A DNA stretch of 64,000 nucleotides, from the NCBI RefSeq assembly GCF_900108095.1, contig NZ_FNWL01000002.1, positions 850,748 to 914,747 of the forward strand. The letters are read 5' to 3'. Within the stretch, counting starts at the first letter, position 1, and each line of letters opens with the position of its first letter. Below are positions 1 to 64,000 of the stretch, in pieces. The stretch comes from Natronorubrum sediminis. GTDB taxonomy: Archaea > Halobacteriota > Halobacteria > Halobacteriales > Natrialbaceae. The translations under genes were made by a program, and so were the position numbers. Under the pieces are notes generated by a model that was not told the DNA's origin, made no database searches, and saw only the letters and a list, made by a program, of their open reading frames with translations.

Positions 1-497
1 CGGCCCGCGAGGCCTACGCGACGGGCGTCGACGCCCTCGTCGACGAGGATATCCCGCGCGAGCGCTGGGAACCCGCGTTCGACGAGCACGTCGCGTCCTC
101 GATCGAACCGATTCCGGGCGCTGTCGAGACGATTCACGAACTCGCTCGACGCGACGTCCACGTCGGGGTTCTGAGCGACGTCGACGACGACGCCGGCAAG
201 CAAATGCTCGAGCGCTTCGGCGTTCGCGAGTCGTTCGACTCGATCACGACCTCCGAGGAGGTCGGCCGGACGAAACCCGATCCCGCGATGTTCGAGACGG
301 CACTCGAGAAGGCCGGAGCGGTTCCGGAACGGTCGCTCATGATCGGTGATCGCTACGATCACGACGTGAAAGGGGCCGCCGACGTTGGCATCAACGGGAT
401 CGCGTTCGGTGCCGAAGACGGGCCGGCCGTCTCCTATCGGATCGACGACCTCACTGCGGTCCTCGAGATCGTCGAGGATACTGAGCCGGGCGTCTAA
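1..497 (+). CDS. HAD family hydrolase, C-terminal part (5' end outside window)
   Basis: The reading frame is open from the window edge (first full codon at 3) to the TAA at 495-497, so the N-terminus with the first HAD aspartate is missing. What remains has the later HAD landmarks: a VGVLSDVDDD-like segment (motif II region, Ser in LSD), the lysine of the TKPDP segment (motif III) and GDRYDHDVKGAADVG (motif IV, the acidic Mg-binding pair). This layout fits the HAD-IA group (phosphoglycolate phosphatase-like), cytosolic phosphohydrolases that use an aspartyl-phosphate intermediate. Substrate cannot be told. The next gene on the same strand begins about 160 bases later behind its own promoter-like sequence. 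Confidence 0.85.
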   Translation, partial: AREAYATGVDALVDEDIPRERWEPAFDEHVASSIEPIPGAVETIHELARRDVHVGVLSDVDDDAGKQMLERFGVRESFDSITTSEEVGRTKPDPAMFETALEKAGAVPERSLMIGDRYDHDVKGAADVGINGIAFGAEDGPAVSYRIDDLTAVLEIVEDTEPGV

Positions 498-657
498 CAT
501 CGAGAACGACGGGACGGACAGCTACCGTCGAGGCCGACGGGCCGAGCATCTACGGAACGCGTCGTCACTCCCGAGGTCGGTACCGGCTGCGGAGGTGAGT
601 GCCCGTACGGCCGATACCCAAACGCTTTTTGGGATATTTTGCGACGAACGAACTAAT

Positions 658-1314
658 ATGGGGGCAAACAGCGACGACCCGCCCGTCGACACCGAGGAGG
701 CGATCATGCGGGCGACCTATCGAGCGCTGTGCAATCACGGCTACGCCAACCTGACGATGCAGGCCATCGCCGACGAGTTCGACAAGACGAAAGGGGTCTT
801 ACACTACCACTACGACACCAAACAGGATCTGCTCGTCTCGTTTCTCGAGTACCTACTCTCGGCGTTTCAAGAGAACATCGCCGTCGACGGCGCGGATCCG
901 GCGGAACGACTCGAGGCGCTGATCGAGACGCTGCTGTTCGGGCCGCCAGAACGCGGCAGATTCGACCACTGGGAACTCACGACGGCGATGCTCGAGATTC
1001 GCTCGGAAGCGCCACACAACGAGGAGTTCCGCCGCCAATTGAGCCGAAACCACGAAACCGTCAAAGCGACCGTCGTCGCCATCGTCGAAGCGGGAATCGA
1101 ACAGGGAATCTTTCGCGACGTCGATCCGGAGCAGGTCGCGACGCTGTTGCTCGCGAGCATCAACGGCGCGCGGATCTACCAGGTTACCCTCGAGCGAGAC
1201 GACGTCGCGGAAGTGACGCGCTCGAGTCTCGACGCGATTCTCGAACACTGGCTCTACTGTCCGGACGAACTCGATTCCGGGTCCAAAGCGGACGGAAACG
1301 CCGGCGAGGATTAA
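658..1314 (+). CDS. TetR/AcrR family transcriptional regulator
   Basis: A 218-residue protein. The N-terminal helix-turn-helix lies at residues 14-59, with LTMQAIADEF and the recognition-helix end LHYHYDTKQDLL, which are diagnostic of TetR. The remaining all-helical part (60-210) is the ligand-binding and dimer domain. I chose the ATG at 658, not an upstream in-frame ATG, because the HTH then begins at the usual distance and an AT-rich promoter element (about 625-640) sits just in front, giving an almost leaderless message. The neighbouring convergent gene is an MFS transporter whose promoter carries a perfect palindrome of TetR-operator type, so this regulator probably represses that exporter. 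The ligand is unknown. No matching palindrome is visible at its own promoter. Confidence 0.9.
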   Translation: MGANSDDPPVDTEEAIMRATYRALCNHGYANLTMQAIADEFDKTKGVLHYHYDTKQDLLVSFLEYLLSAFQENIAVDGADPAERLEALIETLLFGPPERGRFDHWELTTAMLEIRSEAPHNEEFRRQLSRNHETVKATVVAIVEAGIEQGIFRDVDPEQVATLLLASINGARIYQVTLERDDVAEVTRSSLDAILEHWLYCPDELDSGSKADGNAGED

Positions 1315-1340
1315 CGGAGAGCGTCGGTGTACTCGGATTC

Positions 1341-2678
1341 TCAGTCGGCATGATCCGACGCTGAGCCCGGCGCGCACGAATCATCGCGGAGGTCGACTCG
1401 TGGCATGTACTGTCCAGTCTCTCGGTGGACGCCCGCGAGGAGGATCACACTCGCGAGGAGTGGGAGGACGGCGCAGACGACGTAGATCGGCAGGAAGCCG
1501 AACTGTTCGACGAGCGGGAGCGAGACGATCGGACCGAGTCCGCCGCCGATGTCGCCAAGGACGTTGTTCGTTCCGACAGCCCGTCCCATTCGCTCGTCGG
1601 GCGTGAGGTCGGCGAGGAGCGCCATGAGCGGACCACTCGTTCCACCCTGTCCGGCACCGATGAGGAGACAGGCGACCGTCAACGTCACGATCGAGTCGGC
1701 CAGCGCGAGCATGATGAAGCCGACGAACGTCGTCCCGAGGAAAAACAGGAGCGTCGGAACCCGCGACTCGGTCCGGTCGCTAACGTGGCCGCCAACGAAC
1801 ATGAACAGGCCCGCAGCGACGACCGTGATCGCCATAAAGATCCCCGACGAGCCCTGCGCGTCGAACCCGAACACGCCGAGATTGTTGTGGTCCAAAAAGA
1901 GCACGAGCGTCGCGAACAACGCGCCGATGTAGGCGAACAAGACGGCGAAGTTCACGAAGCCAACCGTCAGCGAGGGAAGGGTGGTATCGATGTCCGTCAG
2001 CGAAACCGATCGATGACCGTCCCCGCTGACGTGGGTCTCAGGAATCGTGACGTAGGCGATCACGCTCGCTACCACCGCGAAGAGCGTCGCGACGGCGAAC
2101 GCCGTGACCGTCGTCGACACTTCGCTGATGACGCCGCCGATGACAACACCGCTCGGGAATCCAAAGAGCACGCCACCGCGAATGAGGCCCATGCTCGCGC
2201 CTCGAGAGTCGTCCTCGCTGACGTCCGCGGCGATCGTGTACGCCGTTGCGAAGACGGCCGCGCTCCCGACGCCCCAGATGATCCGAGACCCGAGGAACCA
2301 GCCTTCGGGAACGTCCGGAACGAACCACATCGAGGGGTGGGCCGCGATCATCGCGACGACGTACCCGAACGTCGCACCGGCCTGGATAATCATCCCGACG
2401 ACGAACGGCGTTCGGGTGCCGATTCGGTCGACGAGTACGCCCGCGGGGGCGTTCGCGAACAGCCTCGAGAACCGATTCGCACTCAGGATGATCCCGACGA
2501 GCAGCGGTGAGATTCCCAGAACCTGGCCCAGGTTCGGGAGGATGGGAAAGATCACGCCGCCGCCGAAGCCAACGAAGAACGTACTCAGGATAACTGCGCC
2601 GACTACCACGGCTTGGCTCGGGTTCTCAGCACTCATCGTCTCACGCCAGCGCTGAGAGAGGCCACCACTCGAACTCAC
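1341..2678 (-). CDS. MFS transporter (drug/metabolite exporter type)
   Basis: A 445-residue membrane protein with about 12 hydrophobic segments starting near residue 23. The loop between TM2 and TM3 has the MFS motif A form (GVLVDRIGTRTP), and a second copy (GGHVSDRTESR) begins the C-terminal half. Such proteins are proton-coupled antiporters or exporters of small molecules. The start is GTG at 2678 because an excellent Shine-Dalgarno sequence, GGAGGTGA, lies 4 bases upstream; an internal ATG at 2636 is the alternative. The leader is long, and a 20-base palindrome about 115 bases upstream sits near a probable promoter, so TetR control is likely. Gene and tetR are convergent with only 26 bases between them. 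Confidence 0.88.
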   Translation of the reverse strand: MSSSGGLSQRWRETMSAENPSQAVVVGAVILSTFFVGFGGGVIFPILPNLGQVLGISPLLVGIILSANRFSRLFANAPAGVLVDRIGTRTPFVVGMIIQAGATFGYVVAMIAAHPSMWFVPDVPEGWFLGSRIIWGVGSAAVFATAYTIAADVSEDDSRGASMGLIRGGVLFGFPSGVVIGGVISEVSTTVTAFAVATLFAVVASVIAYVTIPETHVSGDGHRSVSLTDIDTTLPSLTVGFVNFAVLFAYIGALFATLVLFLDHNNLGVFGFDAQGSSGIFMAITVVAAGLFMFVGGHVSDRTESRVPTLLFFLGTTFVGFIMLALADSIVTLTVACLLIGAGQGGTSGPLMALLADLTPDERMGRAVGTNNVLGDIGGGLGPIVSLPLVEQFGFLPIYVVCAVLPLLASVILLAGVHRETGQYMPRVDLRDDSCAPGSASDHAD

Positions 2679-2682
2679 GGCG

Positions 2683-2690
2683 TCACCTCC
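2683..2690 (-). promoter_or_regulatory. Strong Shine-Dalgarno site deciding the MFS start
   Basis: On the minus strand GGAGGTGA, fully complementary to the 16S anti-SD, is followed by CGCC and GTG at 2678. Strong SD sites are uncommon in mostly leaderless haloarchaeal messages, so this supports the upstream GTG start and a leadered transcript. Confidence 0.75.
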
Positions 2691-2790
2691 TGACCGCCTG
2701 CAGAATGGAATCTGATTTCGATCGTCCGGATTTCTCGTGTGAACAGCCTGTAGAACGCACAGCAGTCATCGCTCGAAACTCACTCACTAT

Positions 2791-2810
2791 CTGACTAACC
2801 AGTTAGTCAG
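2791..2810. promoter_or_regulatory. Palindromic operator (TetR type) in MFS exporter promoter
   Basis: CTGACTAAC-CA-GTTAGTCAG: two perfect 9-base arms around a 2-base centre. On the minus strand it lies immediately downstream of a T-rich element (2812-2825) that could be the TATA box, so a bound dimer would block transcription start. Size and symmetry suit a TetR dimer, and a tetR gene lies just beyond the exporter. Confidence 0.75.
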
Positions 2811-3171
2811 ACTTGCGTAAAAACGTTTGGAAACGAGTCAGCAGCCGTGTGACTGAATGTATACCGTGGCAGGGTCAGCGGCGGTGGAAGGTGGATTACT
2901 CCGAACCGAGCGAAAGGTTGGGTTTGTCGGTCGCCGGACACACCCATATTCCGGACCAAAACTGCCTGAGACCACGTATTTCGACGATCACGGACCGTGT
3001 GACTAGCTAACTACAACCCCACATACGATGTAAAATAGTAGGCGAGCCACAACTATCTTCGTTAAGGAAAGGAGTAATAGTCCTGTACAACATCGTGTCG
3101 ACCAACGACCAACGTTCGAGAACCGATGGCGACGACCATCCCGCCTCGAGCGTCGGTTTCGAAACCCATCC

Positions 3172-4233
3172 ATGAGCGAAAACTACTACGAACGCCTCGT
3201 CGACGAGGATGCACTCGCCGCGCACTTAGCGGAGCACCTCGGTGAGGCAGACGAATACGACGTCGAACGGCACCAGGAAGGACACTCGAACGAGACGCTC
3301 TTCGTGACGTGGGGCGACCGCGAGTTGGTCATCCGACGTCCGCCGCCGGGTGAAACGGCCGATACGGCCCACGACGTGATCCGCGAGTATCGCGTCATGG
3401 CCGCGGTCGCGGAAACAGACGTCCCGGTCCCGACGCCGGTTCTCAGCTGTGAAGACCACGATATCATCGGCAGCGATTTCTACGTCATGGAGCGCCTCGA
3501 GGGTGACGTGCTCCGGGAGGGCGAACCCGAGCGCTTCGCCGCCCCTGACTACCGCGAGCGAATCGGCGAGGAACTCGTCGACACACTGGCGAAGATCCAC
3601 CGACTCGACTACGAGGAAATCGGCCTCGGCGAGTTCGGCCGCCCGGAAGGCTACACGCAGCGACAGGTCGACCGCTGGGGGAAACAGCTTTCGTGGGCGT
3701 TCGACGTCACCGAAGACGAGCGCGAGGTCCCAGACCTTCACGAGGTTGGCGACTGGCTCCGTGACAACGTCCCCGACGACCACCCCCACACGCTCGTTCA
3801 CGGCGACTACAAACTCGACAACGTCATGTTCGCCCCCGCCACGCCTCCCGAACTCAATGCTGTCTTCGACTGGGAGATGGCCACCCTCGGCGATCCGCAG
3901 GCCGATCTGGGGTGGATGCTCTCTTACTGGCGCGACGAGAAGGACCCCGAGCCATCGATTCCCGAACTGACGACCCGATTCATGGAACGCGAGGGGTACT
4001 CGAGTCGTGTCGACCTCGTCGACCGCTGGGAGGAACTTACCGGCCTCGAGTTCGAGCACGAACGATTCTACCGGACGCTCGCCGTCTACAAACTCGCGGG
4101 CCTCGGCGAGATGTTCTTCCGGCGCTACCTCGAGGGCAACAGCGACAATCCGATGTACCCGAAGATGGAAGAGCGCGTCCCGGCACTCGCCGCGCGCGCG
4201 AAGCGGATTATCGAGGGAGAGGAACCGCTGTAA
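3172..4233 (+). CDS. Phosphotransferase family protein (aminoglycoside phosphotransferase/ACAD10-like fold)
   Basis: A 353-residue soluble kinase-fold protein. The catalytic loop HGDYKLDN is at residues 210-217 and the Mg-binding DWE at 233-235 is followed by ATLGDPQADLGW, the usual APH/choline-kinase order. The sequence GHSNETLFV near residues 38-45 corresponds to the nucleotide-binding loop, and the IRRPP stretch (54-58) carries the ATP-contact region. Length is typical of the ACAD10-like phosphotransferases, which in bacteria and archaea are often linked to acyl-CoA metabolism; here the only such link is the beta-oxidation enzyme 3.4 kb away. Substrate is not known. It is followed 42 bases later by the SHOCT protein, so the two may share a transcript. 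Confidence 0.85.
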   Translation: MSENYYERLVDEDALAAHLAEHLGEADEYDVERHQEGHSNETLFVTWGDRELVIRRPPPGETADTAHDVIREYRVMAAVAETDVPVPTPVLSCEDHDIIGSDFYVMERLEGDVLREGEPERFAAPDYRERIGEELVDTLAKIHRLDYEEIGLGEFGRPEGYTQRQVDRWGKQLSWAFDVTEDEREVPDLHEVGDWLRDNVPDDHPHTLVHGDYKLDNVMFAPATPPELNAVFDWEMATLGDPQADLGWMLSYWRDEKDPEPSIPELTTRFMEREGYSSRVDLVDRWEELTGLEFEHERFYRTLAVYKLAGLGEMFFRRYLEGNSDNPMYPKMEERVPALAARAKRIIEGEEPL

Positions 4234-4275
4234 TCGGAAGAAACAACTTTCGTCTTCGCCCGAGAAGTATCATCC

Positions 4276-4809
4276 ATGAGTGACGATCCGGCGACTCGAA
4301 TCCGTGAGAACATCACGGAGATCACCTCGATGGTCGTCACGGCCCTGTGGCTAGGGTTGATGTTCGCGGGAGTCGGCGGAAACCTATGGCTCGTCGTCCT
4401 CCTCGTCGGTTACGTCGCCGTCGTCCCGCTGGTCGCGCTGTTGTTCGGCGACGAAGCGGACAAAGCGGAGTGGTGGGACGGCTGGTGGGGAAGCGAGTCC
4501 AGGGACGAGCGGGAACGCGAGGAATCGGACTCGAGCGACGCACCCGAAGCGGCGGATCGTCACACCGCGCTCGAAACGACGCCGAAACAGGACAACCGCG
4601 AAGCCCTCGAGACCCTCCGGACCCGATACGCCGCCGGCGAGTTGACCGACGAGCAGTTCGAACGCAAACTCGAGCGCTTACTCGAGACGGAGACGCTCGA
4701 GGACGTCGAGCAGTGGCGAGGATCGACGACAGAGCCACCCGATCGAACGGGAGCAGGCGACCGTGATGAGGGTACTACCCAGGATCGAGATTTCGAGTAC
4801 GAAACCTGA
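4276..4809 (+). CDS. Membrane protein with C-terminal SHOCT domain
   Basis: A 177-residue protein. Two transmembrane helices (about 17-35 and 37-57) are followed by a Trp-rich amphipathic stretch (KAEWWDGWWG), a charged linker and then a SHOCT domain at about 107-137 (LRTRYAAGELTDEQFERKL). SHOCT domains are short helical oligomerisation modules found at the ends of many prokaryotic membrane proteins; no enzymatic role is known. The C-terminal tail is acidic. Start ATG 4276 gives a leader with no strong SD. Function unknown; position behind the phosphotransferase is the only context. Confidence 0.8.
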   Translation: MSDDPATRIRENITEITSMVVTALWLGLMFAGVGGNLWLVVLLVGYVAVVPLVALLFGDEADKAEWWDGWWGSESRDEREREESDSSDAPEAADRHTALETTPKQDNREALETLRTRYAAGELTDEQFERKLERLLETETLEDVEQWRGSTTEPPDRTGAGDRDEGTTQDRDFEYET

Positions 4810-5123
4810 ACGGACGAGACTCGAGAATGCGAGCGTCGGTCGCTCTGTGATACGTCATCGAGTGAGATCCGAGAGTACTCCGAAGGCCCGCAGCCCCTTC
4901 ACTCCACTCGGCCCTATATCGCATCCACAACGCAGGCCTGCCCTCCCTCGTTCGCGCGAGCGAAGCGAGTGCGGGAACGGCCCAGCTACTCTGTGGCAGC
5001 GTGTGCGTGTCTGTGTGTAGATTTGCCACACTCGAGGGGCGTATCGAATCCACGCGGGGGTAGCGGAGAGCGCGAGAGGACACTCCGACACGCTTATTCG
5101 CCGACAGCCCCGAAAACGGGGTA
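4810..5123. other. Intergenic region upstream of elp3
   Basis: 314 bases without a supported gene. It contains a small hairpin, TTCGC-GCGA-GCGAA at 4951-4964, inside a GAGCGAAGCGAG-type string (4958-4969) whose reverse complement recurs at 35927-35938. A TATA-like CTTATT at 5093-5098 lies about 26 bases before the elp3 GTG and probably drives a leaderless elp3 message. Confidence 0.5.
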
Positions 5124-6785
5124 GTGAGTACCGACACGCCCGAACCGACCGAGACCGAAGCGTTCGAACGGGTCTGTGAAACGCTCGTCGAGCGAATCCT
5201 CGCGGGCAATCTCGAGCGCGACGAAGTCGAGAAGGCCAAACTCGAGGCCTGTTCGGAGTTCTCGGCACCGAAAGTGCCCAAAAACTCCGAGATTCTCGAC
5301 TACGCGCCACAGGAGCGACGCGAAGAACTCGAAGCCGTGCTCCAGCGCAAGCCGGTTCGAACGGCCTCGGGTGTCTCCCCAGTCGCGATCATGACCTCCC
5401 CCGAGCGCTGTCCCCACGGAAAGTGTCTCTACTGCCCCGGCGGACCGGATTCGGAGTTTTCCTCCTCCCAGAGCTACACGGGCAACGAACCCGCCGCCGC
5501 TCGCGGCGTCCAGAACGACTACGATCCCTACGGCCAGGTGACGCTGCGACTCGAGCAACTGCGCGAGATCGGCCACCCCATCGACAAGGTCGAACTTATC
5601 CTGATGGGCGGGACGATGACCGCCCGGAGCCACGACTATCAAGAGTGGTTCGTCAAGCGCGCGCTCGAGGCGATGAACGACTACGATGTCGACAAGGAAC
5701 CCGAGCCAGCGGAGGGTGTGAGCTTCGCCGAGGACCCCGAGGAGTACGAGTGGACGTATCTCGAGGACGTCATCGCCGAAAACGAGACGAACGAGATCCG
5801 AAACATCGGGACGACCTTCGAGACGAAACCCGACTGGTGCGATCCCGAACAGATCGACCGAATGCTCGATCTCGGCGGGACGAAAGTCGAGGTCGGCGTC
5901 CAGACCACCTTCGAGCGGATCAACCGCGAGATGCACCGCGGCCACGGCGCGCAGGCGTCGATCGACGCCAACCGGCGACTGCGGGATTCGGCGTTCAAAG
6001 TCGGCTTCCACATGATGCCCGGCCAGCCCGGCATGTCCAAAGAGATGTGTCTCGAGGACTTCCGGCGCATTTTCGAGGAAGAGCAGTGGAAGCCGGACTA
6101 CCTAAAGATCTATCCGACGCTGATCGTCCGTGGTACGGCGACCTACGACTGGTGGCACAAGGGCAAGTACGACCCGCTCGAAAACGAGGAAGCCGCCGAG
6201 TTGGTCGCCGAGATCAAGGACATGATTCCGCGCTATACGCGACTCCAACGCGTTCAGCGAGACATTCCCGCGGACTTCATCGACGCCGGCGTCTGGAAGT
6301 CGAACCTCCGACAGCTCGCGCGACAGAAGATGGATGGCCACGACTGGAACTGCGAGTGCATCCGCTGTCGCGAGGTCGGGATGAACGACGCCGAACCCGA
6401 CGAAATCGACCTCGACGTCATGACCTACGACGCCAGTGGTGGCACGGAACACTTCATCTCGTTCGAGGACTTCGAGCAGGACCTCCTGATCGGCTTTTGC
6501 CGGCTCCGGTTCCCGAATACACCCGTCCGCCCGGAACTCGAGAACGCGGCGTTAGTGCGTGAACTCCACGTGTACGGCAGCGAGGTCACCATGGGCGACG
6601 AGGGCGAGACCGACCAGCACCAGCACAAGGGATACGGTCGACGCCTGATGGAACGCGCCGAGGAACTGGCCGCCGACGCCGGCTACGATAAGCTGAGCGT
6701 GATCTCGGGAATCGGGGCTCGAGAGTACTACCGGAACAAACTCGGCTATCATCAGGACGGCCCGTACGTGAGCAAGCGACTGTGA
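5124..6785 (+). CDS. elp3: tRNA uridine(34) 5-carboxymethylaminomethyl synthase, Elp3 family
   Basis: A 553-residue protein with the two-domain Elp3 architecture. The radical-SAM domain has cluster cysteines Cys96, Cys101 and Cys104 in CPHGKCLYCPGG; it is followed by a GNAT-type domain at about 440-553 with the acetyl-CoA loop QHKGYGRRLM and the terminal REYYRNKLGY. Elp3 uses S-adenosylmethionine and acetyl-CoA to install a carboxymethyl group on U34 of tRNAs in the cytosol; archaea have Elp3 without the other Elongator subunits. A Cys pair near 425-430 (CECIRC) is the usual accessory zinc site. Start GTG 5124 follows a TATA-like element by the leaderless distance; this GTG gives the normal Elp3 N-terminus. 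Confidence 0.95.
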   Translation: MSTDTPEPTETEAFERVCETLVERILAGNLERDEVEKAKLEACSEFSAPKVPKNSEILDYAPQERREELEAVLQRKPVRTASGVSPVAIMTSPERCPHGKCLYCPGGPDSEFSSSQSYTGNEPAAARGVQNDYDPYGQVTLRLEQLREIGHPIDKVELILMGGTMTARSHDYQEWFVKRALEAMNDYDVDKEPEPAEGVSFAEDPEEYEWTYLEDVIAENETNEIRNIGTTFETKPDWCDPEQIDRMLDLGGTKVEVGVQTTFERINREMHRGHGAQASIDANRRLRDSAFKVGFHMMPGQPGMSKEMCLEDFRRIFEEEQWKPDYLKIYPTLIVRGTATYDWWHKGKYDPLENEEAAELVAEIKDMIPRYTRLQRVQRDIPADFIDAGVWKSNLRQLARQKMDGHDWNCECIRCREVGMNDAEPDEIDLDVMTYDASGGTEHFISFEDFEQDLLIGFCRLRFPNTPVRPELENAALVRELHVYGSEVTMGDEGETDQHQHKGYGRRLMERAEELAADAGYDKLSVISGIGAREYYRNKLGYHQDGPYVSKRL

Positions 6786-6934
6786 ACCGGTTGTAGGCCG
6801 TTTGGGCGATCCTGCTTCAGATGTGGACCCAGTGGGCTGTACAGTTCTGCCAGTCGCTATTTGTCGGCTAGCATGGGTGTCAAAATCAACCACCATGTCG
6901 ACAGAATCTTGTGGCTGAGCCAGTACATTCAGCT

Positions 6935-7432
6935 ATGGAACTGACGCGGCGAAAACTGTGCGCCTCGGGGTCGGCGCTCGCAGCGGTCGGACTCGCTGGC
7001 TGTTTCGATCTCGGTGGCTCGAGCGATATCGACGACTGGGAGTGGTCTGGCTCGCTTCCCGTCGATTCGGTTGTCCAGCATCACGATCCGAACTGTGGCT
7101 GTTGTGCGGAGTACGTCGAATACCTCGAGGACAACGGGTTCGAGGTCCAACTCGAGGAAACGGAGGATCCTGGGGCAGTCAAGCAGGAGTTAGGCGTTCC
7201 CAGCGATGCCGAGAGCTGTCACACCGTCGAGTTCGGCGACTACGTCGTCGAAGGGCACGTCCCACTCGAGGCGGTCGAAGAAGCGTACGAAGACGATGAC
7301 GACGACATCGAGGGTATCGCCGCACCGGGAATGCCCGAGTACTCGCCCGGAATGGGGCCACGTGGTGACGATCCGTTGACGATTCATGCCTTCGATGACT
7401 CGGGTGACGTCTACGAGTACACCGAAGTCTAA
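6935..7432 (+). CDS. DUF411 family lipoprotein (possible metal-binding protein)
   Basis: A 165-residue exported protein. The N-terminus has a Tat-like signal (TRRKLC) and lipobox LAGC, with Cys23 the lipidation site, so it should sit on the outer face of the membrane. The mature part has HHDPNCGCCAEYVEYL (residues 49-64), the Cys-rich hallmark of DUF411, then SCHTVEFGDYVVEGHVP. DUF411 proteins are thioredoxin-like and often near copper-handling genes, so metal binding is plausible but unproved; no copper gene is nearby here. ATG 6935 is chosen over an upstream GTG because the signal peptide begins there. A poly-Asp run (residues about 115-120) is typical halophilic sequence. Confidence 0.85.
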   Translation: MELTRRKLCASGSALAAVGLAGCFDLGGSSDIDDWEWSGSLPVDSVVQHHDPNCGCCAEYVEYLEDNGFEVQLEETEDPGAVKQELGVPSDAESCHTVEFGDYVVEGHVPLEAVEEAYEDDDDDIEGIAAPGMPEYSPGMGPRGDDPLTIHAFDDSGDVYEYTEV

Positions 7433-7594
7433 CGACCGGTCACCCTCCCGTCAGCGGCGGAAACTCTTTCGTCAATTACCGAAGTTTATATCCTCTGGGA
7501 GCCGACGAACGAACAGTCAGTACGAATAGTAAACGCTTAACATTGCTAAAGCGGTGTCGGTGGTATTAAGACGGTGCCGGTAGACCTCCCGTCC

Positions 7595-9553
7595 ATGTCA
7601 CTGGACAGCATCGACCGCGTCGCCGTCCTAGGCGCGGGCAACATGGGGCACGGAATTACCGAAGTGACCGCGATGGCCGGCTACGACGTCACGATGCGCG
7701 ACATCAAAGACGAGTTCGTCGACGACGGCTACGAGTCGATTGCCTGGAGCCTCGAGAAACTCGAGGAGAAGGAACTGATCGACGAGTCCGCCGACGACGT
7801 CCTCTCGCGCATCGACACGACGACCGACCTCGAGACGGCCGTCTCCGACGCCGACCTCGTGATCGAGGCCGCACCGGAGAACCTCGACTTGAAACACGAC
7901 ATCTTCACCGACTTAGAGGAGTTCTGTGACGGGGATACGCTGCTCGCGACGAACACCTCGAGTCTGCCGATTTCGGACATCGCGGAGGTCGTCGACACCT
8001 CCGAACGCGTCCTCGGCTTGCACTTTTTCAACCCGCCGGTCAAGATGGACCTCGTCGAGGTCATCTACGGCAACGACACGAGCGACGAGGCGGCCGAAGC
8101 GGGCTACGAGTGGGTCGAATCGATCGCCAAGACGCCGATTTACGTCCGCAAGGACGTTCGCGGCTTCGTCGTCAACACTATCGTCGGCCCATTCGGCGGC
8201 GAACCGGCGTTCATGGTCTCGGAAGGCGAAGCCGACATTCGACAGGCCGACGCCACGATGTCCCACGAGCGGGGCTACCCGATGGGGCCGTTCGAACTCG
8301 CCGACCTGACCGGCATCGACGTCGGCTACCACGTCCGCAAGGAGGGTGGCTCGCCCATTCCGTCGATCACCGAGGAGAAAGTCGAGGCCGAAGAACTCGG
8401 CCAGAAAACCGGAAAAGGATTCTACGACTACGAAGACGGCGACGGCGCGGACTACCAGCCCGACGACGCGGGCGGCTTCGACTGGCTGCGCGTCGAAGCA
8501 CGCATGATCAACCGCGCGGCGTTCCTCGTCGGCGAGGACGTCGCCAAACCCGAAGAAGTTGACACCGGCGTCCAACTCGGTCTCGGCTTCCCCGAAGGGA
8601 TCTGCCGACGCGCCGACAAGATCGGGCTCGACGAAGTCCTCGAGAAACTCGAGACCCTCTACGAGGAGACCGGCTCCGATCGATTCGAGCCACACCCCTA
8701 CCTCGAAGAACTCGTCGAGGACGGGAAGACCGGCGAGGACGCCGGCGAAGGCTTCTATGAGTACGACGCCGACGACGGTGGCTTCGACTCCTATCACAAC
8801 ATCAACGTCGAACTCGCAGACGGTGTCCTGGAGGTCGAACTCGATCGACCGTCGCGCATGAACGCACTCTCGGAGGACCTCCTCTCCGAAGTCGACGACC
8901 TGTTCTCGAGCGTCGACACAGACGAGGTTCGCTGTGCGACGATCGAAGGCGCAGGCGACCGCGCCTTTTCGGCCGGTGCCGACGTCAGCGGGTTCTCGAG
9001 TGCGAACCCGACGGACCTGATGGATGTCTCCCAGGCCTTCGAGACGGTCAACGAGTTCCCACGGCCCGTCCTCGCCAAGATCGATGGCTTCTGTCTCGGC
9101 GGCGGCCTCGAACTCGCGTTAGCCTGTGACCTTCGCGTCGCGACCGACCGCTCCGAGTTCGGTGCACCCGAGATCAACCTCGGATTGATTCCCGGCGCCG
9201 GTGGGACGCAGCGACTCACGCGCATCCTCGGCGAGACGCGTGCGAAGGAACTGGTCTTCCGTGGCACCCACATCGACGCCGAGCGCGCCGAGGAGTGGGG
9301 CCTGATCAACCGCGCCGTCGACCGCGAGGCGTTCGACGACACCGTCGAGGAGTTCGTCTCCGACCTCGCCGGCGGCCCGCCGATCGCACTCAAGATCGCC
9401 AAACAGGTCATGAACGAGGGCCAGGACGCCAGTATCGACGCCGCACTCGCGATGGAGAGTCAAGGCTTTGGCCTGCTCACGAGCACGGAAGACGTTCTCG
9501 AAGGGACGATGGCGTTCGCCGAAGACCGAGAACCCGAGTTCGAAGGGAAGTAA
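7595..9553 (+). CDS. Bifunctional 3-hydroxyacyl-CoA dehydrogenase / enoyl-CoA hydratase
   Basis: A 652-residue fusion. The N-terminal half is the NAD-dependent 3-hydroxyacyl-CoA dehydrogenase: Rossmann loop GAGNMGHG (13-20), LHFFNPPVKMDLVE, then the two C-terminal helical domains (KTGKGFYDYEDGDG). Residues about 395-652 form the enoyl-CoA hydratase: FSAGADVSGF, GFCLGGGLELALACDLR and the catalytic acid region GLIPGAGGTQRL. The order is the reverse of bacterial FadB, which is common for archaeal versions. It hydrates enoyl-CoA and oxidises the 3-hydroxyacyl-CoA, the middle steps of beta-oxidation, in the cytosol. ATG 7595 is preferred to GTG 7574 because the Rossmann fold starts there. The thioesterase begins 3 bases after the stop, so they are co-transcribed. 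Confidence 0.95.
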   Translation: MSLDSIDRVAVLGAGNMGHGITEVTAMAGYDVTMRDIKDEFVDDGYESIAWSLEKLEEKELIDESADDVLSRIDTTTDLETAVSDADLVIEAAPENLDLKHDIFTDLEEFCDGDTLLATNTSSLPISDIAEVVDTSERVLGLHFFNPPVKMDLVEVIYGNDTSDEAAEAGYEWVESIAKTPIYVRKDVRGFVVNTIVGPFGGEPAFMVSEGEADIRQADATMSHERGYPMGPFELADLTGIDVGYHVRKEGGSPIPSITEEKVEAEELGQKTGKGFYDYEDGDGADYQPDDAGGFDWLRVEARMINRAAFLVGEDVAKPEEVDTGVQLGLGFPEGICRRADKIGLDEVLEKLETLYEETGSDRFEPHPYLEELVEDGKTGEDAGEGFYEYDADDGGFDSYHNINVELADGVLEVELDRPSRMNALSEDLLSEVDDLFSSVDTDEVRCATIEGAGDRAFSAGADVSGFSSANPTDLMDVSQAFETVNEFPRPVLAKIDGFCLGGGLELALACDLRVATDRSEFGAPEINLGLIPGAGGTQRLTRILGETRAKELVFRGTHIDAERAEEWGLINRAVDREAFDDTVEEFVSDLAGGPPIALKIAKQVMNEGQDASIDAALAMESQGFGLLTSTEDVLEGTMAFAEDREPEFEGK

Positions 9554-9556
9554 CAC

Positions 9557-10012
9557 ATGACCACACTGGACGACGCGACCGGTTGGCCCGAGTGGCGATC
9601 GTTCGTCGAGCGCCACGGTTACCTCTCGTGGCTCGATATCGACGCGGAGCACCTCGCTGACGGTCGTGCAGTCCTGACGATCGAACGCGACGAAGACTTC
9701 GAGAACCCGGTCGGAAACGACGGCTACGACCCGGTCCACGGCGGCATCGTCGCGACGTTGATCGACACCTCGAGTGCGTTCGCGCTCCGGACGACGTTCG
9801 ATAAACCGAACGAGACGCACCTGACGACGACGGATCTCAACGTCTCGTACCTTCGCCCGGCAACGGGGACGTTGCGCGCCGACGCGGAAGTCGTTCGTGT
9901 CGGTGGGTCGACAGGCGTGACGCAGGTTTCCGTTAGCGGTGCCGACGGAGAAGCGGCCGTCGGACGCACGACGTATCGGCTGTTTCGACCGAACGGCGAG
10001 ACGGACTCGTAG
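9557..10012 (+). CDS. PaaI-type hotdog thioesterase
   Basis: A 151-residue single hotdog-fold protein. HGGIVATLIDTSSAFA (about residues 61-76) is the characteristic helix of PaaI/YiaI-type acyl-CoA thioesterases, followed by the TTDLNVSYLRPA strand. These enzymes hydrolyse acyl- or phenylacyl-CoA, releasing CoA. It starts 3 bases after the bifunctional beta-oxidation enzyme, which implies that it removes stalled CoA esters in the same pathway. Convergent with the following regulator, with only 10 bases between. Confidence 0.88.
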   Translation: MTTLDDATGWPEWRSFVERHGYLSWLDIDAEHLADGRAVLTIERDEDFENPVGNDGYDPVHGGIVATLIDTSSAFALRTTFDKPNETHLTTTDLNVSYLRPATGTLRADAEVVRVGGSTGVTQVSVSGADGEAAVGRTTYRLFRPNGETDS

Positions 10013-10022
10013 GCGAGTCGCT

Positions 10023-10538
10023 TTACTCGCCGCGTAAGTCTTTGTAGATTTGCGGATCAGTCTGGAACTTCAACACGTTGTGGACCGACGAGTTTCGGAT
10101 GTTCGCGATGACGTCCCCGTGTTCTTTGTAGCAGTCGTGGATCCACTTCGAGACCTCCTGTCGGCCACGAAACATCATGACCGTCTTCCACTGGTACTCG
10201 CCGTCAGAGAGGAAGAAAAACAGCGTGTGCTTATCGCTCTCGATGTACTCCATCGCATCTCGCCAGCCCTCGGCGAAGTGTTCGGTGTTGAACTTGAACT
10301 CGAAGAGCGCGAAGGTGTAGTACTCTTCGTTCGGGATGATCGCCTCCCGAAACACGCCTTCGTCACGCATCCGACGAATCGATTCGCTGACGGTGACGTG
10401 TGAGACGTCGATATCGTACTCCTCTTTGAGGACGGACGTCAACTCCCTCGAGGAGAGTTGGGGGTCGTCCGAGAGTTCACAGAGGATAGCAATGTCACGG
10501 TCCTTGAAGTCCCAATTCGGTGGTTCAGTATCTGTCAT
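10023..10538 (-). CDS. Winged-helix (Lrp/AsnC-like) transcriptional regulator
   Basis: A 171-residue protein. Residues 12-65 form a winged helix: DRDIAILCELSDDPQLSSRELTSVL then VSHVTVSESIRRMRDEGV, the same arrangement as the DNA-binding half of Lrp-type proteins. The C-terminal 100 residues (Phe/Tyr-rich, FFFLSDGEYQWKTVMMF) do not show the classical RAM ligand motif clearly, so the effector is unknown. Its tail-to-tail placement with the beta-oxidation pair suggests, but does not show, that it controls fatty-acid genes. Close homologues are common in haloarchaea. Confidence 0.75.
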   Translation of the reverse strand: MTDTEPPNWDFKDRDIAILCELSDDPQLSSRELTSVLKEEYDIDVSHVTVSESIRRMRDEGVFREAIIPNEEYYTFALFEFKFNTEHFAEGWRDAMEYIESDKHTLFFFLSDGEYQWKTVMMFRGRQEVSKWIHDCYKEHGDVIANIRNSSVHNVLKFQTDPQIYKDLRGE

Positions 10539-10835
10539 AGTGGGTATAGTTTTCGCGTTCGAAGTGCGTCGTATGCCCGTGGGAAGTCGGGTCGGAAACT
10601 CCGGTCACGTCGTACTCAGGTGAGAACGGCAAGCATCTGCCGATACTCCGACACTGAGTGGCGCTGTTTCGCAGTCCCCGCGACAACGTACTCCCCGTTT
10701 CGTTTCCAAGATAAAGGTTGTTTGGGAGAACGCTACCGCTGTTAAGCGGACAAACGGATCGCGCCTAGACACGGTGACTGAAATAGAACGGCCTCGGCGG
10801 CGATCAGAAGACGTGGCGAACTACCGATATGTCGA

Positions 10836-13682
10836 CTATTCGTCACTCGAGCCGGTCGCAATGTCGGGCAACGACTGTTCGCCGATTTCCTCGAGTACGT
10901 GGTCGTGAAACGCCTGCAACGCGGCGCTCTCGTCTTCTGCCAGGACGACGTCACTCGCCGACAGCGTCGCCAGACCGAACGCCCGAGGTGAGGGTGAATC
11001 GAAGAGGTGGCGCTCGACGGAGAGGTCTCCGGACTCGAGCGCAGCGACGACCGACTCGATCATTTCCACGTCGAGTTTGTCTTCGAGGATTTCACGGTAG
11101 GTCTCTTCGATGACGGCGAAGTTCTCGAGGTCTGTCGCGAAACCGAGGAGCATCTCACTCGAGACTTGTTGTTCGCTAGCCGATTTCTCGTAGCCCTTGT
11201 ACCGTTTGAGGATCATCAGCGCACGCGTCGCGTTGATGCGGAAGTATCGCTGGAGGAGGTCGGTGTCAGCGAGCGACGCTCGCAGATCCTCGCGAACGGC
11301 ATCGGCCGCGAGGTCGTCGATGATGCCCTCGATGTCGACTTTCCGGTTGAGCGGCATCGAGAGGACGAAGCCGTTGTCGGCGACGGCGACGCGAACGTTG
11401 GCGGTCGCCTCCTGTGCACAGCGGTAGGCGAGCAGGCGCGAGAAGCCGTCGTTGAACTGCCTGCCGTACAGCGAGTGGACGTAGTAGTGGCGCTCGTACT
11501 CATCACGGTCGCGGACGACTTCGATAGCGAGGCGCTCGCTCGTGCTAATGCTTTCAGGTCCGGCGTATCTGAGTTGGTGTTCGAAGAGTCGGGCGAGCGC
11601 GCGGACGCTGTCGTCGTCGAGAGGGAGGTCGCGAAGCCACGCGCGGACTCGAGGGGGCCCACCGTCCCCGTAGTGCTCGAGCAGGGTCTCCTGGAAGGTG
11701 AGCATCTTCCGGCCGAGGTCGGGCGAGAGCGGCAGTCGTTCGGAGAACCAGGAGGGGACGGTCGGTCGCGCGCTCGTGTGGTCGACGTACACCTTCGAGC
11801 CGCGTCGGTACCGGTACTCGAAGTGGTCGCCGCCGAGGACGAAGACGTCGCCTTTCTCGAGCGTATCGAGGTAGTTCTCGTCGAGTTGGCCGACCCATTC
11901 GTCGCCGGCGCGGGTGAACACCTCGCAGGTGAACGAGTCCGGAATGGTGCCGATGTTGGTCATGTAGATGACGCGCGCTAATCGGCCTCGCTTACCGATC
12001 AGCGTCTCGCCGACGGGATACTTTTCGTAGTGGTGTTCGCCGTCGGGTGGATCGTTCTCGTCGCGCCAAATTTTTGCGTAGACGTTGCGATCCTCGAGAC
12101 CGCCGTATTCGGCGGTGAGGTACCTGACGAGGGACTGCCACTTTTCGTCGTCGTAGTTTCGATACGGGTACGCGCGCCGTAGAATCGACTTGACTTCGGT
12201 TTCGGGACGGATCTCGGCGATAGCCATCCCGTAGACGTGCTGGGCGGCGACGTCGTGTGCGTTCTCGGGGATCGACACCGAGTCGACGAATCCCGCCTCG
12301 GCCGTCTGGAGCATTACCGCACACTCGAGGAGTTCGTCCCGGTCGAGGGCGATCACCCGGCCGGTCACGGTCTGGCCGACGCGGTGGCCTGCACGACCGA
12401 CGCGCTGGAGCAACGAGGCGACCGATTTGGGCGAACCGACCTGCACGACGAGGTCGACGTGGGGCATGTCGATTCCCAACTCGAGGCTCGTCGAGGTCGT
12501 CACCACGTCGAGTTCGCCCGTTTTGAGTCGCGCTTCGACGTCCTGTCTGACCTCCTTCGAGAGACTACCGTGGTGACAGCCGGAGTTCGCTTCGTCGTAG
12601 TCGGAGAAGGTCTCGCGGAGATTGTGCAGGACTCGTTCGGCACCGGATCGGGTGTTCGTGAAAACGATCGTGTTCGTGTGTTCTTGAATGTGCTCGTGGA
12701 GCAGTCGGTAGAATCGCTCCTGGACCACCTCTCGGGACGTGTTGATCAGGTCGTCCGTCGGACACTCGAGTTCCACGTCGAACTCGCGCGCAAAGCGGGC
12801 GTCGACGATCTCGTAGGGACGGTGAACGGGACCGTCTCCGTCAGCAGTAGCTTCGTCAGCAGTATCACTGTCACCCTCGCCATCACCGTTACCGACTCGC
12901 GGGTCGTCACAACCGACCAGAAATTCCGCGACCTCCGAGAGCGGGTCGATAGTTGCCGAGCACCCGATTCGAGTGATCTCGTCGTCGGCCAGTGCCTCGA
13001 GTCGCTCGAGGCTCACCGAAAGGTGGGTTCCACGTTTCCCCGACGCCAGCGCGTGGATCTCGTCGACGATGACGTACTCGATAGTGCGGAGTTTCTCGCG
13101 GAATTTCGGCGAGTTGAGGAGAATCGCGAGCGTCTCGGGTGTCGTGTTGAGGATGTGTGGCGTCTCCTCGAGCATCTGCTGGCGTTCGTAAGACGTCGTG
13201 TCACCGTGGCGAATCGCGTGGCGAATCTCGCCCATCTCCGCGTCGTCGTCTCGTCCCTCGATGATCGACTCGATTCCCTCGAGAGGAACCTCGAGATTTC
13301 GGTGGATATCGTTCGCGAGGGATTTGAGCGGCGAGACGTACAGACAGTAGACGGAGTTCTCGAGGCCGTCAGCAGACTCTCTGTCCCGCCGGTACAGTTC
13401 GTCGATGATCGAACAGAAACTGGCCAGCGTCTTCCCGCTGCCAGTTGGCGCACAGATCAAGGTGTTGGTCCCGTCGTGAATCTTCGGAATCGCCCCTCGT
13501 TGGGGCGGCGTGAAGAAGCCGTCATTTTCGGGGACGAACTCCCCGAACTCCTCGAGCCACCACTCTTGGACCGCTGGCTCGAGGCGATCGAAGACGTCGT
13601 GGTCCTCGATGACGACATCGTCGGGGTCGAAAGGGAGGGCGTCGTCACCGACCGGCAACTCGCGGCCGTCGGTTCGACTCAT
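10836..13682 (-). CDS. lhr: Lhr-type superfamily 2 DNA/RNA helicase
   Basis: A 948-residue helicase. Walker A APTGSGKT is at residues 78-85, motif II is VDEIHAL with the Lhr-specific continuation ASGKRGTHLSVSLERL, and motif VI is QRVGRAGHRVG. After the two RecA domains come a winged helix and the beta-barrel-like Lhr core domain (TIPDSFTCEVF, VLGGDHFEYRY). Lhr proteins translocate 3'-5' on single-stranded DNA and act in repair; the exact substrate in haloarchaea is not settled. An acidic insertion of about 25 residues (GNGDGEGDSDTADEATADGD region) between motifs is not conserved in other organisms as far as I know. The start is ATG 13682, which removes a short non-conserved N-terminal extension. 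Confidence 0.92.
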   Translation of the reverse strand: MSRTDGRELPVGDDALPFDPDDVVIEDHDVFDRLEPAVQEWWLEEFGEFVPENDGFFTPPQRGAIPKIHDGTNTLICAPTGSGKTLASFCSIIDELYRRDRESADGLENSVYCLYVSPLKSLANDIHRNLEVPLEGIESIIEGRDDDAEMGEIRHAIRHGDTTSYERQQMLEETPHILNTTPETLAILLNSPKFREKLRTIEYVIVDEIHALASGKRGTHLSVSLERLEALADDEITRIGCSATIDPLSEVAEFLVGCDDPRVGNGDGEGDSDTADEATADGDGPVHRPYEIVDARFAREFDVELECPTDDLINTSREVVQERFYRLLHEHIQEHTNTIVFTNTRSGAERVLHNLRETFSDYDEANSGCHHGSLSKEVRQDVEARLKTGELDVVTTSTSLELGIDMPHVDLVVQVGSPKSVASLLQRVGRAGHRVGQTVTGRVIALDRDELLECAVMLQTAEAGFVDSVSIPENAHDVAAQHVYGMAIAEIRPETEVKSILRRAYPYRNYDDEKWQSLVRYLTAEYGGLEDRNVYAKIWRDENDPPDGEHHYEKYPVGETLIGKRGRLARVIYMTNIGTIPDSFTCEVFTRAGDEWVGQLDENYLDTLEKGDVFVLGGDHFEYRYRRGSKVYVDHTSARPTVPSWFSERLPLSPDLGRKMLTFQETLLEHYGDGGPPRVRAWLRDLPLDDDSVRALARLFEHQLRYAGPESISTSERLAIEVVRDRDEYERHYYVHSLYGRQFNDGFSRLLAYRCAQEATANVRVAVADNGFVLSMPLNRKVDIEGIIDDLAADAVREDLRASLADTDLLQRYFRINATRALMILKRYKGYEKSASEQQVSSEMLLGFATDLENFAVIEETYREILEDKLDVEMIESVVAALESGDLSVERHLFDSPSPRAFGLATLSASDVVLAEDESAALQAFHDHVLEEIGEQSLPDIATGSSDE

Positions 13683-13868
13683 TGTCCTCGTCTCGGGGGG
13701 CGGCGTGTAAGAGGGTTTGCCCACCGTAGTGAAAGTGATGGCGCGAGGATCGCGTGCGCAAGAGGGTCGAACGAACTGCGGCGGTCGGCGTCTACCGGTG
13801 GCCGAGCGTACACCCGGCCCGCGTCCTTCCGTCGCAACTGCCGTCTCGAGTCCGGTGTGAGTCGCACT

Positions 13869-14123
13869 TCAGAGCAACGCAGCGACGATGGCGATCACCA
13901 GAAACGCGTGCCAGACGACCGCCGCGACCTTGACCTGCGCGGACGTGACCGGACTCGGTGGATTCCGAAACATCGCCTCGTAGACGAACACCGTCGCTAC
14001 GACGGAGCCGCCGGCGACACCCGTCGAGATCGCGACGGACGTTACGACACCGATCGCGACCCCGAGGGCCAGACTGCCCGCGATGGCCAACAGGAGCTTG
14101 TCGTAGTACTCGAGCGAGGCCAT
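13869..14123 (-). CDS. Small membrane protein, unknown function
   Basis: An 84-residue protein with three predicted membrane helices (about 8-28, 31-51 and 63-84) separated by EAMFRNPPSP and a short SAQVKVAAVVWH segment. There is no recognisable domain. The ATG at 14123 is chosen because an upstream in-frame start would add non-hydrophobic sequence that overlaps the promoter. It lies between the helicase and the alcohol dehydrogenase on the same strand with modest gaps; no functional link is evident. Confidence 0.7.
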   Translation of the reverse strand: MASLEYYDKLLLAIAGSLALGVAIGVVTSVAISTGVAGGSVVATVFVYEAMFRNPPSPVTSAQVKVAAVVWHAFLVIAIVAALL

Positions 14124-14201
14124 GTGAGTAGCTACGGGCTCGATATCGAAAACACCTCGTATACCTCTCGAAACCAGGGACACTGCTGCGTGCGTGATCG
14201 T

Positions 14202-15287
14202 TCAAAACGACGTGACGACTTCGACGCCCCGAGTTTCGTAGTCCGTCATCGCCGCGAGTCGCTCGGAGACCTCTTCGAGGGCGACGCGGCGAGTGACCAG
14301 CCGTTCGGGCTCAAGGATGCTCGCGTCGATCATCCGAAGGAGTTCGTCGTAGCGCGAGGGCGGCATTCCCCGGGACCCGACGATAGTAACGTCCCAGCGC
14401 GTCACGTCGTCGATTGGTAGGGATACCTCACCTCGCTCAGCAGCCGTCGTCAACCCGATCTGGACGTGCGTGCCTCGGATCCGAAGACACTCGAGGCTGT
14501 TTCGACACGTCTCGGCACGCCCGAGTGCATCGACGGAGACGTGTGCCCCGTGTGCTGTGCTCTCTTCGATTGCAGCCGGAACCGAAGCCGGCCCATCCGT
14601 GGCTCCGTCCTCGAGTGCCGACGCGTCGATCGTTTCCGCCGCGCCGAGGTCACTCGCCATCGACAGTGGTTCCTCGCGAACATCAACGGCGATCACCCGC
14701 GCGCCGAGCGCGCTCGCAATTTGGACGCCGGCCAATCCGAGGCCGCCACAGCCGTGGACGGCCACCCAGTCCCCCGCGTCGATATCGGCCCGGTGAGCGA
14801 GCGCGTGAAACGCCGTCACGTACCGACACCCTAGGGCCGCGACGGCCTCCGCGGAGACACCATCCGGCAGCGTCACGACGTTGAAATCGGCGTGTGGAAC
14901 GTGGATCTGCTCCGCGAATGCACCGGGGGCGCTCGATTCGAATCCGAGCGCATAGCCGTCCTCGCAAACGTTTCCGTGGCCGTTTCGACACTGGTAGCAC
15001 GATCCCTCGCCGAGGTTGAACGGAACGGCAACGCGCTCGCCGACCTCGAGCGTGTTGACTCGCGCTCCGACTCGCGCGACGCGTCCGGCGGGTTCGTGGC
15101 CCAGAATCTGGCCGATCGGGACCTGGTCGTCGGCCCACTCGCCGTGGCCCTGCCAGGCGTGCCAGTCGCTTCGACAGATGCCACAGGCCTCGACGTCGAC
15201 GATCACGCCGTGGGGGTCTAGCTCCGGTTCGGCGACCGACTCGATGGACAGGTGCTCACCGTAGGCCTCGAGTACTGCTGCTCGCAT
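14202..15287 (-). CDS. Zinc-dependent alcohol dehydrogenase (MDR superfamily)
   Basis: A 361-residue medium-chain dehydrogenase. Catalytic zinc ligands are Cys38 (GICRSDW) and His64-Glu65 (GHEPAG); the Rossmann loop is GCGGLGLAGVQ. It oxidises alcohols or polyols with NAD(P) in the cytosol; the substrate is unknown. Odd point: the structural-zinc lobe has Cys97, Cys100 and Cys108, while the position where the first of the four cysteines should be is Glu94 (NLGEGSCYQC), so this zinc site is either altered or absent. Convergent or parallel neighbours give no pathway clue. Confidence 0.9.
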   Translation of the reverse strand: MRAAVLEAYGEHLSIESVAEPELDPHGVIVDVEACGICRSDWHAWQGHGEWADDQVPIGQILGHEPAGRVARVGARVNTLEVGERVAVPFNLGEGSCYQCRNGHGNVCEDGYALGFESSAPGAFAEQIHVPHADFNVVTLPDGVSAEAVAALGCRYVTAFHALAHRADIDAGDWVAVHGCGGLGLAGVQIASALGARVIAVDVREEPLSMASDLGAAETIDASALEDGATDGPASVPAAIEESTAHGAHVSVDALGRAETCRNSLECLRIRGTHVQIGLTTAAERGEVSLPIDDVTRWDVTIVGSRGMPPSRYDELLRMIDASILEPERLVTRRVALEEVSERLAAMTDYETRGVEVVTSF

Positions 15288-15403
15288 ACCGTCTGTGAGG
15301 AGTGGCGGGGTGGTAATAGCTCTGGAGCAAGAGTGCTTGAGCGCCCCCCGAACTCGCGGTCGAAGCAGCTAGCCTTATCGGAGCGGCCGTCCGAAAGGCC
15401 AGT

Positions 15404-16138
15404 ATGCGCGTCACCTTTCTCGGAAGCGGCAGTGCGATGCCGACGGGCGAACGGTTTCAGACTGGCATTCTCGTCCAGGAAGACGGAAGAACCCTTCTCG
15501 TCGACTGTGGCTCCGGTGTGCTTCATCGACTCCAGCAATCCGGCGTCGGCTACGAGAGCGTCTCGAGCGTCCTCCTGACACACCACCACCTGGATCACGT
15601 CGCGGATCTGCTCCCGCTCATGAAAGCTCGCTGGCTGGCCGGCGAAGAACACCTCGAGGTCGTCGGCCCGCAGGGAACGAAATCGTTGCTCGACGACCTC
15701 CTGAACGTCCACGAGTACATGCAAGGCAAACTTGATTTGCAGGTACGGGAGATCGTTCCCGGCGAGTTTTCGGTCGCCGGGTTCGACGTCTCGGCGTACG
15801 AAACCCGCCACTCGCTGCCGTGTCTGGCCTACCGCTTTGGCGATCTGTTCACATTCAGCGGCGACACCGAAGCGTTCTCCGGGCTCGCGAACTTCGCCGA
15901 AGGATCGGCGATCCTCGCACACGACTGTTCGTTCCCCGACGACGTCGACGTCTCGAACCACCCGACGCCGGAGACGCTCGGCAAAGCTCTGGCTGGCCGC
16001 GAAATCGGTCGCGTCTACCTGACACACCTCTACCCGCACACGGACGGTCGCCACGACGAGATGCTCGAGTCGATTGGTGCCCACTACGACGGCGACGTCC
16101 GCTTCGCATCGGATCTCAAAACGATCTCTATCGACTGA
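15404..16138 (+). CDS. MBL-fold hydrolase, RNase Z-like
   Basis: A 244-residue metallo-beta-lactamase-fold protein. The signature HHHLDH (60-65, HxHxDH), the later SGDTEAF aspartate and the C-terminal THLYPH histidine give the two-zinc site. The short N-terminus (FLGSGSAMPTGERFQTG) is the RNase Z/ElaC style opening, but the exosite typical of tRNase Z is not obvious, so it may be a different phosphodiesterase. A TATA-like CCTTAT lies 30 bases upstream of ATG 15404, giving a nearly leaderless message. Confidence 0.85.
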   Translation: MRVTFLGSGSAMPTGERFQTGILVQEDGRTLLVDCGSGVLHRLQQSGVGYESVSSVLLTHHHLDHVADLLPLMKARWLAGEEHLEVVGPQGTKSLLDDLLNVHEYMQGKLDLQVREIVPGEFSVAGFDVSAYETRHSLPCLAYRFGDLFTFSGDTEAFSGLANFAEGSAILAHDCSFPDDVDVSNHPTPETLGKALAGREIGRVYLTHLYPHTDGRHDEMLESIGAHYDGDVRFASDLKTISID

Positions 16139-16360
16139 CAGTTGGTCACGTTCGGTCAGCGAACCGTTCACACGTCTCAGTCGAAACAGGAAGCAGGCGA
16201 CTCGTTTGACTAAAATAGCACGAACAGTCGGTTTTGAATCGTATTTCAGCAAAACCAGGGAGTGATACCATCACGACCCCTACCTATGGTAATTAAACAC
16301 ACCCTGATGCAGAGATCCGAACAAGTTTATAGCGGTAGTTTGTAGGATCATAACAACAAA

Positions 16361-16408
16361 ATGGTTCCCTGTATTCAGCTGACGTGTTTCACAGAGGTGG
16401 GTGGATGA
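16361..16408 (+). CDS. Possible 15-codon leader ORF overlapping the RND gene start
   Basis: ATG 16361 opens a 15-codon frame (MVPCIQLTCFTEVGG) that ends at TGA 16406-16408, sharing ATGA with the RND start at 16405. A TATA-like TTTATA at 16326-16331 places the probable transcription start just upstream of this ATG, and GAGGTG at 16394-16399 gives an SD for the downstream gene. It could be a translated leader that couples translation to the transporter, or merely a chance frame. There is no homology evidence. Confidence 0.35.
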   Translation: MVPCIQLTCFTEVGG

Positions 16409-19400
16409 GTCTCCCCAACCGGATTGCGGATATCGTCACCGGACACTCCAAGATCGTTATCGTCGCACTGCTTCTCGTGACGACGCTCGCGGGTGCCGGG
16501 ATGCCGATGGTCGACGACGATTCGTCGCTCGATCAATTCGAGAGCGAATCCGACGAAGCGGAGGCACTCGAGGACATCAACGACAACTTCGTCGTCGAAG
16601 ATGACGACGAGAATACGACGTCGGTGCAGTTGATCGCCAAAGGTGACAACGTCATTGCACAGGAGTCGTTGATCAGTTCTCTCGAGTTCCAACAGGACAT
16701 TCACGATAACGAGTCGATCAACGACACGCTCGTCGACGACGACCCCATCATGGGTGTCGAAAACTTAGTCGCAATCTCCGTCATCTCCGACGAGATGATC
16801 GACGATCTCGAGGACCAGGCTGACGACCTCGAGGAACGCCAAGACGAACTCGAGGAGGAAGGCGACGAACTCGAGGAGATGGGTGACGAACTCGAGGAAG
16901 ACGCTGAAGACCTCGAGTCACGCGCTGACAGCCTCGAGAGCGATTCTGCTTCGCTCGAAGAGGATCAAGCAGAACTCGAAGAGAACACTGAAACACTGAA
17001 CACTACGCTTGGAAATATAGCAGATCTGCAAGCGGATCAGACAGTAGCGGAGCAAACTGGAGTCGGTGATCCACAAGAACAAGAAGAACTGATTGAAGAA
17101 AATCAATCAACTGCTATTGACGACGCTAATCTCGATGAGAATCAACAAGGCCTGTTCACCTCCTCAGTAGAGGACGTTCGCAATATTGTCGATAACCAGA
17201 CGGAGTTGGAACTCACATACCAAGGAGTTGAGGAGGTTACTGACGACGAGCAATATCAAGCAATCCTCACTGATTCATTAACTGAAATTGAAGGACTTCA
17301 GGAAGAGTATGAAAATGCAGAGTCAGATGAGGAGCGTGACGAGATTCAAGATGATATTGATCAAATCTCAGAAGATGCCGTTCAAGACACCGATGTAAGC
17401 GAGGAAGAGTTTGAAGGTCTCAGCTCCAACATTCAAGAAACTCAATCTAACCTCGTCAACTTGCCTTCACTGGAACAAACATTTGAACAGGGAACTGCGG
17501 GAGTCTTCGCCGAAGAGTTCGAAGAACTCGAGAGCCAGGGTAGTTCGCTCGAGTCCAGAGGAGAGACGCTCGAGGAAGACGGCGACGAACTCGAGGAACG
17601 CGAAGAGGAACTCGAAGAGCGCGGTGACGAACTCGAGGAGCGCGGTGACGAACTCGAGGAGGACGCTGACGCCCTCGAGGATGACGCCGAAGCACTCGAG
17701 GACCTCGATCCAACGCTCGAAGAACAGATCGAGGCGCTCGAGGACCTCGATGACGAGGAGTACGAAGAGGCGATCGAGGAGGCGATGACGGAGGACGACG
17801 AGACGGACAGTGCGCCGGCATTGGACTTCATGTCGACGGATTACGAGCCGGGTGCACTCGAGGCGGATGCCCGGATGACGATGATCACCCAGGAGTCCGA
17901 AATGGGCGATATGATGGGTGGTGAGGATATGGACGGCAGCGGAGACGACGCCCTCGATAGCCAACTCGATCTGCGCGACCTCGCAGAGGACGACGAACAA
18001 GAGTACCTCGTCTTCGGTGGGGGCGTCCTGACGGACGAAATCGAGAACTCGATGGACGACAGTCTCGCGATCGTCGGCCCACTCGCCTTACTGTTCGTCG
18101 TCACGGCACTGGCAGTCGCCTACCGCGACCCGCTCGACATCGTGTTAGGTGTCGCCGGCATCATCGCGGTGTTAGTCTGGACGTTCGGCTTCATGGGCTG
18201 GGCCGGGATCGCGTTCAACCAGATGATGATTGCCGTCCCGGTCCTCCTGATCGGGCTCTCGATCGACTACGCGATACACGTCTTCATGCGCCATCGAGAG
18301 CAACGTGAAAAAGAAGGTGTAGACGATACGGTCCGCGGATCGATGACCATCGCGCTGGCAGGCGTCGGAGTCGCTCTCGTCTGGGTGACCGCAACCACCG
18401 CCATCGGCTTCCTCGCGAATCTCGTGAGCCCGATCGGCCCGATTCAGGAGTTCGGCGTCGTCAGTTCCGTCGGGATCCTCGCCGCCTTGATCGTCTTCGG
18501 CGGACTGATCCCCGCGCTCAAAGTCGAGATCGACTCGTTCCTCGAGTCCCGTGGGTGGAGCCGACGCAAGCGAGCGTTCGGGACCGGTGAGGGCCGATTC
18601 ACCAACGTCTTGACGGTCGGTTCGACGGCAGCACGACGGATTCCGATCGTCATCATCGTTGCCGCCCTGTTGCTCACCGCTGGGGGCGTCTACGGCGCGA
18701 GTCAGGTCGACACCAGTTTCGAGGAAGAAGACTTCCTCGCTGAGAGTCCACCTGGCTGGACCGAGAACCTCCCCGGCGACATGGCTCCGAGTGAGTACCA
18801 GGCCGCTGACGACCTCGAGTTCGTCAACGAGAACTTCCAGCGCGAAGATAGCGAGGCCCAAATCTTAATTGAGGGTGATATAACCGACGACGACACCCTA
18901 CAGGAGTTCGCCGACGCACAAGACGAGGCAGCCGAGAGTGATATCGTCTACACGCTGCCAAACGGCGATGCGGACGTCGAAGATCCGCTTACCGTAATGG
19001 AAGACGCAGCCGCTGAAGACGACGGTGAGGACGACTCGTTCGACTTCGACGATAACGACTCGGACAACGATTCCGACGAGAACGACTCGTTCAACGACTC
19101 GTTCACCGAAGCGGATACGACCGGTGACGGCGTCCCCGACGAAAACGTCGAGGAACTCTATGACGAACTGTTCGAAGAGCACGAAGAGGAAGCGAGCAAC
19201 GTCATCCACCGAACCGACGACGGCGAGTACGAGGCCGCACAGCTAATCGTCGGCGTGCAGGGTGACGCCGGCTTCGACGAGACGACCGACGAGTTGCGAG
19301 CGATCGCGAGCACGATTGACGCCAGCGGAACGGGTGACGAGCGCAATCTCGACGCCGGTGATGGCGAATTGAACGCAATCGCAACGGGCGATCCGATCGT

Positions 19401-20109
19401 CAACCACATCGTCGAGCAAGACCTGCTCGACACGGTGCTTCAGAGCCTGCTGATCACGCTCGTGGCCGTCTTCGGGTTCCTGACGGCAGCCTACTGGCTC
19501 ACCGGGAACAGCGCGACCCTCGGGACGGTAACCCTAATCCCGGTTGCGTTCGCGGTCAGCTGGATCCTCGGCACGATGTACCTGCTCGACATCCCGTTCA
19601 ACGTGTTGACGGGGATGATCACCAGCCTCACGATCGGGCTCGGAGTCGCCTACAGCATCCACATCAGTGCTCGATACACGCTCGAGTTAGAGCGACAGGG
19701 CAACGCCTGGTCGGCGATGCACACGACCGTAAGCGGAACCGGCGGCGCGTTGCTCGGTAGCGCTGCGACGACGGTCGGTGGCTTCGGGACGCTCGCCTTC
19801 GCGATCTTCCCGGCGCTCCAGCAGTTCGGGATCATCACTGGGTTGACGATCACGTACTCGTTCCTCGCGAGCGTGATCGTGTTGCCGACCCTGTTGATCC
19901 TCTGGACGCGATACTTCGGCCCCGAAGTCTCGTTCGACACCGCCGGATCGACGTCACGAGCGCCGACTGCAAGCGACGGCGGAACGACGACCGATGAGGA
20001 TACCGACACTGACACCGAAACTGAAACCGGAACCGGAACCGAAACCGGAACCGAAACCGAAACGGTTTCCACAGCCGATTCCGACGACCAACGAGGGACC
20101 AACGAGTGA
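16405..20109 (+). CDS. RND superfamily (MMPL-type) membrane protein with extracellular coiled coil
   Basis: A 1,234-residue membrane protein. TM1 is at about 13-33; then comes a roughly 510-residue extracellular section; TM2-6 lie at about 552-710, followed by a second extracellular section and TM7-12 at about 1008-1170, the standard RND duplication. RND/MMPL proteins export lipids or hydrophobic compounds using the ion gradient. The first extracellular section contains long heptad arrays of the DELEERG type (about 132-202 and 372-455) that should form an antiparallel or dimeric coiled coil, separated by a Gln/Asn-richer stretch of unusual base composition. The C-terminal tail is a Thr/Glu/Gly repeat. 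ATG 16405 with an SD is preferred to an earlier GTG. TrmB overlaps its stop. Confidence 0.9.
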   Translation: MSLPNRIADIVTGHSKIVIVALLLVTTLAGAGMPMVDDDSSLDQFESESDEAEALEDINDNFVVEDDDENTTSVQLIAKGDNVIAQESLISSLEFQQDIHDNESINDTLVDDDPIMGVENLVAISVISDEMIDDLEDQADDLEERQDELEEEGDELEEMGDELEEDAEDLESRADSLESDSASLEEDQAELEENTETLNTTLGNIADLQADQTVAEQTGVGDPQEQEELIEENQSTAIDDANLDENQQGLFTSSVEDVRNIVDNQTELELTYQGVEEVTDDEQYQAILTDSLTEIEGLQEEYENAESDEERDEIQDDIDQISEDAVQDTDVSEEEFEGLSSNIQETQSNLVNLPSLEQTFEQGTAGVFAEEFEELESQGSSLESRGETLEEDGDELEEREEELEERGDELEERGDELEEDADALEDDAEALEDLDPTLEEQIEALEDLDDEEYEEAIEEAMTEDDETDSAPALDFMSTDYEPGALEADARMTMITQESEMGDMMGGEDMDGSGDDALDSQLDLRDLAEDDEQEYLVFGGGVLTDEIENSMDDSLAIVGPLALLFVVTALAVAYRDPLDIVLGVAGIIAVLVWTFGFMGWAGIAFNQMMIAVPVLLIGLSIDYAIHVFMRHREQREKEGVDDTVRGSMTIALAGVGVALVWVTATTAIGFLANLVSPIGPIQEFGVVSSVGILAALIVFGGLIPALKVEIDSFLESRGWSRRKRAFGTGEGRFTNVLTVGSTAARRIPIVIIVAALLLTAGGVYGASQVDTSFEEEDFLAESPPGWTENLPGDMAPSEYQAADDLEFVNENFQREDSEAQILIEGDITDDDTLQEFADAQDEAAESDIVYTLPNGDADVEDPLTVMEDAAAEDDGEDDSFDFDDNDSDNDSDENDSFNDSFTEADTTGDGVPDENVEELYDELFEEHEEEASNVIHRTDDGEYEAAQLIVGVQGDAGFDETTDELRAIASTIDASGTGDERNLDAGDGELNAIATGDPIVNHIVEQDLLDTVLQSLLITLVAVFGFLTAAYWLTGNSATLGTVTLIPVAFAVSWILGTMYLLDIPFNVLTGMITSLTIGLGVAYSIHISARYTLELERQGNAWSAMHTTVSGTGGALLGSAATTVGGFGTLAFAIFPALQQFGIITGLTITYSFLASVIVLPTLLILWTRYFGPEVSFDTAGSTSRAPTASDGGTTTDEDTDTDTETETGTGTETGTETETVSTADSDDQRGTNE
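17000..17510 (+). other. AT-rich segment inside the RND gene
   Basis: Within the coding sequence about 500 bases drop to roughly 43-45% GC in the rows I counted, against well over 60% on both sides, and codons such as CAA, GAA, GAT, TCA and AAT replace the usual CAG, GAG, GAC, TCG and AAC. It encodes residues about 200-369, between two DELE coiled-coil blocks. The frame stays open. Replacement by foreign DNA or relaxed selection are both possible. Confidence 0.75.
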
Positions 20110-20867
20110 CGATCGACGAGAGCGAGGCCATCGACGCGTTCGAACGACTCGGACTCACGAGCTACGAATCCAAAGTGTTCATCGCACTTCACCAGCTCGG
20201 GTCTGGCACTGCACGCGACGTCGCTAACACTACCGACGTCCCTCGCTCACAGGTCTATAGCGTGGCCGAAAGCCTCGAGGAACGGGGCTTACTCGAGGTC
20301 CAACAATCGAGCCCGATTCGCTATCGACCGGTCAGCATCGAGGAAGCACAGGAGACGCTCCGAAACCGGTTCGAGCGCGAACAAGAGCGCGCGTTCGAGT
20401 ACGTCGACTCGGTCAAACAGGAGCCGACGACCGAAGAAACCCAGGAGGATATCTGGACCGTCCGGAGTCGAGAGCGGATCAACAACCGGTCGGTCGATCT
20501 CCTCTCGCAGGCCGAAGAGCGGATCATCTTCGGGACGCGACTGCCGGGATTCGTCACCGATGCGATCGAAGAAACGATCCAAGAGCGGGCCGCGGCTGGC
20601 GTCTCGGTAATCGTAATCAGCCGAACCGACGAAGTACGGGAGATGTTCGAGGATACCGAGAGAATCACGACCACGTTGCCGCCGTCTCGGCGCGAGAGCG
20701 ACGACCGTTCGGGCCGGATCGTCGTCATCGACGACAATAGTCTCCTGTTGAGCGTCGTCGACAACGACGGCAGCGAGACCGCGATCTGGAGCGCTGGCTC
20801 GCTGTTCGCCGATGTCCTGATTCAACTACTCGAGGCGAGCGACGACATCGAGTCGTCGTTCCCATAA
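20106..20867 (+). CDS. TrmB family transcriptional regulator
   Basis: A 253-residue protein. The N-terminal HTH (about 8-75) has LTSYESKVFIALHQLGSGTARDVA and SQVYSVAESLEERGL, diagnostic of TrmB; the remainder is a short TrmB C-terminal effector region (phospholipase-D-like core, IFGTRLPGF). The GTG start overlaps the RND stop (GTGA), so expression is coupled to the transporter, which it probably regulates. TrmB proteins of archaea often sense sugars, but the adjacency to MMPL-type proteins in haloarchaea argues for a different ligand here. No operator is evident. Confidence 0.88.
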   Translation: MTIDESEAIDAFERLGLTSYESKVFIALHQLGSGTARDVANTTDVPRSQVYSVAESLEERGLLEVQQSSPIRYRPVSIEEAQETLRNRFEREQERAFEYVDSVKQEPTTEETQEDIWTVRSRERINNRSVDLLSQAEERIIFGTRLPGFVTDAIEETIQERAAAGVSVIVISRTDEVREMFEDTERITTTLPPSRRESDDRSGRIVVIDDNSLLLSVVDNDGSETAIWSAGSLFADVLIQLLEASDDIESSFP

Positions 20868-20901
20868 TCCGTCCGGACGAACTTTTCGACGGGTGAACGA
20901 C

Positions 20902-21969
20902 TCACTCGAGTCGATATCGCAAGAGTGCCGCGATCCCGCCCAGATTCGATAGCTGCTGGCCGGGTGGAAACTCGCTCGAGAAGACGGTAACGTCGCCGCC
21001 TTTCTGTTCGGTCGTGCGGACGATCTCGTCGACGCTGATGGCCCACTCGCCGTCCGGCCCGCGTTCTTTTTGCAATCGGTCGTCGAGGACGAGCAGTCGC
21101 TCGATCGCGCCGAATTCGGCGGCTTGTTGGACCTGATCCGGTCCGTAAGCGGCCTTGGCCCCGTCGGCCATTCGCTGGGTGAGTTCGTCGATGTACTCGG
21201 CCTCGCTCTCGATGCGCGTCTCCTGTTGGACGTCAGCGACGGCACCGCGCTTGAGCACCTCGTGGACCCCGCGGTCGCCGACGGCCGCCGTATCGACCAT
21301 CGTGATCTTCTCGGCGACCTCGTGGTGGTTGTCCTCGAGGTACTTCCGTGCGTCCTGCTTGGTGAAGCCGGGGCCGGCGAGGATAATCGCGTCGGCGTCC
21401 TGGCGCTTCAGGACATCGCCGAGTTCCGAGAACAGTTCCGAGCGTTCGCGGGCGTACTCGCCTTTGCCGGTCGGGCCGGTGATCGTCGCTCGCTCTTCGG
21501 TGCCGTACTGGGCGACCGTGTGGACGTGGGCCTGTCCTTCCTCGACGGTGGCGATGGCGACGTCGGGGTTCTCGGTCGCTTCCTCGGCCTCCTCGAGTCG
21601 GGCTTCCTGATCGGGTTTGAAGCGCTTCTCGATCGAAAGTTCCTCGCGCTCTTCGACGTTGAGCGTGTGGTGAAAGCCCAGTTGGTCCTCGCGCGAGCAG
21701 GCGACGATCTCGCCGCCGACGCGCAGTCGGTTGGCGAACTTGTGGAACTCGACGTCGTCGACAGCGATAGCCACCCACATGGGTTCGCGTTCGCCGCCCG
21801 TGTCGCGCATCTGCTCGTCGTTGCGCTGGATGCGCCGGGTCGTATCGCCTGCAACGCGGTCGCCGGGCTCTAAGACGTACTGCAGGTGCCAGAGATCGTC
21901 GACGCTCTCGGGGACGACCGTCACCCGCTCGCGCCCGCCTTCGACCTGCTCCCGGTCTTTAATCTGCAT
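20902..21969 (-). CDS. pelA: mRNA surveillance protein pelota (Dom34)
   Basis: A 355-residue protein with the three eRF1-like domains but no GGQ motif. The N-terminal Sm-like domain begins [21 protein letters not shown]; the central and C-terminal domains contain [15 protein letters not shown] and [11 protein letters not shown], the strongly conserved pelota blocks. Pelota enters the empty A site of stalled ribosomes and, with ABCE1, splits them. ATG 21969 gives the normal archaeal N-terminus; upstream codons are not conserved in style. It lies alone on this strand, facing the TrmB gene. A second quality-control factor, RqcH, is coded about 10 kb away. Confidence 0.95.
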
Positions 21970-22154
21970 GGGCGGCGATTCGAGGAGGACGGGTAAGTGG
22001 GCTGCGATCCCTCGAGCGGGCGTCGACTGCGGTCGATTCCGCGACGAGTCGGGCACGCTCGAGCGTTCGTATCGGCCCCCGCGACAATCGCGTTTGGCAC
22101 AGTATGGCACAGTCAGGCGTGTGAGACTTCCCCATTCGGAACCGAGGCGAACGT

Positions 22155-22724
22155 ATGAGACTCGCTCACATCACGTTCTTCGAAGACTTCGGCACTCGAT
22201 CCCTCGCCATTCACGCGGTCATGGTGCTCGCCTTCGTGAACGCGGTGCTCGCAGCGCTGGTCGTCGGCGGACAGGTCGGCCTCGTCTCGTTCGTCGCCTT
22301 GTTCAACTTCACCGCAGGGCTGTGGGTCGCTCACTCAGTTCACTCGCTGGGTAACGTCTCGAGCGACAGCGAGTACAGCGGCGTGTTGAACGAACTACTG
22401 GGCAGTACCAGTGATTCTGACGCCGATATCGACACCGTTGGGGAAGCCGATACCGAAACCGATGCGTCCGGTCTCGATACCGGCCGCTTCGGTCGACTGC
22501 TCGCGCTTATCGCCGCCGTCACGGCAGTCTCGCTGCTGACCTCGGCACAGGTTCTCCCTGGGTCGGTACTCCCACTCGCCGTCGTCGCCATCGGTGCAAT
22601 CGCCGTCGTGACAGCGATCACCGGGTTCCTGATCGCCCTCGGGGCGTCCTACGACGAGTCGGAAGCCTACTGGGCTGACGAGGTCGACCGCCATCAGCGT
22701 GCAGACCTCGAGGAGCAGCGGTAG
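22155..22724 (+). CDS. Four-helix membrane protein, unknown function
   Basis: A 189-residue protein with two hydrophobic pairs: about 18-38 and 43-62, then 114-132 and 137-163. The pairs are joined by a roughly 50-residue Ser/Asp/Thr-rich acidic loop (about 66-112). The tail is charged and ends EEQR. It is divergent from pelota with about 185 bases between the start codons. I do not recognise the family; it is a haloarchaeal-style small membrane protein. Confidence 0.7.
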
Positions 22725-22921
22725 AGACGACCCGTTCGGACGGCGATACTGTCCCCATCCGTGATTTTGTCAGACTGCACCGCTGTACACGACAGGTGCC
22801 TCGTGACCGCTGAGAGTCCTCCCGAGTAGCGTCTTCCGTTGATAAGCTGTGATAATAGACAGCGCGAACGGGGCACAAACTGTGGTTCGACCGACGAACG
22901 CCAGCGATAGAGTGCAGGCTG

Positions 22922-23482
22922 TTAGCACTCGACCGCCTCGACCCACTCCGTCGCGGGTTCGCCGTCGGGGATCCCGAGGAAGGTAACGTGTGCGAGCGCG
23001 CCCTCCTCGCTGTCCGCCTTGTGGACGTGACCGGGGTCGATCCACGCGTCGCCCGCCGAGTACGTCCGCGAGACGCAGTCGTCCTCCATCGTGTGCTCGA
23101 TCTCGCCCTCGATCATTCGGACGATCGACATCCCTGGGTGGCGGTGCCACCCGGACTCCGCGTCTTCCTCCCACGTCGCCTCGGCGAGGATGACGGTCGA
23201 GGCGTCCTCGAGGTCGACGACGATCGGTTCGTCGACGTCGTCGTAGGTCACCTCGAACGCCGCGGCCACGCTATCGGCGAACGACGCGTGTTCCTGGATG
23301 ATCTCGACCTCGAAACCATCAGGTTCGTCTACCTCGGCCGCTTCATCGTTCTCGTCGTCGTCCACGTCGTGCTCGTCCCCGGCCGTTGTCCCGCTCAGAG
23401 CGACCGCCCCCGCCGCGACCGCGCTGGCTTTGAGAACTGTTCTCCGCAGGATTCCTCCTTTTGGAGTGAGTTTTGTAGTCAT
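22922..23482 (-). CDS. Tat-exported cupin-domain protein
   Basis: A 186-residue protein. Residues 12-31 form a Tat signal (LRRTVLKASAVAAGAVALSG) with no lipobox, so it is probably exported folded. The mature protein is a single cupin: GWHRHPGMSIVRMIEGEIEH gives motif 1 (His, His, Glu) and PGHVHKAD motif 2, a metal-binding jelly roll. Many such proteins bind a divalent metal and act as dioxygenases or isomerases; the reaction is unknown. ATG 23482 is chosen because the Tat motif follows it. The promoter contains an inverted repeat overlapping the likely TATA region. Confidence 0.85.
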   Translation of the reverse strand: MTTKLTPKGGILRRTVLKASAVAAGAVALSGTTAGDEHDVDDDENDEAAEVDEPDGFEVEIIQEHASFADSVAAAFEVTYDDVDEPIVVDLEDASTVILAEATWEEDAESGWHRHPGMSIVRMIEGEIEHTMEDDCVSRTYSAGDAWIDPGHVHKADSEEGALAHVTFLGIPDGEPATEWVEAVEC

Positions 23483-23812
23483 GATCCCTCGTACCCCTGC
23501 CTGTTCAGAGGCGACCCTATATACGTTAACATAGCACATATAGGTGTCATCCTTCGACCATTACTGACTGTCAGAGAGGACAGCGCGTCGTGGATGGTCG
23601 TCGATCAGTCCGCGATTTCACTGACGGTTGATACGCTGGCTTGGGTGTGGAACGAACAACAGCCCCGTTCAGCGTGTCTCCGTCGTATCCAGCACGTCGA
23701 TCTCGAGGACCATTAGTGAAGGTCTACTGAAGGCACCCGTTGATTCCGAAGTGCTGTCGGCACACGGTTTCTGACCGGAACAAAGACGGTGTCTGTGTGT
23801 GTCGAGGCACGT
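23483..23812. other. Intergenic region between cupin gene and small unknown gene
   Basis: 330 bases. It contains the cupin promoter and the inverted repeat at 23516-23544. The remaining sequence (about 23560-23790) has no gene or repeat that I can support. Confidence 0.5.
23516..23544. promoter_or_regulatory. Inverted repeat in the cupin promoter
   Basis: CCTATAT (23516-23522) and ATATAGG (23538-23544) are perfect 7-base arms with 15 bases between, containing a central GTTAAC. It is 34-62 bases upstream of the cupin start and overlaps the AT-rich promoter core, so it may be an operator. The binding protein is unknown. Confidence 0.55.
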
Positions 23813-24088
23813 ATGGCACGAACCGTCGATGAACGTCGAAACGAAATCAGGGTCGCGGTAGGTCGGTTTGAACGAGAGCGATCGGCACCGTTCACGAAAG
23901 AGGACCTAGCCGCAGTTTGTGATGCGGTTGGGTACGAGATTGAGACGAGCGGGCGTCTGCCTCCGAAAGCAGAAATGAGGGCGGGGATCCTGTGGAAAAT
24001 CGGTCTCGTAGCGAAAGTGAATCCAGAGGAAGCCCCGTCATCGTTCCGAAAAGACGAGTTGGATGCGATCGTCGCAGCTGTTCAGTAG
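23813..24088 (+). CDS. Small soluble protein, unknown function
   Basis: A 91-residue protein with mixed charge (MARTVDERRNEIRVAVGRF) and a possible helix-turn-helix-like middle (FTKEDLAAVCDAVGYEI). The C-terminal part (FRKDELDAIVAAVQ) is helical. I do not recognise a family. Codon use is GC-rich at the third position, which supports coding. ATG 23813 is chosen over a GTG eight codons earlier because the upstream residues look non-coding. Confidence 0.6.
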   Translation: MARTVDERRNEIRVAVGRFERERSAPFTKEDLAAVCDAVGYEIETSGRLPPKAEMRAGILWKIGLVAKVNPEEAPSSFRKDELDAIVAAVQ

Positions 24089-24209
24089 GTGTTGAAGGCG
24101 GGGGACAGCGGGTGATTCCGGAGATACTGACGTCGACCTCTATTTGCACGACCCCCACCGAACAGTGCTCGAGCGACTCTGATCACCGTCGAACCTGGAC
24201 GTACCCTGC

Positions 24210-24518
24210 TCAGTCGACCAGATTCTCGAGTTTCCCCTTTGCCTCGTCGACGGCCGTCTCGAATCGCTCTTCGATCTCCTCGACGGAGCGTTCGACGAGA
24301 CGGACGCGCTCTCTGGGTACCCGGCGAACGACATCGTTACCGTCCGAATCCGTGCCGTAGGCGAACAGCCAGTGGCCCTGGAAGTAGGCGATGTGATCGT
24401 TGTCGACGGTGGCTCGCTCGAGGTCGCCGGTCGCCGTCTCGTAGACGATAGTGGCCTTCCCTAGCTCGAGGTCGGATTCCGTGTCGGTGTCGATATCGAC
24501 CATGCCCGGGAGATCCAT
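24210..24518 (-). CDS. Small acidic protein, unknown function
   Basis: A 102-residue soluble protein with DDVVRRVPRERVRLVE in the middle and a C-terminal amphipathic helix (EIEERFETAVDEAKGKL) that may be a coiled coil. The N-terminal part is beta-rich (KATIVYETATGDLERATV). I recognise it only as a typical haloarchaeal conserved small protein. It is divergent from the asparagine-synthase-like gene, which has its own AT-rich promoter at about 24578-24588. Confidence 0.6.
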   Translation of the reverse strand: MDLPGMVDIDTDTESDLELGKATIVYETATGDLERATVDNDHIAYFQGHWLFAYGTDSDGNDVVRRVPRERVRLVERSVEEIEERFETAVDEAKGKLENLVD

Positions 24519-24606
24519 AGTCGGCGGTGTAGGGTTGGGGCCGGCAGGTGCAACTGTCGCTACCGCCAGCCGCCGTTGCTAAATACCCGTCGGCGAAAGC
24601 ACGACT

Positions 24607-26400
24607 ATGCAGACGCGGCTGTGCGGAGACGGCTGGACGCACGAGGATGGAATTTCGGTTCGCGGCCGGGCGTTCGCCGAGGAGTCACTACTCGAGGGCG
24701 AGGCGTTGGCGAGACAGTTCCACGACGCAGTCGGGCGTGCGGAATCAGCGGATCCCCTCGAGTCCGTGTCCGAGGATATCGCGGACGCAGCAGCGACGCT
24801 CGAAGGGTTCTACGCCGCCGTCGTGAGGACGCCAGACGTGACGATACTCGTTGCAGACGGTGCCAGATCGATTCCGCTGTACTACGACGCGGCAGGAACG
24901 ATCGTCTCCGATCGCGGAGGCGTCGTCCGCGATGCGATCGAGGCCGAACGCGACCCGGTCACCGAGAACGAGTTCCTCGTGACGCGCTACGTCACCGGTT
25001 CGGAGACGATCTGGCAGTCGGTGTTCGCGACCCAACCCGGCGAGGTCGTCGGGCTCGAGGACGGGGACGTCACGAGACGAACGTACCGCGAGTACTGGCC
25101 GACGGAACCGGCTGACGCCGCCAGGGCCGAAGATCCGGAGTCGCGACTCGAGACCGCACTCGAGACGGCCCTCGACAGACTCGAACGCGTCGCTGGCGAC
25201 CGACCGGTCGTCCTCCCCCTGTCGGGAGGCTACGACTCGCGGCTGCTGGCCTCGTCGCTCGTCGCCCGCGACAGAGAGGTGATCGGATTCACGTTCGGTC
25301 GGTCGGGCCATCCGGACGTCGAAGTGAGCCGGGAGGTCGCCTCGCGATTGGGGATTCAGTGGGAGTTCCTCCCCTACGACGAGGCCACGTGGCGCGAGTG
25401 GTACCACGCCTCGAGTGGCGTTCGCTACCGCGAGCGCGCGTTCGGCGGCGACGCCCTCCCGTTTCTCGCCGAGTGGCCGGCCCTCCGGCAACTGCTCGAG
25501 CGCGGGCGCATTCCCCAGGATGCGCTGTACTGTCCCGGCCACACCGTCGCGACGCCGAGCGAGCGCCTCCCCGTCTTCGAGGGAGAGCAGCGTCGCGGAC
25601 GAACCGGACGCAGCGGCGGGTGTGTTTCGGCGACCGGCGGACCCGACGGTGAGTCCGAATCCGAGTTAGGGCCCGATTCCGAACCGGAATCCCGTATCGA
25701 AGCCTCGCTCGAGGCGCTCACTGAGTACGTTCTCGAGACCCACTACAGCCTCTGGGAGTGGGACGACGACGCGTTTCGGGAGGCCGCGCTCGAGCGGATT
25801 CGACGGGGAGTACTCGGCGGTCGACGACCCGAACAGCTCACCGACCCCGCGAGTCTGGCCGCGGGGTACGAACGCTGGGAGTGGCGCGGGCGGATGTCGA
25901 CGTTCACGAACGGCGACCTTCGAGCCTACGAGGACGCCGGCGTGGACTGGTGGCTTCCGCTGTGGGATCCGGTATACGTCCGCGCGTGGGAGCAGGTGCC
26001 ACTCGAGCGTCGCCGCGAGAAGGGGGCACACGTGTCGCTCGCGGCCGAAACGTATCGAAACGCCACCGACGTTTCCGAACGGCGTGCGAGAGAGACTGAT
26101 CGGTCGCTTTCCCCATTCGATCGCTGCCTCTCGTTGCTCAGACACACGCCCGTGCGTCAGTTCAGTGAACGTGACGGTGACTGGCTCCCGCCGTTTCTCG
26201 CCCCCCGGTCGGCGTGGAACGACCCGACCCGCCATCCCCTCGCCTGGTACGGGGCAATCGACGACGAGGTACTCGAGCGGGTGCCCGACTCTCGAGGGTT
26301 CTACGCCCTCCGGACGGCGGCAGAAACCGGCCGGTTGAACCTCTCGGAGCCGACTGAATCGATACCCGAGAACGGACGGGTAGAGATGTCGACGGAGTGA
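24607..26400 (+). CDS. Asparagine-synthase-like protein (PP-loop ATPase)
   Basis: A 597-residue protein. Residues 203-215 (LPLSGGYDSRLLA) are the PP-loop ATP-pyrophosphatase site of asparagine synthetases, and the N-terminal 150 residues resemble a glutaminase-like domain. However, the initial Met is followed by QTRLCGDG, not by the catalytic Cys2, so it should not hydrolyse glutamine by the Ntn mechanism. It could be an adenylating amidotransferase using free ammonia, or a natural-product-type synthetase. A Gly/Ser-rich insertion follows around residues 320-360. ATG 24607 lies just after a CTAAATAC promoter element. It precedes thiB by 56 bases on the same strand, though co-transcription is not shown. 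Confidence 0.75.
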   Translation: MQTRLCGDGWTHEDGISVRGRAFAEESLLEGEALARQFHDAVGRAESADPLESVSEDIADAAATLEGFYAAVVRTPDVTILVADGARSIPLYYDAAGTIVSDRGGVVRDAIEAERDPVTENEFLVTRYVTGSETIWQSVFATQPGEVVGLEDGDVTRRTYREYWPTEPADAARAEDPESRLETALETALDRLERVAGDRPVVLPLSGGYDSRLLASSLVARDREVIGFTFGRSGHPDVEVSREVASRLGIQWEFLPYDEATWREWYHASSGVRYRERAFGGDALPFLAEWPALRQLLERGRIPQDALYCPGHTVATPSERLPVFEGEQRRGRTGRSGGCVSATGGPDGESESELGPDSEPESRIEASLEALTEYVLETHYSLWEWDDDAFREAALERIRRGVLGGRRPEQLTDPASLAAGYERWEWRGRMSTFTNGDLRAYEDAGVDWWLPLWDPVYVRAWEQVPLERRREKGAHVSLAAETYRNATDVSERRARETDRSLSPFDRCLSLLRHTPVRQFSERDGDWLPPFLAPRSAWNDPTRHPLAWYGAIDDEVLERVPDSRGFYALRTAAETGRLNLSEPTESIPENGRVEMSTE

Positions 26401-26445
26401 ATGGTTTCGACCGAGAAGCGCGGCCCTTACGTACCACCGGATGAG

Positions 26446-26458
26446 ATTACCCGGTAAT
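26446..26458. promoter_or_regulatory. Small palindrome over the thiB start
   Basis: ATTACC-C-GGTAAT is a perfect 13-base palindrome that covers the first two bases of the thiB ATG (26457). It could be a regulatory site or RNA hairpin affecting initiation; a chance origin is also possible. Confidence 0.35.
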
Positions 26459-27518
26459 GAGACGACGAACGGTTCTCTCGACAGGAGCGGCTCTCGCCAC
26501 CGCAGGCCTCGCTGGTTGTTCGGTAACTGACATGGGATCCGACGACGACGTGTTCACCGTCGGAACGTACACGTCCTTCGTCGACGCGCCGAGTGACAGT
26601 CCCGGCGAGTGGATCAAAGACGAGTTCGAATCACGCCACGACGTCGAATTCGAGTGGCACACGCCAGATCAGGAACTCACGTACTACGTCGAACGCCACA
26701 ACGACGGCAGCGAAGTCGAACCGGAACTCTACCTCGGGGTTCGCCCGCAGAACCTCGTGCAGGCCGACGAGCAACTCGAGGGAGACCTCTTCACGAGTAC
26801 GGACGAGAGCGTCCTCTCGAACGCCGAGGATATCGACGACGAGTTCTACTTCGATCCGGAGGATCGAGCGATTCCGACGTTTCACAGCCACTGCGGCATC
26901 GTCTACGACGGCCGCAACGTCTCGGAACCCGAGACGTTCGACGACTTGCTTTCGAGTGAGTACGAGGGCGATCTCGCGATGTCGAACCCAAACAGTTCGA
27001 CGACCGGACTCCTGTTCTTCCTCTGGACCGTCGATCACTTCGGTGAGGATGGCTACCTCGAGTACTGGAACGACCTGATGGACAACGATGCGCGGGTCTT
27101 AGACGAGTGGGGCGAGGTCTACACGCAGTTCGAAGAAGAGGAGATCCCCGTCGTCGTGTCCTACACCGACGACCGCGTCTACGCGAGCCGGGACGGAAAC
27201 GACCTCGAGAAACACCAGGTCGCGACGCTCCACGATCAGGGCTACGCGAACATGGCCGGAATGGCCCGCTTCGCGGACGGGACGGACGACGACCTCGCAC
27301 ACGAGTTCATGGACTTCATCCTCGAGCCAGAGGTCCAGTCCGTCATCGCTGAACGAAACGTTACCGGGCCCGTCAACGAGGAGACCGAACTCCCCGAAGA
27401 GATCGAGGAGTACATGATCGAACCCGAGGAGGTCGTCTTCTTCGATTACGACGAACTCGAGGGCAACCTCTCGACGTGGCTCGACGAGTGGGAACGCGAG
27501 GTCGCGGGTGGGTTCTGA
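26457..27518 (+). CDS. thiB: Thiamine ABC transporter substrate-binding lipoprotein
   Basis: A 353-residue protein with a Tat-like signal (MRRRTVLS) and lipobox LAGC (Cys21), so it is anchored outside the membrane. The mature region has the type-II periplasmic-binding-protein pattern of TbpA/ThiB: VGTYTSFVD, PSDSPGEWIKDEFE, then TFHSHCGIVYDGRN and SNPNSSTTGLLFFLWT. It binds thiamine or thiamine phosphates and delivers them to ThiP/ThiQ. The permease and ATPase follow, interrupted by an oppositely oriented thiamine-binding gene. Assignment rests on fold and context; spermidine/iron-type binding proteins are related. Confidence 0.85.
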   Translation: MRRRTVLSTGAALATAGLAGCSVTDMGSDDDVFTVGTYTSFVDAPSDSPGEWIKDEFESRHDVEFEWHTPDQELTYYVERHNDGSEVEPELYLGVRPQNLVQADEQLEGDLFTSTDESVLSNAEDIDDEFYFDPEDRAIPTFHSHCGIVYDGRNVSEPETFDDLLSSEYEGDLAMSNPNSSTTGLLFFLWTVDHFGEDGYLEYWNDLMDNDARVLDEWGEVYTQFEEEEIPVVVSYTDDRVYASRDGNDLEKHQVATLHDQGYANMAGMARFADGTDDDLAHEFMDFILEPEVQSVIAERNVTGPVNEETELPEEIEEYMIEPEEVVFFDYDELEGNLSTWLDEWEREVAGGF

Positions 27519-27557
27519 CGTGCCAGCACGAACCCCGTATCGCCGTCGATACCGGGG

Positions 27558-27872
27558 TCACTCCCGTTGGCTGCGCGCGTCGCGTCCGAGTTCGCCTTCG
27601 ACGGCGTCGATCTTGTCGTCGGTGCTCAACTCCGTGTCTCGTTTCTCCTCGACCTGGACGAGCGTCTGGATCTCGGCCGTCTCGACGGCTTCGTGGGCCG
27701 ACGCACAGGCTGCGAAGAGTTCGCGAACGTCGTCGCCCTCGAGAATCGTCGCCATCGGTGTCGTCTCGTACTCGACGTCGTGGTCCTCGAGTGCGTCGAT
27801 CGCCGCGGCGACGTCCGCGGTGATGTCGTCTTCCGTTACTGGCGTCACGCGAAGCAATGCGAATACCGACAT
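27558..27872 (-). CDS. MTH1187-family thiamine-binding protein
   Basis: A 104-residue protein. MSVFALLRVTPVTEDDITAD, YETTPMATILEGD and IQTLVQVEEKRD are the core of the MTH1187/YkoF-like thiamine-binding family (formerly DUF77), a small ferredoxin-like fold that binds thiamine in the cytosol. It lies convergent with thiB (stop codons 39 bases apart) and divergent from thiP, in the middle of the transporter set. A longer frame on this strand continues across thiP in antisense but is not a gene. Start ATG 27872 matches the family N-terminus. Confidence 0.88.
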   Translation of the reverse strand: MSVFALLRVTPVTEDDITADVAAAIDALEDHDVEYETTPMATILEGDDVRELFAACASAHEAVETAEIQTLVQVEEKRDTELSTDDKIDAVEGELGRDARSQRE

Positions 27873-28025
27873 GGCTCTGCGTTCACACGAGCGCCGGATA
27901 GCCGTTGGGTTCGCGGAATCCGATTGTGACCGACGACGTCCGATCTGGCTTCGTACCTCTCTCGCGACGACCCCCCGCGTAACGGCGGGCGCGAGCAACG
28001 CGCCTAATTCGCCCACCAACCACGC

Positions 28026-29819
28026 ATGAGCGACGAACGCCCCGTCTCGAGCCGGATCAGTGATCGCCTCGAGCGTCGAGCGATCGCCGTCTTCGGCGTC
28101 GGGACGGCCCTGTTGTTGCTGGTGTTGTTCTACTACCCGGTTGCGACCGTTTTCGTCGAGTCCATCGTCGTCGAAGGGGCACTCACGCTTTCCGTCTTCG
28201 CCGACCTCCTGCGCGACCCGTTTTACTTCGGTGATCTCGCTCGCCTGTTCGCCTTCGAGTCGCCGATCGAGGTCGGCCGGGACCTCCTCTCGAGCGACCG
28301 GCGGTTCGGAATCGTCGGCTTCACGGCCTATCAGGCGTTTCTCTCGACGCTCCTCAGCGTCGCACTCGGATTGCCCGCGGCGTACGTCCTCGCGCGCTAC
28401 GAGTTCCGCGGCCGCCGACTGCTTCGCTCGCTCACGATCCTTCCCTTCGTGATCCCCTCGATCATGGTCGCGATCGGCTTCGTCGCGACGTTCGGGCAGA
28501 ATGGAACGCTCAACGGCGTCCTCGACATCTTTGGCCTCGGCCCGGTCGACCTCATGTTCTCGCTCGAGGCGATTGTGATCGCCCACGCCTTCTACAACGC
28601 GCCCCTCGTCGCGCGGGTGACGACGGCGGCCTGGGAGTCCGTCGACGCGAGCGCGATCGAGACCGCGCGCAGCCTCGGCGCGAGTCCGACGCGGGCGTTC
28701 CGAGATATCGTCGCACCGCAGCTGTATCCCGCCATCCTGATGGGGGCTGCACTCACGTTCGTCTTTACGTTCGGCACGTTCCCAATCGTCCTCGCACTGG
28801 GCGGGTTCCAACTCGCGACGGTCGAGGTGTTCGTCTACCAGCTGATTCAGGACCTGAACTACGCCGAGGCGGCCGCGCTGGCGATCGTCGAACTCGCCAT
28901 CTCGCTGGGGATCCTCTACGCCTACCTTCGCTACGAGGCGAATCACGTCGTTCGCTCGCGGGGCATTCGCCCCCTTCCGCGACGCCCCCTCGCGCCGCCG
29001 ACGATCACTCCCCGCGAAATCCTGCCGCGACTCGGAATCGGCGTCTACGCCGTCGTCGCGCTGGTCGTCTTCGTCTTCCCGATCGCGAGCATGATCTACA
29101 CGAGCGTGAACGGGCCCAACGGATTCACGCTCGAGAACTACCGATTCCTCCTCGAGCGTCAGGCGACGGGCGCGGCGTTTCAGGTTCAACCCGGAGAGGC
29201 GATCGTGAACTCGCTGCTCTTCGCCGCGGGCGCGCTTGCACTCGCGGTGCCGATGGGCGTCGTCATCTCCGTCCTGACGACGCGTCGCTATCGCGGGCGA
29301 AAACTCGTCGACGCGCTCCTCATGGCACCGCTCGCGGTCTCGGGGGTCATCGTTGGAATCGGTCTGCTTCGCGGGCCCGTCTTCGGAATCGAGATCGGGA
29401 GCATTCGGCTCACGGTCGCCGGCTCGCTCGCCATCGTTGCCGCCCACGCCGTGGCGTGTTATCCCTTCGTCGTCCGGACGGTCGCACCCGGCCTCGAGTC
29501 GATCGACCGGTCGTTGATCGAGTCTGCGCGGGCTCTCGGCGCGTCCCGGACGCGAGCGCTGCTCGACATCGAACTTCCCCTCGTCTGGCCGGGGATCGTC
29601 GCGGGTGCGGCGTTCGCCGTCGCCATCTCGATGGGCGAGTTCTCCTCGACGGTCGTCCTCGCGACGGGGACCGACCAGTACACCATGCCAGTCGCGATCG
29701 AACGGTTCATCGGCCGTCGGCTCGGACCGGCAACCGCTATGGGTGTCGTCTTGCTCGTCGTCACGAGCGTGAGTTTCGTCGTCATCGACCGACTCGCAGG
29801 TGATCACGTTGGCCTCTGA
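28026..29819 (+). CDS. thiP: Thiamine ABC transporter permease, fused double-domain
   Basis: A 597-residue membrane protein composed of two permease domains in tandem, about 12 helices. Each domain carries an EAA-type loop that contacts the ATPase: SLGASPTRAFRDIVAPQ and ALGASRTRALLDIELPL. The double-length permease is the ThiP/FbpB form. It sits between the thiamine-binding gene and thiQ, with the ATPase start overlapping its end. Thiamine specificity is inferred from thiB and MTH1187 next door. Confidence 0.88.
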   Translation: MSDERPVSSRISDRLERRAIAVFGVGTALLLLVLFYYPVATVFVESIVVEGALTLSVFADLLRDPFYFGDLARLFAFESPIEVGRDLLSSDRRFGIVGFTAYQAFLSTLLSVALGLPAAYVLARYEFRGRRLLRSLTILPFVIPSIMVAIGFVATFGQNGTLNGVLDIFGLGPVDLMFSLEAIVIAHAFYNAPLVARVTTAAWESVDASAIETARSLGASPTRAFRDIVAPQLYPAILMGAALTFVFTFGTFPIVLALGGFQLATVEVFVYQLIQDLNYAEAAALAIVELAISLGILYAYLRYEANHVVRSRGIRPLPRRPLAPPTITPREILPRLGIGVYAVVALVVFVFPIASMIYTSVNGPNGFTLENYRFLLERQATGAAFQVQPGEAIVNSLLFAAGALALAVPMGVVISVLTTRRYRGRKLVDALLMAPLAVSGVIVGIGLLRGPVFGIEIGSIRLTVAGSLAIVAAHAVACYPFVVRTVAPGLESIDRSLIESARALGASRTRALLDIELPLVWPGIVAGAAFAVAISMGEFSSTVVLATGTDQYTMPVAIERFIGRRLGPATAMGVVLLVVTSVSFVVIDRLAGDHVGL

Positions 29820-30960
29820 AGAATCTCGTTTCGAGGATCAGTGCACTGCGAGGGCGAGCGACCAGCCGCGTCCCTCCGCGGACGCACCGATCGCGCTGGA
29901 ACTCGAGGGCGTGTCCAAACGCTACGGCGAGACGACGGCCGTCGACGACGTGTCACTCGCCGTTCGCGAGGGCGAGTTCTTCACGCTCGTCGGACCCTCG
30001 GGCTGTGGCAAGACGACAACACTTCGATCGATCGCCGGCTTCGAGACGCTCTCGGGCGGGACGATCCGCTTTGGCGGAACGGACGTAACCGGCGTGCCAC
30101 CCGAAGGTCGCGACGTCGGCGTCGTCTTCCAGAACTACGCGCTGTTCCCGCACATGACCGTCGCCGAAAACATCGCGTACGGGCTCAAATTCGCAGACCC
30201 GCCAGGGGGCGTCTCCGACGACCAGCGAGTGACGGAGCTTCTCGAGTTGATCGACCTCGAGGGAATGGGCGACCGAGAGCCGGACCAACTCTCCGGTGGC
30301 CAACAACAGCGGGTGGCGATCGCTCGCGCGTTAGCTCCCGGTCCCGACGTCCTCTTGCTCGACGAGCCGATGAGCGCGCTCGACGCACGACTGCGCGAAC
30401 GCCTCCGGTTGCAGGTCAAGGAGATCCAGTCGGAACTCGGGATTACGACGATCTACGTGACCCACGATCAGGAGGAAGCGCTCGCAATCTCCGATCGGGT
30501 CGCCGTGATGAATGCTGGCGCACCCGAACAGGTCGCGACCCCTCGCGAGATCTACCGTCGGCCCGAAACGCGCTTCGTCGCCGAATTCATCGGTGACAAC
30601 AACGTCTTCGAGGGAGCCGTCCGCTCACTCGAGGGCGAACGGGCGACGCTCGAGGTCGGTGCCGAGACGCTCGCGATCGATCTCGAGTGCGAAGTCGAGA
30701 CCGGAGACACGATCACGTTCTGTGTCCGTCCAGAAAACCTGCAGGTCGGGGCTGGACGAGGAGCCTCGAGCGGGGAAAACGCGACGACGGCGAGCGTCGA
30801 GAGCGCGGAGTTCCTCGGCGAGACGACGCGGGTGCACCTCGAGTGGCCCGGCCAGGAACTGCTCGTCCGGACTCCGGATCCGCTCTCCGGAGACGTCGTC
30901 GTCGGGTTCGCCCCCGAGGACGCCCACGTCGTCGCGGTCGATCGAACCGCGTCGTCGTGA
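29800..30960 (+). CDS. thiQ: Thiamine ABC transporter ATP-binding protein
   Basis: A 386-residue ATPase: Walker A GPSGCGKTT, Q-loop VVFQNYALFPHMT, signature LSGGQQQRVAIARAL, Walker B LLLDEPMSALD and the H-loop VTHDQ. A C-terminal TOBE-like domain (about 270-380) makes it a PotA/FbpC-type subunit. GTG 29800 overlaps the permease by 20 bases; a TTG at 29809 is the alternative. The 30 residues before the ATPase core are Ser/Asp-rich and not conserved in style. It powers the ThiB-ThiP system. Confidence 0.88.
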   Translation: MITLASEESRFEDQCTARASDQPRPSADAPIALELEGVSKRYGETTAVDDVSLAVREGEFFTLVGPSGCGKTTTLRSIAGFETLSGGTIRFGGTDVTGVPPEGRDVGVVFQNYALFPHMTVAENIAYGLKFADPPGGVSDDQRVTELLELIDLEGMGDREPDQLSGGQQQRVAIARALAPGPDVLLLDEPMSALDARLRERLRLQVKEIQSELGITTIYVTHDQEEALAISDRVAVMNAGAPEQVATPREIYRRPETRFVAEFIGDNNVFEGAVRSLEGERATLEVGAETLAIDLECEVETGDTITFCVRPENLQVGAGRGASSGENATTASVESAEFLGETTRVHLEWPGQELLVRTPDPLSGDVVVGFAPEDAHVVAVDRTASS

Positions 30961-31004
30961 GACGCTGTGGTGGCCACTGCGGGCAGGAACGCACGGCGGA
31001 GTTG

Positions 31005-31742
31005 TTACTGGGCGAGATACCCGCCGTCGATAACGAGTTCCGAACCAGTCATGAAACTCGATTCGTCGCTCGCGGCGAACAACACGGCGTTGGCGACCTC
31101 ACGTGGCTCTGCCATGCGCCCCATCGGTGTCGCCTCGATGACTTCCTCGTTGATCGCATCGTCTTGGGCTTGCATGAGCGGCGTATCGATCGGCCCCGGG
31201 TGAAGCGAATTCACGCGGATGTCGTCGTCGACGTACGTGATCGCTGCGTTTTTGGACATGTTGCGAACCGCGCCTTTCGTCGCCTGGTAGGCGGCCGTCC
31301 CTTCGGCACCGACGTTCCCCCAAATCGAGGAACTGTTGATGATCGATCCGCCGCCGCTTTCGCGCATGAGCGGGACGCTATATTTCATGCCGAGCATCAC
31401 GCCGGTCTGGTTGACGCTGACGTCTCGCTCCCACGTCTCTACATCGATCTCCGTGATCGAGTCGTAGGAGATGATACCCGCGTTGTTGAACAACACGTCC
31501 AACTCTCCGTACTCGTCGTCGATGTGGGTGATTGCGTCCTCCCAGTCGTCCTGACTGCTCACGTCCAACTCGACGTAGTCTACCTCACCCTCCTCGTACG
31601 AATCGGGTTCTTCGATGTCGCCGACGACGACTACTGCGCCTTCTTCCAGAAAGCGTTCTGCGGTCGCGCGACCGATGCCGTTCGCTCCGCCAGTAATTAG
31701 CGAAACCGATCCCTCGAGTCTTCCCTGCTGTTGCTCGGACAT
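31005..31742 (-). CDS. SDR family NAD(P)-dependent oxidoreductase
   Basis: A 245-residue short-chain dehydrogenase. The Rossmann loop TGGANGIG is near residues 17-24, NNAGI follows in the middle, and the catalytic Ser with YQATK provides the Tyr-Lys pair. It reduces or oxidises a carbonyl/alcohol using NAD(P); the substrate is unknown (glucose or ribitol dehydrogenase-like by style). ATG 31742 is preferred to upstream in-frame starts because residues before it are not conserved. Convergent with thiQ, 44 bases between stops. Confidence 0.9.
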   Translation of the reverse strand: MSEQQQGRLEGSVSLITGGANGIGRATAERFLEEGAVVVVGDIEEPDSYEEGEVDYVELDVSSQDDWEDAITHIDDEYGELDVLFNNAGIISYDSITEIDVETWERDVSVNQTGVMLGMKYSVPLMRESGGGSIINSSSIWGNVGAEGTAAYQATKGAVRNMSKNAAITYVDDDIRVNSLHPGPIDTPLMQAQDDAINEEVIEATPMGRMAEPREVANAVLFAASDESSFMTGSELVIDGGYLAQ

Positions 31743-31860
31743 AAGACGTCTACTGCCTCCATCGGTTGCGCCGAGTAAATGAGCGTGCCCTGCTCTTGCA
31801 TCATACTTATCGCCCCATCGCGTCGTCCCTATTCCCTCACAGGCCTCGTGGACGGAAGGA

Positions 31861-31932
31861 ACCTCGAGGCCCAAAACAACCCTGTAGGCGACAGGAGGCC
31901 TCAAAGCCCAAAACACCCTGTAGCCGAAGGAG
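31861..31932. repeat. Imperfect tandem direct repeat, intergenic
   Basis: Two copies of about 36 bases, each containing (A/G)GCCCAAAACA-CCCTGTAG followed by a GAAGGAG/GACAGGAGG variant (first copy near 31868, second near 31905). It lies in the 225-base gap between the SDR start and the RqcH stop. Function unknown; duplication of an intergenic segment is the simplest view. Confidence 0.6.
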
Positions 31933-31967
31933 ACCCCCCGAAGCCGGAAGAACCCGTTTTGCAGCGG

Positions 31968-34151
31968 TTACTCCTCGGCGATCCGACTGCCACCCGGCGG
32001 CATGAAGTGTTGAATCCGATCCGGACTCGCAATTTTGCGGACGAACGATTCGTCTTCGAATCGCTCGCGGAACTGTCGGTACACCCGCTTGGCCGCGTCG
32101 GCCTGGGCGTAGCGACCCGGCTCGAGTGAAATCGTGGTCGCCGCTTGGTCTTCGATCGCCGACGACGGGCCGCCGATGACGCGGGTGTAGGGCTCACACT
32201 GGATGCCGACGGCGACGTCGACTGGCGTGTCGTCGTAGTAGGTTCGATCGCCGCGGATCGCGAAGCCGCCCTTTTCCAGATACTCGCCGCTCTCGGGCGT
32301 CTTGGTGACTTGATCGGAGTCGACGGCGTACACGTCGCCCGCATAGCGGCCGTCCTTCCAGACCGACGCGTAGGAGACGGCGAACTGGGCAGCCTCCTCG
32401 AGGCTCGAGTCGGGAAGTTCGATATCCGAGGAGGACGCTTCGCTCGGATCCGTCGCCTTGAGAACGGTGACCGGTCCGCCGTGGGCCTGCGTGTGGAACA
32501 CCGTGTCGCCGGGCTCTAAGTACTTCTTCACCAGTTCCTCGTTCTGGTCTGCGTTTCGGCCGCCGATAACGAGGTAGCCGTCGCTGGTGTGGAACCAGCG
32601 GAACCGATCGTACCAGGGCTCGTTCTCACGGATCGGAACGGAAGGCATCGAGAGCCACTCTCGATCCTCACGCTCTTCCTCGTCCGTCTCCTCGGTTTCG
32701 TCCTCGCCGTCGTCCGCCTCCCAGCGCTCGCGGCGGGCTTTCGCGTCCTCGAGATCCTCACGAGTGTCTTCGATGGCGGCCAGCGCGCCCTCCTTTTTCT
32801 CCTCGACGCGCTTGGCTTCGGTGTAGAGGCGGTCTGCGTTTTGCTCGACGCCCCGGCCCGACTCGAGATCGACGTACTCGCCGTCGACCTCGATCGTTAC
32901 CGTGCCCTCGCTGCCGTCGACGTCGACGACCGCTTGTGCGGCGTCGATCCCGCGCTCGGCACCCTCCTCGAAGCGGGATTCGATCTCGTCCCACGGGCGA
33001 TCCTGCGAGCGGGCGTCCTGAATTGTCGAGAGGATGTCGTCGATCAGTCCGTACTCGGCGTACAGCGATTCGGCCTGCTCGCGGAGCGCGTCGGCTTCCT
33101 GCTCGAAGCCGTCGATTGCCCCTTGCTGTTGGTCGATAATCCGTTCGTACTTGGCGATCTCCTCCTCGAAATCCGGACGCTGATCGGTCGGGTCCGGTTC
33201 CTGCTCGTCGGCGAGTTCGAGCCGGAAGAAGTAGTCGTCGAGGGCGGCGAGGAAGGAATCGTAGGGCTCGGCGGCCAGTTCGACGTGTTCCTCGAGCGGG
33301 AACGGCGTGGCGTCGACGACGCGATCCGGACTCGCGTCGGTAGCGTCGTCTCCGTCGCCGTCTCCACCTTCGGAGTCACCATCTTGCTCGTCTCCCCCCT
33401 CGTCCGCGAAGTACATGCGCGGCTCGAAGTTGCTATTTCGGAGGTCCAGTGCGAGTCGCTCGATCGCCTCGTAGAGGCGGTCGTAGTCGTCCTCGTCGGC
33501 GTCGTCGATGTCCATCCCTTTCTCGATGCCTGCACGGGTGCAGACCTCTTCGGCGTAGAGTCCGCCGAAGTTCAGTTGCGTCGCAAGGGTTCGAACGACG
33601 TCCGTATCCGACTCCTCCATCTCGCGGTCGAACGCCTCTCGAGGAACGGTGAGCGGGTTCGTCCTGCTGTCGGGGAACTCGTAGCGCGAGCCTGGAACCA
33701 CCGTCCGGGACTTGAGTCGCACGGTCTCGAGACAGTCGATCACCTCGTACTCGCCATCGGTGACGGCGACGTTCCCCTGTCCGAACAGTTCGACGATGAT
33801 ACGCGTCGTCCCGTCCTCGCGCTCGAAGACGAACTCGAGGATGCGGTCGAATTCGAACTGTTCGACGCCGGCGAAGTCGGCCCCCGAGAGCCGATTTCGG
33901 AGCATCATCGCGAACTGGGGTGGTCGGCCCGGGGCGTCTGGCACCCGTTCGGGGGCGACTGTATGCGCGCGCTTGATCTCGCCGACTTCGATGATGAGTT
34001 CGATGCGCCCGCGATCGAAGTCCCGCATCTTGAGGCGAAGCAGGTCGTCGCCGTAGAGATAGGCCTTGTCGACCTTCGCTCCCTCGTAGGTTCCGAACTC
34101 TCCGACGAGGGCGGCGAGGTCGACGCTGGTAAGCTCCCGCTTTGGATCCAT
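31968..34151 (-). CDS. rqcH: Ribosome quality control protein RqcH (NFACT family)
   Basis: A 727-residue protein. The N-terminal NFACT-N (MDPKRELTSVDLAALVGEF, VDKAYLYGDDLLRLKM), the HhH/coiled-coil middle with an acidic Asp/Gly-rich insertion (about 290-320) and the C-terminal NFACT-R (FHTSDGYLVIGGRNADQN, TVFHTQAHGGPVTVLK) are all present. Archaeal RqcH binds obstructed large subunits and recruits tRNA-Ala to add tails marking the nascent chain for degradation. ATG 34151 yields the conserved opening. It is divergent from an unknown gene, with its own promoter in between. Complements pelota, which splits stalled ribosomes. Confidence 0.93.
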   Translation of the reverse strand: MDPKRELTSVDLAALVGEFGTYEGAKVDKAYLYGDDLLRLKMRDFDRGRIELIIEVGEIKRAHTVAPERVPDAPGRPPQFAMMLRNRLSGADFAGVEQFEFDRILEFVFEREDGTTRIIVELFGQGNVAVTDGEYEVIDCLETVRLKSRTVVPGSRYEFPDSRTNPLTVPREAFDREMEESDTDVVRTLATQLNFGGLYAEEVCTRAGIEKGMDIDDADEDDYDRLYEAIERLALDLRNSNFEPRMYFADEGGDEQDGDSEGGDGDGDDATDASPDRVVDATPFPLEEHVELAAEPYDSFLAALDDYFFRLELADEQEPDPTDQRPDFEEEIAKYERIIDQQQGAIDGFEQEADALREQAESLYAEYGLIDDILSTIQDARSQDRPWDEIESRFEEGAERGIDAAQAVVDVDGSEGTVTIEVDGEYVDLESGRGVEQNADRLYTEAKRVEEKKEGALAAIEDTREDLEDAKARRERWEADDGEDETEETDEEEREDREWLSMPSVPIRENEPWYDRFRWFHTSDGYLVIGGRNADQNEELVKKYLEPGDTVFHTQAHGGPVTVLKATDPSEASSSDIELPDSSLEEAAQFAVSYASVWKDGRYAGDVYAVDSDQVTKTPESGEYLEKGGFAIRGDRTYYDDTPVDVAVGIQCEPYTRVIGGPSSAIEDQAATTISLEPGRYAQADAAKRVYRQFRERFEDESFVRKIASPDRIQHFMPPGGSRIAEE

Positions 34152-34255
34152 ACCTATACCCTGCCCCGCGCGGTCAAAAAGACGTGTCGCTCCACCGTGG
34201 CGAGCGGGGCTCGCAGTCGGAAAGGCTAATCCCCGCCGGACACCTTGCTGATGGT

Positions 34256-34342
34256 ATGAGCGTGACGACCGACGATGGAACCAGACGAGCGAGGACACCG
34301 ACACCGTCTGGGACCCACCACATCGGAGGGCAGGTGCCATGA
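34256..34342 (+). CDS. Possible 28-codon ORF coupled to downstream gene
   Basis: An ATG at 34256 opens 28 codons (MSVTTDDGTRRARTPTPSG and on) ending TGA at 34340-34342, overlapping the next ATG (34339) as ATGA. A GGCTAATCC promoter-like element is 30 bases upstream and GGAGG lies 9 bases before the downstream start. Rare codons AGA and AGG occur. It may be a translated leader or a chance frame. Confidence 0.35.
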   Translation: MSVTTDDGTRRARTPTPSGTHHIGGQVP

Positions 34343-34977
34343 GTCAGTCGGCCGATCGACCGTGGGATCGCGTCTCCAAGTTTCCGACGTTCGTCGACCA
34401 CTTAGAGGACGAGGGAGCCTTTTCGGTCCGCGAGATCGTCGACCAACTCGAGGTCGACGTGCCCCTCGACGGCATCGTCTATCACGACCGCGGGATTCGT
34501 GCGCCGGGGTACGACGCGACGTTCGTCCACGAACCGAATCGAAGCCGACCGGCGTTCAGCGTCGAAGTCAACACGATCGGGCCGCGAAACACCTGGGGTG
34601 TCTTCGACGCCCAGCTCGCGTGGGACCTCTACCTCTTACAGACCGACGGCGTCTCCGCGCTCGCGTGGGTGAGCGACGAGGAGTACAAGACCGAGGAGGC
34701 GACACACTTCCAGACGAAACAAGACGCCCTCGCGGCCGGCAGATTCTCGTTCGGCGTCTTCTGTTACGCCGGCAGCGACTGGGAGGAACGCGTCGATCGA
34801 ATCCAGCGAACCGACGCCCCAGCGTACCTCAAACGCGACGACGGCACACCGATCATCCCCCAGACCGCCTCGGAGTTTTACGACTACATCGGCTCGACTG
34901 CGACCGAGTTGCGCCAGAACGGCGGCGGCGCACCACCGTACCTCGGAATGCTCGAGCTCGAGGTCTCGATCGACTGA
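34339..34977 (+). CDS. Conserved-looking soluble protein, unknown function
   Basis: A 212-residue protein without signal or membrane segment. Sequence marks include VSKFPTFVDHLEDEGAF at the start, PAFSVEVNTIGPRNTWGVFD in the middle, and VFCYAGSDWEERVDRIQR. It appears globular and of normal halophilic composition. I recognise no family. It is divergent from rqcH and convergent with tenA (12 bases between stops), which gives no firm hint. GGAGG upstream of ATG 34339 supports the start. Confidence 0.65.
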   Translation: MSQSADRPWDRVSKFPTFVDHLEDEGAFSVREIVDQLEVDVPLDGIVYHDRGIRAPGYDATFVHEPNRSRPAFSVEVNTIGPRNTWGVFDAQLAWDLYLLQTDGVSALAWVSDEEYKTEEATHFQTKQDALAAGRFSFGVFCYAGSDWEERVDRIQRTDAPAYLKRDDGTPIIPQTASEFYDYIGSTATELRQNGGGAPPYLGMLELEVSID

Positions 34978-34989
34978 CCGAACAGCCTC

Positions 34990-35649
34990 TTAGAGATCCC
35001 AGCCCTCGAGCGTGTACGCCATCTCCCAAAATCGGTACTCGAGTTTGGCGCTCGTCAGGAACGCCTCCCGCATGGTGTCGTGTTCGCCGGGATACGCCTC
35101 GCCGCAGTGGTCGACGAACTCCCGACACCACGCGGTCGCCTCGCGAAACTCCTCGCTCGTGTACAGTTCGATGAACGGGGTATAGCGGTGTTCTTCAGTC
35201 GCGAGGTCGGCCATATGGTCGCCAACGTCGAGGTAGCCCTGCATGCACGGATACAGCGCCGCTGCGATCTCAGCGATCGAGCCCTCGTAGGCCGTTCGGA
35301 CGAGAAAACTCGTGTACGCGACGCAGGTCGGCGCTTTCTCGACGGCCTCGAGTTCGTCCTGAGAAATCCCGTAGTCGGCGGCGAACTCGCGATGGAGGTC
35401 CATTTCGTCCTCGAGCACCTCGTGAGCCACCCCGAGGAGGTGCGTCATCGTCTCCTCGTCAGTGGCTTTCGCGCCAGCGATCGAGAACAGCCGCGCGTAA
35501 TCGAGCAGGTACCGATAATCCTGTCTCACCCAGTGTTTGAACGCCGATTCCTCGAGCGTCCCCGCCGCGAGTTCCCGAACGAAGGGATGGTCTTTCTGTG
35601 CGTCCCAGATGTGTGTCCCGTCCTCGAGAAGCTGCTCGCTGAATCCCAT
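34990..35649 (-). CDS. tenA: Thiaminase II / aminopyrimidine aminohydrolase TenA
   Basis: A 219-residue all-helical protein of TenA length. Asp44 (QDYRYLLDYA), the catalytic Cys135 (YPCMQGYL) and Glu204 (LEYRFWEMAY) are in the family positions. TenA hydrolyses base-degraded thiamine to salvage the pyrimidine (HMP) moiety; it acts in the cytosol. This is a second thiamine gene set apart from the thiB-thiP-thiQ cluster by 4 kb, so vitamin salvage seems important to this organism. The promoter contains an AT-rich inverted repeat. Confidence 0.93.
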   Translation of the reverse strand: MGFSEQLLEDGTHIWDAQKDHPFVRELAAGTLEESAFKHWVRQDYRYLLDYARLFSIAGAKATDEETMTHLLGVAHEVLEDEMDLHREFAADYGISQDELEAVEKAPTCVAYTSFLVRTAYEGSIAEIAAALYPCMQGYLDVGDHMADLATEEHRYTPFIELYTSEEFREATAWCREFVDHCGEAYPGEHDTMREAFLTSAKLEYRFWEMAYTLEGWDL

Positions 35650-35676
35650 CTCGCGTGTGTATAGCCCCGGACCGAT

Positions 35677-35697
35677 ATTATAACTAACTAGTATAAT
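35677..35697. promoter_or_regulatory. AT-rich inverted repeat at the tenA promoter
   Basis: ATTATA (35677-35682) and TATAAT (35692-35697) are perfect arms with 9 bases (ACTAACTAG) between. They lie 28-48 bases upstream of the tenA start, where an archaeal TATA box belongs, so a repressor binding here would block TBP. It may just be a doubled TATA sequence. Confidence 0.5.
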
Positions 35698-35819
35698 TGA
35701 GTGTTGGCTCGCGTGGGGACGAAGGCGTCGACGTTACCAGTAGATAGTAGCCCGATTTCGGTATTCAGAATCGAACCCGAAACCGAATCGGGGCAATTCG
35801 GTCACTCCATGTGCACACG

Positions 35820-35965
35820 TACCTTTTTCTCGTCGGGTTCGCTCGCGTTGCTCGCTCACCGCTCCTCCAAAAATCTACGCTAAAAAGGCCGCCTTCGCGG
35901 ACTGCGTCCGCTTCGGCGGTAAACCACTCGCTTCGCTCGTGGATACTCGCGGTGGTAACTACACT
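35820..35965. repeat. Hairpin-rich intergenic sequence of multicopy type
   Basis: A stem of CCGCC/GGCGG (35889-35893 with 35915-35919), extended inward by GCGGA/TCCGC, is followed by CCAC-GTGG (35924-35942) around CTCGCTTCGCTC. The 12-mer matches, as reverse complement, the one at 4958-4969. Such strings are common in haloarchaeal genomes, often near the ends of genes, and may act as terminators or be remnants of mobile elements. Confidence 0.5.
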
Positions 35966-36179
35966 GCCTGTACTTCCCGCGAGTTTTACGAATTACTCTG
36001 AATAAAGAAATTGTTGTGGGTGCAAAACGCACGCCACAACGGGTCCCTCGGTGGGGCGAACGGTTCGAGAAGTTGGGCGTGCGAACAGGCAACTCAGTGT
36101 CTCATCAGTGAGAGCATCGCCACTATCGAAGGCGTAGAGCGGTGAGGAACGGGACTGGCGCGCGTTCGACTAGCGCAAG

Positions 36180-38402
36180 TTACGCGAGCGCTTCGCCGAG
36201 TGCGTCGAGTGCAGCGTCGCGGACCGAATCGCGTTCGCCGGGGAGGAATTCAACGTGGCCGTCCTGACCGCCGATGACGGAAACGCCCGCATCGGGTGCG
36301 ACGGATTCGATCGCTTCGCCGAGTTCGCGGACGTCGATCGTCTCAGTCGTCCGGACGTGTAGTTCGTCGTCGCCGAGACCGAGCGTAACGAACGGCGAGT
36401 CGGCGCGGTCGCGCTCTTGACGGTGGAGTTCGTCGAGGAGCAAGACCGTCGTCGGGAAGTTATAGCGGTGCGTGAACGCGTCCGTATCGAGCAGCGTGAT
36501 CGTCACGCCGTTTTGCCCGCGAACCGTGAGGTTCTCCTGGGCCGTCTCGAGTTCGGTCTCGAGTTTCGCACGGAACTGCTCGGAGACGTGTGCTGCGAGG
36601 TCGCCGTCGCCAGGTGCGTCGCCAACCCCACCGTCTTCGAATAGCAAGTCGATTACGAGTTCGCGCTTGTCCTTATAGGACTGGTAGAACGCCTCGAGCG
36701 AGACGGCTTCGCGGCGTTCGGAGATGCCGGTTTCGTCGTAGCCGGCCTCGCTCGCGAGGTCGGTGTACACGTCGGGGGTCTCCTCCCAGTAACTGACGGC
36801 AGGGAGGTGCTCGAGGTCGTCGCGAACGTCGTCGTTAACGTGTGCCGCGACGTTTGCGGCGAGTGCGCTCGAGGTGAGGTCATCGACGGAGACGCCGGCG
36901 AGCGACGGCGTGACGGCCGTCGAGACGGCGTCGGTGATCTCCGCGTCGGCACGACTGTCGTCGACGACGATCGTCTCCGCGTCGTACAGCGAGAGCATAT
37001 CGTAGCCGTCGACGGATTCCGCGGTCGAGCCAGCGTCGACCAAGACGACGAGCGGCAGTTGCTCGTCGTGGCGGTCGCGGGCTTCGAGCATGGACGTCAC
37101 GTCGTCCGTGGCGGCGTTCATGTCGTAGACGCGGCCGTCGAGCGGTCGGCGTTCGAAGTAGTGATACTCGGCGTCTTCGCGAGTGTGCTTCTCGCGGATC
37201 AGCGGCAAGACGGCGCGTTCGATCGCTGCGCCTGCAACGTAGCCGTCGGCGGTCGCGCCGTGGCGAACGATGACAGGGCGCGCTTCCATGACGGCTCGGC
37301 GGATCGCCGTCGCGGCGTCGACGAGTTCGTCTTCGACGGCCTCGACGGGATCGTGTGCGGCGAGCAACGAAACCTCGGCGGGTCGCGCTTCGGATTCGAT
37401 CGCCTCCTCGAGTCGCTCGCGAACCGTCTCAGATTCGTCACCCGAGAGGACCTCGAGCGTCTCGGTTTCGACCTGCAAGTCGCCGTAGTGGCGCTCGACT
37501 TCGCCCTCGAGTGCGACGGCGTCGTCGGTCGAGACGTCAGGGTACGCACGAACGCCGGCTTCTTCGAACGCGGCGCACTCGACGGTCGCCGTTTCGTCGC
37601 GGAGTTCGAAGACGGTCGGACCGCTCGTCTGGCGAACGCCGGTGATCTCGCCCTCGAGGCGGACCACGCTACCGACCTGATCGTCGATCGAATCGACGGT
37701 CGTTCGGTTCAGGGCTGGTTCGGCGTCGGCTTCCGCCTCGACTTCGGAGTCGGCGTCAGCGATGTCGTCGGTCGCTGGTGTCGATGCGGCGGCGCTTTCG
37801 GTTGCAACGGAGCCGCTTGCGTTCGAGACGGTTTCGGACGCGTCCGGTGCGCTGGTACTGTTGTCCGCTTGACTCGTCTCGTCGACAGCAGCCTGGAGAT
37901 CGCCGGCTGAGGGTTTCGCGCCGCCATCGGTCGTGCTCGCATCGGAGTCGCTGGTGGATGCGGCGGTGTCGGTGTTCGATGTGTCGGCGTCGTCAGTCGA
38001 TTCGGTCTGCTCGCTCTCGTCGTCTTCGGGGAGCGTCTCGGTGGATCCCGTGTCGATTAGTTTGCCGCGGAACTCTCGTTCTCGCTGGCGGATCGACCAG
38101 CCGAGGTCGACGTTGTCGTTGTCCCGAACGCTGAGGACCTGCACGTAGACGTCGTCGCCAGCCTCCCAATCGAGACTTTCGAGACGTTTGTCTAGTTCGC
38201 TTCTATGCAACAATCCGGTGACGTGATCTCCGATGTCGATGAAGACACCGAAGTCGGCGTAGCCGTCGACGGTTCCCCGGTAATACCGGCCGGGAGAGAG
38301 GTCTGCAGGGGAGTTGCCGTCAAATTCGAAGACAGCATCCTCCTCGTGACTCTCGCAGATTTCGCCGTCAACGGGTGTGCCACAGATGATACAGTTACCC
38401 AT
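36180..38402 (-). CDS. RecJ-like DHH-superfamily protein with S1 and OB domains, degenerate active site
   Basis: A 740-residue protein. The N-terminus has a CxxC...CxxH zinc-ribbon (Cys4, Cys7, Cys16, His19), then an S1 RNA-binding domain (about 36-108), a Ser/Thr/Asp-rich disordered linker (115-230), an OB fold (about 238-320) and a DHH-type phosphoesterase core from about 350. In active DHH nucleases motif I is HxDxDG and motif III is DHH; here they read RHGATADG (380-387) and VVDDSRAD (479-486), so most metal ligands are lost. It is probably a non-catalytic, nucleic-acid-binding relative, akin to Cdc45/RecJ-type proteins. The role is inferred. Confidence 0.8.
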   Translation of the reverse strand: MGNCIICGTPVDGEICESHEEDAVFEFDGNSPADLSPGRYYRGTVDGYADFGVFIDIGDHVTGLLHRSELDKRLESLDWEAGDDVYVQVLSVRDNDNVDLGWSIRQREREFRGKLIDTGSTETLPEDDESEQTESTDDADTSNTDTAASTSDSDASTTDGGAKPSAGDLQAAVDETSQADNSTSAPDASETVSNASGSVATESAAASTPATDDIADADSEVEAEADAEPALNRTTVDSIDDQVGSVVRLEGEITGVRQTSGPTVFELRDETATVECAAFEEAGVRAYPDVSTDDAVALEGEVERHYGDLQVETETLEVLSGDESETVRERLEEAIESEARPAEVSLLAAHDPVEAVEDELVDAATAIRRAVMEARPVIVRHGATADGYVAGAAIERAVLPLIREKHTREDAEYHYFERRPLDGRVYDMNAATDDVTSMLEARDRHDEQLPLVVLVDAGSTAESVDGYDMLSLYDAETIVVDDSRADAEITDAVSTAVTPSLAGVSVDDLTSSALAANVAAHVNDDVRDDLEHLPAVSYWEETPDVYTDLASEAGYDETGISERREAVSLEAFYQSYKDKRELVIDLLFEDGGVGDAPGDGDLAAHVSEQFRAKLETELETAQENLTVRGQNGVTITLLDTDAFTHRYNFPTTVLLLDELHRQERDRADSPFVTLGLGDDELHVRTTETIDVRELGEAIESVAPDAGVSVIGGQDGHVEFLPGERDSVRDAALDALGEALA

Positions 38403-38519
38403 CTACTCGAACCAAGCAGTTTCGCCCTAAAACGGTTGTCGAAATGCGCTCGGATATTCGAGCGTCTGAACGAAACACGTAGACTGTATTGTACGTCCGC
38501 GTCGAACCGAGAGACGGTG

Positions 38520-38783
38520 TTACTCGAACACCGGCGAGTCGTCCTCGAGCGCCTCGACGTCGCGGACGATTTTGTGAACGTCTTCGGGAAAGAGCGAGAC
38601 TTGCACTTCGTTTCCGTCAGCGTCTTCGAAGACGAGTTTGACGCGTTTATCGCCGAACTCTCGGGCCTCTGCGTCTTCGACCTCGAACAGTTTGACGGTC
38701 GCCGACTTGTTCGTCGGGCCGACGTTCTTGATCGATCCTTCGTTCAACTCTACCATGAACTCCTCGAGCGAGAGGGTGAGCAT
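38520..38783 (-). CDS. Small acidic protein, unknown function
   Basis: An 87-residue soluble protein (MLTLSLEEFMVELNEGS, VKLVFEDADGNEVQVSLF, VHKIVRDVEAL). Beta-rich followed by a helical end. No family recognised. ATG 38783 gives a compact start. It lies upstream (in transcription) of the RecJ-like gene with a 117-base gap and is divergent from the UPF0173 gene. Confidence 0.6.
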   Translation of the reverse strand: MLTLSLEEFMVELNEGSIKNVGPTNKSATVKLFEVEDAEAREFGDKRVKLVFEDADGNEVQVSLFPEDVHKIVRDVEALEDDSPVFE

Positions 38784-38900
38784 GGTCGTCGTACGTACTC
38801 CGGGTAAAAAACGACACGGCATCGCCATCGATGGTTCGACTCCCGTGAGGACCACGCTCGGCTACCTTTAAGTTCCACTCAACCCAACGAATGACCCGCT

Positions 38901-39626
38901 ATGGAGCTCACCTGGTACGGCCACTCGACGTGGCACGTTACGGTCGGAGAAACGGAGCTGCTGATCGACCCGTTTTTCGACAACCCCAAGACGGATCTCG
39001 ATCCGTCGGACCTCGAGACTCCCGATTACGTCCTGTTGACACACGGCCACGCAGACCACATCGCCCACGCCGGCGAGTTTGCCGAGGCGACGCTGGTCGC
39101 GACGCCCGAACTCGTTTCCTACTGTCAGGAGGAGTTCGGCTTCGAGGACGCCGTCGGCGGGATGGGGATGAACCTCGGGGGAACCGTCGAGTGTGGCGAC
39201 GCGTTCGTCACGATGGTCCGTGCGGATCACACGAACGGCATCATGACCGAGAACGACGCGAGCGGCGGGATGCCCGCCGGATTCGTGATCTCGGACGCCG
39301 ATCCAACAGTAGCCGACTCGGAGGCGACCACGCTGTACAACGCCGGCGACACTAGCCTCATGAGCGAGATGCGCGACGTCATCGGCGAGCACCTCGAGCC
39401 GGACGCCGCCATCGTCCCCATCGGCGATCACTTCACCATGGGGCCCACGCAGGCCGGAATCGCCGTCGACTGGCTCGACGTCGACACCGCAGTGCCACAA
39501 CACTACGACACGTTCCCGCCGATCGAACAGGACCCGGCGGACTTCGAGCAGGCAGTTTCCGACGCAGGCAGCGACGCGGAGGTCGTCGTACTCGAGGGAG
39601 ACGAGTCGGTCACGATCGGGAACTAG
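38901..39626 (+). CDS. UPF0173 metallo-beta-lactamase-fold hydrolase
   Basis: A 241-residue cytosolic protein. WYGHSTWHV opens the fold, THGHADH (His48, His50, Asp52, His53) is the zinc motif, and later residues [11 protein letters not shown] and [10 protein letters not shown] complete the site. UPF0173 enzymes are widely conserved metal-dependent hydrolases without an assigned substrate. A TATA-like CCTTTAAG 30 bases upstream gives a leaderless ATG at 38901. Confidence 0.9.
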
Positions 39627-39839
39627 ACGTATCGTTCACCCTCGAGAACCAGACTTCTCCGCTCGATCGGCGACAGCGGTTTGCCCGCGAACCGCTCTTC
39701 GTTCTGCGTCGTTCAGCACCGACGTGAGTGATCGTCGAATCAGTCGTGCAGGTCGATTTCGAGCCGACCATTGCTCTCGGAAACGTGTTGCGACGCGTGA
39801 ACAACGTTTACACGGCTCGCTGTCGACCCACCGAATGGG

Positions 39840-40235
39840 ATGGCAAAACAAGTCACGACAGTATCAGACGACGGATTCGCCGCGACGAACGAAGTACGCG
39901 ATTTCGAGGCGACGATCGACCCGAACGGTGAGGAGTCACCGGACACGCTCGAGACGCTGCTCTCTGCGTACGGAACCTGCTACGTTCCTGCACTCCGAGT
40001 CGGTGGCCAACAACGCGGCGTCGACGACCTCGGTCGGATCGAAATTGAGACGACGGGTGACCTCAACGACGACGACAAACTCGAGTCGATTTCCTTCGAC
40101 ATCAGCGTCGAAGCCTCGATCGACGACGAGACGGGATCGGAGATTATCGAGCGCGCGAACGAACTGTGTAAAGTTCACGATGCGTTGAAATCGGACCTTC
40201 ACGCAGAGACGAGTATCCGAGGCGACGCCGCCTGA
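39840..40235 (+). CDS. OsmC family peroxiredoxin-like protein
   Basis: A 131-residue protein. Conserved Cys47 (LLSAYGTCYVPALR) and Cys110 (ANELCKVHDAL) are the two redox-active cysteines of OsmC/Ohr proteins, which reduce organic hydroperoxides in the cytosol. The fold is an intertwined dimer. The separate small OsmC of haloarchaea fits this length. ATG 39840 gives the usual beta-strand opening (AKQVTTVSDDGFAATNEV). Confidence 0.88.
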   Translation: MAKQVTTVSDDGFAATNEVRDFEATIDPNGEESPDTLETLLSAYGTCYVPALRVGGQQRGVDDLGRIEIETTGDLNDDDKLESISFDISVEASIDDETGSEIIERANELCKVHDALKSDLHAETSIRGDAA

Positions 40236-40322
40236 GGAACGAGGACGCATCAGACTTCTCCTGTCCGGCGAGTGGAATAAACGAACCCAAGCCACATATT
40301 GCACGGCTTCCAGAGAACACGT

Positions 40323-41414
40323 ATGTCACGGGGACGGGTGCTGTTGATCGTGTCGGTGGGGGCACTCGTTGTCCTTTCGGGGTGTCTCGGTGGATTCGGG
40401 GCCGGGAACGAGAGCGACGAGACCGAACCGGAACTCGAGGGCGAACTCGAGATTCACCACATCGACGTCGGACAGGCTGATGCGACGCTGCTGGAAACGC
40501 CGGCGAACGAGACGATTTTGATCGACACGGGTGACTGGCGACAGGACGGCGACGGCGTTATCGAGTACCTCGACGAAGAGAATATCGACCGAATCGACCA
40601 CCTCGTCGCCACACACGCACACGCCGACCACATCGGTGGCCACGCGGCCGTGATCGAACACGTCGAAGAACACGGCGACGGCGTCGGCGCAGCCTACGAC
40701 TCGGGCGTCGTCCACTCGAGTGCGACCTACGACGACTACCTCGACGCGATCGAAGCGTACGACGTGCAGCTATTCGAGGTCTCCGAGGGCCACACACTGG
40801 GACTCGAGGGTGAGGCGCTCGAAGCGACCGTGTTGAACCCGCCCGAGGAATCAAGCGGCGACGACCTTCACTACAACAGCATCGCGCTCCACATTGAATT
40901 CGACGAGTTCGGGTATCTGACGACCGGCGACGCCGAAGACGACGCCGAAGAACGCATGGTCGACGAGCACGGCGACTCGCTCGACGTCGACGCGTATCAG
41001 GCCGGCCATCACGGCTCCTCGACGTCCTCGACGGAGCCGTTCCTCGATGAGGTCGAACCGGACGTCGCGGTCGTCTCGAGCGACCTCGAGTCGCAGTACG
41101 GCCACCCACACGACGAGGTGCTCGAGAGCTTCGCCGATCGCGGTATCGAGACGTACTGGACCGGCGTCCACGGCGATGTCGTCGTCTCGAGTGAGGGCGA
41201 CGACGCCTCGCTCTCGACGAGCGCCGAGCACAACGAGTCGACGGATCCTGCGGCCCTTCTCGATCTCAAACACGATGCAGTCGATAGTTCGGACTCCTTA
41301 CAGCCGATATCCTCGATATTGGATCGGTCGACGGCTATCGAATCGGACCAGCCGTCGGCTGTCGAGTCGAGCCCACTAGTTGATAGGGCAGTCGCGCCTA
41401 CCATCGCACCATGA
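40323..41414 (+). CDS. Secreted MBL-fold lipoprotein, ComEC C-terminal-like
   Basis: A 363-residue protein with signal and lipobox LSGC (Cys21), so it is outside the membrane. The mature part opens LEIHHIDVGQADATLLETP, typical of the ComEC/Rec2 C-terminal hydrolase, then THAHADH (His98, His100, Asp102, His103), YNSIALHIEFDEFGYLTTGDAE and a QAGHHGSS histidine pair. Related domains in ComEC are involved in DNA uptake, but free-standing secreted forms exist with unknown nucleic-acid or lipid substrates. The last about 75 residues are low-complexity. The DUF3006 gene starts inside its stop (ATGA). Confidence 0.87.
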   Translation: MSRGRVLLIVSVGALVVLSGCLGGFGAGNESDETEPELEGELEIHHIDVGQADATLLETPANETILIDTGDWRQDGDGVIEYLDEENIDRIDHLVATHAHADHIGGHAAVIEHVEEHGDGVGAAYDSGVVHSSATYDDYLDAIEAYDVQLFEVSEGHTLGLEGEALEATVLNPPEESSGDDLHYNSIALHIEFDEFGYLTTGDAEDDAEERMVDEHGDSLDVDAYQAGHHGSSTSSTEPFLDEVEPDVAVVSSDLESQYGHPHDEVLESFADRGIETYWTGVHGDVVVSSEGDDASLSTSAEHNESTDPAALLDLKHDAVDSSDSLQPISSILDRSTAIESDQPSAVESSPLVDRAVAPTIAP

Positions 41415-41689
41415 CCGACGTCGATCTCGCAGTCGTGGATCGAATCGTCGACGGAACGACAGCCGTACTCCTCCTCGAGGCAGACGAAACCGTCGTCGAC
41501 GAGTACACGCTCGAGTGCGCTCGGCTTCCCGAAGACGGACGCCACGAGGGTGCCGTCTTCGACGTCGAACTCGCGGACGCGGATGATGCGCTGGGAGAGT
41601 TACGGTATCGCCCGGAACTCGAGGAGCAACGTAAAGAGACGGCACAAGAGCGATTCGATCGGCTCTCAGACCGACTGCCAGACGAGTGA
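41411..41689 (+). CDS. DUF3006 family protein
   Basis: A 92-residue cytosolic protein: VDRIVDGTTAVLLLEADETVVD is the DUF3006 beta-rich core, and the end (RKETAQERFDRLSDRLPDE) is helical. DUF3006 genes often follow ComEC-like MBL hydrolases; here the ATGA overlap makes translational coupling likely. It may regulate or modify the neighbour; function not known. Confidence 0.8.
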   Translation: MTDVDLAVVDRIVDGTTAVLLLEADETVVDEYTLECARLPEDGRHEGAVFDVELADADDALGELRYRPELEEQRKETAQERFDRLSDRLPDE

Positions 41690-42015
41690 GGACACTGGCT
41701 CTCACCGTCGCTAACGGATGGTGACTGTCGAAAGGGGTAGGGGTGGGACGGAAGTGGTGAAACGAAGCGGTTGTCGAATTCCCCAGTGGTGGAGTGGGGT
41801 CTTGGGTTGGGTGCGTTGGGATGCGTTCACGACGACGAGATGCCGTTTTTGAAGACGGGACGTCGTCGGCACTTACGAATACTGGGGTCGTAGTAAAAGC
41901 GCTACTGCCAAAGCATGTTGGAACTCACGCCAGTCGAACACTCTCGTGGGCTGAACCCTGTTCGATGCGGGCGATGATGAGCAGGTTCAAGACGATTCTC
42001 GAGTCACGGGCAGGT
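41690..42015. other. Intergenic region upstream of gamma carbonic anhydrase
   Basis: 326 bases without a clear gene. ATG codons at 41965, 41974 and 41977 are in frame with the carbonic anhydrase and could extend it, but the added residues lack family resemblance. An AT-rich GTAGTAAAAG at about 41891-41900 is a possible promoter. Confidence 0.45.
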
Positions 42016-42516
42016 ATGAGACGATCATTCGACGGAGTGGAACCACAGATTGCCGACTCGGCGTACGTCGACGAGGCGGCAGTCGTCATCGGGAACGTCG
42101 TTGTCGAGGAGGACGCGAGCGTCTGGCCAAACACGACGCTTCGGGGCGATCACGGACGGATCGTCGTCGGCGAAGGGGCGAACGTACAGGACAACGCCGT
42201 TCTCCACGAAGACGCCGAACTCGAGGCCTACTCGACGGTCGGCCACAGCGCAATCGTCCACGACGCGACCGTCGGCGAACGCGCGTTGGTCGGCATGAAC
42301 GCGGTCGTCCTGGACGGCGCACACGTCGGCGAAGGTGCCGTCGTCGCCGCAGGCAGCGTCGTCACTGAGGGCACTGAAATCCCACCGAAGACGCTCGTCG
42401 CCGGTTCCCCAGCAGAGACAAAGACCGAAATCGACGATCCGCACCTCGAGGCGACGGCCGACCGATACGTCGAACTCTCACGTCGATACGCCGAGACGTC
42501 ACAGCGACTCGAGTAA
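42016..42516 (+). CDS. Gamma-carbonic-anhydrase family protein
   Basis: A 166-residue left-handed beta-helix protein with hexapeptide-type repeats (VVIGNVVVEEDASVWPNTTL and so on). Zinc-ligand positions appear as His64 (VLHEDA), His77 and His82 (GHSAIVHDA, 5 apart as in the family). It may hydrate CO2 or, like YrdA/CaiE proteins, have another role. ATG 42016 is chosen because the conserved opening (RRSFDGVEP) starts there. Confidence 0.85.
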   Translation: MRRSFDGVEPQIADSAYVDEAAVVIGNVVVEEDASVWPNTTLRGDHGRIVVGEGANVQDNAVLHEDAELEAYSTVGHSAIVHDATVGERALVGMNAVVLDGAHVGEGAVVAAGSVVTEGTEIPPKTLVAGSPAETKTEIDDPHLEATADRYVELSRRYAETSQRLE

Positions 42517-42624
42517 CGGCTCCACGCCGCCCCACGCGAGGGTCATCTGACGTCGCAATTACCCGGCGATGGCACGTTACGAGTGATGAAAACCCTGATA
42601 CAGTTACCCGTCTAATCGGATCCC

Positions 42625-43092
42625 ATGAGTGACACCTCGTGGACGGATCAGATCGTCGGCGCGCGCATGACCGTCGATCAGGAGTTCTCCTCGCGGATCG
42701 CAGACTCTCGCTTTAGCAACCAACAGTGGAGTCTGATCATGACCGCGACGGAGTTCGAAATCGAACAGCCAACAGATCCCGAGAACGCCCGAATCGTCGC
42801 CAACACGGAGAACGTCGAGCAGATCATCCCCGAACTCGAGAACATTCCGACGGGGATGGGTGCGATGGGCGGCGGCCCCGGCGGTCAGCAAGGAGGCTCC
42901 TCGAGTGGTGGCATTCTCGACTCGATTGTCGGTGCACTCGGCCTCGGCGGCGATGGCGACGACAACTCACACGCCGAACAGGAGCGAGCGGCCGAATCGC
43001 TCACACAGGAGTACGCCGAGCAGTTACAGGCCGAACTCGAGTCGAAGGGACGCTGGGACACGGTACGACAGGCCGCGGCGTCCGAGCAGTGA
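42625..43092 (+). CDS. DUF5799-like haloarchaeal protein
   Basis: A 155-residue soluble protein, DTSWTDQIVGARMTVDQEFS then SRFSNQQWSLIMTATEFEIE; a Gly/Ser-rich stretch (about 76-110) links to a helical end. I believe this is the haloarchaeal DUF5799 family, function unknown. Downstream of the carbonic anhydrase on the same strand. Confidence 0.65.
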   Translation: MSDTSWTDQIVGARMTVDQEFSSRIADSRFSNQQWSLIMTATEFEIEQPTDPENARIVANTENVEQIIPELENIPTGMGAMGGGPGGQQGGSSSGGILDSIVGALGLGGDGDDNSHAEQERAAESLTQEYAEQLQAELESKGRWDTVRQAAASEQ

Positions 43093-43233
43093 CGCGAGTC
43101 ACCGTGAGTTGGTGATCTCGTCTGTTGTGATTCGTCTGAGAGACGTGCGGAACTCACCGGCGAGAACGCGTGAACACGGGCGTCGCCGTCGCAAGCCACA
43201 GCATCTTTAGGGACGCTTGCCGACGATAGGGGT

Positions 43234-43521
43234 ATGTCCGACGATATCGAGACGACGACGTTCGAAATCAGCGCCGACGACAGTACCGACGACGTGACTA
43301 TTCCGTCCGGACTCGTCGATCTCGTCGCCGAAGGCGACCAGTCTGACGCCGAAACCGTCGGCGACGTGATGCTCCTCTCCTTCGCCAGTCGCGCCCATCA
43401 CATCGTCCACCACGGTGAGGGCGCAGACGAGGAACTCGAGGCCCAGGAGCAGCGTATCATGGACCTCTTCGAGGAGCGATTCGGCGTGACCTACGGCGAA
43501 GCGACGGGTCACCAGCACTGA
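43234..43521 (+). CDS. Small acidic protein with histidine-rich segment, unknown
   Basis: A 95-residue protein: a beta-rich start (TTTFEISADDSTDDVTI), RAHHIVHHGEGADEE and a helical end. No named family is certain. CATCTTTAGG about 28 bases before ATG 43234 is the probable promoter, giving a nearly leaderless message. Convergent with the repeat-protein gene across about 180 bases containing two T-runs (43561-43564, 43572-43576) that may terminate transcription. Confidence 0.6.
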   Translation: MSDDIETTTFEISADDSTDDVTIPSGLVDLVAEGDQSDAETVGDVMLLSFASRAHHIVHHGEGADEELEAQEQRIMDLFEERFGVTYGEATGHQH

Positions 43522-43698
43522 ATTAGCGTTCGATCGCAGCTACGTGACGTACTCGAAAGCACTTTTCACTCGGTTTTGACTAGAACAGCCAAGCGCCCAC
43601 TCAGTTGAGTGGCCCTCGCTACTGGACGATGATACTCGTCAGTATGTTCGCCTGCGCCACCACTCCGAATTCGAACCTGAAGAATCAACGGCGACGAG

Positions 43699-46600
43699 TT
43701 AGCCGAGAGATTCGGCGGGCGCAGGGTCGTCTGCCGTGTCGGGCGATTCTGGTTCCGCTGGTGGATCGATAGGTGGGACGTCTTCAGGCGGTCCGTCGTC
43801 GGTCGGTACATCATCCGGTGGTCCGTCGTCTGGTCCGTCGTCATCCGGCACGTCGTCATCCGGCACGTCGTCATCCGGCACATCGATCGGCGGACCGTCA
43901 TCATCCGGTTCCTCGCCCGGCACGCCATCCGGCGGCACTTCCTCCGGTGGACCGACCTCGTCTTCTGGCACCTCGTCCGGAAGCTCCTCATCCGGTACCT
44001 CATCTTCCTCAGGCACCCCCTCGTCAGTGTCGTCGATCGCTTCGATCGTCACCGACGCTTCGTCGTCTTCGGTGGCCACCGCGTGCGTCGACTCGCCTTC
44101 GGGGAGCGTCGATTGGAACGCGACCGTCTCCGACGCGCCTTCCTCGAGTTCGAGTGGCTGCTCGTCGATCGTGTCACCGTCGACGCTGTAGGTCACCGTC
44201 TGGCTGCCGGCATCGTCGCCGACGTTCTCGATGGTCGCACTCACGTCGATAGTCTCTCCGGGCTCACCGGTTTCGGGTGCCTCGAGCGAACTCACGGCGA
44301 ACTCGGCTTCGCCGGGTTCGTCGACCACGACCGTCGTGGCGTCCGTGTCGTCCTCGCTCGCGACAGACGCGGTGTACTCGCCAGCCTCGAGATCGGCCGT
44401 CTCGGCCGTGAGGGTCACTTCTTCGCCGTCCTCTGGCTCGAGTGAGAGGTCGGTTTCGTCGACCAGGTCGCCCTCGAGCGCCAGTTCGATGTTCTGGGTG
44501 TCCTCGGCGTCGCCGACGTTCTCGACGGTGGCAGTAACCTCGAGTGGCTCACCCGGTTCGACAGGGTCGTTCGTGTCGACGATCTCCACACCGAATTCGG
44601 CTTCGCCGGGTTCCTCGACCGTTATCGTCGTCTCGTCGGCGTCGTCGTCGCTCGAAACCGTCACAGCGTACTCACCGGCTTCGAGATCGTCGGTCTCGGC
44701 CGAAAGCGTCACCTCCTCACCCTCCTCTGGCTCGAGTTCGAGGTCGGTCGCGTCGACGGGTTCGTCCTCGAGTGCCAGTTCGATCTCCTGTTCACCCGCA
44801 TCGTCGCCCACGTTTTCGATCGCGGCGTCGATCTCGAGTGGCTCACCCGGTTCGACGGGATCGTTCGTGTCGACGATCTCCACGTCGAACTCGGCTTCCT
44901 CGGGGTCATCGGGTGCAATCTCGCCCGCTGGATCCGTCGCGGCGGGCTCGACTGCGTCCTCGTCGTAGTCGTAGATGCTCATGTCGACGCCCCAGACGAG
45001 TCGCTCGTCGTCGTCTTCGGGCGTCCACTCGACCGTGAACGTCTCCGTTCCGGGCTCGAGTTCGCTTGGCGGTTCGTCGTCGGTCGTTCCCTCGAGGAAC
45101 TCGCTGCCGACGATGAGTTCGCCGTCGTTTGGATTCTCGTAGCCGAACGTCACCGCGATACTGTCGTCGTTCGCTTCGGTGTCTTCGACGGTGAGGTCTG
45201 GCAGATCGGGTCGGACCTCTTCGACGCACTCGCTCGCGTCGGGGTTCGGGTGGTTGATCTCGCCCGGCACCGCATCTGGCGAGGAGAAGCCCGTAATCGC
45301 CGCGCCGAAGTCACCTTCGGGGACCGTCACGGTCGCACCGTCTGCCGTCTCCTCGACGGTGAACTCGTCGCCGGTTTCGTAGGTGATCGTGCCCTCGAGC
45401 GGTTCTTCGGTGTCCTCGCCGACCGTGATCGCGTACTCGCCGAGCGTGTTTCCAATGCCACTCGACTCGTAGAACGAGGTCGCGACGATAATCGTATCGC
45501 CGTCCTCGAACGAGCCGGTCACCTCGGCTTGCGTGCAGTCGACGAACGTCGCCTCGAACGGCTCCGTGTCGTCGTCGACGGTGTACTCGACCGTTTCGGA
45601 CGCGAGGACGCCGTCGTCAGTTTCGTTATCGTCTGTCTCGTCGTCAGCCGTCTCCGTTTCCGTATCCGTCTCGAGGTCGGTGTCCGCAGCCTCTTCGTCA
45701 TCGTCTGCACCGTCGGCCGCCTCGAGAGCGACCTCGAGCGTGGCGTCCTCCTCGAGCGGTGGCTCGAGGTCGATCGATTCTGGACCGACGGAGTCGTTCG
45801 CCTCGAACGCCTCGCTTTCACCCAGTTGCTCGCCGTCGTCGTCGCTCACGGTGAGTGCGAACGGAACGTCGGCGCTCGCTTCGTCGACCACGAGCGAGTC
45901 ACCCTCGCCCGTCTGGTCGCTCACCTCGAGAGTCGCCTCGGGGTCGGGGTCGGGTGGCTCATCCTCGAGTTCGTACTCGATCGAGTCGGTGGCGAGTTCC
46001 TCGCCCTCGTCGTCGACGACGGCCACGTCGACGATGGTGTCGTTCTCGATCGGTGGCTCGAGCGCGAGCGCGAAGTCGGTCTGCGTGTCGTTCGCGTCGA
46101 AGCGTTCGCTCTCGACCTGTTCGTCGTCGTACTCGGCCGTGACGGCGAAGTCCGTGTCAGCGCCTGCCTCGTCGACGACGAGCGTCTCGCCGTCACCCGT
46201 CTGATCGCTCACCTCGAGAACGGCCTCGGGATCCGGATCGTCGACCTCCTCGACCGTCACGAGTGCCGTGTCGAGCACCGGCGCGCCGTTCGGCGTCACG
46301 TACGGTTCGTCCTCCACGCCGTCAGACGCCGCGTACTCGAACGAGCCGTCGTCGGTGGTATCGTGGTGAGCCACCGCGACGAGCGTCTGGTCGTCCTCGA
46401 GTGGCTCCTCGAGGTCGATTTCGACGTCCGCGTGCTCGCCGGACTCGAGGAACTCCGAGACGCCGAGGACGGCGTCCGGATCGGCCACCGAATCGCCGGC
46501 GTAGATCGCGACGAAGCCGCCTTCGGAGAGTTCGACGCTGTCGACGACGACGCGTTCGCCGTCCTCGCGCTCTTGATCGGCGAAGGTGATCGATGCCTCG

Positions 46601-48288
46601 CCCTCGAGTTCGTCGATCACTTCGATTCGTTGCTCGAGTTCGATCTCGACGTACTGGGCGAGTTCGACGCCGTCGTCGATTCCTTCGGCGATGGCGTATG
46701 CGGTCGCGTCGCTCGCCGTGTCCTGCGTGAGCACCTGCAGTTGCGTGATGCTGATCTGTTGGTACTGGACGACCTTCGCAGTCTCCTGGCAGGCGCTGCT
46801 CGCGGCGATCTGTAGCTGTTCGACGGTCGCCTCCTGGTGTTGGACCAGAACGCCGCTCGCGCTGCCGGTCGCGAGTTTCTGGACCTGCGTGACGTCGACG
46901 ACCTGTTGTTGGACGACCGCGCCCTCGCCCGCACCGAACGCCGCGGCCTGAATCTGCTCGACTTCGACGACTTGCTCCTGTATCGCGCCTTCGATCGACC
47001 CTTCGGCGGCACCGACCGCAGCATACTGCAACTGCGAAATCGACACCTCCTGTTGCTGGACGAGGACGCCGCCCGCAGCCCCGTCAGCCGCGGCCTGGAC
47101 CTGCTCGACGGTCGCCTCCTGACTCTGGGAGATCGATCCCTTCGCCCCACCGAAGGAGGCTTCCTGAATCTGCGTGATCGAGACCCGCTGGACCTGCTCG
47201 ACGCTCACCGTCTGCACCTGCTTCAACGCGCCCGCGCTCGCGCCATGGGCCGCGGATTGGGTCTGCTCGACGCTCACCTCCTGTTGCTGGACGAGTGCGC
47301 CCTTCGCGCCGCCCGTCGCGGCCTTCTGGACTTGCTTGATGTCCACGCGTTGTTCTTGCTCGACGTCGATCCGCTGATCCTGCTCGAGCGCCGTTTCGGT
47401 CGAGCCGTCGAGCGCACCCGCCGACGCCCCCGCCGCGGCGTGTTGGACGTGCTCGAGCGTGACCTGCTGGCGCTGTTCGGCCGTGAGCTGTTGATGTTGC
47501 TCGAGGACGCCATAAGAGGCACCCTGTGCGGCTTCCTGTATCTTGGGCTTCTCGTCAATTTCCTTCTCGCCGGCCTCGGCGGCGGCACCGGCAGCGCCGC
47601 CGAAGGTCGCGACCTGAATCTGTTCGACGGCAACACGCTGTTCTTGTGCGAGCGCGCCGTGTGTCGCACCCCACGTCGCCGCCTGCATCTGGCTCGCCTC
47701 GACCGTCTGGTGTTGGGCGAGCGCGCCGTCGGTCGACCCGCCGACGGCAGCCTGAATCTGCTCGACGTCGACCCGCTGTTCTTGCATTAGCGAGCCGTGA
47801 ACCGCACCTTTCGCCGCCTCCTGGACCTGTTCGGCCTCGGCGTCTTGATGTTGGGCCGCCGACTCGCTCGCCGCCTCGAGTGCGGCGTCTCGCTGTTCTT
47901 GACTCACCTCGACGCCCTGCGATTGGGCCAGTTCGACGCCTTCGTCGATGCCGTCCTCGACGGCGTCATCGTCGGCGTCGGTGTCGATGTCGTCCCCATC
48001 ATCGGCGTCGTCTCCATCGTCCGTCTCAGCTCCATCGTCAGTGTCGTCCGTCTCGTCGACACCGTCGATTTCGACGGGGTCGTCTGTGTCGTCCTGTGCG
48101 AACGATGTCGGTGTCGCCGTCAGGTCACCGGCGTCAGCGTCGATCGCTCCAGCATCCGAACTGTCGGCGGCTTCACCGTCTGCAAACGGCGACACACTGC
48201 CGCTGATGACGGGCATCGCCAGCACGCTCGTCACCATCAAAAACGCGACGACGAGCACCGCCCCTGCCACACCTCGCTCACCAGTCAT
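43699..48288 (-). CDS. Giant surface protein with Gln/Gly/Ala repeats, DUF7282-like and CARDB domains
   Basis: A 1,529-residue protein. An N-terminal hydrophobic segment (residues 7-30) serves as signal or anchor. Next are an acidic linker (about 64-112), a repeat array (155-516, about 14 copies of a roughly 23-residue unit), three DUF7282-like beta domains (about 563-680, 686-772, 782-880), a further beta region with a Cys-containing segment, three CARDB beta-sandwiches of about 97 residues (roughly 1135-1430) and a Pro/Asp tail (1430-1529). No lipobox and no PGF-CTERM signal is visible, so anchoring is by the N-terminal helix or secretion. CARDB and DUF7282 are typical of haloarchaeal surface adhesins. 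The repeat array is described separately. No operon partners: bioY is divergent, the small gene convergent. Confidence 0.85.
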   Translation of the reverse strand: MTGERGVAGAVLVVAFLMVTSVLAMPVISGSVSPFADGEAADSSDAGAIDADAGDLTATPTSFAQDDTDDPVEIDGVDETDDTDDGAETDDGDDADDGDDIDTDADDDAVEDGIDEGVELAQSQGVEVSQEQRDAALEAASESAAQHQDAEAEQVQEAAKGAVHGSLMQEQRVDVEQIQAAVGGSTDGALAQHQTVEASQMQAATWGATHGALAQEQRVAVEQIQVATFGGAAGAAAEAGEKEIDEKPKIQEAAQGASYGVLEQHQQLTAEQRQQVTLEHVQHAAAGASAGALDGSTETALEQDQRIDVEQEQRVDIKQVQKAATGGAKGALVQQQEVSVEQTQSAAHGASAGALKQVQTVSVEQVQRVSITQIQEASFGGAKGSISQSQEATVEQVQAAADGAAGGVLVQQQEVSISQLQYAAVGAAEGSIEGAIQEQVVEVEQIQAAAFGAGEGAVVQQQVVDVTQVQKLATGSASGVLVQHQEATVEQLQIAASSACQETAKVVQYQQISITQLQVLTQDTASDATAYAIAEGIDDGVELAQYVEIELEQRIEVIDELEGEASITFADQEREDGERVVVDSVELSEGGFVAIYAGDSVADPDAVLGVSEFLESGEHADVEIDLEEPLEDDQTLVAVAHHDTTDDGSFEYAASDGVEDEPYVTPNGAPVLDTALVTVEEVDDPDPEAVLEVSDQTGDGETLVVDEAGADTDFAVTAEYDDEQVESERFDANDTQTDFALALEPPIENDTIVDVAVVDDEGEELATDSIEYELEDEPPDPDPEATLEVSDQTGEGDSLVVDEASADVPFALTVSDDDGEQLGESEAFEANDSVGPESIDLEPPLEEDATLEVALEAADGADDDEEAADTDLETDTETETADDETDDNETDDGVLASETVEYTVDDDTEPFEATFVDCTQAEVTGSFEDGDTIIVATSFYESSGIGNTLGEYAITVGEDTEEPLEGTITYETGDEFTVEETADGATVTVPEGDFGAAITGFSSPDAVPGEINHPNPDASECVEEVRPDLPDLTVEDTEANDDSIAVTFGYENPNDGELIVGSEFLEGTTDDEPPSELEPGTETFTVEWTPEDDDERLVWGVDMSIYDYDEDAVEPAATDPAGEIAPDDPEEAEFDVEIVDTNDPVEPGEPLEIDAAIENVGDDAGEQEIELALEDEPVDATDLELEPEEGEEVTLSAETDDLEAGEYAVTVSSDDDADETTITVEEPGEAEFGVEIVDTNDPVEPGEPLEVTATVENVGDAEDTQNIELALEGDLVDETDLSLEPEDGEEVTLTAETADLEAGEYTASVASEDDTDATTVVVDEPGEAEFAVSSLEAPETGEPGETIDVSATIENVGDDAGSQTVTYSVDGDTIDEQPLELEEGASETVAFQSTLPEGESTHAVATEDDEASVTIEAIDDTDEGVPEEDEVPDEELPDEVPEDEVGPPEEVPPDGVPGEEPDDDGPPIDVPDDDVPDDDVPDDDGPDDGPPDDVPTDDGPPEDVPPIDPPAEPESPDTADDPAPAESLG
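43836..43880 (-). repeat. Tandem 15-base repeat in surface-protein tail
   Basis: Three perfect consecutive copies of CGTCGTCATCCGGCA encode repeated VPDDD in the Pro/Asp-rich end of the surface protein. It is a length-variable type of site. Confidence 0.8.
46741..47826 (-). repeat. Array of about fourteen 23-residue Gln-rich repeats
   Basis: The unit is (I/V/L)QxAAxGAxxGALxQxQxVxVEQ. Core copies are 23 residues; others are 25-26, 31 or 39. Copies 5 and 8 are 31 residues, copy 6 is 39, i.e. steps of 8 made by adding VQRVSITQ-like elements. Conserved Ala/Gly face and Gln/Val face suggest a stacked strand or helix-strand repeat such as a solenoid. Confidence 0.85.
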
Positions 48289-48716
48289 GGCTCGAGTCTC
48301 CCCGCTGTCCCGCTCGCGAACCCAGCGCCCGTCGGCTCCGGCTGTCGCGGCTGTCGCTCCCGATGCGCCCCATCGAACCCGTGATCGTCTCTCATTGTCA
48401 CACTCTACCCTGGTTCTCTGACAGCGTGGCGAACGCGTGCTTAAGCTACCCCGGTCGTTTCAGTTAGGTGGCTGGCACAATCGCCCATTACGGCCCCCGA
48501 GACAGCCGAAATCACTCGAAAAAGCACATCCGAGGGAGACTGATAACAGTCGTCGAGGGGCTCGTGACAGTACTCCCACCAGACACGTGTCGACGGGAAT
48601 TGGTGTCTTTCAAGTGGCTATTCGACCACCTGGATCGGACTCGAGACGACAGAATTTCACCGATCACACATCTCGGAAACCGAAGTGTTGAACTTGGTTT
48701 ACGAGAGAGGACGGCC
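48289..48716. other. Promoter region between surface protein and bioY
   Basis: 428 bases. On the bioY side is the BirA-type dyad (48673-48704). On the other side, a GCTTAAGC palindrome at 48439-48446 could be a promoter element for the surface gene. In-frame upstream extension of bioY to about 48468 is possible but lacks membrane-protein character. Confidence 0.5.
48673..48704. promoter_or_regulatory. BirA-type biotin operator upstream of bioY
   Basis: TCGGAAACC (48673-48681), 14 bases, GGTTTACGA (48696-48704): an inverted repeat with one mismatch in nine. The arm sequence and the 14-base spacing match the published BirA box pattern, TTGTAAACC-N14/15-GGTTTACAA. It lies 13 bases before the bioY ATG (48717), the right place for repression by biotinoyl-AMP-bound BirA. 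Confidence 0.75.
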
Positions 48717-49304
48717 ATGGAAACTGAACAGGCTTCGGTGGACCTCGTCGAGGGCGACGTGGTTCGTCAGTTCGCTCGAGCGGCGGTACTCGCCGCGTTG
48801 CTCGGTGCCGTCGCTCCGATCGCGATTCCGTTGCCGCTGTCGCCAGCGCCAGTCACCTTGCAGGTACTGTTCGTCTTCCTCGCTGGCCTCGTTCTGGGGC
48901 CGGTCTGGGGGACGATTTCGATCCTCTTGTACCTCACCGCAGGGGCGATCGGATTGCCGGTCTTCTCGGGGCTCGAGGCCGGTCTCGGAACGTTGTTCGG
49001 CCAGACGGGGGGCTTCCTCTGGTCGTATCCACTCGCCACCGCCCTGATCGGACTGATCGTCCACCGCGGGACGAGCCTGCGCGATCCGGCCGCCGTGGCG
49101 CTACCGACCGTGATCGTCGCACTCGTCGCCGCGACGGTTCTCATCTACGCGATGGGTGCCGCCTACGCGGCCTGGCTCTTGGAACTCGAGGCCTGGGAAG
49201 CGATCGTCACCTTCGTGCTCTTTTTCGTCCCCGGAGAGCTACTCAAGATGGCCGCTGCGATTGCCATCGTCAGAAGTGGCCGCCTCGAGCCGATTCAATC
49301 GTGA
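48717..49304 (+). CDS. bioY: Biotin ECF transporter S component BioY
   Basis: A 195-residue membrane protein with about six helices. PLPLSPAPVTLQVLFVFLAG and the GLPVFSGLEAGLGTLFGQTGGFL stretch are BioY hallmarks that bind biotin. Works with BioM (ATPase) and BioN (transmembrane coupler), coded directly downstream. ATG 48717 is used; the BirA-type dyad immediately in front indicates biotin repression. Confidence 0.93.
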   Translation: METEQASVDLVEGDVVRQFARAAVLAALLGAVAPIAIPLPLSPAPVTLQVLFVFLAGLVLGPVWGTISILLYLTAGAIGLPVFSGLEAGLGTLFGQTGGFLWSYPLATALIGLIVHRGTSLRDPAAVALPTVIVALVAATVLIYAMGAAYAAWLLELEAWEAIVTFVLFFVPGELLKMAAAIAIVRSGRLEPIQS

Positions 49305-49344
49305 CGGGGCACACGAAAACGAGAACGCAGTACACGAGACCACA

Positions 49345-50049
49345 ATGATCGAATTCGACTCCGTCTCCCACGCCTTCGACGACGTCACCGTCCTCTCTGA
49401 CGTCTCGCTATCGATCGACGACGGGACGTTCGTCGTCCTCGCGGGAGCCAACGGCAGCGGCAAGACGACGCTCTTGCGTCACTGCAACGGCCTCCTGTCC
49501 CCGGAGTCGGGCACCGTGCTCGTCGACGGAACGCCCGTCGAAGACGACCTGATCGGTGCCCGCTCGAGCGTCGGCATGGTCTTTCAACACCCGCGGGATC
49601 AGTTCGTCGCCGCGACGGTCGGTGCCGACGTCGCCTTCGGCCCCGAAAATCTCGGCCTCTCGCGCGAGGAGATCGATCGCCGGGTCGAGGGTGCACTCGA
49701 GGCGGTCAACCTCGGCGGTCGCGAAGACGAACGGATCGAGCACCTCTCGGGCGGCGAGCAATCACGCGTCGCCATCGCGGGCGCACTCGCGATGAATCCG
49801 ACTCACCTCGTCCTCGACGAACCGTTTACTGGCCTCGACGCACCCGCCCGCCGATCCGTGCTCGCTCGCCTCGAGTCGCTCGTCGACGACGGGACGGGCG
49901 TCCTGCTCGCGACCCACGACCTGCGGGACGTGCGCGAACTCGCCGACCGAATCGTCGCCATGCGCGACGGCCGGGTTGTCGTGGACGGCCACCCCGACGC
50001 TGCACTCGCGGACCTCGCCGCACTCGAGGTGCGCGTTCCCGATCGGTAA
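49345..50049 (+). CDS. bioM: Biotin ECF transporter ATP-binding protein BioM
   Basis: A 234-residue ABC ATPase: Walker A AGANGSGKTT, Q-loop GMVFQHPRDQFVA, signature LSGGEQSRVAIAGAL, Walker B LVLDEPFTGLD, switch His in ATHDLRDV. It follows bioY and precedes bioN with short gaps, the standard BioMNY order here reversed to Y-M-N. ATG 49345 is preferred to an earlier frame extension because the ATPase strand begins there. Confidence 0.92.
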   Translation: MIEFDSVSHAFDDVTVLSDVSLSIDDGTFVVLAGANGSGKTTLLRHCNGLLSPESGTVLVDGTPVEDDLIGARSSVGMVFQHPRDQFVAATVGADVAFGPENLGLSREEIDRRVEGALEAVNLGGREDERIEHLSGGEQSRVAIAGALAMNPTHLVLDEPFTGLDAPARRSVLARLESLVDDGTGVLLATHDLRDVRELADRIVAMRDGRVVVDGHPDAALADLAALEVRVPDR

Positions 50050-50076
50050 GTTCGCTCAGTCACCGTACTCACTCCG

Positions 50077-50781
50077 ATGCTCACCTACGACCCCGACGAC
50101 ACGTTCGCCCACCGACTCGATCCGCGGTCCAAACTGGCCGTCCAGATCGGATTCGCAGCGACCGCGCTGGCTCACACCAGCCTGCGCGCACTGCTCGCGC
50201 TGAGTGTCGTGACGGCGATTATTCTGCTCGTCGCTCGCGTCCCCGTCCTCGAGGCGCTCTCCGCCTATCGGTTCGCGCTGGTCTTTCTGGTACTCGCGCC
50301 GCTAATCGCTGGCCTCACCCTCGGCTCGCCGTGGTTCGATCTCGCAGACGCCAACGACTCGGCTCGAGCGAGCTACCGGGTGCTCCTCATCTTGCTCGTC
50401 AGTGCCGCCTACATCCGTTCGACGCCGGTCCGAGCCTCTCGAGCGGCAATTCAACGCACGATTCCCGGAAAACCGGGCCAGATACTCGGAATCGGCGTCT
50501 CGCTCGTCTTTCGATTCCTGCCGGTCATCCGAGGCGACCTCCGAACGATCCGCGACGCCATGGCGGCCCGACTGGGCGGACAACGACGCGTCGTCGACCG
50601 CGCCAGCACGCTCGGAATTCTCGGGCTCACGTGGGCGTTCGACCGCGCGGACAGGCTCGCACTCGCCATGCAGGCACGCTGTTTCGCCTGGAATCCGACG
50701 CTGCCGCCGCTCTCGTTTTCCCGAACGGACTACGTCGCCCTCGCGGTCGCCGTCGGATTCGGACTGTCCGCGGTCATCTGA
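50077..50781 (+). CDS. bioN: Biotin ECF transporter transmembrane component BioN
   Basis: A 234-residue CbiQ/EcfT-type protein with about five to six membrane helices. The charged coupling region RASRAAIQRTIPGKPGQIL and ADRLALAMQARCF (EcfT ARG-like motif) contact the ATPase. It starts 27 bases after bioM and ends 3 bases before the convergent MOSC gene. Confidence 0.9.
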   Translation: MLTYDPDDTFAHRLDPRSKLAVQIGFAATALAHTSLRALLALSVVTAIILLVARVPVLEALSAYRFALVFLVLAPLIAGLTLGSPWFDLADANDSARASYRVLLILLVSAAYIRSTPVRASRAAIQRTIPGKPGQILGIGVSLVFRFLPVIRGDLRTIRDAMAARLGGQRRVVDRASTLGILGLTWAFDRADRLALAMQARCFAWNPTLPPLSFSRTDYVALAVAVGFGLSAVI

Positions 50782-50784
50782 GCC

Positions 50785-51276
50785 TCACTCGAGCAAAGAA
50801 ATTTCCGCGCCAGCCCTGATGGTCCCACCCTCGAGAACGTCGGCCCGAAGCCCACCGCGGTGGGTTAGGGCGGCTTCCACCCCATTTTCGGTGTGACGCT
50901 CGAGGAAGCCACACGGTTCACAGAGTCGGTCACCCACGCAGACGACGTCTCCGACCCGAAATCGTTCGCCGACGAGGTGGTTGAGCGGCGTTCCGCTGGT
51001 CTCGATGTTGCGTCGGTGGTCGCCGGGTTCGAGGTCGATGTCCGCTTCTCGTTCGATCGCCTCGAGGGCTTCCTGTTCGATCAGCGTGAGGTCGTAGCCG
51101 TCCGGTCGTTGCTCGTCAGCGTCCCAACTGACGAACGTTCCCGTCTCGATCTCGCTGAAGTATCGATCCCCCCGCAAGCCACTTGCTTCGACGGCGTCGA
51201 CCTCGCGGCGCTCGCACATCTCGGCTTCAGCCTCCGGAGCGGTGAAAATCCGTTCGACCGTCCCTGTTGCGTGCAT
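50785..51276 (-). CDS. MOSC domain protein
   Basis: A 163-residue protein with the MOSC beta-barrel: GLRGDRYF, NIETSGTPLNHL, VGDVVCVGDRLCEPCGFLE, with the conserved Cys in LCEPC. MOSC domains occur in molybdenum-cofactor sulfurase and related sulfur-handling proteins, so a role in metal-sulfur chemistry is likely; the exact partner is unknown. ATG 51276 follows the conserved N-terminus (HATGTVERIF). Confidence 0.85.
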   Translation of the reverse strand: MHATGTVERIFTAPEAEAEMCERREVDAVEASGLRGDRYFSEIETGTFVSWDADEQRPDGYDLTLIEQEALEAIEREADIDLEPGDHRRNIETSGTPLNHLVGERFRVGDVVCVGDRLCEPCGFLERHTENGVEAALTHRGGLRADVLEGGTIRAGAEISLLE

Positions 51277-51323
51277 ACGCCCCGTTGAACGTCGACCACC
51301 AAATACGTACGCCGCGATAGCGC

Positions 51324-52799
51324 TCAGGCGTCCCGGATCGTTCCCGAGAGCACCTTCGCGGCGACGAGCACCGGATCCCACGTCGTATTGAAGGGCGGCG
51401 CGTACGCGAGGTCGTAGTTCTCGAGGTCGAAGACGGTCGCCCCTTCCTCGAGTGCGCCGACGATGGCGTGACTGCGATGAACCGCGCCTTCCCCGTACTC
51501 GCTGACGAGACTCGCGCCGAGGACGCGTCCGGAGTCGCGATCCGCACACAATGTGACGGTGACGGTGCCGCCCTCGGGGTAGTAACCCGCGCGAGATTTC
51601 GCGTCGACAGTCTCCGTAACCGGGTCGAATCCGGCTGCTCGCGCATCGTCGTGGTCCAAAATGCCGGTCCGAGCCGCCTCGATGTCGAACGTCTTGACGG
51701 CGGCCGTTCCCGCGATGGAGCCACCTTCCGTTGGCGTTCCCGTGACGGTCTGGCCAACCGCCCGGCCGTGGCGATTCGCGGTGAGCGCCAGGGGAACGTA
51801 AGCCGGCTCACCGGTGACGGTGTGGGTCGCTTCGGCACAATCGCCTGCCGCATAGACGTCGCCGACGTTCGTCTCGCAGTAGGCGTCCGTCGCGATTGCC
51901 CCCGTCTCGCCGCACTCGATCCCGGCCGCCTCGGCGAGTGCGGTCCGTGGCGTTACGCCAGTCCCGACCAGAACCATGTCGACGGAGACCGACTCGTCGT
52001 CCGTGACGACGGAATCGACCTCCCCCGTGCCGTCTTCACCGTCGCCTCCACCGTTACCGTCACCGCCACCGCCACCGTTACCGCCAGCCAGTTCGCGAAC
52101 GTCGCTCTCGAGGTGAACCACGACGTCCTGTTCTCGAAGGTGCGTCGCCACCGTCTCGCTCGTCTGCTCGCTAAATTGGGTCAGCACGCGCTCGCCGCGC
52201 TGAAAGAGGTGAACCTCGAACTCGTGTTCGGCCAACGCCTCGGCCATCTCGAGGCCGATGTACCCACCGCCGACGATCCCGATGGGGCCGGTACAGTCCT
52301 CGAGATACTGACAGGCTGGGCCGCGATCTGGTTGCGAGAACGTCTCGCCGTCGCGGGCGCGGGCGACGTACTCGCGCAGTTCCTTGCCGTCGCTCATCGA
52401 CCCGAGCGTGTAGACGCCCTCTCGTTCTGTGCCCTCGATATCCGGCATCACTGGCTCCGCACCGGTCGCCAGCAACAGGTGATCGTACGACTGAACGACC
52501 GTCTCCGACTCCGATTTGGCCGTAACCGTTCGCTCGTCCGGATCGACCGAGATGACCTCGTGGCCCGTCCGAAGGTCGATATCGCGTTGCTCTCTGAACT
52601 CCTCGGGCGTCACCGAGACGAGCGACTCGAGCGATTGAATTTCCCCTTTGACGTAGTAGGGCAACCCGCACGCGCCGTAGGAGACCCACTCACCCTTTTC
52701 GAAGACGACGACCTCGAGATCAGGGTCGTCTCGTTTGGCCTTACTTGCGGCGGACATGCCTGCTGCGTCGCCTCCGACGACGACGAGCGTTTCCGTCAT
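51324..52799 (-). CDS. Pyridine nucleotide-disulfide oxidoreductase (CoA-disulfide reductase/NADH oxidase-like)
   Basis: A 491-residue flavoprotein. FAD loop VVVGGDAAGMSAA, active-site Cys44 in SYGACGLPYY, NAD loop GIVGGGYIGLEMAEAL, and a C-terminal dimerisation domain. The single Cys is that of the CoADR/NADH-oxidase/peroxidase family, which keeps thiols reduced. A Gly-rich run at residues 239-260 (ELAGGNGGGGGDGNGGGDGE) is an inserted low-complexity loop in the NAD domain. It follows the MOSC gene on the same strand with 47 bases between. Confidence 0.88.
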   Translation of the reverse strand: MTETLVVVGGDAAGMSAASKAKRDDPDLEVVVFEKGEWVSYGACGLPYYVKGEIQSLESLVSVTPEEFREQRDIDLRTGHEVISVDPDERTVTAKSESETVVQSYDHLLLATGAEPVMPDIEGTEREGVYTLGSMSDGKELREYVARARDGETFSQPDRGPACQYLEDCTGPIGIVGGGYIGLEMAEALAEHEFEVHLFQRGERVLTQFSEQTSETVATHLREQDVVVHLESDVRELAGGNGGGGGDGNGGGDGEDGTGEVDSVVTDDESVSVDMVLVGTGVTPRTALAEAAGIECGETGAIATDAYCETNVGDVYAAGDCAEATHTVTGEPAYVPLALTANRHGRAVGQTVTGTPTEGGSIAGTAAVKTFDIEAARTGILDHDDARAAGFDPVTETVDAKSRAGYYPEGGTVTVTLCADRDSGRVLGASLVSEYGEGAVHRSHAIVGALEEGATVFDLENYDLAYAPPFNTTWDPVLVAAKVLSGTIRDA

Positions 52800-52978
52800 C
52801 TGCCGACCACCGTGGTGACTCGATCACAATCGGGCGCGTCGCGATAGCTCTCGTTCATAGTCGGCCACTTCGAGTCGAAGCGGCGTAAATGGTTCCCGTC
52901 CGCCCGCAGCGGACTGTGGCCGAAGTCGAGACGACCACCGACGACCAGACGGATACCATCCAGTTCTTCGCTGGGTGC

Positions 52979-55426
52979 TCAATCGGTCGTGTTCGAGGGC
53001 AGCGTCACGAAGAACGTCGACCCGACTCCGGGCTCTGATTCGACCCAGATGTCCCCGCCATGATTATCGACGATCTTCTGACATAACGAGAGCCCGATTC
53101 CGGTTCCCGGATACTCGTCGTTCTGGTGGAGTCGTCTGAACACCTCGAAGATCCGGTCGGTCTGCTCGGACTCGATTCCGATTCCGTTGTCGCTAATCGC
53201 GATCTCCCACCACTCCGAGCGCTGGGTCGCCGTGATATCCACTCTCGATTCGCCGTCCCCGCTGTACTTGATCGCGTTCGAAACGAGGTTCTGGAACAGT
53301 TGCTCGAGTTGCTCGGGGTCACCCTCGACGAGCGGCAACGGATCGACGGTGATCCTCGCCTCGCGATCGTTGATCTGGACCTGCAGGTCGTTGAGCGCCC
53401 GTTCGACGACGGTGTTACAATCGACGGTCTCGAACGAACCCTCCGCCTGCTCGACCCGCAAAAACGCGAGCAGATCGTCGACCATCGCCCGCATTCGATC
53501 GGCACCGTCGACCGCGAATCCGATGAACTCGTGGGCGTCCTCGTCGAGTTCGTCACCGTAGCGATTCTCGAGCAACTGCAGGTAACTCGAGATCATCCGC
53601 AACGGCTCTCGAAGGTCGTGTGAGGCCGCGTACGCGAACTGTTTCAATCGATCGTTCGACCGTCTGAGTTGTTCGACCGTTCGCTCGAGGTTTCGTTCGT
53701 ACCGTTGTCGTTCGAGTTCGTACGTCACCCACTGACCCATCAAGTGATGAAACGTCCGCTCGGACTCTGTGAAGTCACTAGTGCGAGGTTCGCTCGAGCC
53801 GAACCAGAACGTTCTGTCCGGTTCGCCCTCGAGTTCGAGGTACGTCCCGAGATACGCTTGGATATCGAATCGGTCGTAGGTCAGCGTGTCCGCGAACCCA
53901 CGCTCGACCGGGTCGACGACCGCACACGTCTCCTCGACGGTCGCCGTCTTCTGACAGTACGTTTCCGAAAGTGGGAGCTGCGCCCCCGGGACGATTCTCT
54001 CGTGGCCACCGTTCGTGACCTCCACCTCGAGTCGATCCGTATTCGGATCGACGGTCGCGATTCCGGCAAACTCCATGTCGAATCGATCACAGCCGAGTTC
54101 GAACATCGACTGTATCTTCTCGTCGAACGTCTGTTCCGTGTCAGCCGCGATTTCGTACAGTTTTCGCTGTGCTCGCTCACGATCCTCGCGCTCGAGTTCG
54201 GTAGTGATCCACTCGCCCATCAACTCCAGGAACGTCACTTCGTCCTCGCCAAACGAGTGCTCGCGGGGCGACGTCGACGCGAAGCAAAGGGTGCCGTACG
54301 GCGTCCCGCGAACGTCTATCTGCGTTCCGATGTAACAATCCAGTCCGTACGTTTCGTACGCCAGGTCGTCGTTCCACTCCTCGGCAGGCGCGTCGACAGT
54401 ACAGATCGGATCGGAGGAGTCGACGACTGCCTGGCAATAGGAACGCTCGAGCGCGTCTCGAGACCCCTGCTGGATGTGCTCGTGAGAACCGCGTGCGTGA
54501 AGAATTTCGAACTCGTCGTCGTGGATCCGGGCGAAAAAACCGATCTCGACGCCGAATCGCTTACAGCCGAGTTCGAGGAACTGTTCGACGGTTTCCCCGA
54601 ACGATTTCGTGTCGTTCGCAGTCGCCTCGTAGAGTTCCCGAAGATACCGTTTGTGCGATCGGAGCGCTGATTTCGTCTTGGTCCGTTCCGCGGCCGTCTC
54701 GAGCATCTGATCGACGGCAGTCTCGTCTTCGTCGGCGTCGGGTGGCTCGTAGTGGACGTTCTCAGAAACGCCGTCCTCGAGAGCGATGTATGGGTGTGTC
54801 TCGAGGACGTCCTCGACGACCGCGTCCGAAAACTCGTCGCGGTTGTACTGGCACAACACGGTGTACTCCTCGTTCCGATAGAGCGGGTTGAGCAACGCCT
54901 CGTACTCGACCAGCGCCTCGTCACTCGCCCGTTCACCCACTGCCCACGTCATCTCTGCGGTTGCCCGCAGACCCGTAAATCCGTCCGCCTTCGATTCCGC
55001 GAGCGTCTCCTCCCAGAACTCGAGCATCGCCTCCGGGTCGAACTCGCCATCCTGACTGTACATCTCGGCCGGCGTGAGCAGGGACAGCGATCCGGACTCG
55101 AGGGCGTCGTCCACGTCGATGCCATTGGATCGCATCGCCGCGAGGACATCTGCCCTCGAGTTATCGTCTGCGACGTACAGACACCGTTCGCCTCGCTCGA
55201 GTCCCTGACGAACGAACGACGCTGCCAGCGTCAACTGGTCGATACCGTCGTCGTTGTCGTAGATGAATGCGTAGTGATCGGTCGAGCGGGCGTGATCGTG
55301 CTCACAGGCGAACTCGAGATCGTCGTGATCGTCGTAATCGTCGTGATCCAGACCGGTCGTTCCTCGGCTCGTCAGGGCAGATCGACCGGTCTTAGCACTG
55401 CTTTCTTGCCCGACGTGGTCACCCAT
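52979..55426 (-). CDS. MEDS-GAF-GAF sensor histidine kinase
   Basis: An 815-residue soluble kinase. The MEDS domain (about 48-225, YAFIYDNDDGIDQLTLAASF) is followed by two GAF domains (about 275-420 and 430-575), a HisKA region with phosphoacceptor His603 (ASHDLREPLRM) and the HATPase (NAIKYSGDG, GIGIESEQTDRIFEVF, GTGIGLSLCQ). MEDS was first named from methanogen/methylotroph sensors and may bind small organic ligands. No response regulator is next to it, so its partner is elsewhere. The promoter carries an inverted repeat. Confidence 0.92.
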   Translation of the reverse strand: MGDHVGQESSAKTGRSALTSRGTTGLDHDDYDDHDDLEFACEHDHARSTDHYAFIYDNDDGIDQLTLAASFVRQGLERGERCLYVADDNSRADVLAAMRSNGIDVDDALESGSLSLLTPAEMYSQDGEFDPEAMLEFWEETLAESKADGFTGLRATAEMTWAVGERASDEALVEYEALLNPLYRNEEYTVLCQYNRDEFSDAVVEDVLETHPYIALEDGVSENVHYEPPDADEDETAVDQMLETAAERTKTKSALRSHKRYLRELYEATANDTKSFGETVEQFLELGCKRFGVEIGFFARIHDDEFEILHARGSHEHIQQGSRDALERSYCQAVVDSSDPICTVDAPAEEWNDDLAYETYGLDCYIGTQIDVRGTPYGTLCFASTSPREHSFGEDEVTFLELMGEWITTELEREDRERAQRKLYEIAADTEQTFDEKIQSMFELGCDRFDMEFAGIATVDPNTDRLEVEVTNGGHERIVPGAQLPLSETYCQKTATVEETCAVVDPVERGFADTLTYDRFDIQAYLGTYLELEGEPDRTFWFGSSEPRTSDFTESERTFHHLMGQWVTYELERQRYERNLERTVEQLRRSNDRLKQFAYAASHDLREPLRMISSYLQLLENRYGDELDEDAHEFIGFAVDGADRMRAMVDDLLAFLRVEQAEGSFETVDCNTVVERALNDLQVQINDREARITVDPLPLVEGDPEQLEQLFQNLVSNAIKYSGDGESRVDITATQRSEWWEIAISDNGIGIESEQTDRIFEVFRRLHQNDEYPGTGIGLSLCQKIVDNHGGDIWVESEPGVGSTFFVTLPSNTTD

Positions 55427-55461
55427 TTGAGCGACCTATTCGACCCGGCCACATAACCATA

Positions 55462-55481
55462 ACACCATAGATAAATGGTGT
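55462..55481. promoter_or_regulatory. Inverted repeat at the histidine kinase promoter
   Basis: ACACCA-TAGATAAA-TGGTGT: perfect 6-base arms around an AT-rich 8-base centre, 36-55 bases upstream of the kinase start on the minus strand. The centre could be the TATA box, so this is a candidate operator. Confidence 0.5.
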
Positions 55482-55829
55482 GATAAAATGCTAATACTCG
55501 ATCGAAGACAATTCGACTCCTCGAGTGGTCCTCTAGGCGGGTAGGCCGTTTCGACACCAAACCGGAGCGAGTCGGATCGATGGGGTCTCGGTTCAAACGG
55601 TGCTACCACGCACTCGAGAGTGCCCGGCACCGAACTCCGACAGCGAGTCATTCGATCGATTCGGCGATGATGAAATTGTAAACGATGGGTGATGCGATGT
55701 TGTCCCCCGATTCAAATTCGTCAAACCGTTCTTCCGGCCCGCGTACTGGTTCCCTGAAAGAACATCGGTGGAGGATTGTAAACTGCGTCCACTTCGATCG
55801 CGTTGCTCGCTCGTACTCTAATTCAAATC

Positions 55830-55864
55830 CACCAGAACGTGCTCACATCCCACCAGAACGTGCT
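55830..55864. repeat. Direct repeat CACCAGAACGTGCT
   Basis: Two perfect 14-base copies, at 55830-55843 and 55851-55864, with a 21-base period, ending about 30 bases from the 3' end of the tRNA-Thr gene. Function unknown. Confidence 0.7.
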
Positions 55865-55893
55865 TCCGCTCACGTATTTGTTCGCCAGAAGTA

Positions 55894-55967
55894 AGCCGGT
55901 GGAGGGATTTGAACCCTCGACCTAATCCTTACGAAGGATTCGCTCTGCCAGTCTGAGCTACACCGGC
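55894..55967 (-). tRNA. tRNA-Thr (anticodon CGU)
   Basis: 74-base cloverleaf without intron. Acceptor stem GCCGGUG/CACCGGC; D arm GCUC-loop-GAGC; anticodon stem AAUCC/GGAUU with loop UUCGUAA, anticodon CGU (Thr ACG codon); T arm GAGGG-UUCAAAU-CCCUC; discriminator U. All stems pair perfectly. CCA is not encoded. Confidence 0.96.
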
Positions 55968-56100
55968 GCGTTCGCGTGCCACGCATCGGCGTCGTCGCCT
56001 CGACACTAACGCGCATTCTATCGTAGGGCCGAAGTCAGCCATAAGGATTGCGAATCGGCGCTGTCGTGCGATCGGTTCCCGCGCTCGGACTCGAGTCCGA

Positions 56101-57117
56101 TTATCGCTCGAGTCGGACGTCGAGACAGACGTTGAGTTCGTGTGGCGCGTAGGAGCGAACGACGCGCTCCGTCTCGACGCTGACCTCGTACTTGGGTTCG
56201 GCTGCCTCGCGGATCGCTCGCTCGCCCGGCCCGAACGGGTCGTCTTCGTGCTGAATATCGTAGTAGTGGATGACGCAGTCGTCGCTCGCGAGGGTAATGG
56301 CGGACTCGAGAAAGTCGTCCGCGCTGTGGGGGAGGTTCATGACGAGGCGGTCGGCCCAGTTCTCGTACTCGGCTGCGACCTCGCGCACGTCCTCACAGAT
56401 CGCCGTCACGCGATCCTCGACGCCGTTCCGGCGCGCGTTCTCGCGCAGGTACTCGATCGCGGTCTCGTTGATATCGACGCCGACGCACTCCGCGCCGCGT
56501 TTGGCGAAGGGAATCACGAACGGCCCGACGCCGGCGAACATGTCGACGGCCCGTTCATGCGTCTCCACGTTCTCACTATCCGAAGCGCGTTGAATCTCGC
56601 CGACTTGCTCGGCGACTCGATGACGCTCGGTCGCGAGTCGTGGCGAGAAGTAGACGTCCGAGAGATCTAGCGCGAACTCACAGCCGTACTCGCGGTGAAC
56701 GACCGTCGTATCCTCGCCGGCGAGGAGATCCCAGTCGCGCACTCGCGTCTCGCCTTTGACCTTCGAGGCCTTGTTCACCACCGTCTCGAGGGGGAGATCC
56801 GACTCGACGACGGCGTCTGCGATCGCTCGAGCGCGCTCGCCGTCGTCCTCGTCGAGCAAGGCTGCGGTTCCGAGTCGTTCGTACGATGGTTCGAATCCCA
56901 GCAGATCAGCGGGCGTCGTCTGCGTCTCGCGTTCGGAGACAGGCCGGGAGACGACCTCGAGGTCGTCGGAAACGGCTTCGGGATCGACGACCGGAACGTA
57001 GAGGTCACCCTCCGCGACCGAGATCTCGTACTCGTCGTCGATCAGGTCCGCCTCCGCCAGTTGGCGACGCGTCGCTTCGCCTTCCTCGCGCGGGACACGG
57101 ACGCACGGCACTTCCAT
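56101..57117 (-). CDS. trm5: tRNA (guanine37-N1)-methyltransferase Trm5
   Basis: A 338-residue class-I SAM methyltransferase. YFSPRLATERHR starts the catalytic domain, DMFAGVGPFVIP binds SAM, and NLPHSADDF is the conserved NLP motif. The N-terminal 150 residues hold the tRNA-recognition domains D1/D2. It makes m1G37 in many tRNAs, preventing frameshifts. In archaea it also starts the wyosine pathway for tRNA-Phe. ATG 57117 gives the conserved opening (EVPCVRVPREEGEATR). It lies downstream of the tRNA-Thr gene on the same strand by chance. Confidence 0.93.
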   Translation of the reverse strand: MEVPCVRVPREEGEATRRQLAEADLIDDEYEISVAEGDLYVPVVDPEAVSDDLEVVSRPVSERETQTTPADLLGFEPSYERLGTAALLDEDDGERARAIADAVVESDLPLETVVNKASKVKGETRVRDWDLLAGEDTTVVHREYGCEFALDLSDVYFSPRLATERHRVAEQVGEIQRASDSENVETHERAVDMFAGVGPFVIPFAKRGAECVGVDINETAIEYLRENARRNGVEDRVTAICEDVREVAAEYENWADRLVMNLPHSADDFLESAITLASDDCVIHYYDIQHEDDPFGPGERAIREAAEPKYEVSVETERVVRSYAPHELNVCLDVRLER

Positions 57118-57225
57118 ACCGCTACTCTCCGACGGGCCGCCGTAACGGTGACGTTTTTGGACTCGAGGACTCGCCGCCGGTTCGTTCCGTGAACAGTTTT
57201 CAGGTAGCCGGCGATAGTCACTGAC

Positions 57226-57630
57226 ATGGAGCAACTCACGACCGTCGACACGGTCCACGAGGAGGGCTCGTGGCTGTTCACGGTGAGCGACCGGTTCGGC
57301 GACGAAGAAGAGGTGATTCTCGTTCCCTGTGAAGATGGGGTCGAGGCCTGGGTCAACCGCTGTACGCACGAATCCCAACGATTCGATACCGGCCGTGGCG
57401 CACCGATTCGTAACGGGCAGATCGTTTGTCCCCGCCACGGGTCGATGTTCGACTCCTGTTCGGGTCACTGTGACAACGGCGAAGCGGCCGACACGACGCT
57501 CCCTGCGGTCGATATTACGGTCCACACCGACGGGACGATCTTTCTCACTGACGACGACGTGACGTTCGCACACGAGGGCGGGATCAACGATGACGACGGC
57601 CCGGACTCGACGTCGCACATTTCACTGTGA
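57226..57630 (+). CDS. Rieske [2Fe-2S] ferredoxin-type protein
   Basis: A 134-residue soluble protein. The cluster ligands are Cys46 and His48 (RCTHESQR) and Cys68 and His71 (CPRHGSMFDSCSGHC). An extra Cys pair follows the second motif. No membrane helix, so it is a Rieske ferredoxin for an oxygenase or another electron-transfer chain rather than a bc1 subunit; the partner is not nearby. Divergent from trm5. Confidence 0.9.
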   Translation: MEQLTTVDTVHEEGSWLFTVSDRFGDEEEVILVPCEDGVEAWVNRCTHESQRFDTGRGAPIRNGQIVCPRHGSMFDSCSGHCDNGEAADTTLPAVDITVHTDGTIFLTDDDVTFAHEGGINDDDGPDSTSHISL

Positions 57631-57712
57631 CGATCGGTTAGCATGTCACTTCAGGCCAGCATTCGATACCCGTCTCGAAAGCGTATTCCCGCCACTCTCA
57701 CTACACCAACGC

Positions 57713-58552
57713 ATGCTCACCTTCATCGGCCTCGGCCTCTACGACGAGCGATCGATCACCGTCGAGGGCCAAGAGGCACTGCGCAACGCCGACCGGGCCT
57801 ACGCGGAGTTCTACACCAGTAAATTGATCGGGACAACCGTCGCCGACCTCGAGTCCAACCACGGCGTCGATATCGAGGTTCGCGACCGGGCCGGAGTCGA
57901 GCAACACCCGGAAGACATCCTCGAGCAGGCCGAAACCGAGGACGTTGCCTTCCTCACTGCTGGCGATACGATGATCTCGACGACCCACGTCGACCTCCGG
58001 CTGCGCGCTCACGAACGGGGCATCGAGACGCGGGTTATCCACGGCATCACGGCCCAGACGGCGACGAGTTCGCTCACCGGGTTGCAAAACTACCGCTTCG
58101 GCAAGGCGACGACGCTCCCCTTTCCCTACGCCCACGGAGCCGACGGCCTCCCGGCGAGCGTGACCGACACCATCGACGACAACCGCGAGGATGGCCTCCA
58201 CACCGTGGTCTATCTCGACATCAAGGTGGGATACGACCCAACCAGGAGTCAGCACGCGACGCGTGCTGACGACAAGGTTGGAGACGAGCGAGCGGACGAA
58301 GACGAGTACATGACCGCGGATATCGGCGCGGAACTCCTCGCCGAGGAGTACCCGGACCTCGTCGGCGTCGTCGTGGCACGCGCCGGAAGCCCGGACCCGC
58401 TCGTCGAAGCGGGGACGATGAGCGACCTCGCGACGCGGGAGTTCGGCGACCCGCTGCACTTACTCGTCGTTCCGGGTGAGTGTCACCTGCTCGAGGCCGA
58501 CGCGGTCGTCGAACTCGCCGGTGCCGACCGATCGACGCTCGACGTCGTCTGA
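57713..58552 (+). CDS. dphB: Diphthine synthase DphB
   Basis: A 279-residue SAM-dependent methyltransferase of the tetrapyrrole-methylase fold. FIGLGLYDERSITVEG opens the protein, AGDTMISTTHVDLR and TAQTATSSLTGLQNYRFG are family signatures. It methylates the 3-amino-3-carboxypropyl histidine of elongation factor 2, an early step of diphthamide synthesis. Odd point: an Asp/Glu-rich insertion of about 25 residues (around 180-203, SQHATRADDKVGDERADE) follows DIKVGYDP. ATG 57713 matches the family start. Confidence 0.94.
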   Translation: MLTFIGLGLYDERSITVEGQEALRNADRAYAEFYTSKLIGTTVADLESNHGVDIEVRDRAGVEQHPEDILEQAETEDVAFLTAGDTMISTTHVDLRLRAHERGIETRVIHGITAQTATSSLTGLQNYRFGKATTLPFPYAHGADGLPASVTDTIDDNREDGLHTVVYLDIKVGYDPTRSQHATRADDKVGDERADEDEYMTADIGAELLAEEYPDLVGVVVARAGSPDPLVEAGTMSDLATREFGDPLHLLVVPGECHLLEADAVVELAGADRSTLDVV

Positions 58553-58750
58553 GGAGATTTGCTGAGTCGCTGGTGAGTGTCGCGAGCGAGAAATTTTCGT
58601 TCAGTTCACGGCCGTCGAACGGAGTGAAACGGTTAGTTATCGAACCAATAAGTCCCGCGAACGCGGGCGTGCGCGGCGGTTTTGGATGGGGAGCGATTTA
58701 TCCACTCTATTAACAAGTAGCCGTGACCGCAGCGAAGAGGTACGGATAGC

Positions 58751-60649
58751 ATGAACAAGGAACACGACTCACGCGGCCCGTCGCGACGATGGCTCTTGAG
58801 CACAGTCGGCGTGGCGTCGGCCGCGCTTGCAGGGTGCACGGACATATTGTCCGACGAGGGGTCCGGTGACGACGCAGACGACGAGGGGTCTGACGACTCA
58901 GAGAGCGACTCGAGCGGCGATGGCTCCGCACAGTGGCCCGCGATCGAGGCGGGCGAACAGCTCTCCGATTTCGAGAATCTCGACGAGTGGTTCCCACAGA
59001 ACAGCGAACTCTCGGCGGCCGAGGATGAGGCGCGAATCGGTTCACAGGCGGCCGTCGTCGAGAGCGACGGTCGCGAGGCCAGAATCGACATGCGCCTCGA
59101 CGGGATCGATCTCGAGGAGTGGGACGTCTCGCTGGCCGTGAAGCCGGAAGCGGCAGACCAGATCGTCGTCGAATTCCTCGCGCCGGATCGAGACGCGCGT
59201 CTCAACACCGTCAGAACGGTTCCGGACGGCTACGAGGGCTGGTTCCGCCTCGACTGTGGCTACGAGCACAAACCCGAGGGCGAACCCGATCTCTCGAATG
59301 TCAGTCGGATCAACGTCATCGCAGTCGGTTCGGAAGACGGCGAGACGCGGATGCTCGTCGACGACCTCCGACGGACGGAGGCGGCCGACAACGGGAAAGC
59401 CATCCTCGCATTCTACGGCGGCCACGACTCACACTACGATATCGCCGCGGAGATGCTCGAAGAGCGCGACTGGACGGCCGCCGTGCCGATGAGTCCCGAC
59501 CAGATCGATGCGGACGGCCGAATGGGCCTCGAGGAGTTACAGGACCTCCAGGACCGGGGTTGGGACATCTGCTCGCATCCCCAAATTTCGACCCCGCTGC
59601 CCGAAATGCCCGAGGATCGCCAGCGGGACGTTCTCGAGACGAATCGCGACTTGCTCGAGGACAACGGCTTCGAAGACGGCGCGAGACACCTGTTCGTGCC
59701 TGACGACCGAATGGACGAGACGACCGTCGAGGTTGCCAGAGACGTACACGACTCGGCCTTTCTCTTTGGCTCCTGTCCGAGCGGCGTCCCGCCGACGGGC
59801 ATGCACACGATTCCGCTCATCTGGGGACCAGCGCTTCACAACGGCGTTCGCCGACACATCAACCTCGCCGATCAGTACAACCAGCTGACCGTCATGGAGG
59901 TTCCGCGAATCGTGGACGAGGAAGACGTCGACGTCGACGAGAATCGGATGTCCCTCGACGACTTCGAGCACCTGCTCAATCACATCGAACACCGCGGACT
60001 CGACGTCATCACGCCCTCGGATCTCGTCGACGGAACGTACGAGAGCGACGAGGCGGACGAAGACCACGACGACGGCCGGCCAGAGGGAACCATTCTCGAG
60101 GAGGGCCAGGCCTACGAGTTCGACGACACCGGCTCGGCGACCGAATCGGGTGTCGACCTCGAGGAGGGTATCGCGTCCGCGAGCTTCACGCACGACGGTG
60201 ACGACGAGTTCGTCGTGGAACTCGTGGCGAGTGGCGCGGGAAGCGACGTGACGCTGGTGACCACCGACGGAAACACAGCCGGCGAGTCCATCGCGGCGAT
60301 CGAGGAGGGCTCCTACGACCTCGAGGTCGAGGCCGACGGCGAGTGGACCATCGACCTCTCCCAACCGGAAGTTCACGCGGACGACCTCGACGAACTCGGC
60401 GTCGAAGCGAGCGGAACCGGCTCGTCGTTCGTCGGTCCGATCTGGGCCGAAGACGACGTCCGACTCGAGGTGGCACACGACGGCGACGGCGAGTTCCTCG
60501 TCGACGGCTACAACGCGGACGGCGGTAGCGAATCGATCGTGAGCGACACGGGATCCTTCGACAGTTCGCGATCGTTCAGTGCGGGCGGAACCGTCTGGAT
60601 CAACGTCGAAGCCGACGGCGACTGGTCGCTCGAGGCGACCGACGCCTGA
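58751..60649 (+). CDS. Secreted lipoprotein with polysaccharide-deacetylase-like domain and tandem beta domains
   Basis: A 632-residue lipoprotein: Tat-type SRRWLLS, lipobox LAGC (Cys29), acidic linker, a beta-rich segment (about 70-205), a NodB-like deacetylase domain (about 210-425) and two similar beta domains of roughly 85 residues at the end (EEGQAYEFDDTGSATE, WAEDDVRLEVAHDG). The NodB opening motif TFDDG is replaced by FYGGHDSHYD, and the usual HxxxH is reduced to SHPQIS, so activity is uncertain. It may bind or trim surface polysaccharide. No operon partners. Confidence 0.82.
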   Translation: MNKEHDSRGPSRRWLLSTVGVASAALAGCTDILSDEGSGDDADDEGSDDSESDSSGDGSAQWPAIEAGEQLSDFENLDEWFPQNSELSAAEDEARIGSQAAVVESDGREARIDMRLDGIDLEEWDVSLAVKPEAADQIVVEFLAPDRDARLNTVRTVPDGYEGWFRLDCGYEHKPEGEPDLSNVSRINVIAVGSEDGETRMLVDDLRRTEAADNGKAILAFYGGHDSHYDIAAEMLEERDWTAAVPMSPDQIDADGRMGLEELQDLQDRGWDICSHPQISTPLPEMPEDRQRDVLETNRDLLEDNGFEDGARHLFVPDDRMDETTVEVARDVHDSAFLFGSCPSGVPPTGMHTIPLIWGPALHNGVRRHINLADQYNQLTVMEVPRIVDEEDVDVDENRMSLDDFEHLLNHIEHRGLDVITPSDLVDGTYESDEADEDHDDGRPEGTILEEGQAYEFDDTGSATESGVDLEEGIASASFTHDGDDEFVVELVASGAGSDVTLVTTDGNTAGESIAAIEEGSYDLEVEADGEWTIDLSQPEVHADDLDELGVEASGTGSSFVGPIWAEDDVRLEVAHDGDGEFLVDGYNADGGSESIVSDTGSFDSSRSFSAGGTVWINVEADGDWSLEATDA

Positions 60650-60664
60650 CTTTGCCCGCTCGGC

Positions 60665-61783
60665 TCACCCCGAAAGCACCGACTCGAGGCGATTCAGGAA
60701 GTCGCCGGGAACCTCGATCTGTGGCGCGTGGCCCGTTTTCCCGAAAACGACCTCCTCGAACTCGCCGCCGGCGTCCGCGTACGCCTCGAGGACGGCGCGC
60801 GTCTGCTCGACCATCGGTTGGGGTGGGAACACGTCCTCGCCGGGCCAGTCGGGCAACTGGCCCATCTGTCCGAGCGTTCCCACGTCGAACAGCGACTCGT
60901 TCGAGACGATCTGGTCCGAATCGCCGCGCAGCCAGAGCACGGGTGGTTTCTCGTCAGGGTCGATTTCGGTGATCTCCTCGAGCGAGCAGTACTTCGGCGA
61001 GATGGCGTTGTTCACGCCGGTTTCACCTGGGGCGACGCCGGGCCAGTTCTCGCTCGTCGTCGCGTTCCCGGGGTAGTTTTCCTCGCCGGTGACGGTATCG
61101 AGCATGCCCGTCAGGTACGACTCCTCGCGTTCGGAATCGAACGTGTGACTCGGAGCGACGTAGTACGTCCGCAGAATCTTTCTGGGCGAGGCTTCGCCGC
61201 CTTCGCTTCGATCCCGATCTGCGAGCCCCCCGACGAAGGCGTCGTTTCCGAGTCCCCCACCACAGCCAGCGAAGTCATCGAAACAGGGCGTTCCGTCCGT
61301 GCCTTTCGTTCCACCGAACCCGTACGGCGAGAGGGGATTGACGAGCACGAGCGAGTCCACCGCCTCGGGATTGTCGATCGCGTATCGCATCGCGACGCCG
61401 CCGCCGTTGGACCAGCCGACGAGCGTGAACGGGGTCTCGAGGTCGAGTTCCGAAACCAACGCTCGAAGGTCGGCCCCGAAATCGCCTAACCCGTTGGTGG
61501 CGTCGACCGACTTCGTCTCAGAATCGCCGTAGCCTCGCAAATCCGGCGCGATCGCTCGATACCGTTCCGGTAGCGAAACCAGAATGTCTTCGAAAAATCG
61601 AGAGGATGAGACGTTTCCGTGGAGGAAGACGACTGTCGGAGCGCTGTTCGCTCCTCCGTGTTTGCTCGCTGTTCCGCCGGATCCAGTTCCCCCACCCGAC
61701 TCGAGATAGTGCGTCTCGAGACGGTCGGTAGTGACGCTGCGTGAGGCAACCCCCTCGAGGGTATCGTCTCGCGTTCGTGTCAT
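60665..61783 (-). CDS. Alpha/beta hydrolase
   Basis: A 372-residue cytosolic protein. HGNVSSSRFFEDILVSLP carries the oxyanion region, GWSNGGGVAMRYA the nucleophile Ser, RGDSDQIVSNE the acid and KTGHAPQIE the His. A long cap with FDDFAGCGGGLGNDAFVGGL is inserted before the acid. Esterase, epoxide hydrolase or haloperoxidase-type activity is possible. It faces the preceding secreted protein with 15 bases between stops. Confidence 0.87.
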   Translation of the reverse strand: MTRTRDDTLEGVASRSVTTDRLETHYLESGGGTGSGGTASKHGGANSAPTVVFLHGNVSSSRFFEDILVSLPERYRAIAPDLRGYGDSETKSVDATNGLGDFGADLRALVSELDLETPFTLVGWSNGGGVAMRYAIDNPEAVDSLVLVNPLSPYGFGGTKGTDGTPCFDDFAGCGGGLGNDAFVGGLADRDRSEGGEASPRKILRTYYVAPSHTFDSEREESYLTGMLDTVTGEENYPGNATTSENWPGVAPGETGVNNAISPKYCSLEEITEIDPDEKPPVLWLRGDSDQIVSNESLFDVGTLGQMGQLPDWPGEDVFPPQPMVEQTRAVLEAYADAGGEFEEVVFGKTGHAPQIEVPGDFLNRLESVLSG

Positions 61784-61837
61784 ACCCGCGATACCACGTG
61801 CCCCCTGATAACGTTCCGTCCGGCAGAGCGCTGGTCT

Positions 61838-62332
61838 TTACAGCCGGTCGAGTAAGTCGACCAGTTCGGCTTCGGTCGCGTTTCCGTCCCGAATCGCCTC
61901 TCTGGGTGCCCGTGGCCACGGTCTGGTCTCGACGGCCTCGAGCGCGGCCTCGGGTGCGTATCCTCGATCACCGACCAGCCATCCGGCGGCGACGACCCCC
62001 GTCCGGCCGAGGCCAGCGTTGCAGTGAATCGCGACGTTCTCACCTGCAGCCGTTTGCCGGCCGAGGATATCGACGGCGCGCTCGAGGCGCTCGAGATCGG
62101 GGAGATGACGGTCTCGAATCGGAACGTGGGCGGTTTCGAATGCATCGTCGTACGCCGCCGGACACCCCCACCGACCCGCCTCGCGCTCGGAGAGCAAACA
62201 GACGACGCCGGAGACGTCCCGAGTCCGGAGAATCTCGCGCCACTGCTCGAGGTCGCCCCCGAGGTGGCCGGGTCGACAGGCTCCAAAGAGCGGTTCGCCC
62301 TCGACGATCCGACCGAAGTTCGCGCTCGTCAT
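61838..62332 (-). CDS. Dual-specificity-type protein phosphatase
   Basis: A 164-residue protein with the P-loop HCNAGLGRTG (Cys104, Arg110) and an upstream Asp-containing loop (PIRDRHLPD). Such phosphatases remove phosphate from Tyr/Ser/Thr or small phosphorylated molecules in the cytosol. ATG 62332 gives the compact family form; an upstream in-frame ATG at 62350 would add six residues. The gene follows the alpha/beta hydrolase on the same strand at 54 bases. Confidence 0.85.
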   Translation of the reverse strand: MTSANFGRIVEGEPLFGACRPGHLGGDLEQWREILRTRDVSGVVCLLSEREAGRWGCPAAYDDAFETAHVPIRDRHLPDLERLERAVDILGRQTAAGENVAIHCNAGLGRTGVVAAGWLVGDRGYAPEAALEAVETRPWPRAPREAIRDGNATEAELVDLLDRL

Positions 62333-62495
62333 TGGTTGAAGTATCACCATAGAGACGACGCAGTGACTTCACTGTTGATACCTCCGAAACACCCTGCCCC
62401 ACCCTCCCTACCCTGCTTGCTTTGCTATCCGTCGTGAGCGAGCGACGAGTCAGGAAAGAGAACCAATCCAACAGATCGAAACGCGAACCAACCGA

Positions 62496-63479
62496 CTACA
62501 GTCGCTCGATGATCGCGCCCGTCACGTCGTCGGTCGACGCGTCGCCGCCGAGATCTGGCGTCCGCGGCCCCTCCTCGAGCGTCGCTTCGACGGCTTCGTG
62601 AACCGCGTCGGCGTCCTCGTCGTAGCCCAGGAACTCGAGCATCATCGCGGCCGAGATGATCGTCGCGGCCGGGTTCGCGACGCCCTCGCCGGCGATGTCG
62701 GGTGCAGTGCCGTGGACTGGTTCGAACAGGCCGCGCTCGGAGCCGACGTTCGCCGAGGGGAGCAAGCCGAGGCCACCGACGAGGCCGGCGGCGAGGTCCG
62801 AGAGCACGTCGCCCGCGAGGTTCGGACAGGCGATCACGTCGAACTGTGCTGGGTCGAGACAGACGCGCGTCGCGAAGGCGTCCATCAGCACTTCGTCGGT
62901 CTCGACGCTGTTCTCGTCGGCGACGGATTTGATGGTATCCCGGAACACGCCGTCCGTCTCTCGCATGACGTTCGCCTTGTGAACGATGGTGAAGCCGTCG
63001 TGGTCGTCGGACTCCGACACGTACTCGCAAGCGAACTCGCCGAGTTCCGCAGAGGCTGACTCGGTGACGACGCGCGTCAGCGTCGCGACGTCCTCGGTGA
63101 GTCGGTCTTCGTGACCCGCGTAGACGCCCTCAGTGTTCTCACGCAGGAAGACGAGATCCGTTTCGGGGCGGACGGCGTCGATCCCCGGATACGCCTTCGC
63201 CGGGCGAATGTTGACGAACGAGTCCACGGCATCCCGAAGCGGGAGGATGACGTCCGCAGCCGTTTCGCCAGCCGCACCAAATAGTGTCGCATCAGCCGAC
63301 GCCGCGAGGTCGTAGGTCTCCTGTGGCAGCGCTTCGCCGGTCTCTTCTTTCAACGCGTCGCCCGCGTCGGCCTCGACGAACTCGAAGTCGATCTCGAGTG
63401 CCTCGAGTACTTCGACGGCGGCTGGCGTGACTTCCTGCCCGATTCCGTCGCCCGGAATGACGGCGATTTCGTGAGTCAT
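62496..63479 (-). CDS. leuB: 3-isopropylmalate dehydrogenase
   Basis: A 327-residue beta-decarboxylating dehydrogenase. [29 protein letters not shown] and [15 protein letters not shown] are the substrate and NAD-binding marks; close haloarchaeal LeuB sequences look like this. It catalyses the third leucine-biosynthetic step. Odd: in many haloarchaea leuB ends a leuA/ilv/leuCD operon, but here the flanking genes are an EamA transporter and a phosphatase. A related dehydrogenase role (homoisocitrate or tartrate) cannot be excluded. Confidence 0.88.
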
Positions 63480-63620
63480 GTGCAACCATCTCGCGGGGGT
63501 CGAAAAGAGGGTATCGATACCGCGATCCGAACTCGAGTGAAGAACCGCTCGACGTTCGGACGAGAAGAGACAAGCGCGCTATCGTGAGCGCTACCGAGGT
63601 GACTATCGACGACACGACGC

Positions 63621-64000
63621 TCAAGCGTATCCGTGGCCGCTCGCGAGTCCCATCGCCGCTGCGATCGCACGCCGCTTGAGCAGGACGAAGCCGACGGCGA
63701 CCAGCGCGAAGCCGCCGATCGTCAGCGCGCTGATCTCCTCGCCGAGCAAGACAACGCCGGCGACCGTCGCCACGATAGGCACCAGATAGCCGATCAGCGC
63801 CGCCTCGAACGCGCCGTAGGTCTCGAGGATCGAGAAATAGATCACGAATGCGACGGCGGTCGCGAAGACGCCTAGGTAGAGTAGTGCGCCGAGCGACGCC
63901 GCATCGAGCACGTCAGTGCTGGGGAACTCGCCTGCGCCCAAACTCACGACGTGGAGGACGACGGCACCGACGAGCATCGACCAGCCGACCAGCGGGAGCT
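63621..64000 (-). CDS. EamA/DMT superfamily transporter, C-terminal part (5' end outside window)
   Basis: An open frame continues to the window edge; the visible 125 or so residues include LPLVGWSMLVGAV, LGALLYLGVFATAVAFVIYF, GYLVPIVATVAGVVLLGE and FALVAVGFVLL, i.e. the last four or five helices of the 10-TM drug/metabolite transporter family. Export of amino acids or metabolites is typical. Ends GLASGHGYA. Confidence 0.88.
   Translation of the reverse strand, partial: LPLVGWSMLVGAVVLHVVSLGAGEFPSTDVLDAASLGALLYLGVFATAVAFVIYFSILETYGAFEAALIGYLVPIVATVAGVVLLGEEISALTIGGFALVAVGFVLLKRRAIAAAMGLASGHGYA

Follow-up and report, generated by a model that had tools for sequence, protein, structure and literature searches.

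Organization of the locus

The 64,000-nucleotide window of Natronorubrum sediminis analysed here carries on its minus strand, at 43699..48288, a gene for an exported repeat protein of 1529 amino acids. The frame runs from ATG to stop, and orthologs begin at the same signal-like N-terminus. This N-terminus is a hydrophobic segment (residues 1-24, MTGERGVAGAVLVVAFLMVTSVLA, 48217..48288, minus strand), recognized by its hydropathy (19-residue maximum 2.63) and by the motif TSVxALPLLGG, conserved among the orthologs; export is predicted to be of Sec type. Further along the minus strand, a helical lead-in (residues 110-151, 47836..47961; AF2 helices with pLDDT about 77-86) stands ahead of an array of 14 repeats (about residues 154/155-516, 46741..47829), delimited by a position-specific scan, lag statistics and conservation in a 30-sequence alignment. 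Then come, on the same strand, a DUF7282 domain (residues 565-678, 46255..46596; Pfam PF23951, E 3.9e-35, 120.9 bits, cut-off 27) and three Ig-like CARDB domains (about residues 1132-1413, 44050..44895; PF07705, E 7.6e-18, 65 bits, cut-off 22.7, in three stretches), besides which the protein holds other probable Ig-like segments. A 294-bp tandem duplication at 44298-44898, with 79% matches, codes for two of the CARDB domains. The minus-strand gene closes with an Asp/Glu/Pro-rich C-terminal tail (residues 1421-1529, 43702..44028; D 28%, P 27%, E 16%), in which no membrane anchor is seen (C-terminal hydropathy maximum -0.98).

The first-pass annotation of this DNA had placed 14 copies at residues 155-516, with CARDB and DUF7282 domains beside them, in a haloarchaeal surface protein. 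All three statements hold: positions 46741-47826 encode exactly those residues and the scan recovers the copies, both domains lie above their Pfam cut-offs, and the reading as an exported, surface-type protein of a haloarchaeon is supported.

Long plus-strand ORFs opposite the array (e.g. 46837-47790) were rejected as a second gene and ascribed, by judgement, to high G+C content. Divergent from the repeat gene lies a transporter set of BioY-EcfA-EcfT type (48468-50781, plus strand), named by eye from sequence, and convergent with it lies a gene for a small protein with a Gly/Gln-rich centre (42625-43092, plus strand), which has no NCBIfam match. The bioY-ecfA-ecfT set adjoins the repeat gene in nearly all Natrialbaceae orthologs with enough flanking sequence, and the small Gly-rich gene is retained on the other side in most of them. 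Since these neighbours are conserved in Natrialbaceae, we regard the repeat gene as an ancestral chromosomal gene.

Distribution and conservation of the repeat family

The repeat protein is encoded by a single copy in its genome, and its best named relatives belong to Natronorubrum and other Natrialbaceae. Relatives are present in 103 of 125 Natrialbaceae genomes (93 of 111 among good-quality ones) and in 59 of 195 genomes of an order-wide sample. We are dealing with an unnamed repeat family that is near-universal in Natrialbaceae. A pattern-limited scan of all GTDB species representatives, which distant relatives could escape, gave matches only in haloarchaea. Export signals of Sec- or Tat-like type are found in relatives, together with surface domains, among them TSP3, DUF7282 and CARDB. 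Haladaptatus, Halorussus, Halobaculum, Halorarius and others have non-syntenic relatives, whose arrays are combined with TSP3 repeats, with DUF7282 repeats or with Thr-rich tails. Two shorter relatives within Natrialbaceae, likewise outside synteny, bear a Tat-like twin-arginine signal: one in Natronococcus pandeyae (L076:7411-10554), the other in Natronorubrum texcoconense (L088:9716-11383).

One relative is located on a Halomicrococcus plasmid contig; plasmid spread was rejected, no relative being detected in PLSDB by tblastn, and so was viral origin, with no relative among IMG/VR contigs and no consistent PHROG match. Pfam, NCBIfam, PHROGs and PDB sequences contain no family with consistent matches to the array, in line with the earlier remark that the repeat has no named family, and a search of the literature on the repeat or on DUF7282 in haloarchaea returned nothing about the repeat protein. 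We file the array as an unnamed repeat family within repetitive stalk or fibre proteins.

Identities at a lag of 23 residues number 96 of 347 in the array, compared with 38 +/- 5.5 in 2000 shuffles (shuffle maximum 59). At the DNA level, tandem repeat detection recovers only 2.5 copies, which indicates that the array is old. The same follows from comparison of individual copies: their mean best match is 75% to copies of orthologs and 61% to sister copies in the same protein, and copies that are nearer to their ortholog counterparts than to their sisters cannot belong to an array that is being homogenised. Most arrays of Natrialbaceae share 61-81% identity with that of Natronorubrum sediminis, with invariant Gly and Gln columns throughout the 30-sequence alignment. 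Over 370 codons, dN is 0.10-0.23 and dS 0.69-0.90, giving dN/dS of about 0.15-0.3. The array is thus a real, old and selected domain.

Anatomy of the repeat unit

The consensus of the unit is QIQxAAxGAAxGALxQxQxVxVE. Gln, Ala, Gly and Val make up 58% of the array and Pro 0.3%, while Asp and Glu together account for 12%, against 28% in the whole protein. Haloarchaeal surfaces exposed to salt are rarely so poor in acidic residues, and the composition fits a buried or self-associated surface.

The first-pass annotation had described regular periodic faces, and these are indeed present, in two forms. From position 15 to 26 the pattern is that of a strand, with a 180-degree alternation (p about 0.001): Gln16, Gln18, Val20, Val22, Gln1 and Gln3 are conserved, and odd positions are polar and variable. 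In the 23-residue class, Gln occupies positions 1, 3, 16 and 18 in 92-98% of copies. An independent mark of exposure is provided by the N-glycosylation sequons (N-x-S/T) of relatives: of 120 such sequons, 97 begin at position 21, and odd positions from 15 to 21 account for 116. Strand alternation and the exposed parity of the unit are established. The Natronorubrum sediminis array itself has no such sequons; two arrays from other haloarchaeal families (L027, L029) have one in about two thirds of their units (9-10 sequons per 14 copies).

In the other half, Gly8 and Gly12 are conserved at 99-100%, and Ala5, Ala9 and Ala13 are conserved as well. The four most variable positions, 4, 7, 11 and 15, form a narrow stripe along a single side of a helix (R 0.87, p 0.006, for positions chosen from the same data), and helix periodicity over positions 4-15 is weak when judged by Fourier power alone (permutation test, p 0.13). 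The GxxxG stripe of positions 4-15 makes a glycine-zipper-like, helix-like pattern, and a helix at about positions 4-14 is supported, if not proven.

Discrete lengths of the copies

The position-specific scan gives copy lengths of 23, 23, 23, 26, 31, 39, 23, 31, 23, 23, 26 and 23, followed by 23 and then 25, in agreement with the classes listed earlier (23, 25-26, 31, 39). Copy 14, of 25 residues, is degenerate and lacks GxxxG. Long copies differ from the others by extra units of eight residues: one in copy 5 (residues 272-279, QRQQVTLE, 47452..47475, minus strand), placed by the consensus of the 31-residue class; two in copy 6 (residues 303-318, 47335..47382, minus strand), placed by length-class consensus and comparison of ortholog lengths; and one in copy 8 (residues 365-372, QVQRVSIT, 47173..47196, minus strand), placed by the scan and class consensus. 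Copy 8 has 23-residue copies on either side.

We surveyed 1190 copies from 88 relatives. The spacings are 23 (644), 26 (182), 31 (143), 39 (41), 25 (31), 55 (7) and 47 (2), with little else; counted as distinct sequences, they are 23 (501), 26 (152), 31 (111), 39 (36), 25 (27), 55 (6) and 47 (2). These counts are not independent events, being shared among orthologs, and the absence of 30, 40 and neighbouring values is still clear. Copy lengths are thus discrete, following 23+8n (23, 31, 39, 47, 55) together with 26. In the 31- and 39-residue consensuses QxQxVxVE/QxQxVTIE is retained, with Gln at 86-100%, and the addition sits in the QxQxVxVx half. The first-pass annotation had proposed that the steps of eight repeat the second half of the unit as added strands; their strand-like character stands, but only the Gln/Val part QxQxVxVx is repeated. 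Likewise, the copies of 25-26 residues are real but represent a different change, of about three residues in the Ala/Gly half (GAAxGAAxxAxQxQ), rather than a step of eight. These +3 copies adjoin 23-residue copies that show no matching strand growth. Of 193 long copies, 76 stand alone in the chain, flanked by units of 23 to 26 residues rather than by another long copy.

Copy lengths are also constant across Natrialbaceae. The vector 23,23,23,26,31,39,23,31,23,23,26,23(,23) recurs unchanged in 27 of the 42 sequences compared from this family, and most of the variants listed depart from it only at copy 6. This copy is a length hotspot among orthologs (33, 34, 39, 41, 43, 47, 55), mostly in steps of eight; the other copies hold their lengths. 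Any structural model must satisfy the rule (23 + 8n, + 3), which limits the possible geometry strongly.

Structure prediction and comparison with known fibres

With 30 sequences as input, AF2 predicted that each 23 residues of the first repeats contain a helix some 16 residues long (pLDDT about 60-88), with pLDDT of 21-42 in the middle of the array. A second prediction, of residues 311-530 (220 residues) with 63 sequences, was mostly strand, with pLDDT 37 overall. The two models thus disagree, helices against strands, the second being of very low confidence and given no weight as to the fold. A Foldseek search with the first, weak model returned no match at E <= 0.001; the matches were mostly designed helical repeats at E >= 0.3.

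Two known fibre types resemble the array by analogy. In trimeric alpha/beta coiled coils, motifs of 6 or 9 residues (MATKDD, KADKAD) stand in a heptad background (eLife 2016, PMC4786415); like the array, such a fibre alternates helices with strand layers and allows regular insertions, but the strand cassette of the array has 8 residues, its helix face is Gly/Ala, and hexad or nonad motifs had no matches in any of the arrays. The triple-stranded beta-helix of T4 gp5 shares an 8-residue repeating unit, consisting of VxGxxxxx octads whose number sets the length of the trimeric rod (PMC4576200). Octads of the array, in contrast, alternate with helix-like segments, and VxG octads of the gp5 type had no matches in the arrays.

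Possible architecture of the array

We tentatively favour, at somewhat less than an even chance, the reading that the array is a surface stalk in which short helices and extended strands build an oligomeric rod. Each unit would consist of a glycine-zipper helix (about positions 4-14, AAxGAxxGAL) and an extended strand (about 15-26), the buried side of which would read Gln-Gln-Val-Val. Growth of the strand would be possible in complete QxQxVxVx cassettes of 8 residues and in no other way; the helix would grow by some 3 residues, roughly one turn. Given that +8 cassettes keep the buried pattern even where no long neighbour is available (76/193), we infer that each may pair with strands at the matching position of sister chains, that is, in an in-register parallel oligomer. 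In such a rod, bundles of small-residue helices would alternate with layers of strands, and the DUF7282 and Ig-like CARDB domains would be held out from the cell. Placed at the cell surface, such an oligomeric rod might serve as a putative spacer or in adhesion; the role suggested earlier, that of an adhesin or biofilm scaffold, is possible. Counting against the rod are the failure of AF2 in the array core, the strands of its second model, the weak Fourier signal for a helix and the absence of Foldseek matches at E <= 0.001; no partner gene was found either. It is doubtful whether one may go further and see here a new fibre architecture, a homo-oligomeric rod of zipper helices and in-register strand layers of 1 to 5 cassettes, forming a core surface component of Natrialbaceae. 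Should the rod reading be true, the array would add a modular type of fibre that could serve as a salt-stable scaffold of tunable length, and Natrialbaceae would have in it a candidate surface structure.

A monomeric alpha/beta solenoid, in which each coil of 23 residues goes up as a helix and returns as a strand of a parallel sheet, is the main rival and appears rather unlikely. Gln ladders would run along two corners around a Val core, small helix faces would pack on their neighbours, and +8 cassettes would protrude as arms. The dimensions are suitable, a helix of 14-16 residues (about 21-24 A) matching a strand of 7-8 residues (about 24-27 A); the 92-98% conservation of Gln at the four ladder positions is what ladders require, and in the first repeats of the AF2 model one helix recurs at each 23-residue step. 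Yet monomeric solenoids are usually folded well by AF2, which could not model the array core, the isolated +8 units keep their buried pattern with no long neighbour to stack on, and +3 helix copies lie next to 23-residue copies where strand growth does not match. Leucine-rich-repeat-like alpha/beta solenoids have units of 20-30 residues with one strand, one helix and a polar corner ladder. The array differs from them in having no leucine pattern and in its length steps of 8, and no family member has an LRR Pfam match.

A curli-like functional amyloid, or a fibre made of beta strands only, with Gln/Val ladders and Ala/Gly arches, is quite improbable. Curli-likeness had been raised in the first-pass annotation, and certain features speak for it: like CsgA and CsgB, the protein is exported and has Gln-containing repeats of about 22-23 residues, half of the unit shows strict strand alternation, and the second AF2 model, at its very low confidence, is mostly strand. 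Amyloid is reportedly treated at length, with 31 mentions, in a paper on Haloferax volcanii biofilms (PMC4180959), which we counted in favour of this explanation. A relationship to curli is nevertheless unsupported, and three tests exclude curli as a family. PF07012 (Curlin_rpt) does not match the array at E <= 10 and does match the E. coli control, hhalign of the array against CsgA gives a probability of 0.2%, and the consensus S-x5-Q-x-G-x-(x)-N-x-A-x3-Q is found in 0 of 88 relatives. Moreover, half of the unit (the variability stripe at positions 4-15) shows helical, not strand, periodicity, AF2 makes the first repeats helical at moderate confidence, the invariant GxxxG and the 8-residue QxQxVxVx steps are foreign to curli, and no csg-like partner gene was recognized among the conserved neighbours. 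The fixed copy lengths, 23 with steps of 8 or + 3, are suggestive of a rod-like stalk and not of a curli amyloid.

Finally, that the array is a low-complexity spacer, flexible and largely disordered, in which repeats do no more than set length, as low pLDDT over most of it and its simple composition (58% Q+A+G+V) might suggest, is very improbable in view of the conserved identity of single copies, the invariant Gly and Gln columns, the constant length vector in Natrialbaceae, the low dN/dS and the near absence of Pro.

In the Natronococcus pandeyae relative, nine spacings in a row measure exactly 26 residues, and so regular an array lends itself well to structure work.

Follow-up and report, generated by a model that had tools for sequence, protein, structure and literature searches.

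The inverted repeat TCGGAAACC-N14-GGTTTACGA before the bioY gene of Natronorubrum sediminis is predicted, with a probability of about 0.9, to be an operator on which BirA loaded with biotinyl-AMP would block the assembly or the firing of the initiation complex. The earlier note had proposed a BirA-type operator here, a reading supported by the helix-turn-helix (HTH) of the genome's BirA, by a second dyad at bioB and by the loss of the dyad where the HTH is lost, besides the sequence itself, its conservation and its genome-wide restriction to biotin genes. At the sequence level, the bioY dyad has every feature of a BirA operator that was tested.

The dyad and its distribution in Halobacteria

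The window, that is, the whole stretch of 64,000 nucleotides analyzed, corresponds to G000:C2:850748-914747, where G000 is the window's own genome (3.78 Mb). Its dyad was confirmed at window positions 48673-48704, and the gap between the right arm and the bioY ATG (48717) is 12 bases, instead of the 13 previously counted. The bacterial BirA box is described as TTGTAAACC-[N14/15]-GGTTTACAA (PMC545781, excerpt). The arms of the dyad are identical to this box at 15 of 18 positions and its 14-nt spacer is one of the two lengths allowed (14 or 15 nt), so that the likeness claimed for both arms and spacing holds. This is the top BirA-box score in the 64-kb window (runner-up, 13/18, spacings 13-16); among 60 first-order Markov windows none reached 15/18, and scores of at least 14/18 appeared at 0.07 per window.

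Judged from sequence, bioY and the two genes downstream of it (Table 1) constitute a bioYMN-type operon. A putative BioYMN locus has been noted in the biotin auxotroph Natrialba magadii, with no discussion of its control in the excerpt of that paper (PMC3403918). Divergently from bioY, an open reading frame of 1529 aa (window 43699-48288, minus strand) with an abundance of Q/E-containing repeats and acidic low-complexity stretches starts 428 bases before the bioY ATG.

Table 1. Features of the bioY promoter region and operon (window coordinates).
Feature	Position	Strand	Basis
Operator left arm TCGGAAACC	48673..48681	.	Sequence; arm kept upstream of bioY in the class
Operator spacer, 14 nt	48682..48695	+	BRE-like GAAG and TATA-like TTGAA inside; putative promoter role
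BRE-like GAAG in spacer	48682-48685	+	Spacer columns 10-13 conserved, 84 aligned sites
TATA-like TTGAA in spacer	48688-48692	+	25-29 nt before bioY ATG; columns 16-20 conserved, 84 sites
Operator right arm GGTTTACGA	48696..48704	.	Sequence; also kept upstream of bioY in the class
bioY, biotin-binding S component of ECF transporter	48717..49304	+	PF02632, E 3e-37
bioM-like ECF ATPase	49345..50049	+	PF00005, E 1.6e-30; TIGR04520, E 2e-66, below its cut-off
bioN-like ECF T component	50077..50781	+	PF02361 CbiQ, E 5.1e-15

A search for the class consensus TCGKMAACC-N14-GGTTKACGR that tolerated a single mismatch gave two sites in G000, one before bioY and the other at the start of bioB (G000:C2:91478-91509); the earlier note had advised looking for the same dyad before other biotin genes, and here it was found. 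In this genome bioB heads the cluster bioB-bioU-bioF-bioD, of which bioB and bioD pass the NCBIfam cut-offs, and BioU and BioF are strong matches yet below them. A looser pattern, AAACC-N13-16-GGTTT, matched seven places in G000, the majority apparently intragenic, and gave way to the full arms.

Whole-genome searches of 79 Halobacteria genomes with the same tolerance gave 91 sites in 68 genomes, all 91 at biotin-related genes, the location of a BirA box: 55 before bioY, 34 at bioB, one at bioU and one at an acyl-CoA carboxylase alpha subunit. The bioY and bioB places were taken from searches for those genes, and the two remaining sites were assigned by reading the open frames: one lies just upstream of a frame closely like BioU (G129), the other just upstream of a frame like the carboxylase alpha subunit and beside a carboxyltransferase-like one (G370). 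The reversed pattern, used as control, had a match in 0/30 and 1/49 genomes. Among 80 genomes examined, bioB exceeded its cut-off in 40, all with the dyad at the bioB start (34 at no more than 1 mismatch, an exact one in G131, and five weaker ones with 12-13 of 14 positions at the same place). As a separate observation, the bioB match in G123 (G123:C10:39509-40242) is split between two frames, its two pieces overlapping and the first preceded at 58 bases by a dyad with 2 mismatches; the gene is possibly decaying or mis-assembled.

BioY is present in 369 of 391 Halobacteria genomes. When 91 bioY upstreams were read individually, 84 had an N14 dyad with at least 11/14 core positions; the remaining seven comprised two N13 dyads (f9g50), four irregular elements (genus f7g39) and one blank (G359). 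Eight further upstreams, chosen among genomes whose bioY has no site at no more than 1 mismatch and excluding nine others of this kind (G029, G130, G204, G222, G016, G041, G058, G117, G044), added six dyads (two of them N13) and the blanks G318 and G136. All 34 named haloarchaeal bioY loci keep the N14 dyad with at least 12/14 core positions. These census counts are not independent events, since most of the genomes are related. A search with a more degenerate pattern and 2 mismatches matched 380/391 genomes and was excluded from the statistics because background matches appear: G000 then has 6 forward and 8 reverse matches, against two sites at the stricter threshold, and the bioY-less G050 has 2 forward and 2 reverse. 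G020 carries two bioY genes (L093, L094), each with its own dyad.

Two proposed promoter layouts

The aligned bioY sites give the consensus TCGTAAACC-N14-GGTT(T/G)ACG(A/G), and over the 84 of them the spacer keeps GAAG and TT-A(T/A); in 70 of the 84, the first ATG lies 12 or 13 nt past the right arm. In haloarchaea the BRE has been described as CGAAA and the TATA element as TTWT, with 72% of the protein-coding transcripts of Haloferax volcanii being leaderless (PMC4983044, excerpt). Given the BRE- and TATA-like bases of the spacer, the distance to the ATG and how common leaderless transcripts are in Haloferax volcanii, the bioY operator presumably sits on the BRE/TATA of a leaderless promoter, at about -44 to -13. 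The layout at bioB is another one: in 24 sites a TTAT-like box and CC--AA precede the operator, whose right arm begins on the final base of the start codon (RTG). There, the operator should come after TATA and run into the start codon, from about -21 to +10, covering the start site.

The proposed mechanism, in which binding by BirA, its ligand, the direction of control and the steric effect are all predicted, would run as follows. With plentiful biotin, BirA, at once biotin-protein ligase and repressor, would carry biotinyl-5'-AMP and dimerize, placing its two winged HTH domains on the two arms of the dyad. At bioY, the putative BRE and TATA are flanked by the two arms, and bound BirA would be expected to keep TBP/TFB off; at bioB, where the operator comes between TATA and the start codon, it would stop polymerase from loading or initiating. 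When biotin runs low, the operons for transport (bioYMN) and for synthesis (bioB-bioU-bioF-bioD) would both be released. For B. subtilis BirA, operator binding requires both biotin and ATP, and we infer by analogy with the E. coli and B. subtilis proteins that biotinyl-5'-AMP would drive dimerization and binding of the haloarchaeal BirA as well (PMC4016012, excerpt). The odds seem roughly even that a single bacterial-type, metabolite-sensing repressor acts in two modes on the eukaryote-like initiation machinery of the same archaeal cell, by TBP/TFB exclusion at bioY and by polymerase block at bioB.

BirA, natural controls and rival explanations

An HTH-bearing BirA was expected elsewhere in the genome, its absence being the case that would have spoken against the operator, and it is present. 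A PF03099 profile search of G000 gave two places, one of which (L002) was rejected as a second BirA, being a lipoate ligase; the other, G000:C2:756771-757712, is the sole biotin ligase, with an N-terminal HTH_11 (PF08279, E 9.9e-13), PF03099 and PF02237, all over cut-off. This composition (N-terminal HTH, BPL catalytic domain and BPL_C) is that of a Group II biotin-protein ligase. Its match to TIGR00122 birA_repr_reg, the biotin operon repressor domain (E 9e-14, 51.1 bits), is below the curated cut-off of 70, and its PDB relatives include 1bia, 4wf2, 3rir and 3v7c, with chains named BirA in 1bia, 4wf2 and 3v7c. The recognition helix reads SRAAVWKQI, to be compared with that of E. coli BirA, which we take to be SRAAINKHI. 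In the printed stretch upstream of birA in G000, no dyad was found by eye.

An HTH is visible in 58 of 61 aligned BirA rows; G359 and a second copy in G094 are without it, and the row of G385 is in the wrong frame, its HTH part being matched in another. A co-variation between recognition helix and arm type (SRNAVW with GGTTGAC arms), suspected by eye, was dropped and nothing was deduced from it, because SRAAVW is found alongside either arm type and the comparison is confounded by relatedness. Some genomes hold, beside the HTH form, a second biotin ligase with most or all of the HTH part unmatched (G094:C1:848303-849076, G067, G246, G003, G081), and the second copies of G407 and G398 lie within frames of 751 and 813 aa. 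In G487 (L338), the biotin ligase domain is C-terminal in an open frame of 707 aa; the part upstream of it resembles, by look, a radical-SAM protein.

Genomes whose BirA has changed serve as natural controls. The dyad before bioY is absent in all five with an HTH-less BirA (G318 and G359, of genus f4g83, and G607, G413 and G487, among the other Halobacteriota) and in both with a changed recognition helix (G618 and G535, also other Halobacteriota), hence missing in 7/7. Of 20 bioY upstreams hand-picked from the 201 other-Halobacteriota genomes with bioY, 14 have a dyad that reaches at least 12/14 under degenerate scoring at spacings 13-15, although a pair of these, at 12/14, do no better than shuffles; the six dyad-less genomes have an HTH-less ligase in three cases, a changed-helix HTH in two and an intact helix in G526. 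Besides G526, the exceptions in the opposite direction are G136, with an intact HTH, no dyad at bioY and a dyad at bioB, and the four genomes of genus f7g39 (L079-L082; G128, G325, G053, G031), where the HTH is present and the element is irregular, its right half reversed in direction: in 4/4, TCGT(A/C)AACC is followed by 14 nt and then (G/A)GTAAACCA, the halves forming a direct repeat about 22 bp apart and farther than usual from the bioY ATG.

Full-length BirA is missing in all of the 14 bioY-less genomes searched in genera g47, g54, g27 and g28, and none of the 14 has a site within 2 mismatches of TCGTMAACC-N14-GGTTKACGA; the bioY-less G050, G079, G069, G001, G007, G002 and relatives have no full-length BirA. 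The pattern in these bioY-less, BirA-less genera suggests the loss of biotin use as a whole. G131 is without bioY, yet retains BirA and the exact dyad at bioB. In G108 and G314, BirA is present and neither bioY nor a site was detected; the G108 BirA (L346) has a changed recognition helix, SRTAVRRAV.

Among rival explanations, the dyad might belong to a different biotin-gene regulator, one like BioR or BioQ, its likeness to the BirA box being fortuitous; BirA as the protein on the dyad is a prediction. The BioR and BioQ boxes are unlike the BirA box, and the arms equal the bacterial BirA box, while bioY is kept and the dyad gone in the five genomes with HTH-less BirA, which makes this alternative very unlikely. 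A pure core-promoter feature, with BRE/TATA and flanks kept for initiation rather than control, would fit the BRE- and TATA-like bases of the bioY spacer at the right distance from the ATG; at bioB, however, TATA is a separate element upstream of the arms, which reach into the start codon, and G318 and G359 retain bioY without the dyad, so we regard this explanation as even less probable than a second regulator.

Short palindromes are common in G+C-rich DNA and the 2-mismatch pattern has its background matches, as a chance origin would have it. Nonetheless, random windows never gave a 15/18 match (0 of 60), the N14 dyad is kept in 34/34 named relatives and all 91 sites from the 79 genomes are at biotin-related genes; chance, refuted by the conservation in relatives, has a negligible likelihood. 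The BirA operator is thus the preferred reading.

Relation to known systems and significance

The haloarchaeal dyads share with the bacterial BirA operators (E. coli bioO; B. subtilis bioO, yuiG and yhfU) the 9-bp inverted arms TTGTAAACC/GGTTTACAA, the location at genes for biotin synthesis and bioY-type transport, and an HTH-bearing BirA in the genome. They differ in the haloarchaeal consensus given above, in the spacer, which is 14 against the N16 that separates the same arms in E. coli bioO, and in the promoter, the bioY operator presumably lying on an archaeal BRE/TATA rather than on a sigma-70 promoter as in bacteria. Group I biotin ligases, an example being the hypothetical biotin ligase of 235 aa in PDB 1wnl, have the catalytic and C-terminal domains in common with the G000 BirA, but are without the HTH.

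Rodionov, Mironov and Gelfand (2002, Genome Res 12:1507) state in their title that the BirA signal is conserved in eubacteria and archaea, and their abstract is said to link the HTH to the sites. The archaeal BirA regulon was already predicted in 2002; as compared with that prediction, the present analysis offers a census of one class, the sites at bioB, bioU and the carboxylase, the HTH-loss controls and the two promoter layouts, the latter being the fresher part. The extension of BirA signals to archaea is also discussed in the available excerpt of PMC3199775. In the titles and abstract openings surveyed, with most subscription papers outside the scope of the search, none reports that an archaeal BirA operator was tested by experiment.

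BirA appears to be a rare case of a regulator whose DNA signal is common to bacteria and archaea. With its defined sites, its natural controls that lack the HTH and its genetically tractable hosts, a regulon spanning the class opens a prediction two decades old to direct testing, and repression modes on archaeal core promoters can be cleanly compared between the two promoter layouts. If the two modes of repression are real, the two operator layouts could set a built-in order in which uptake and synthesis of biotin are shut off.
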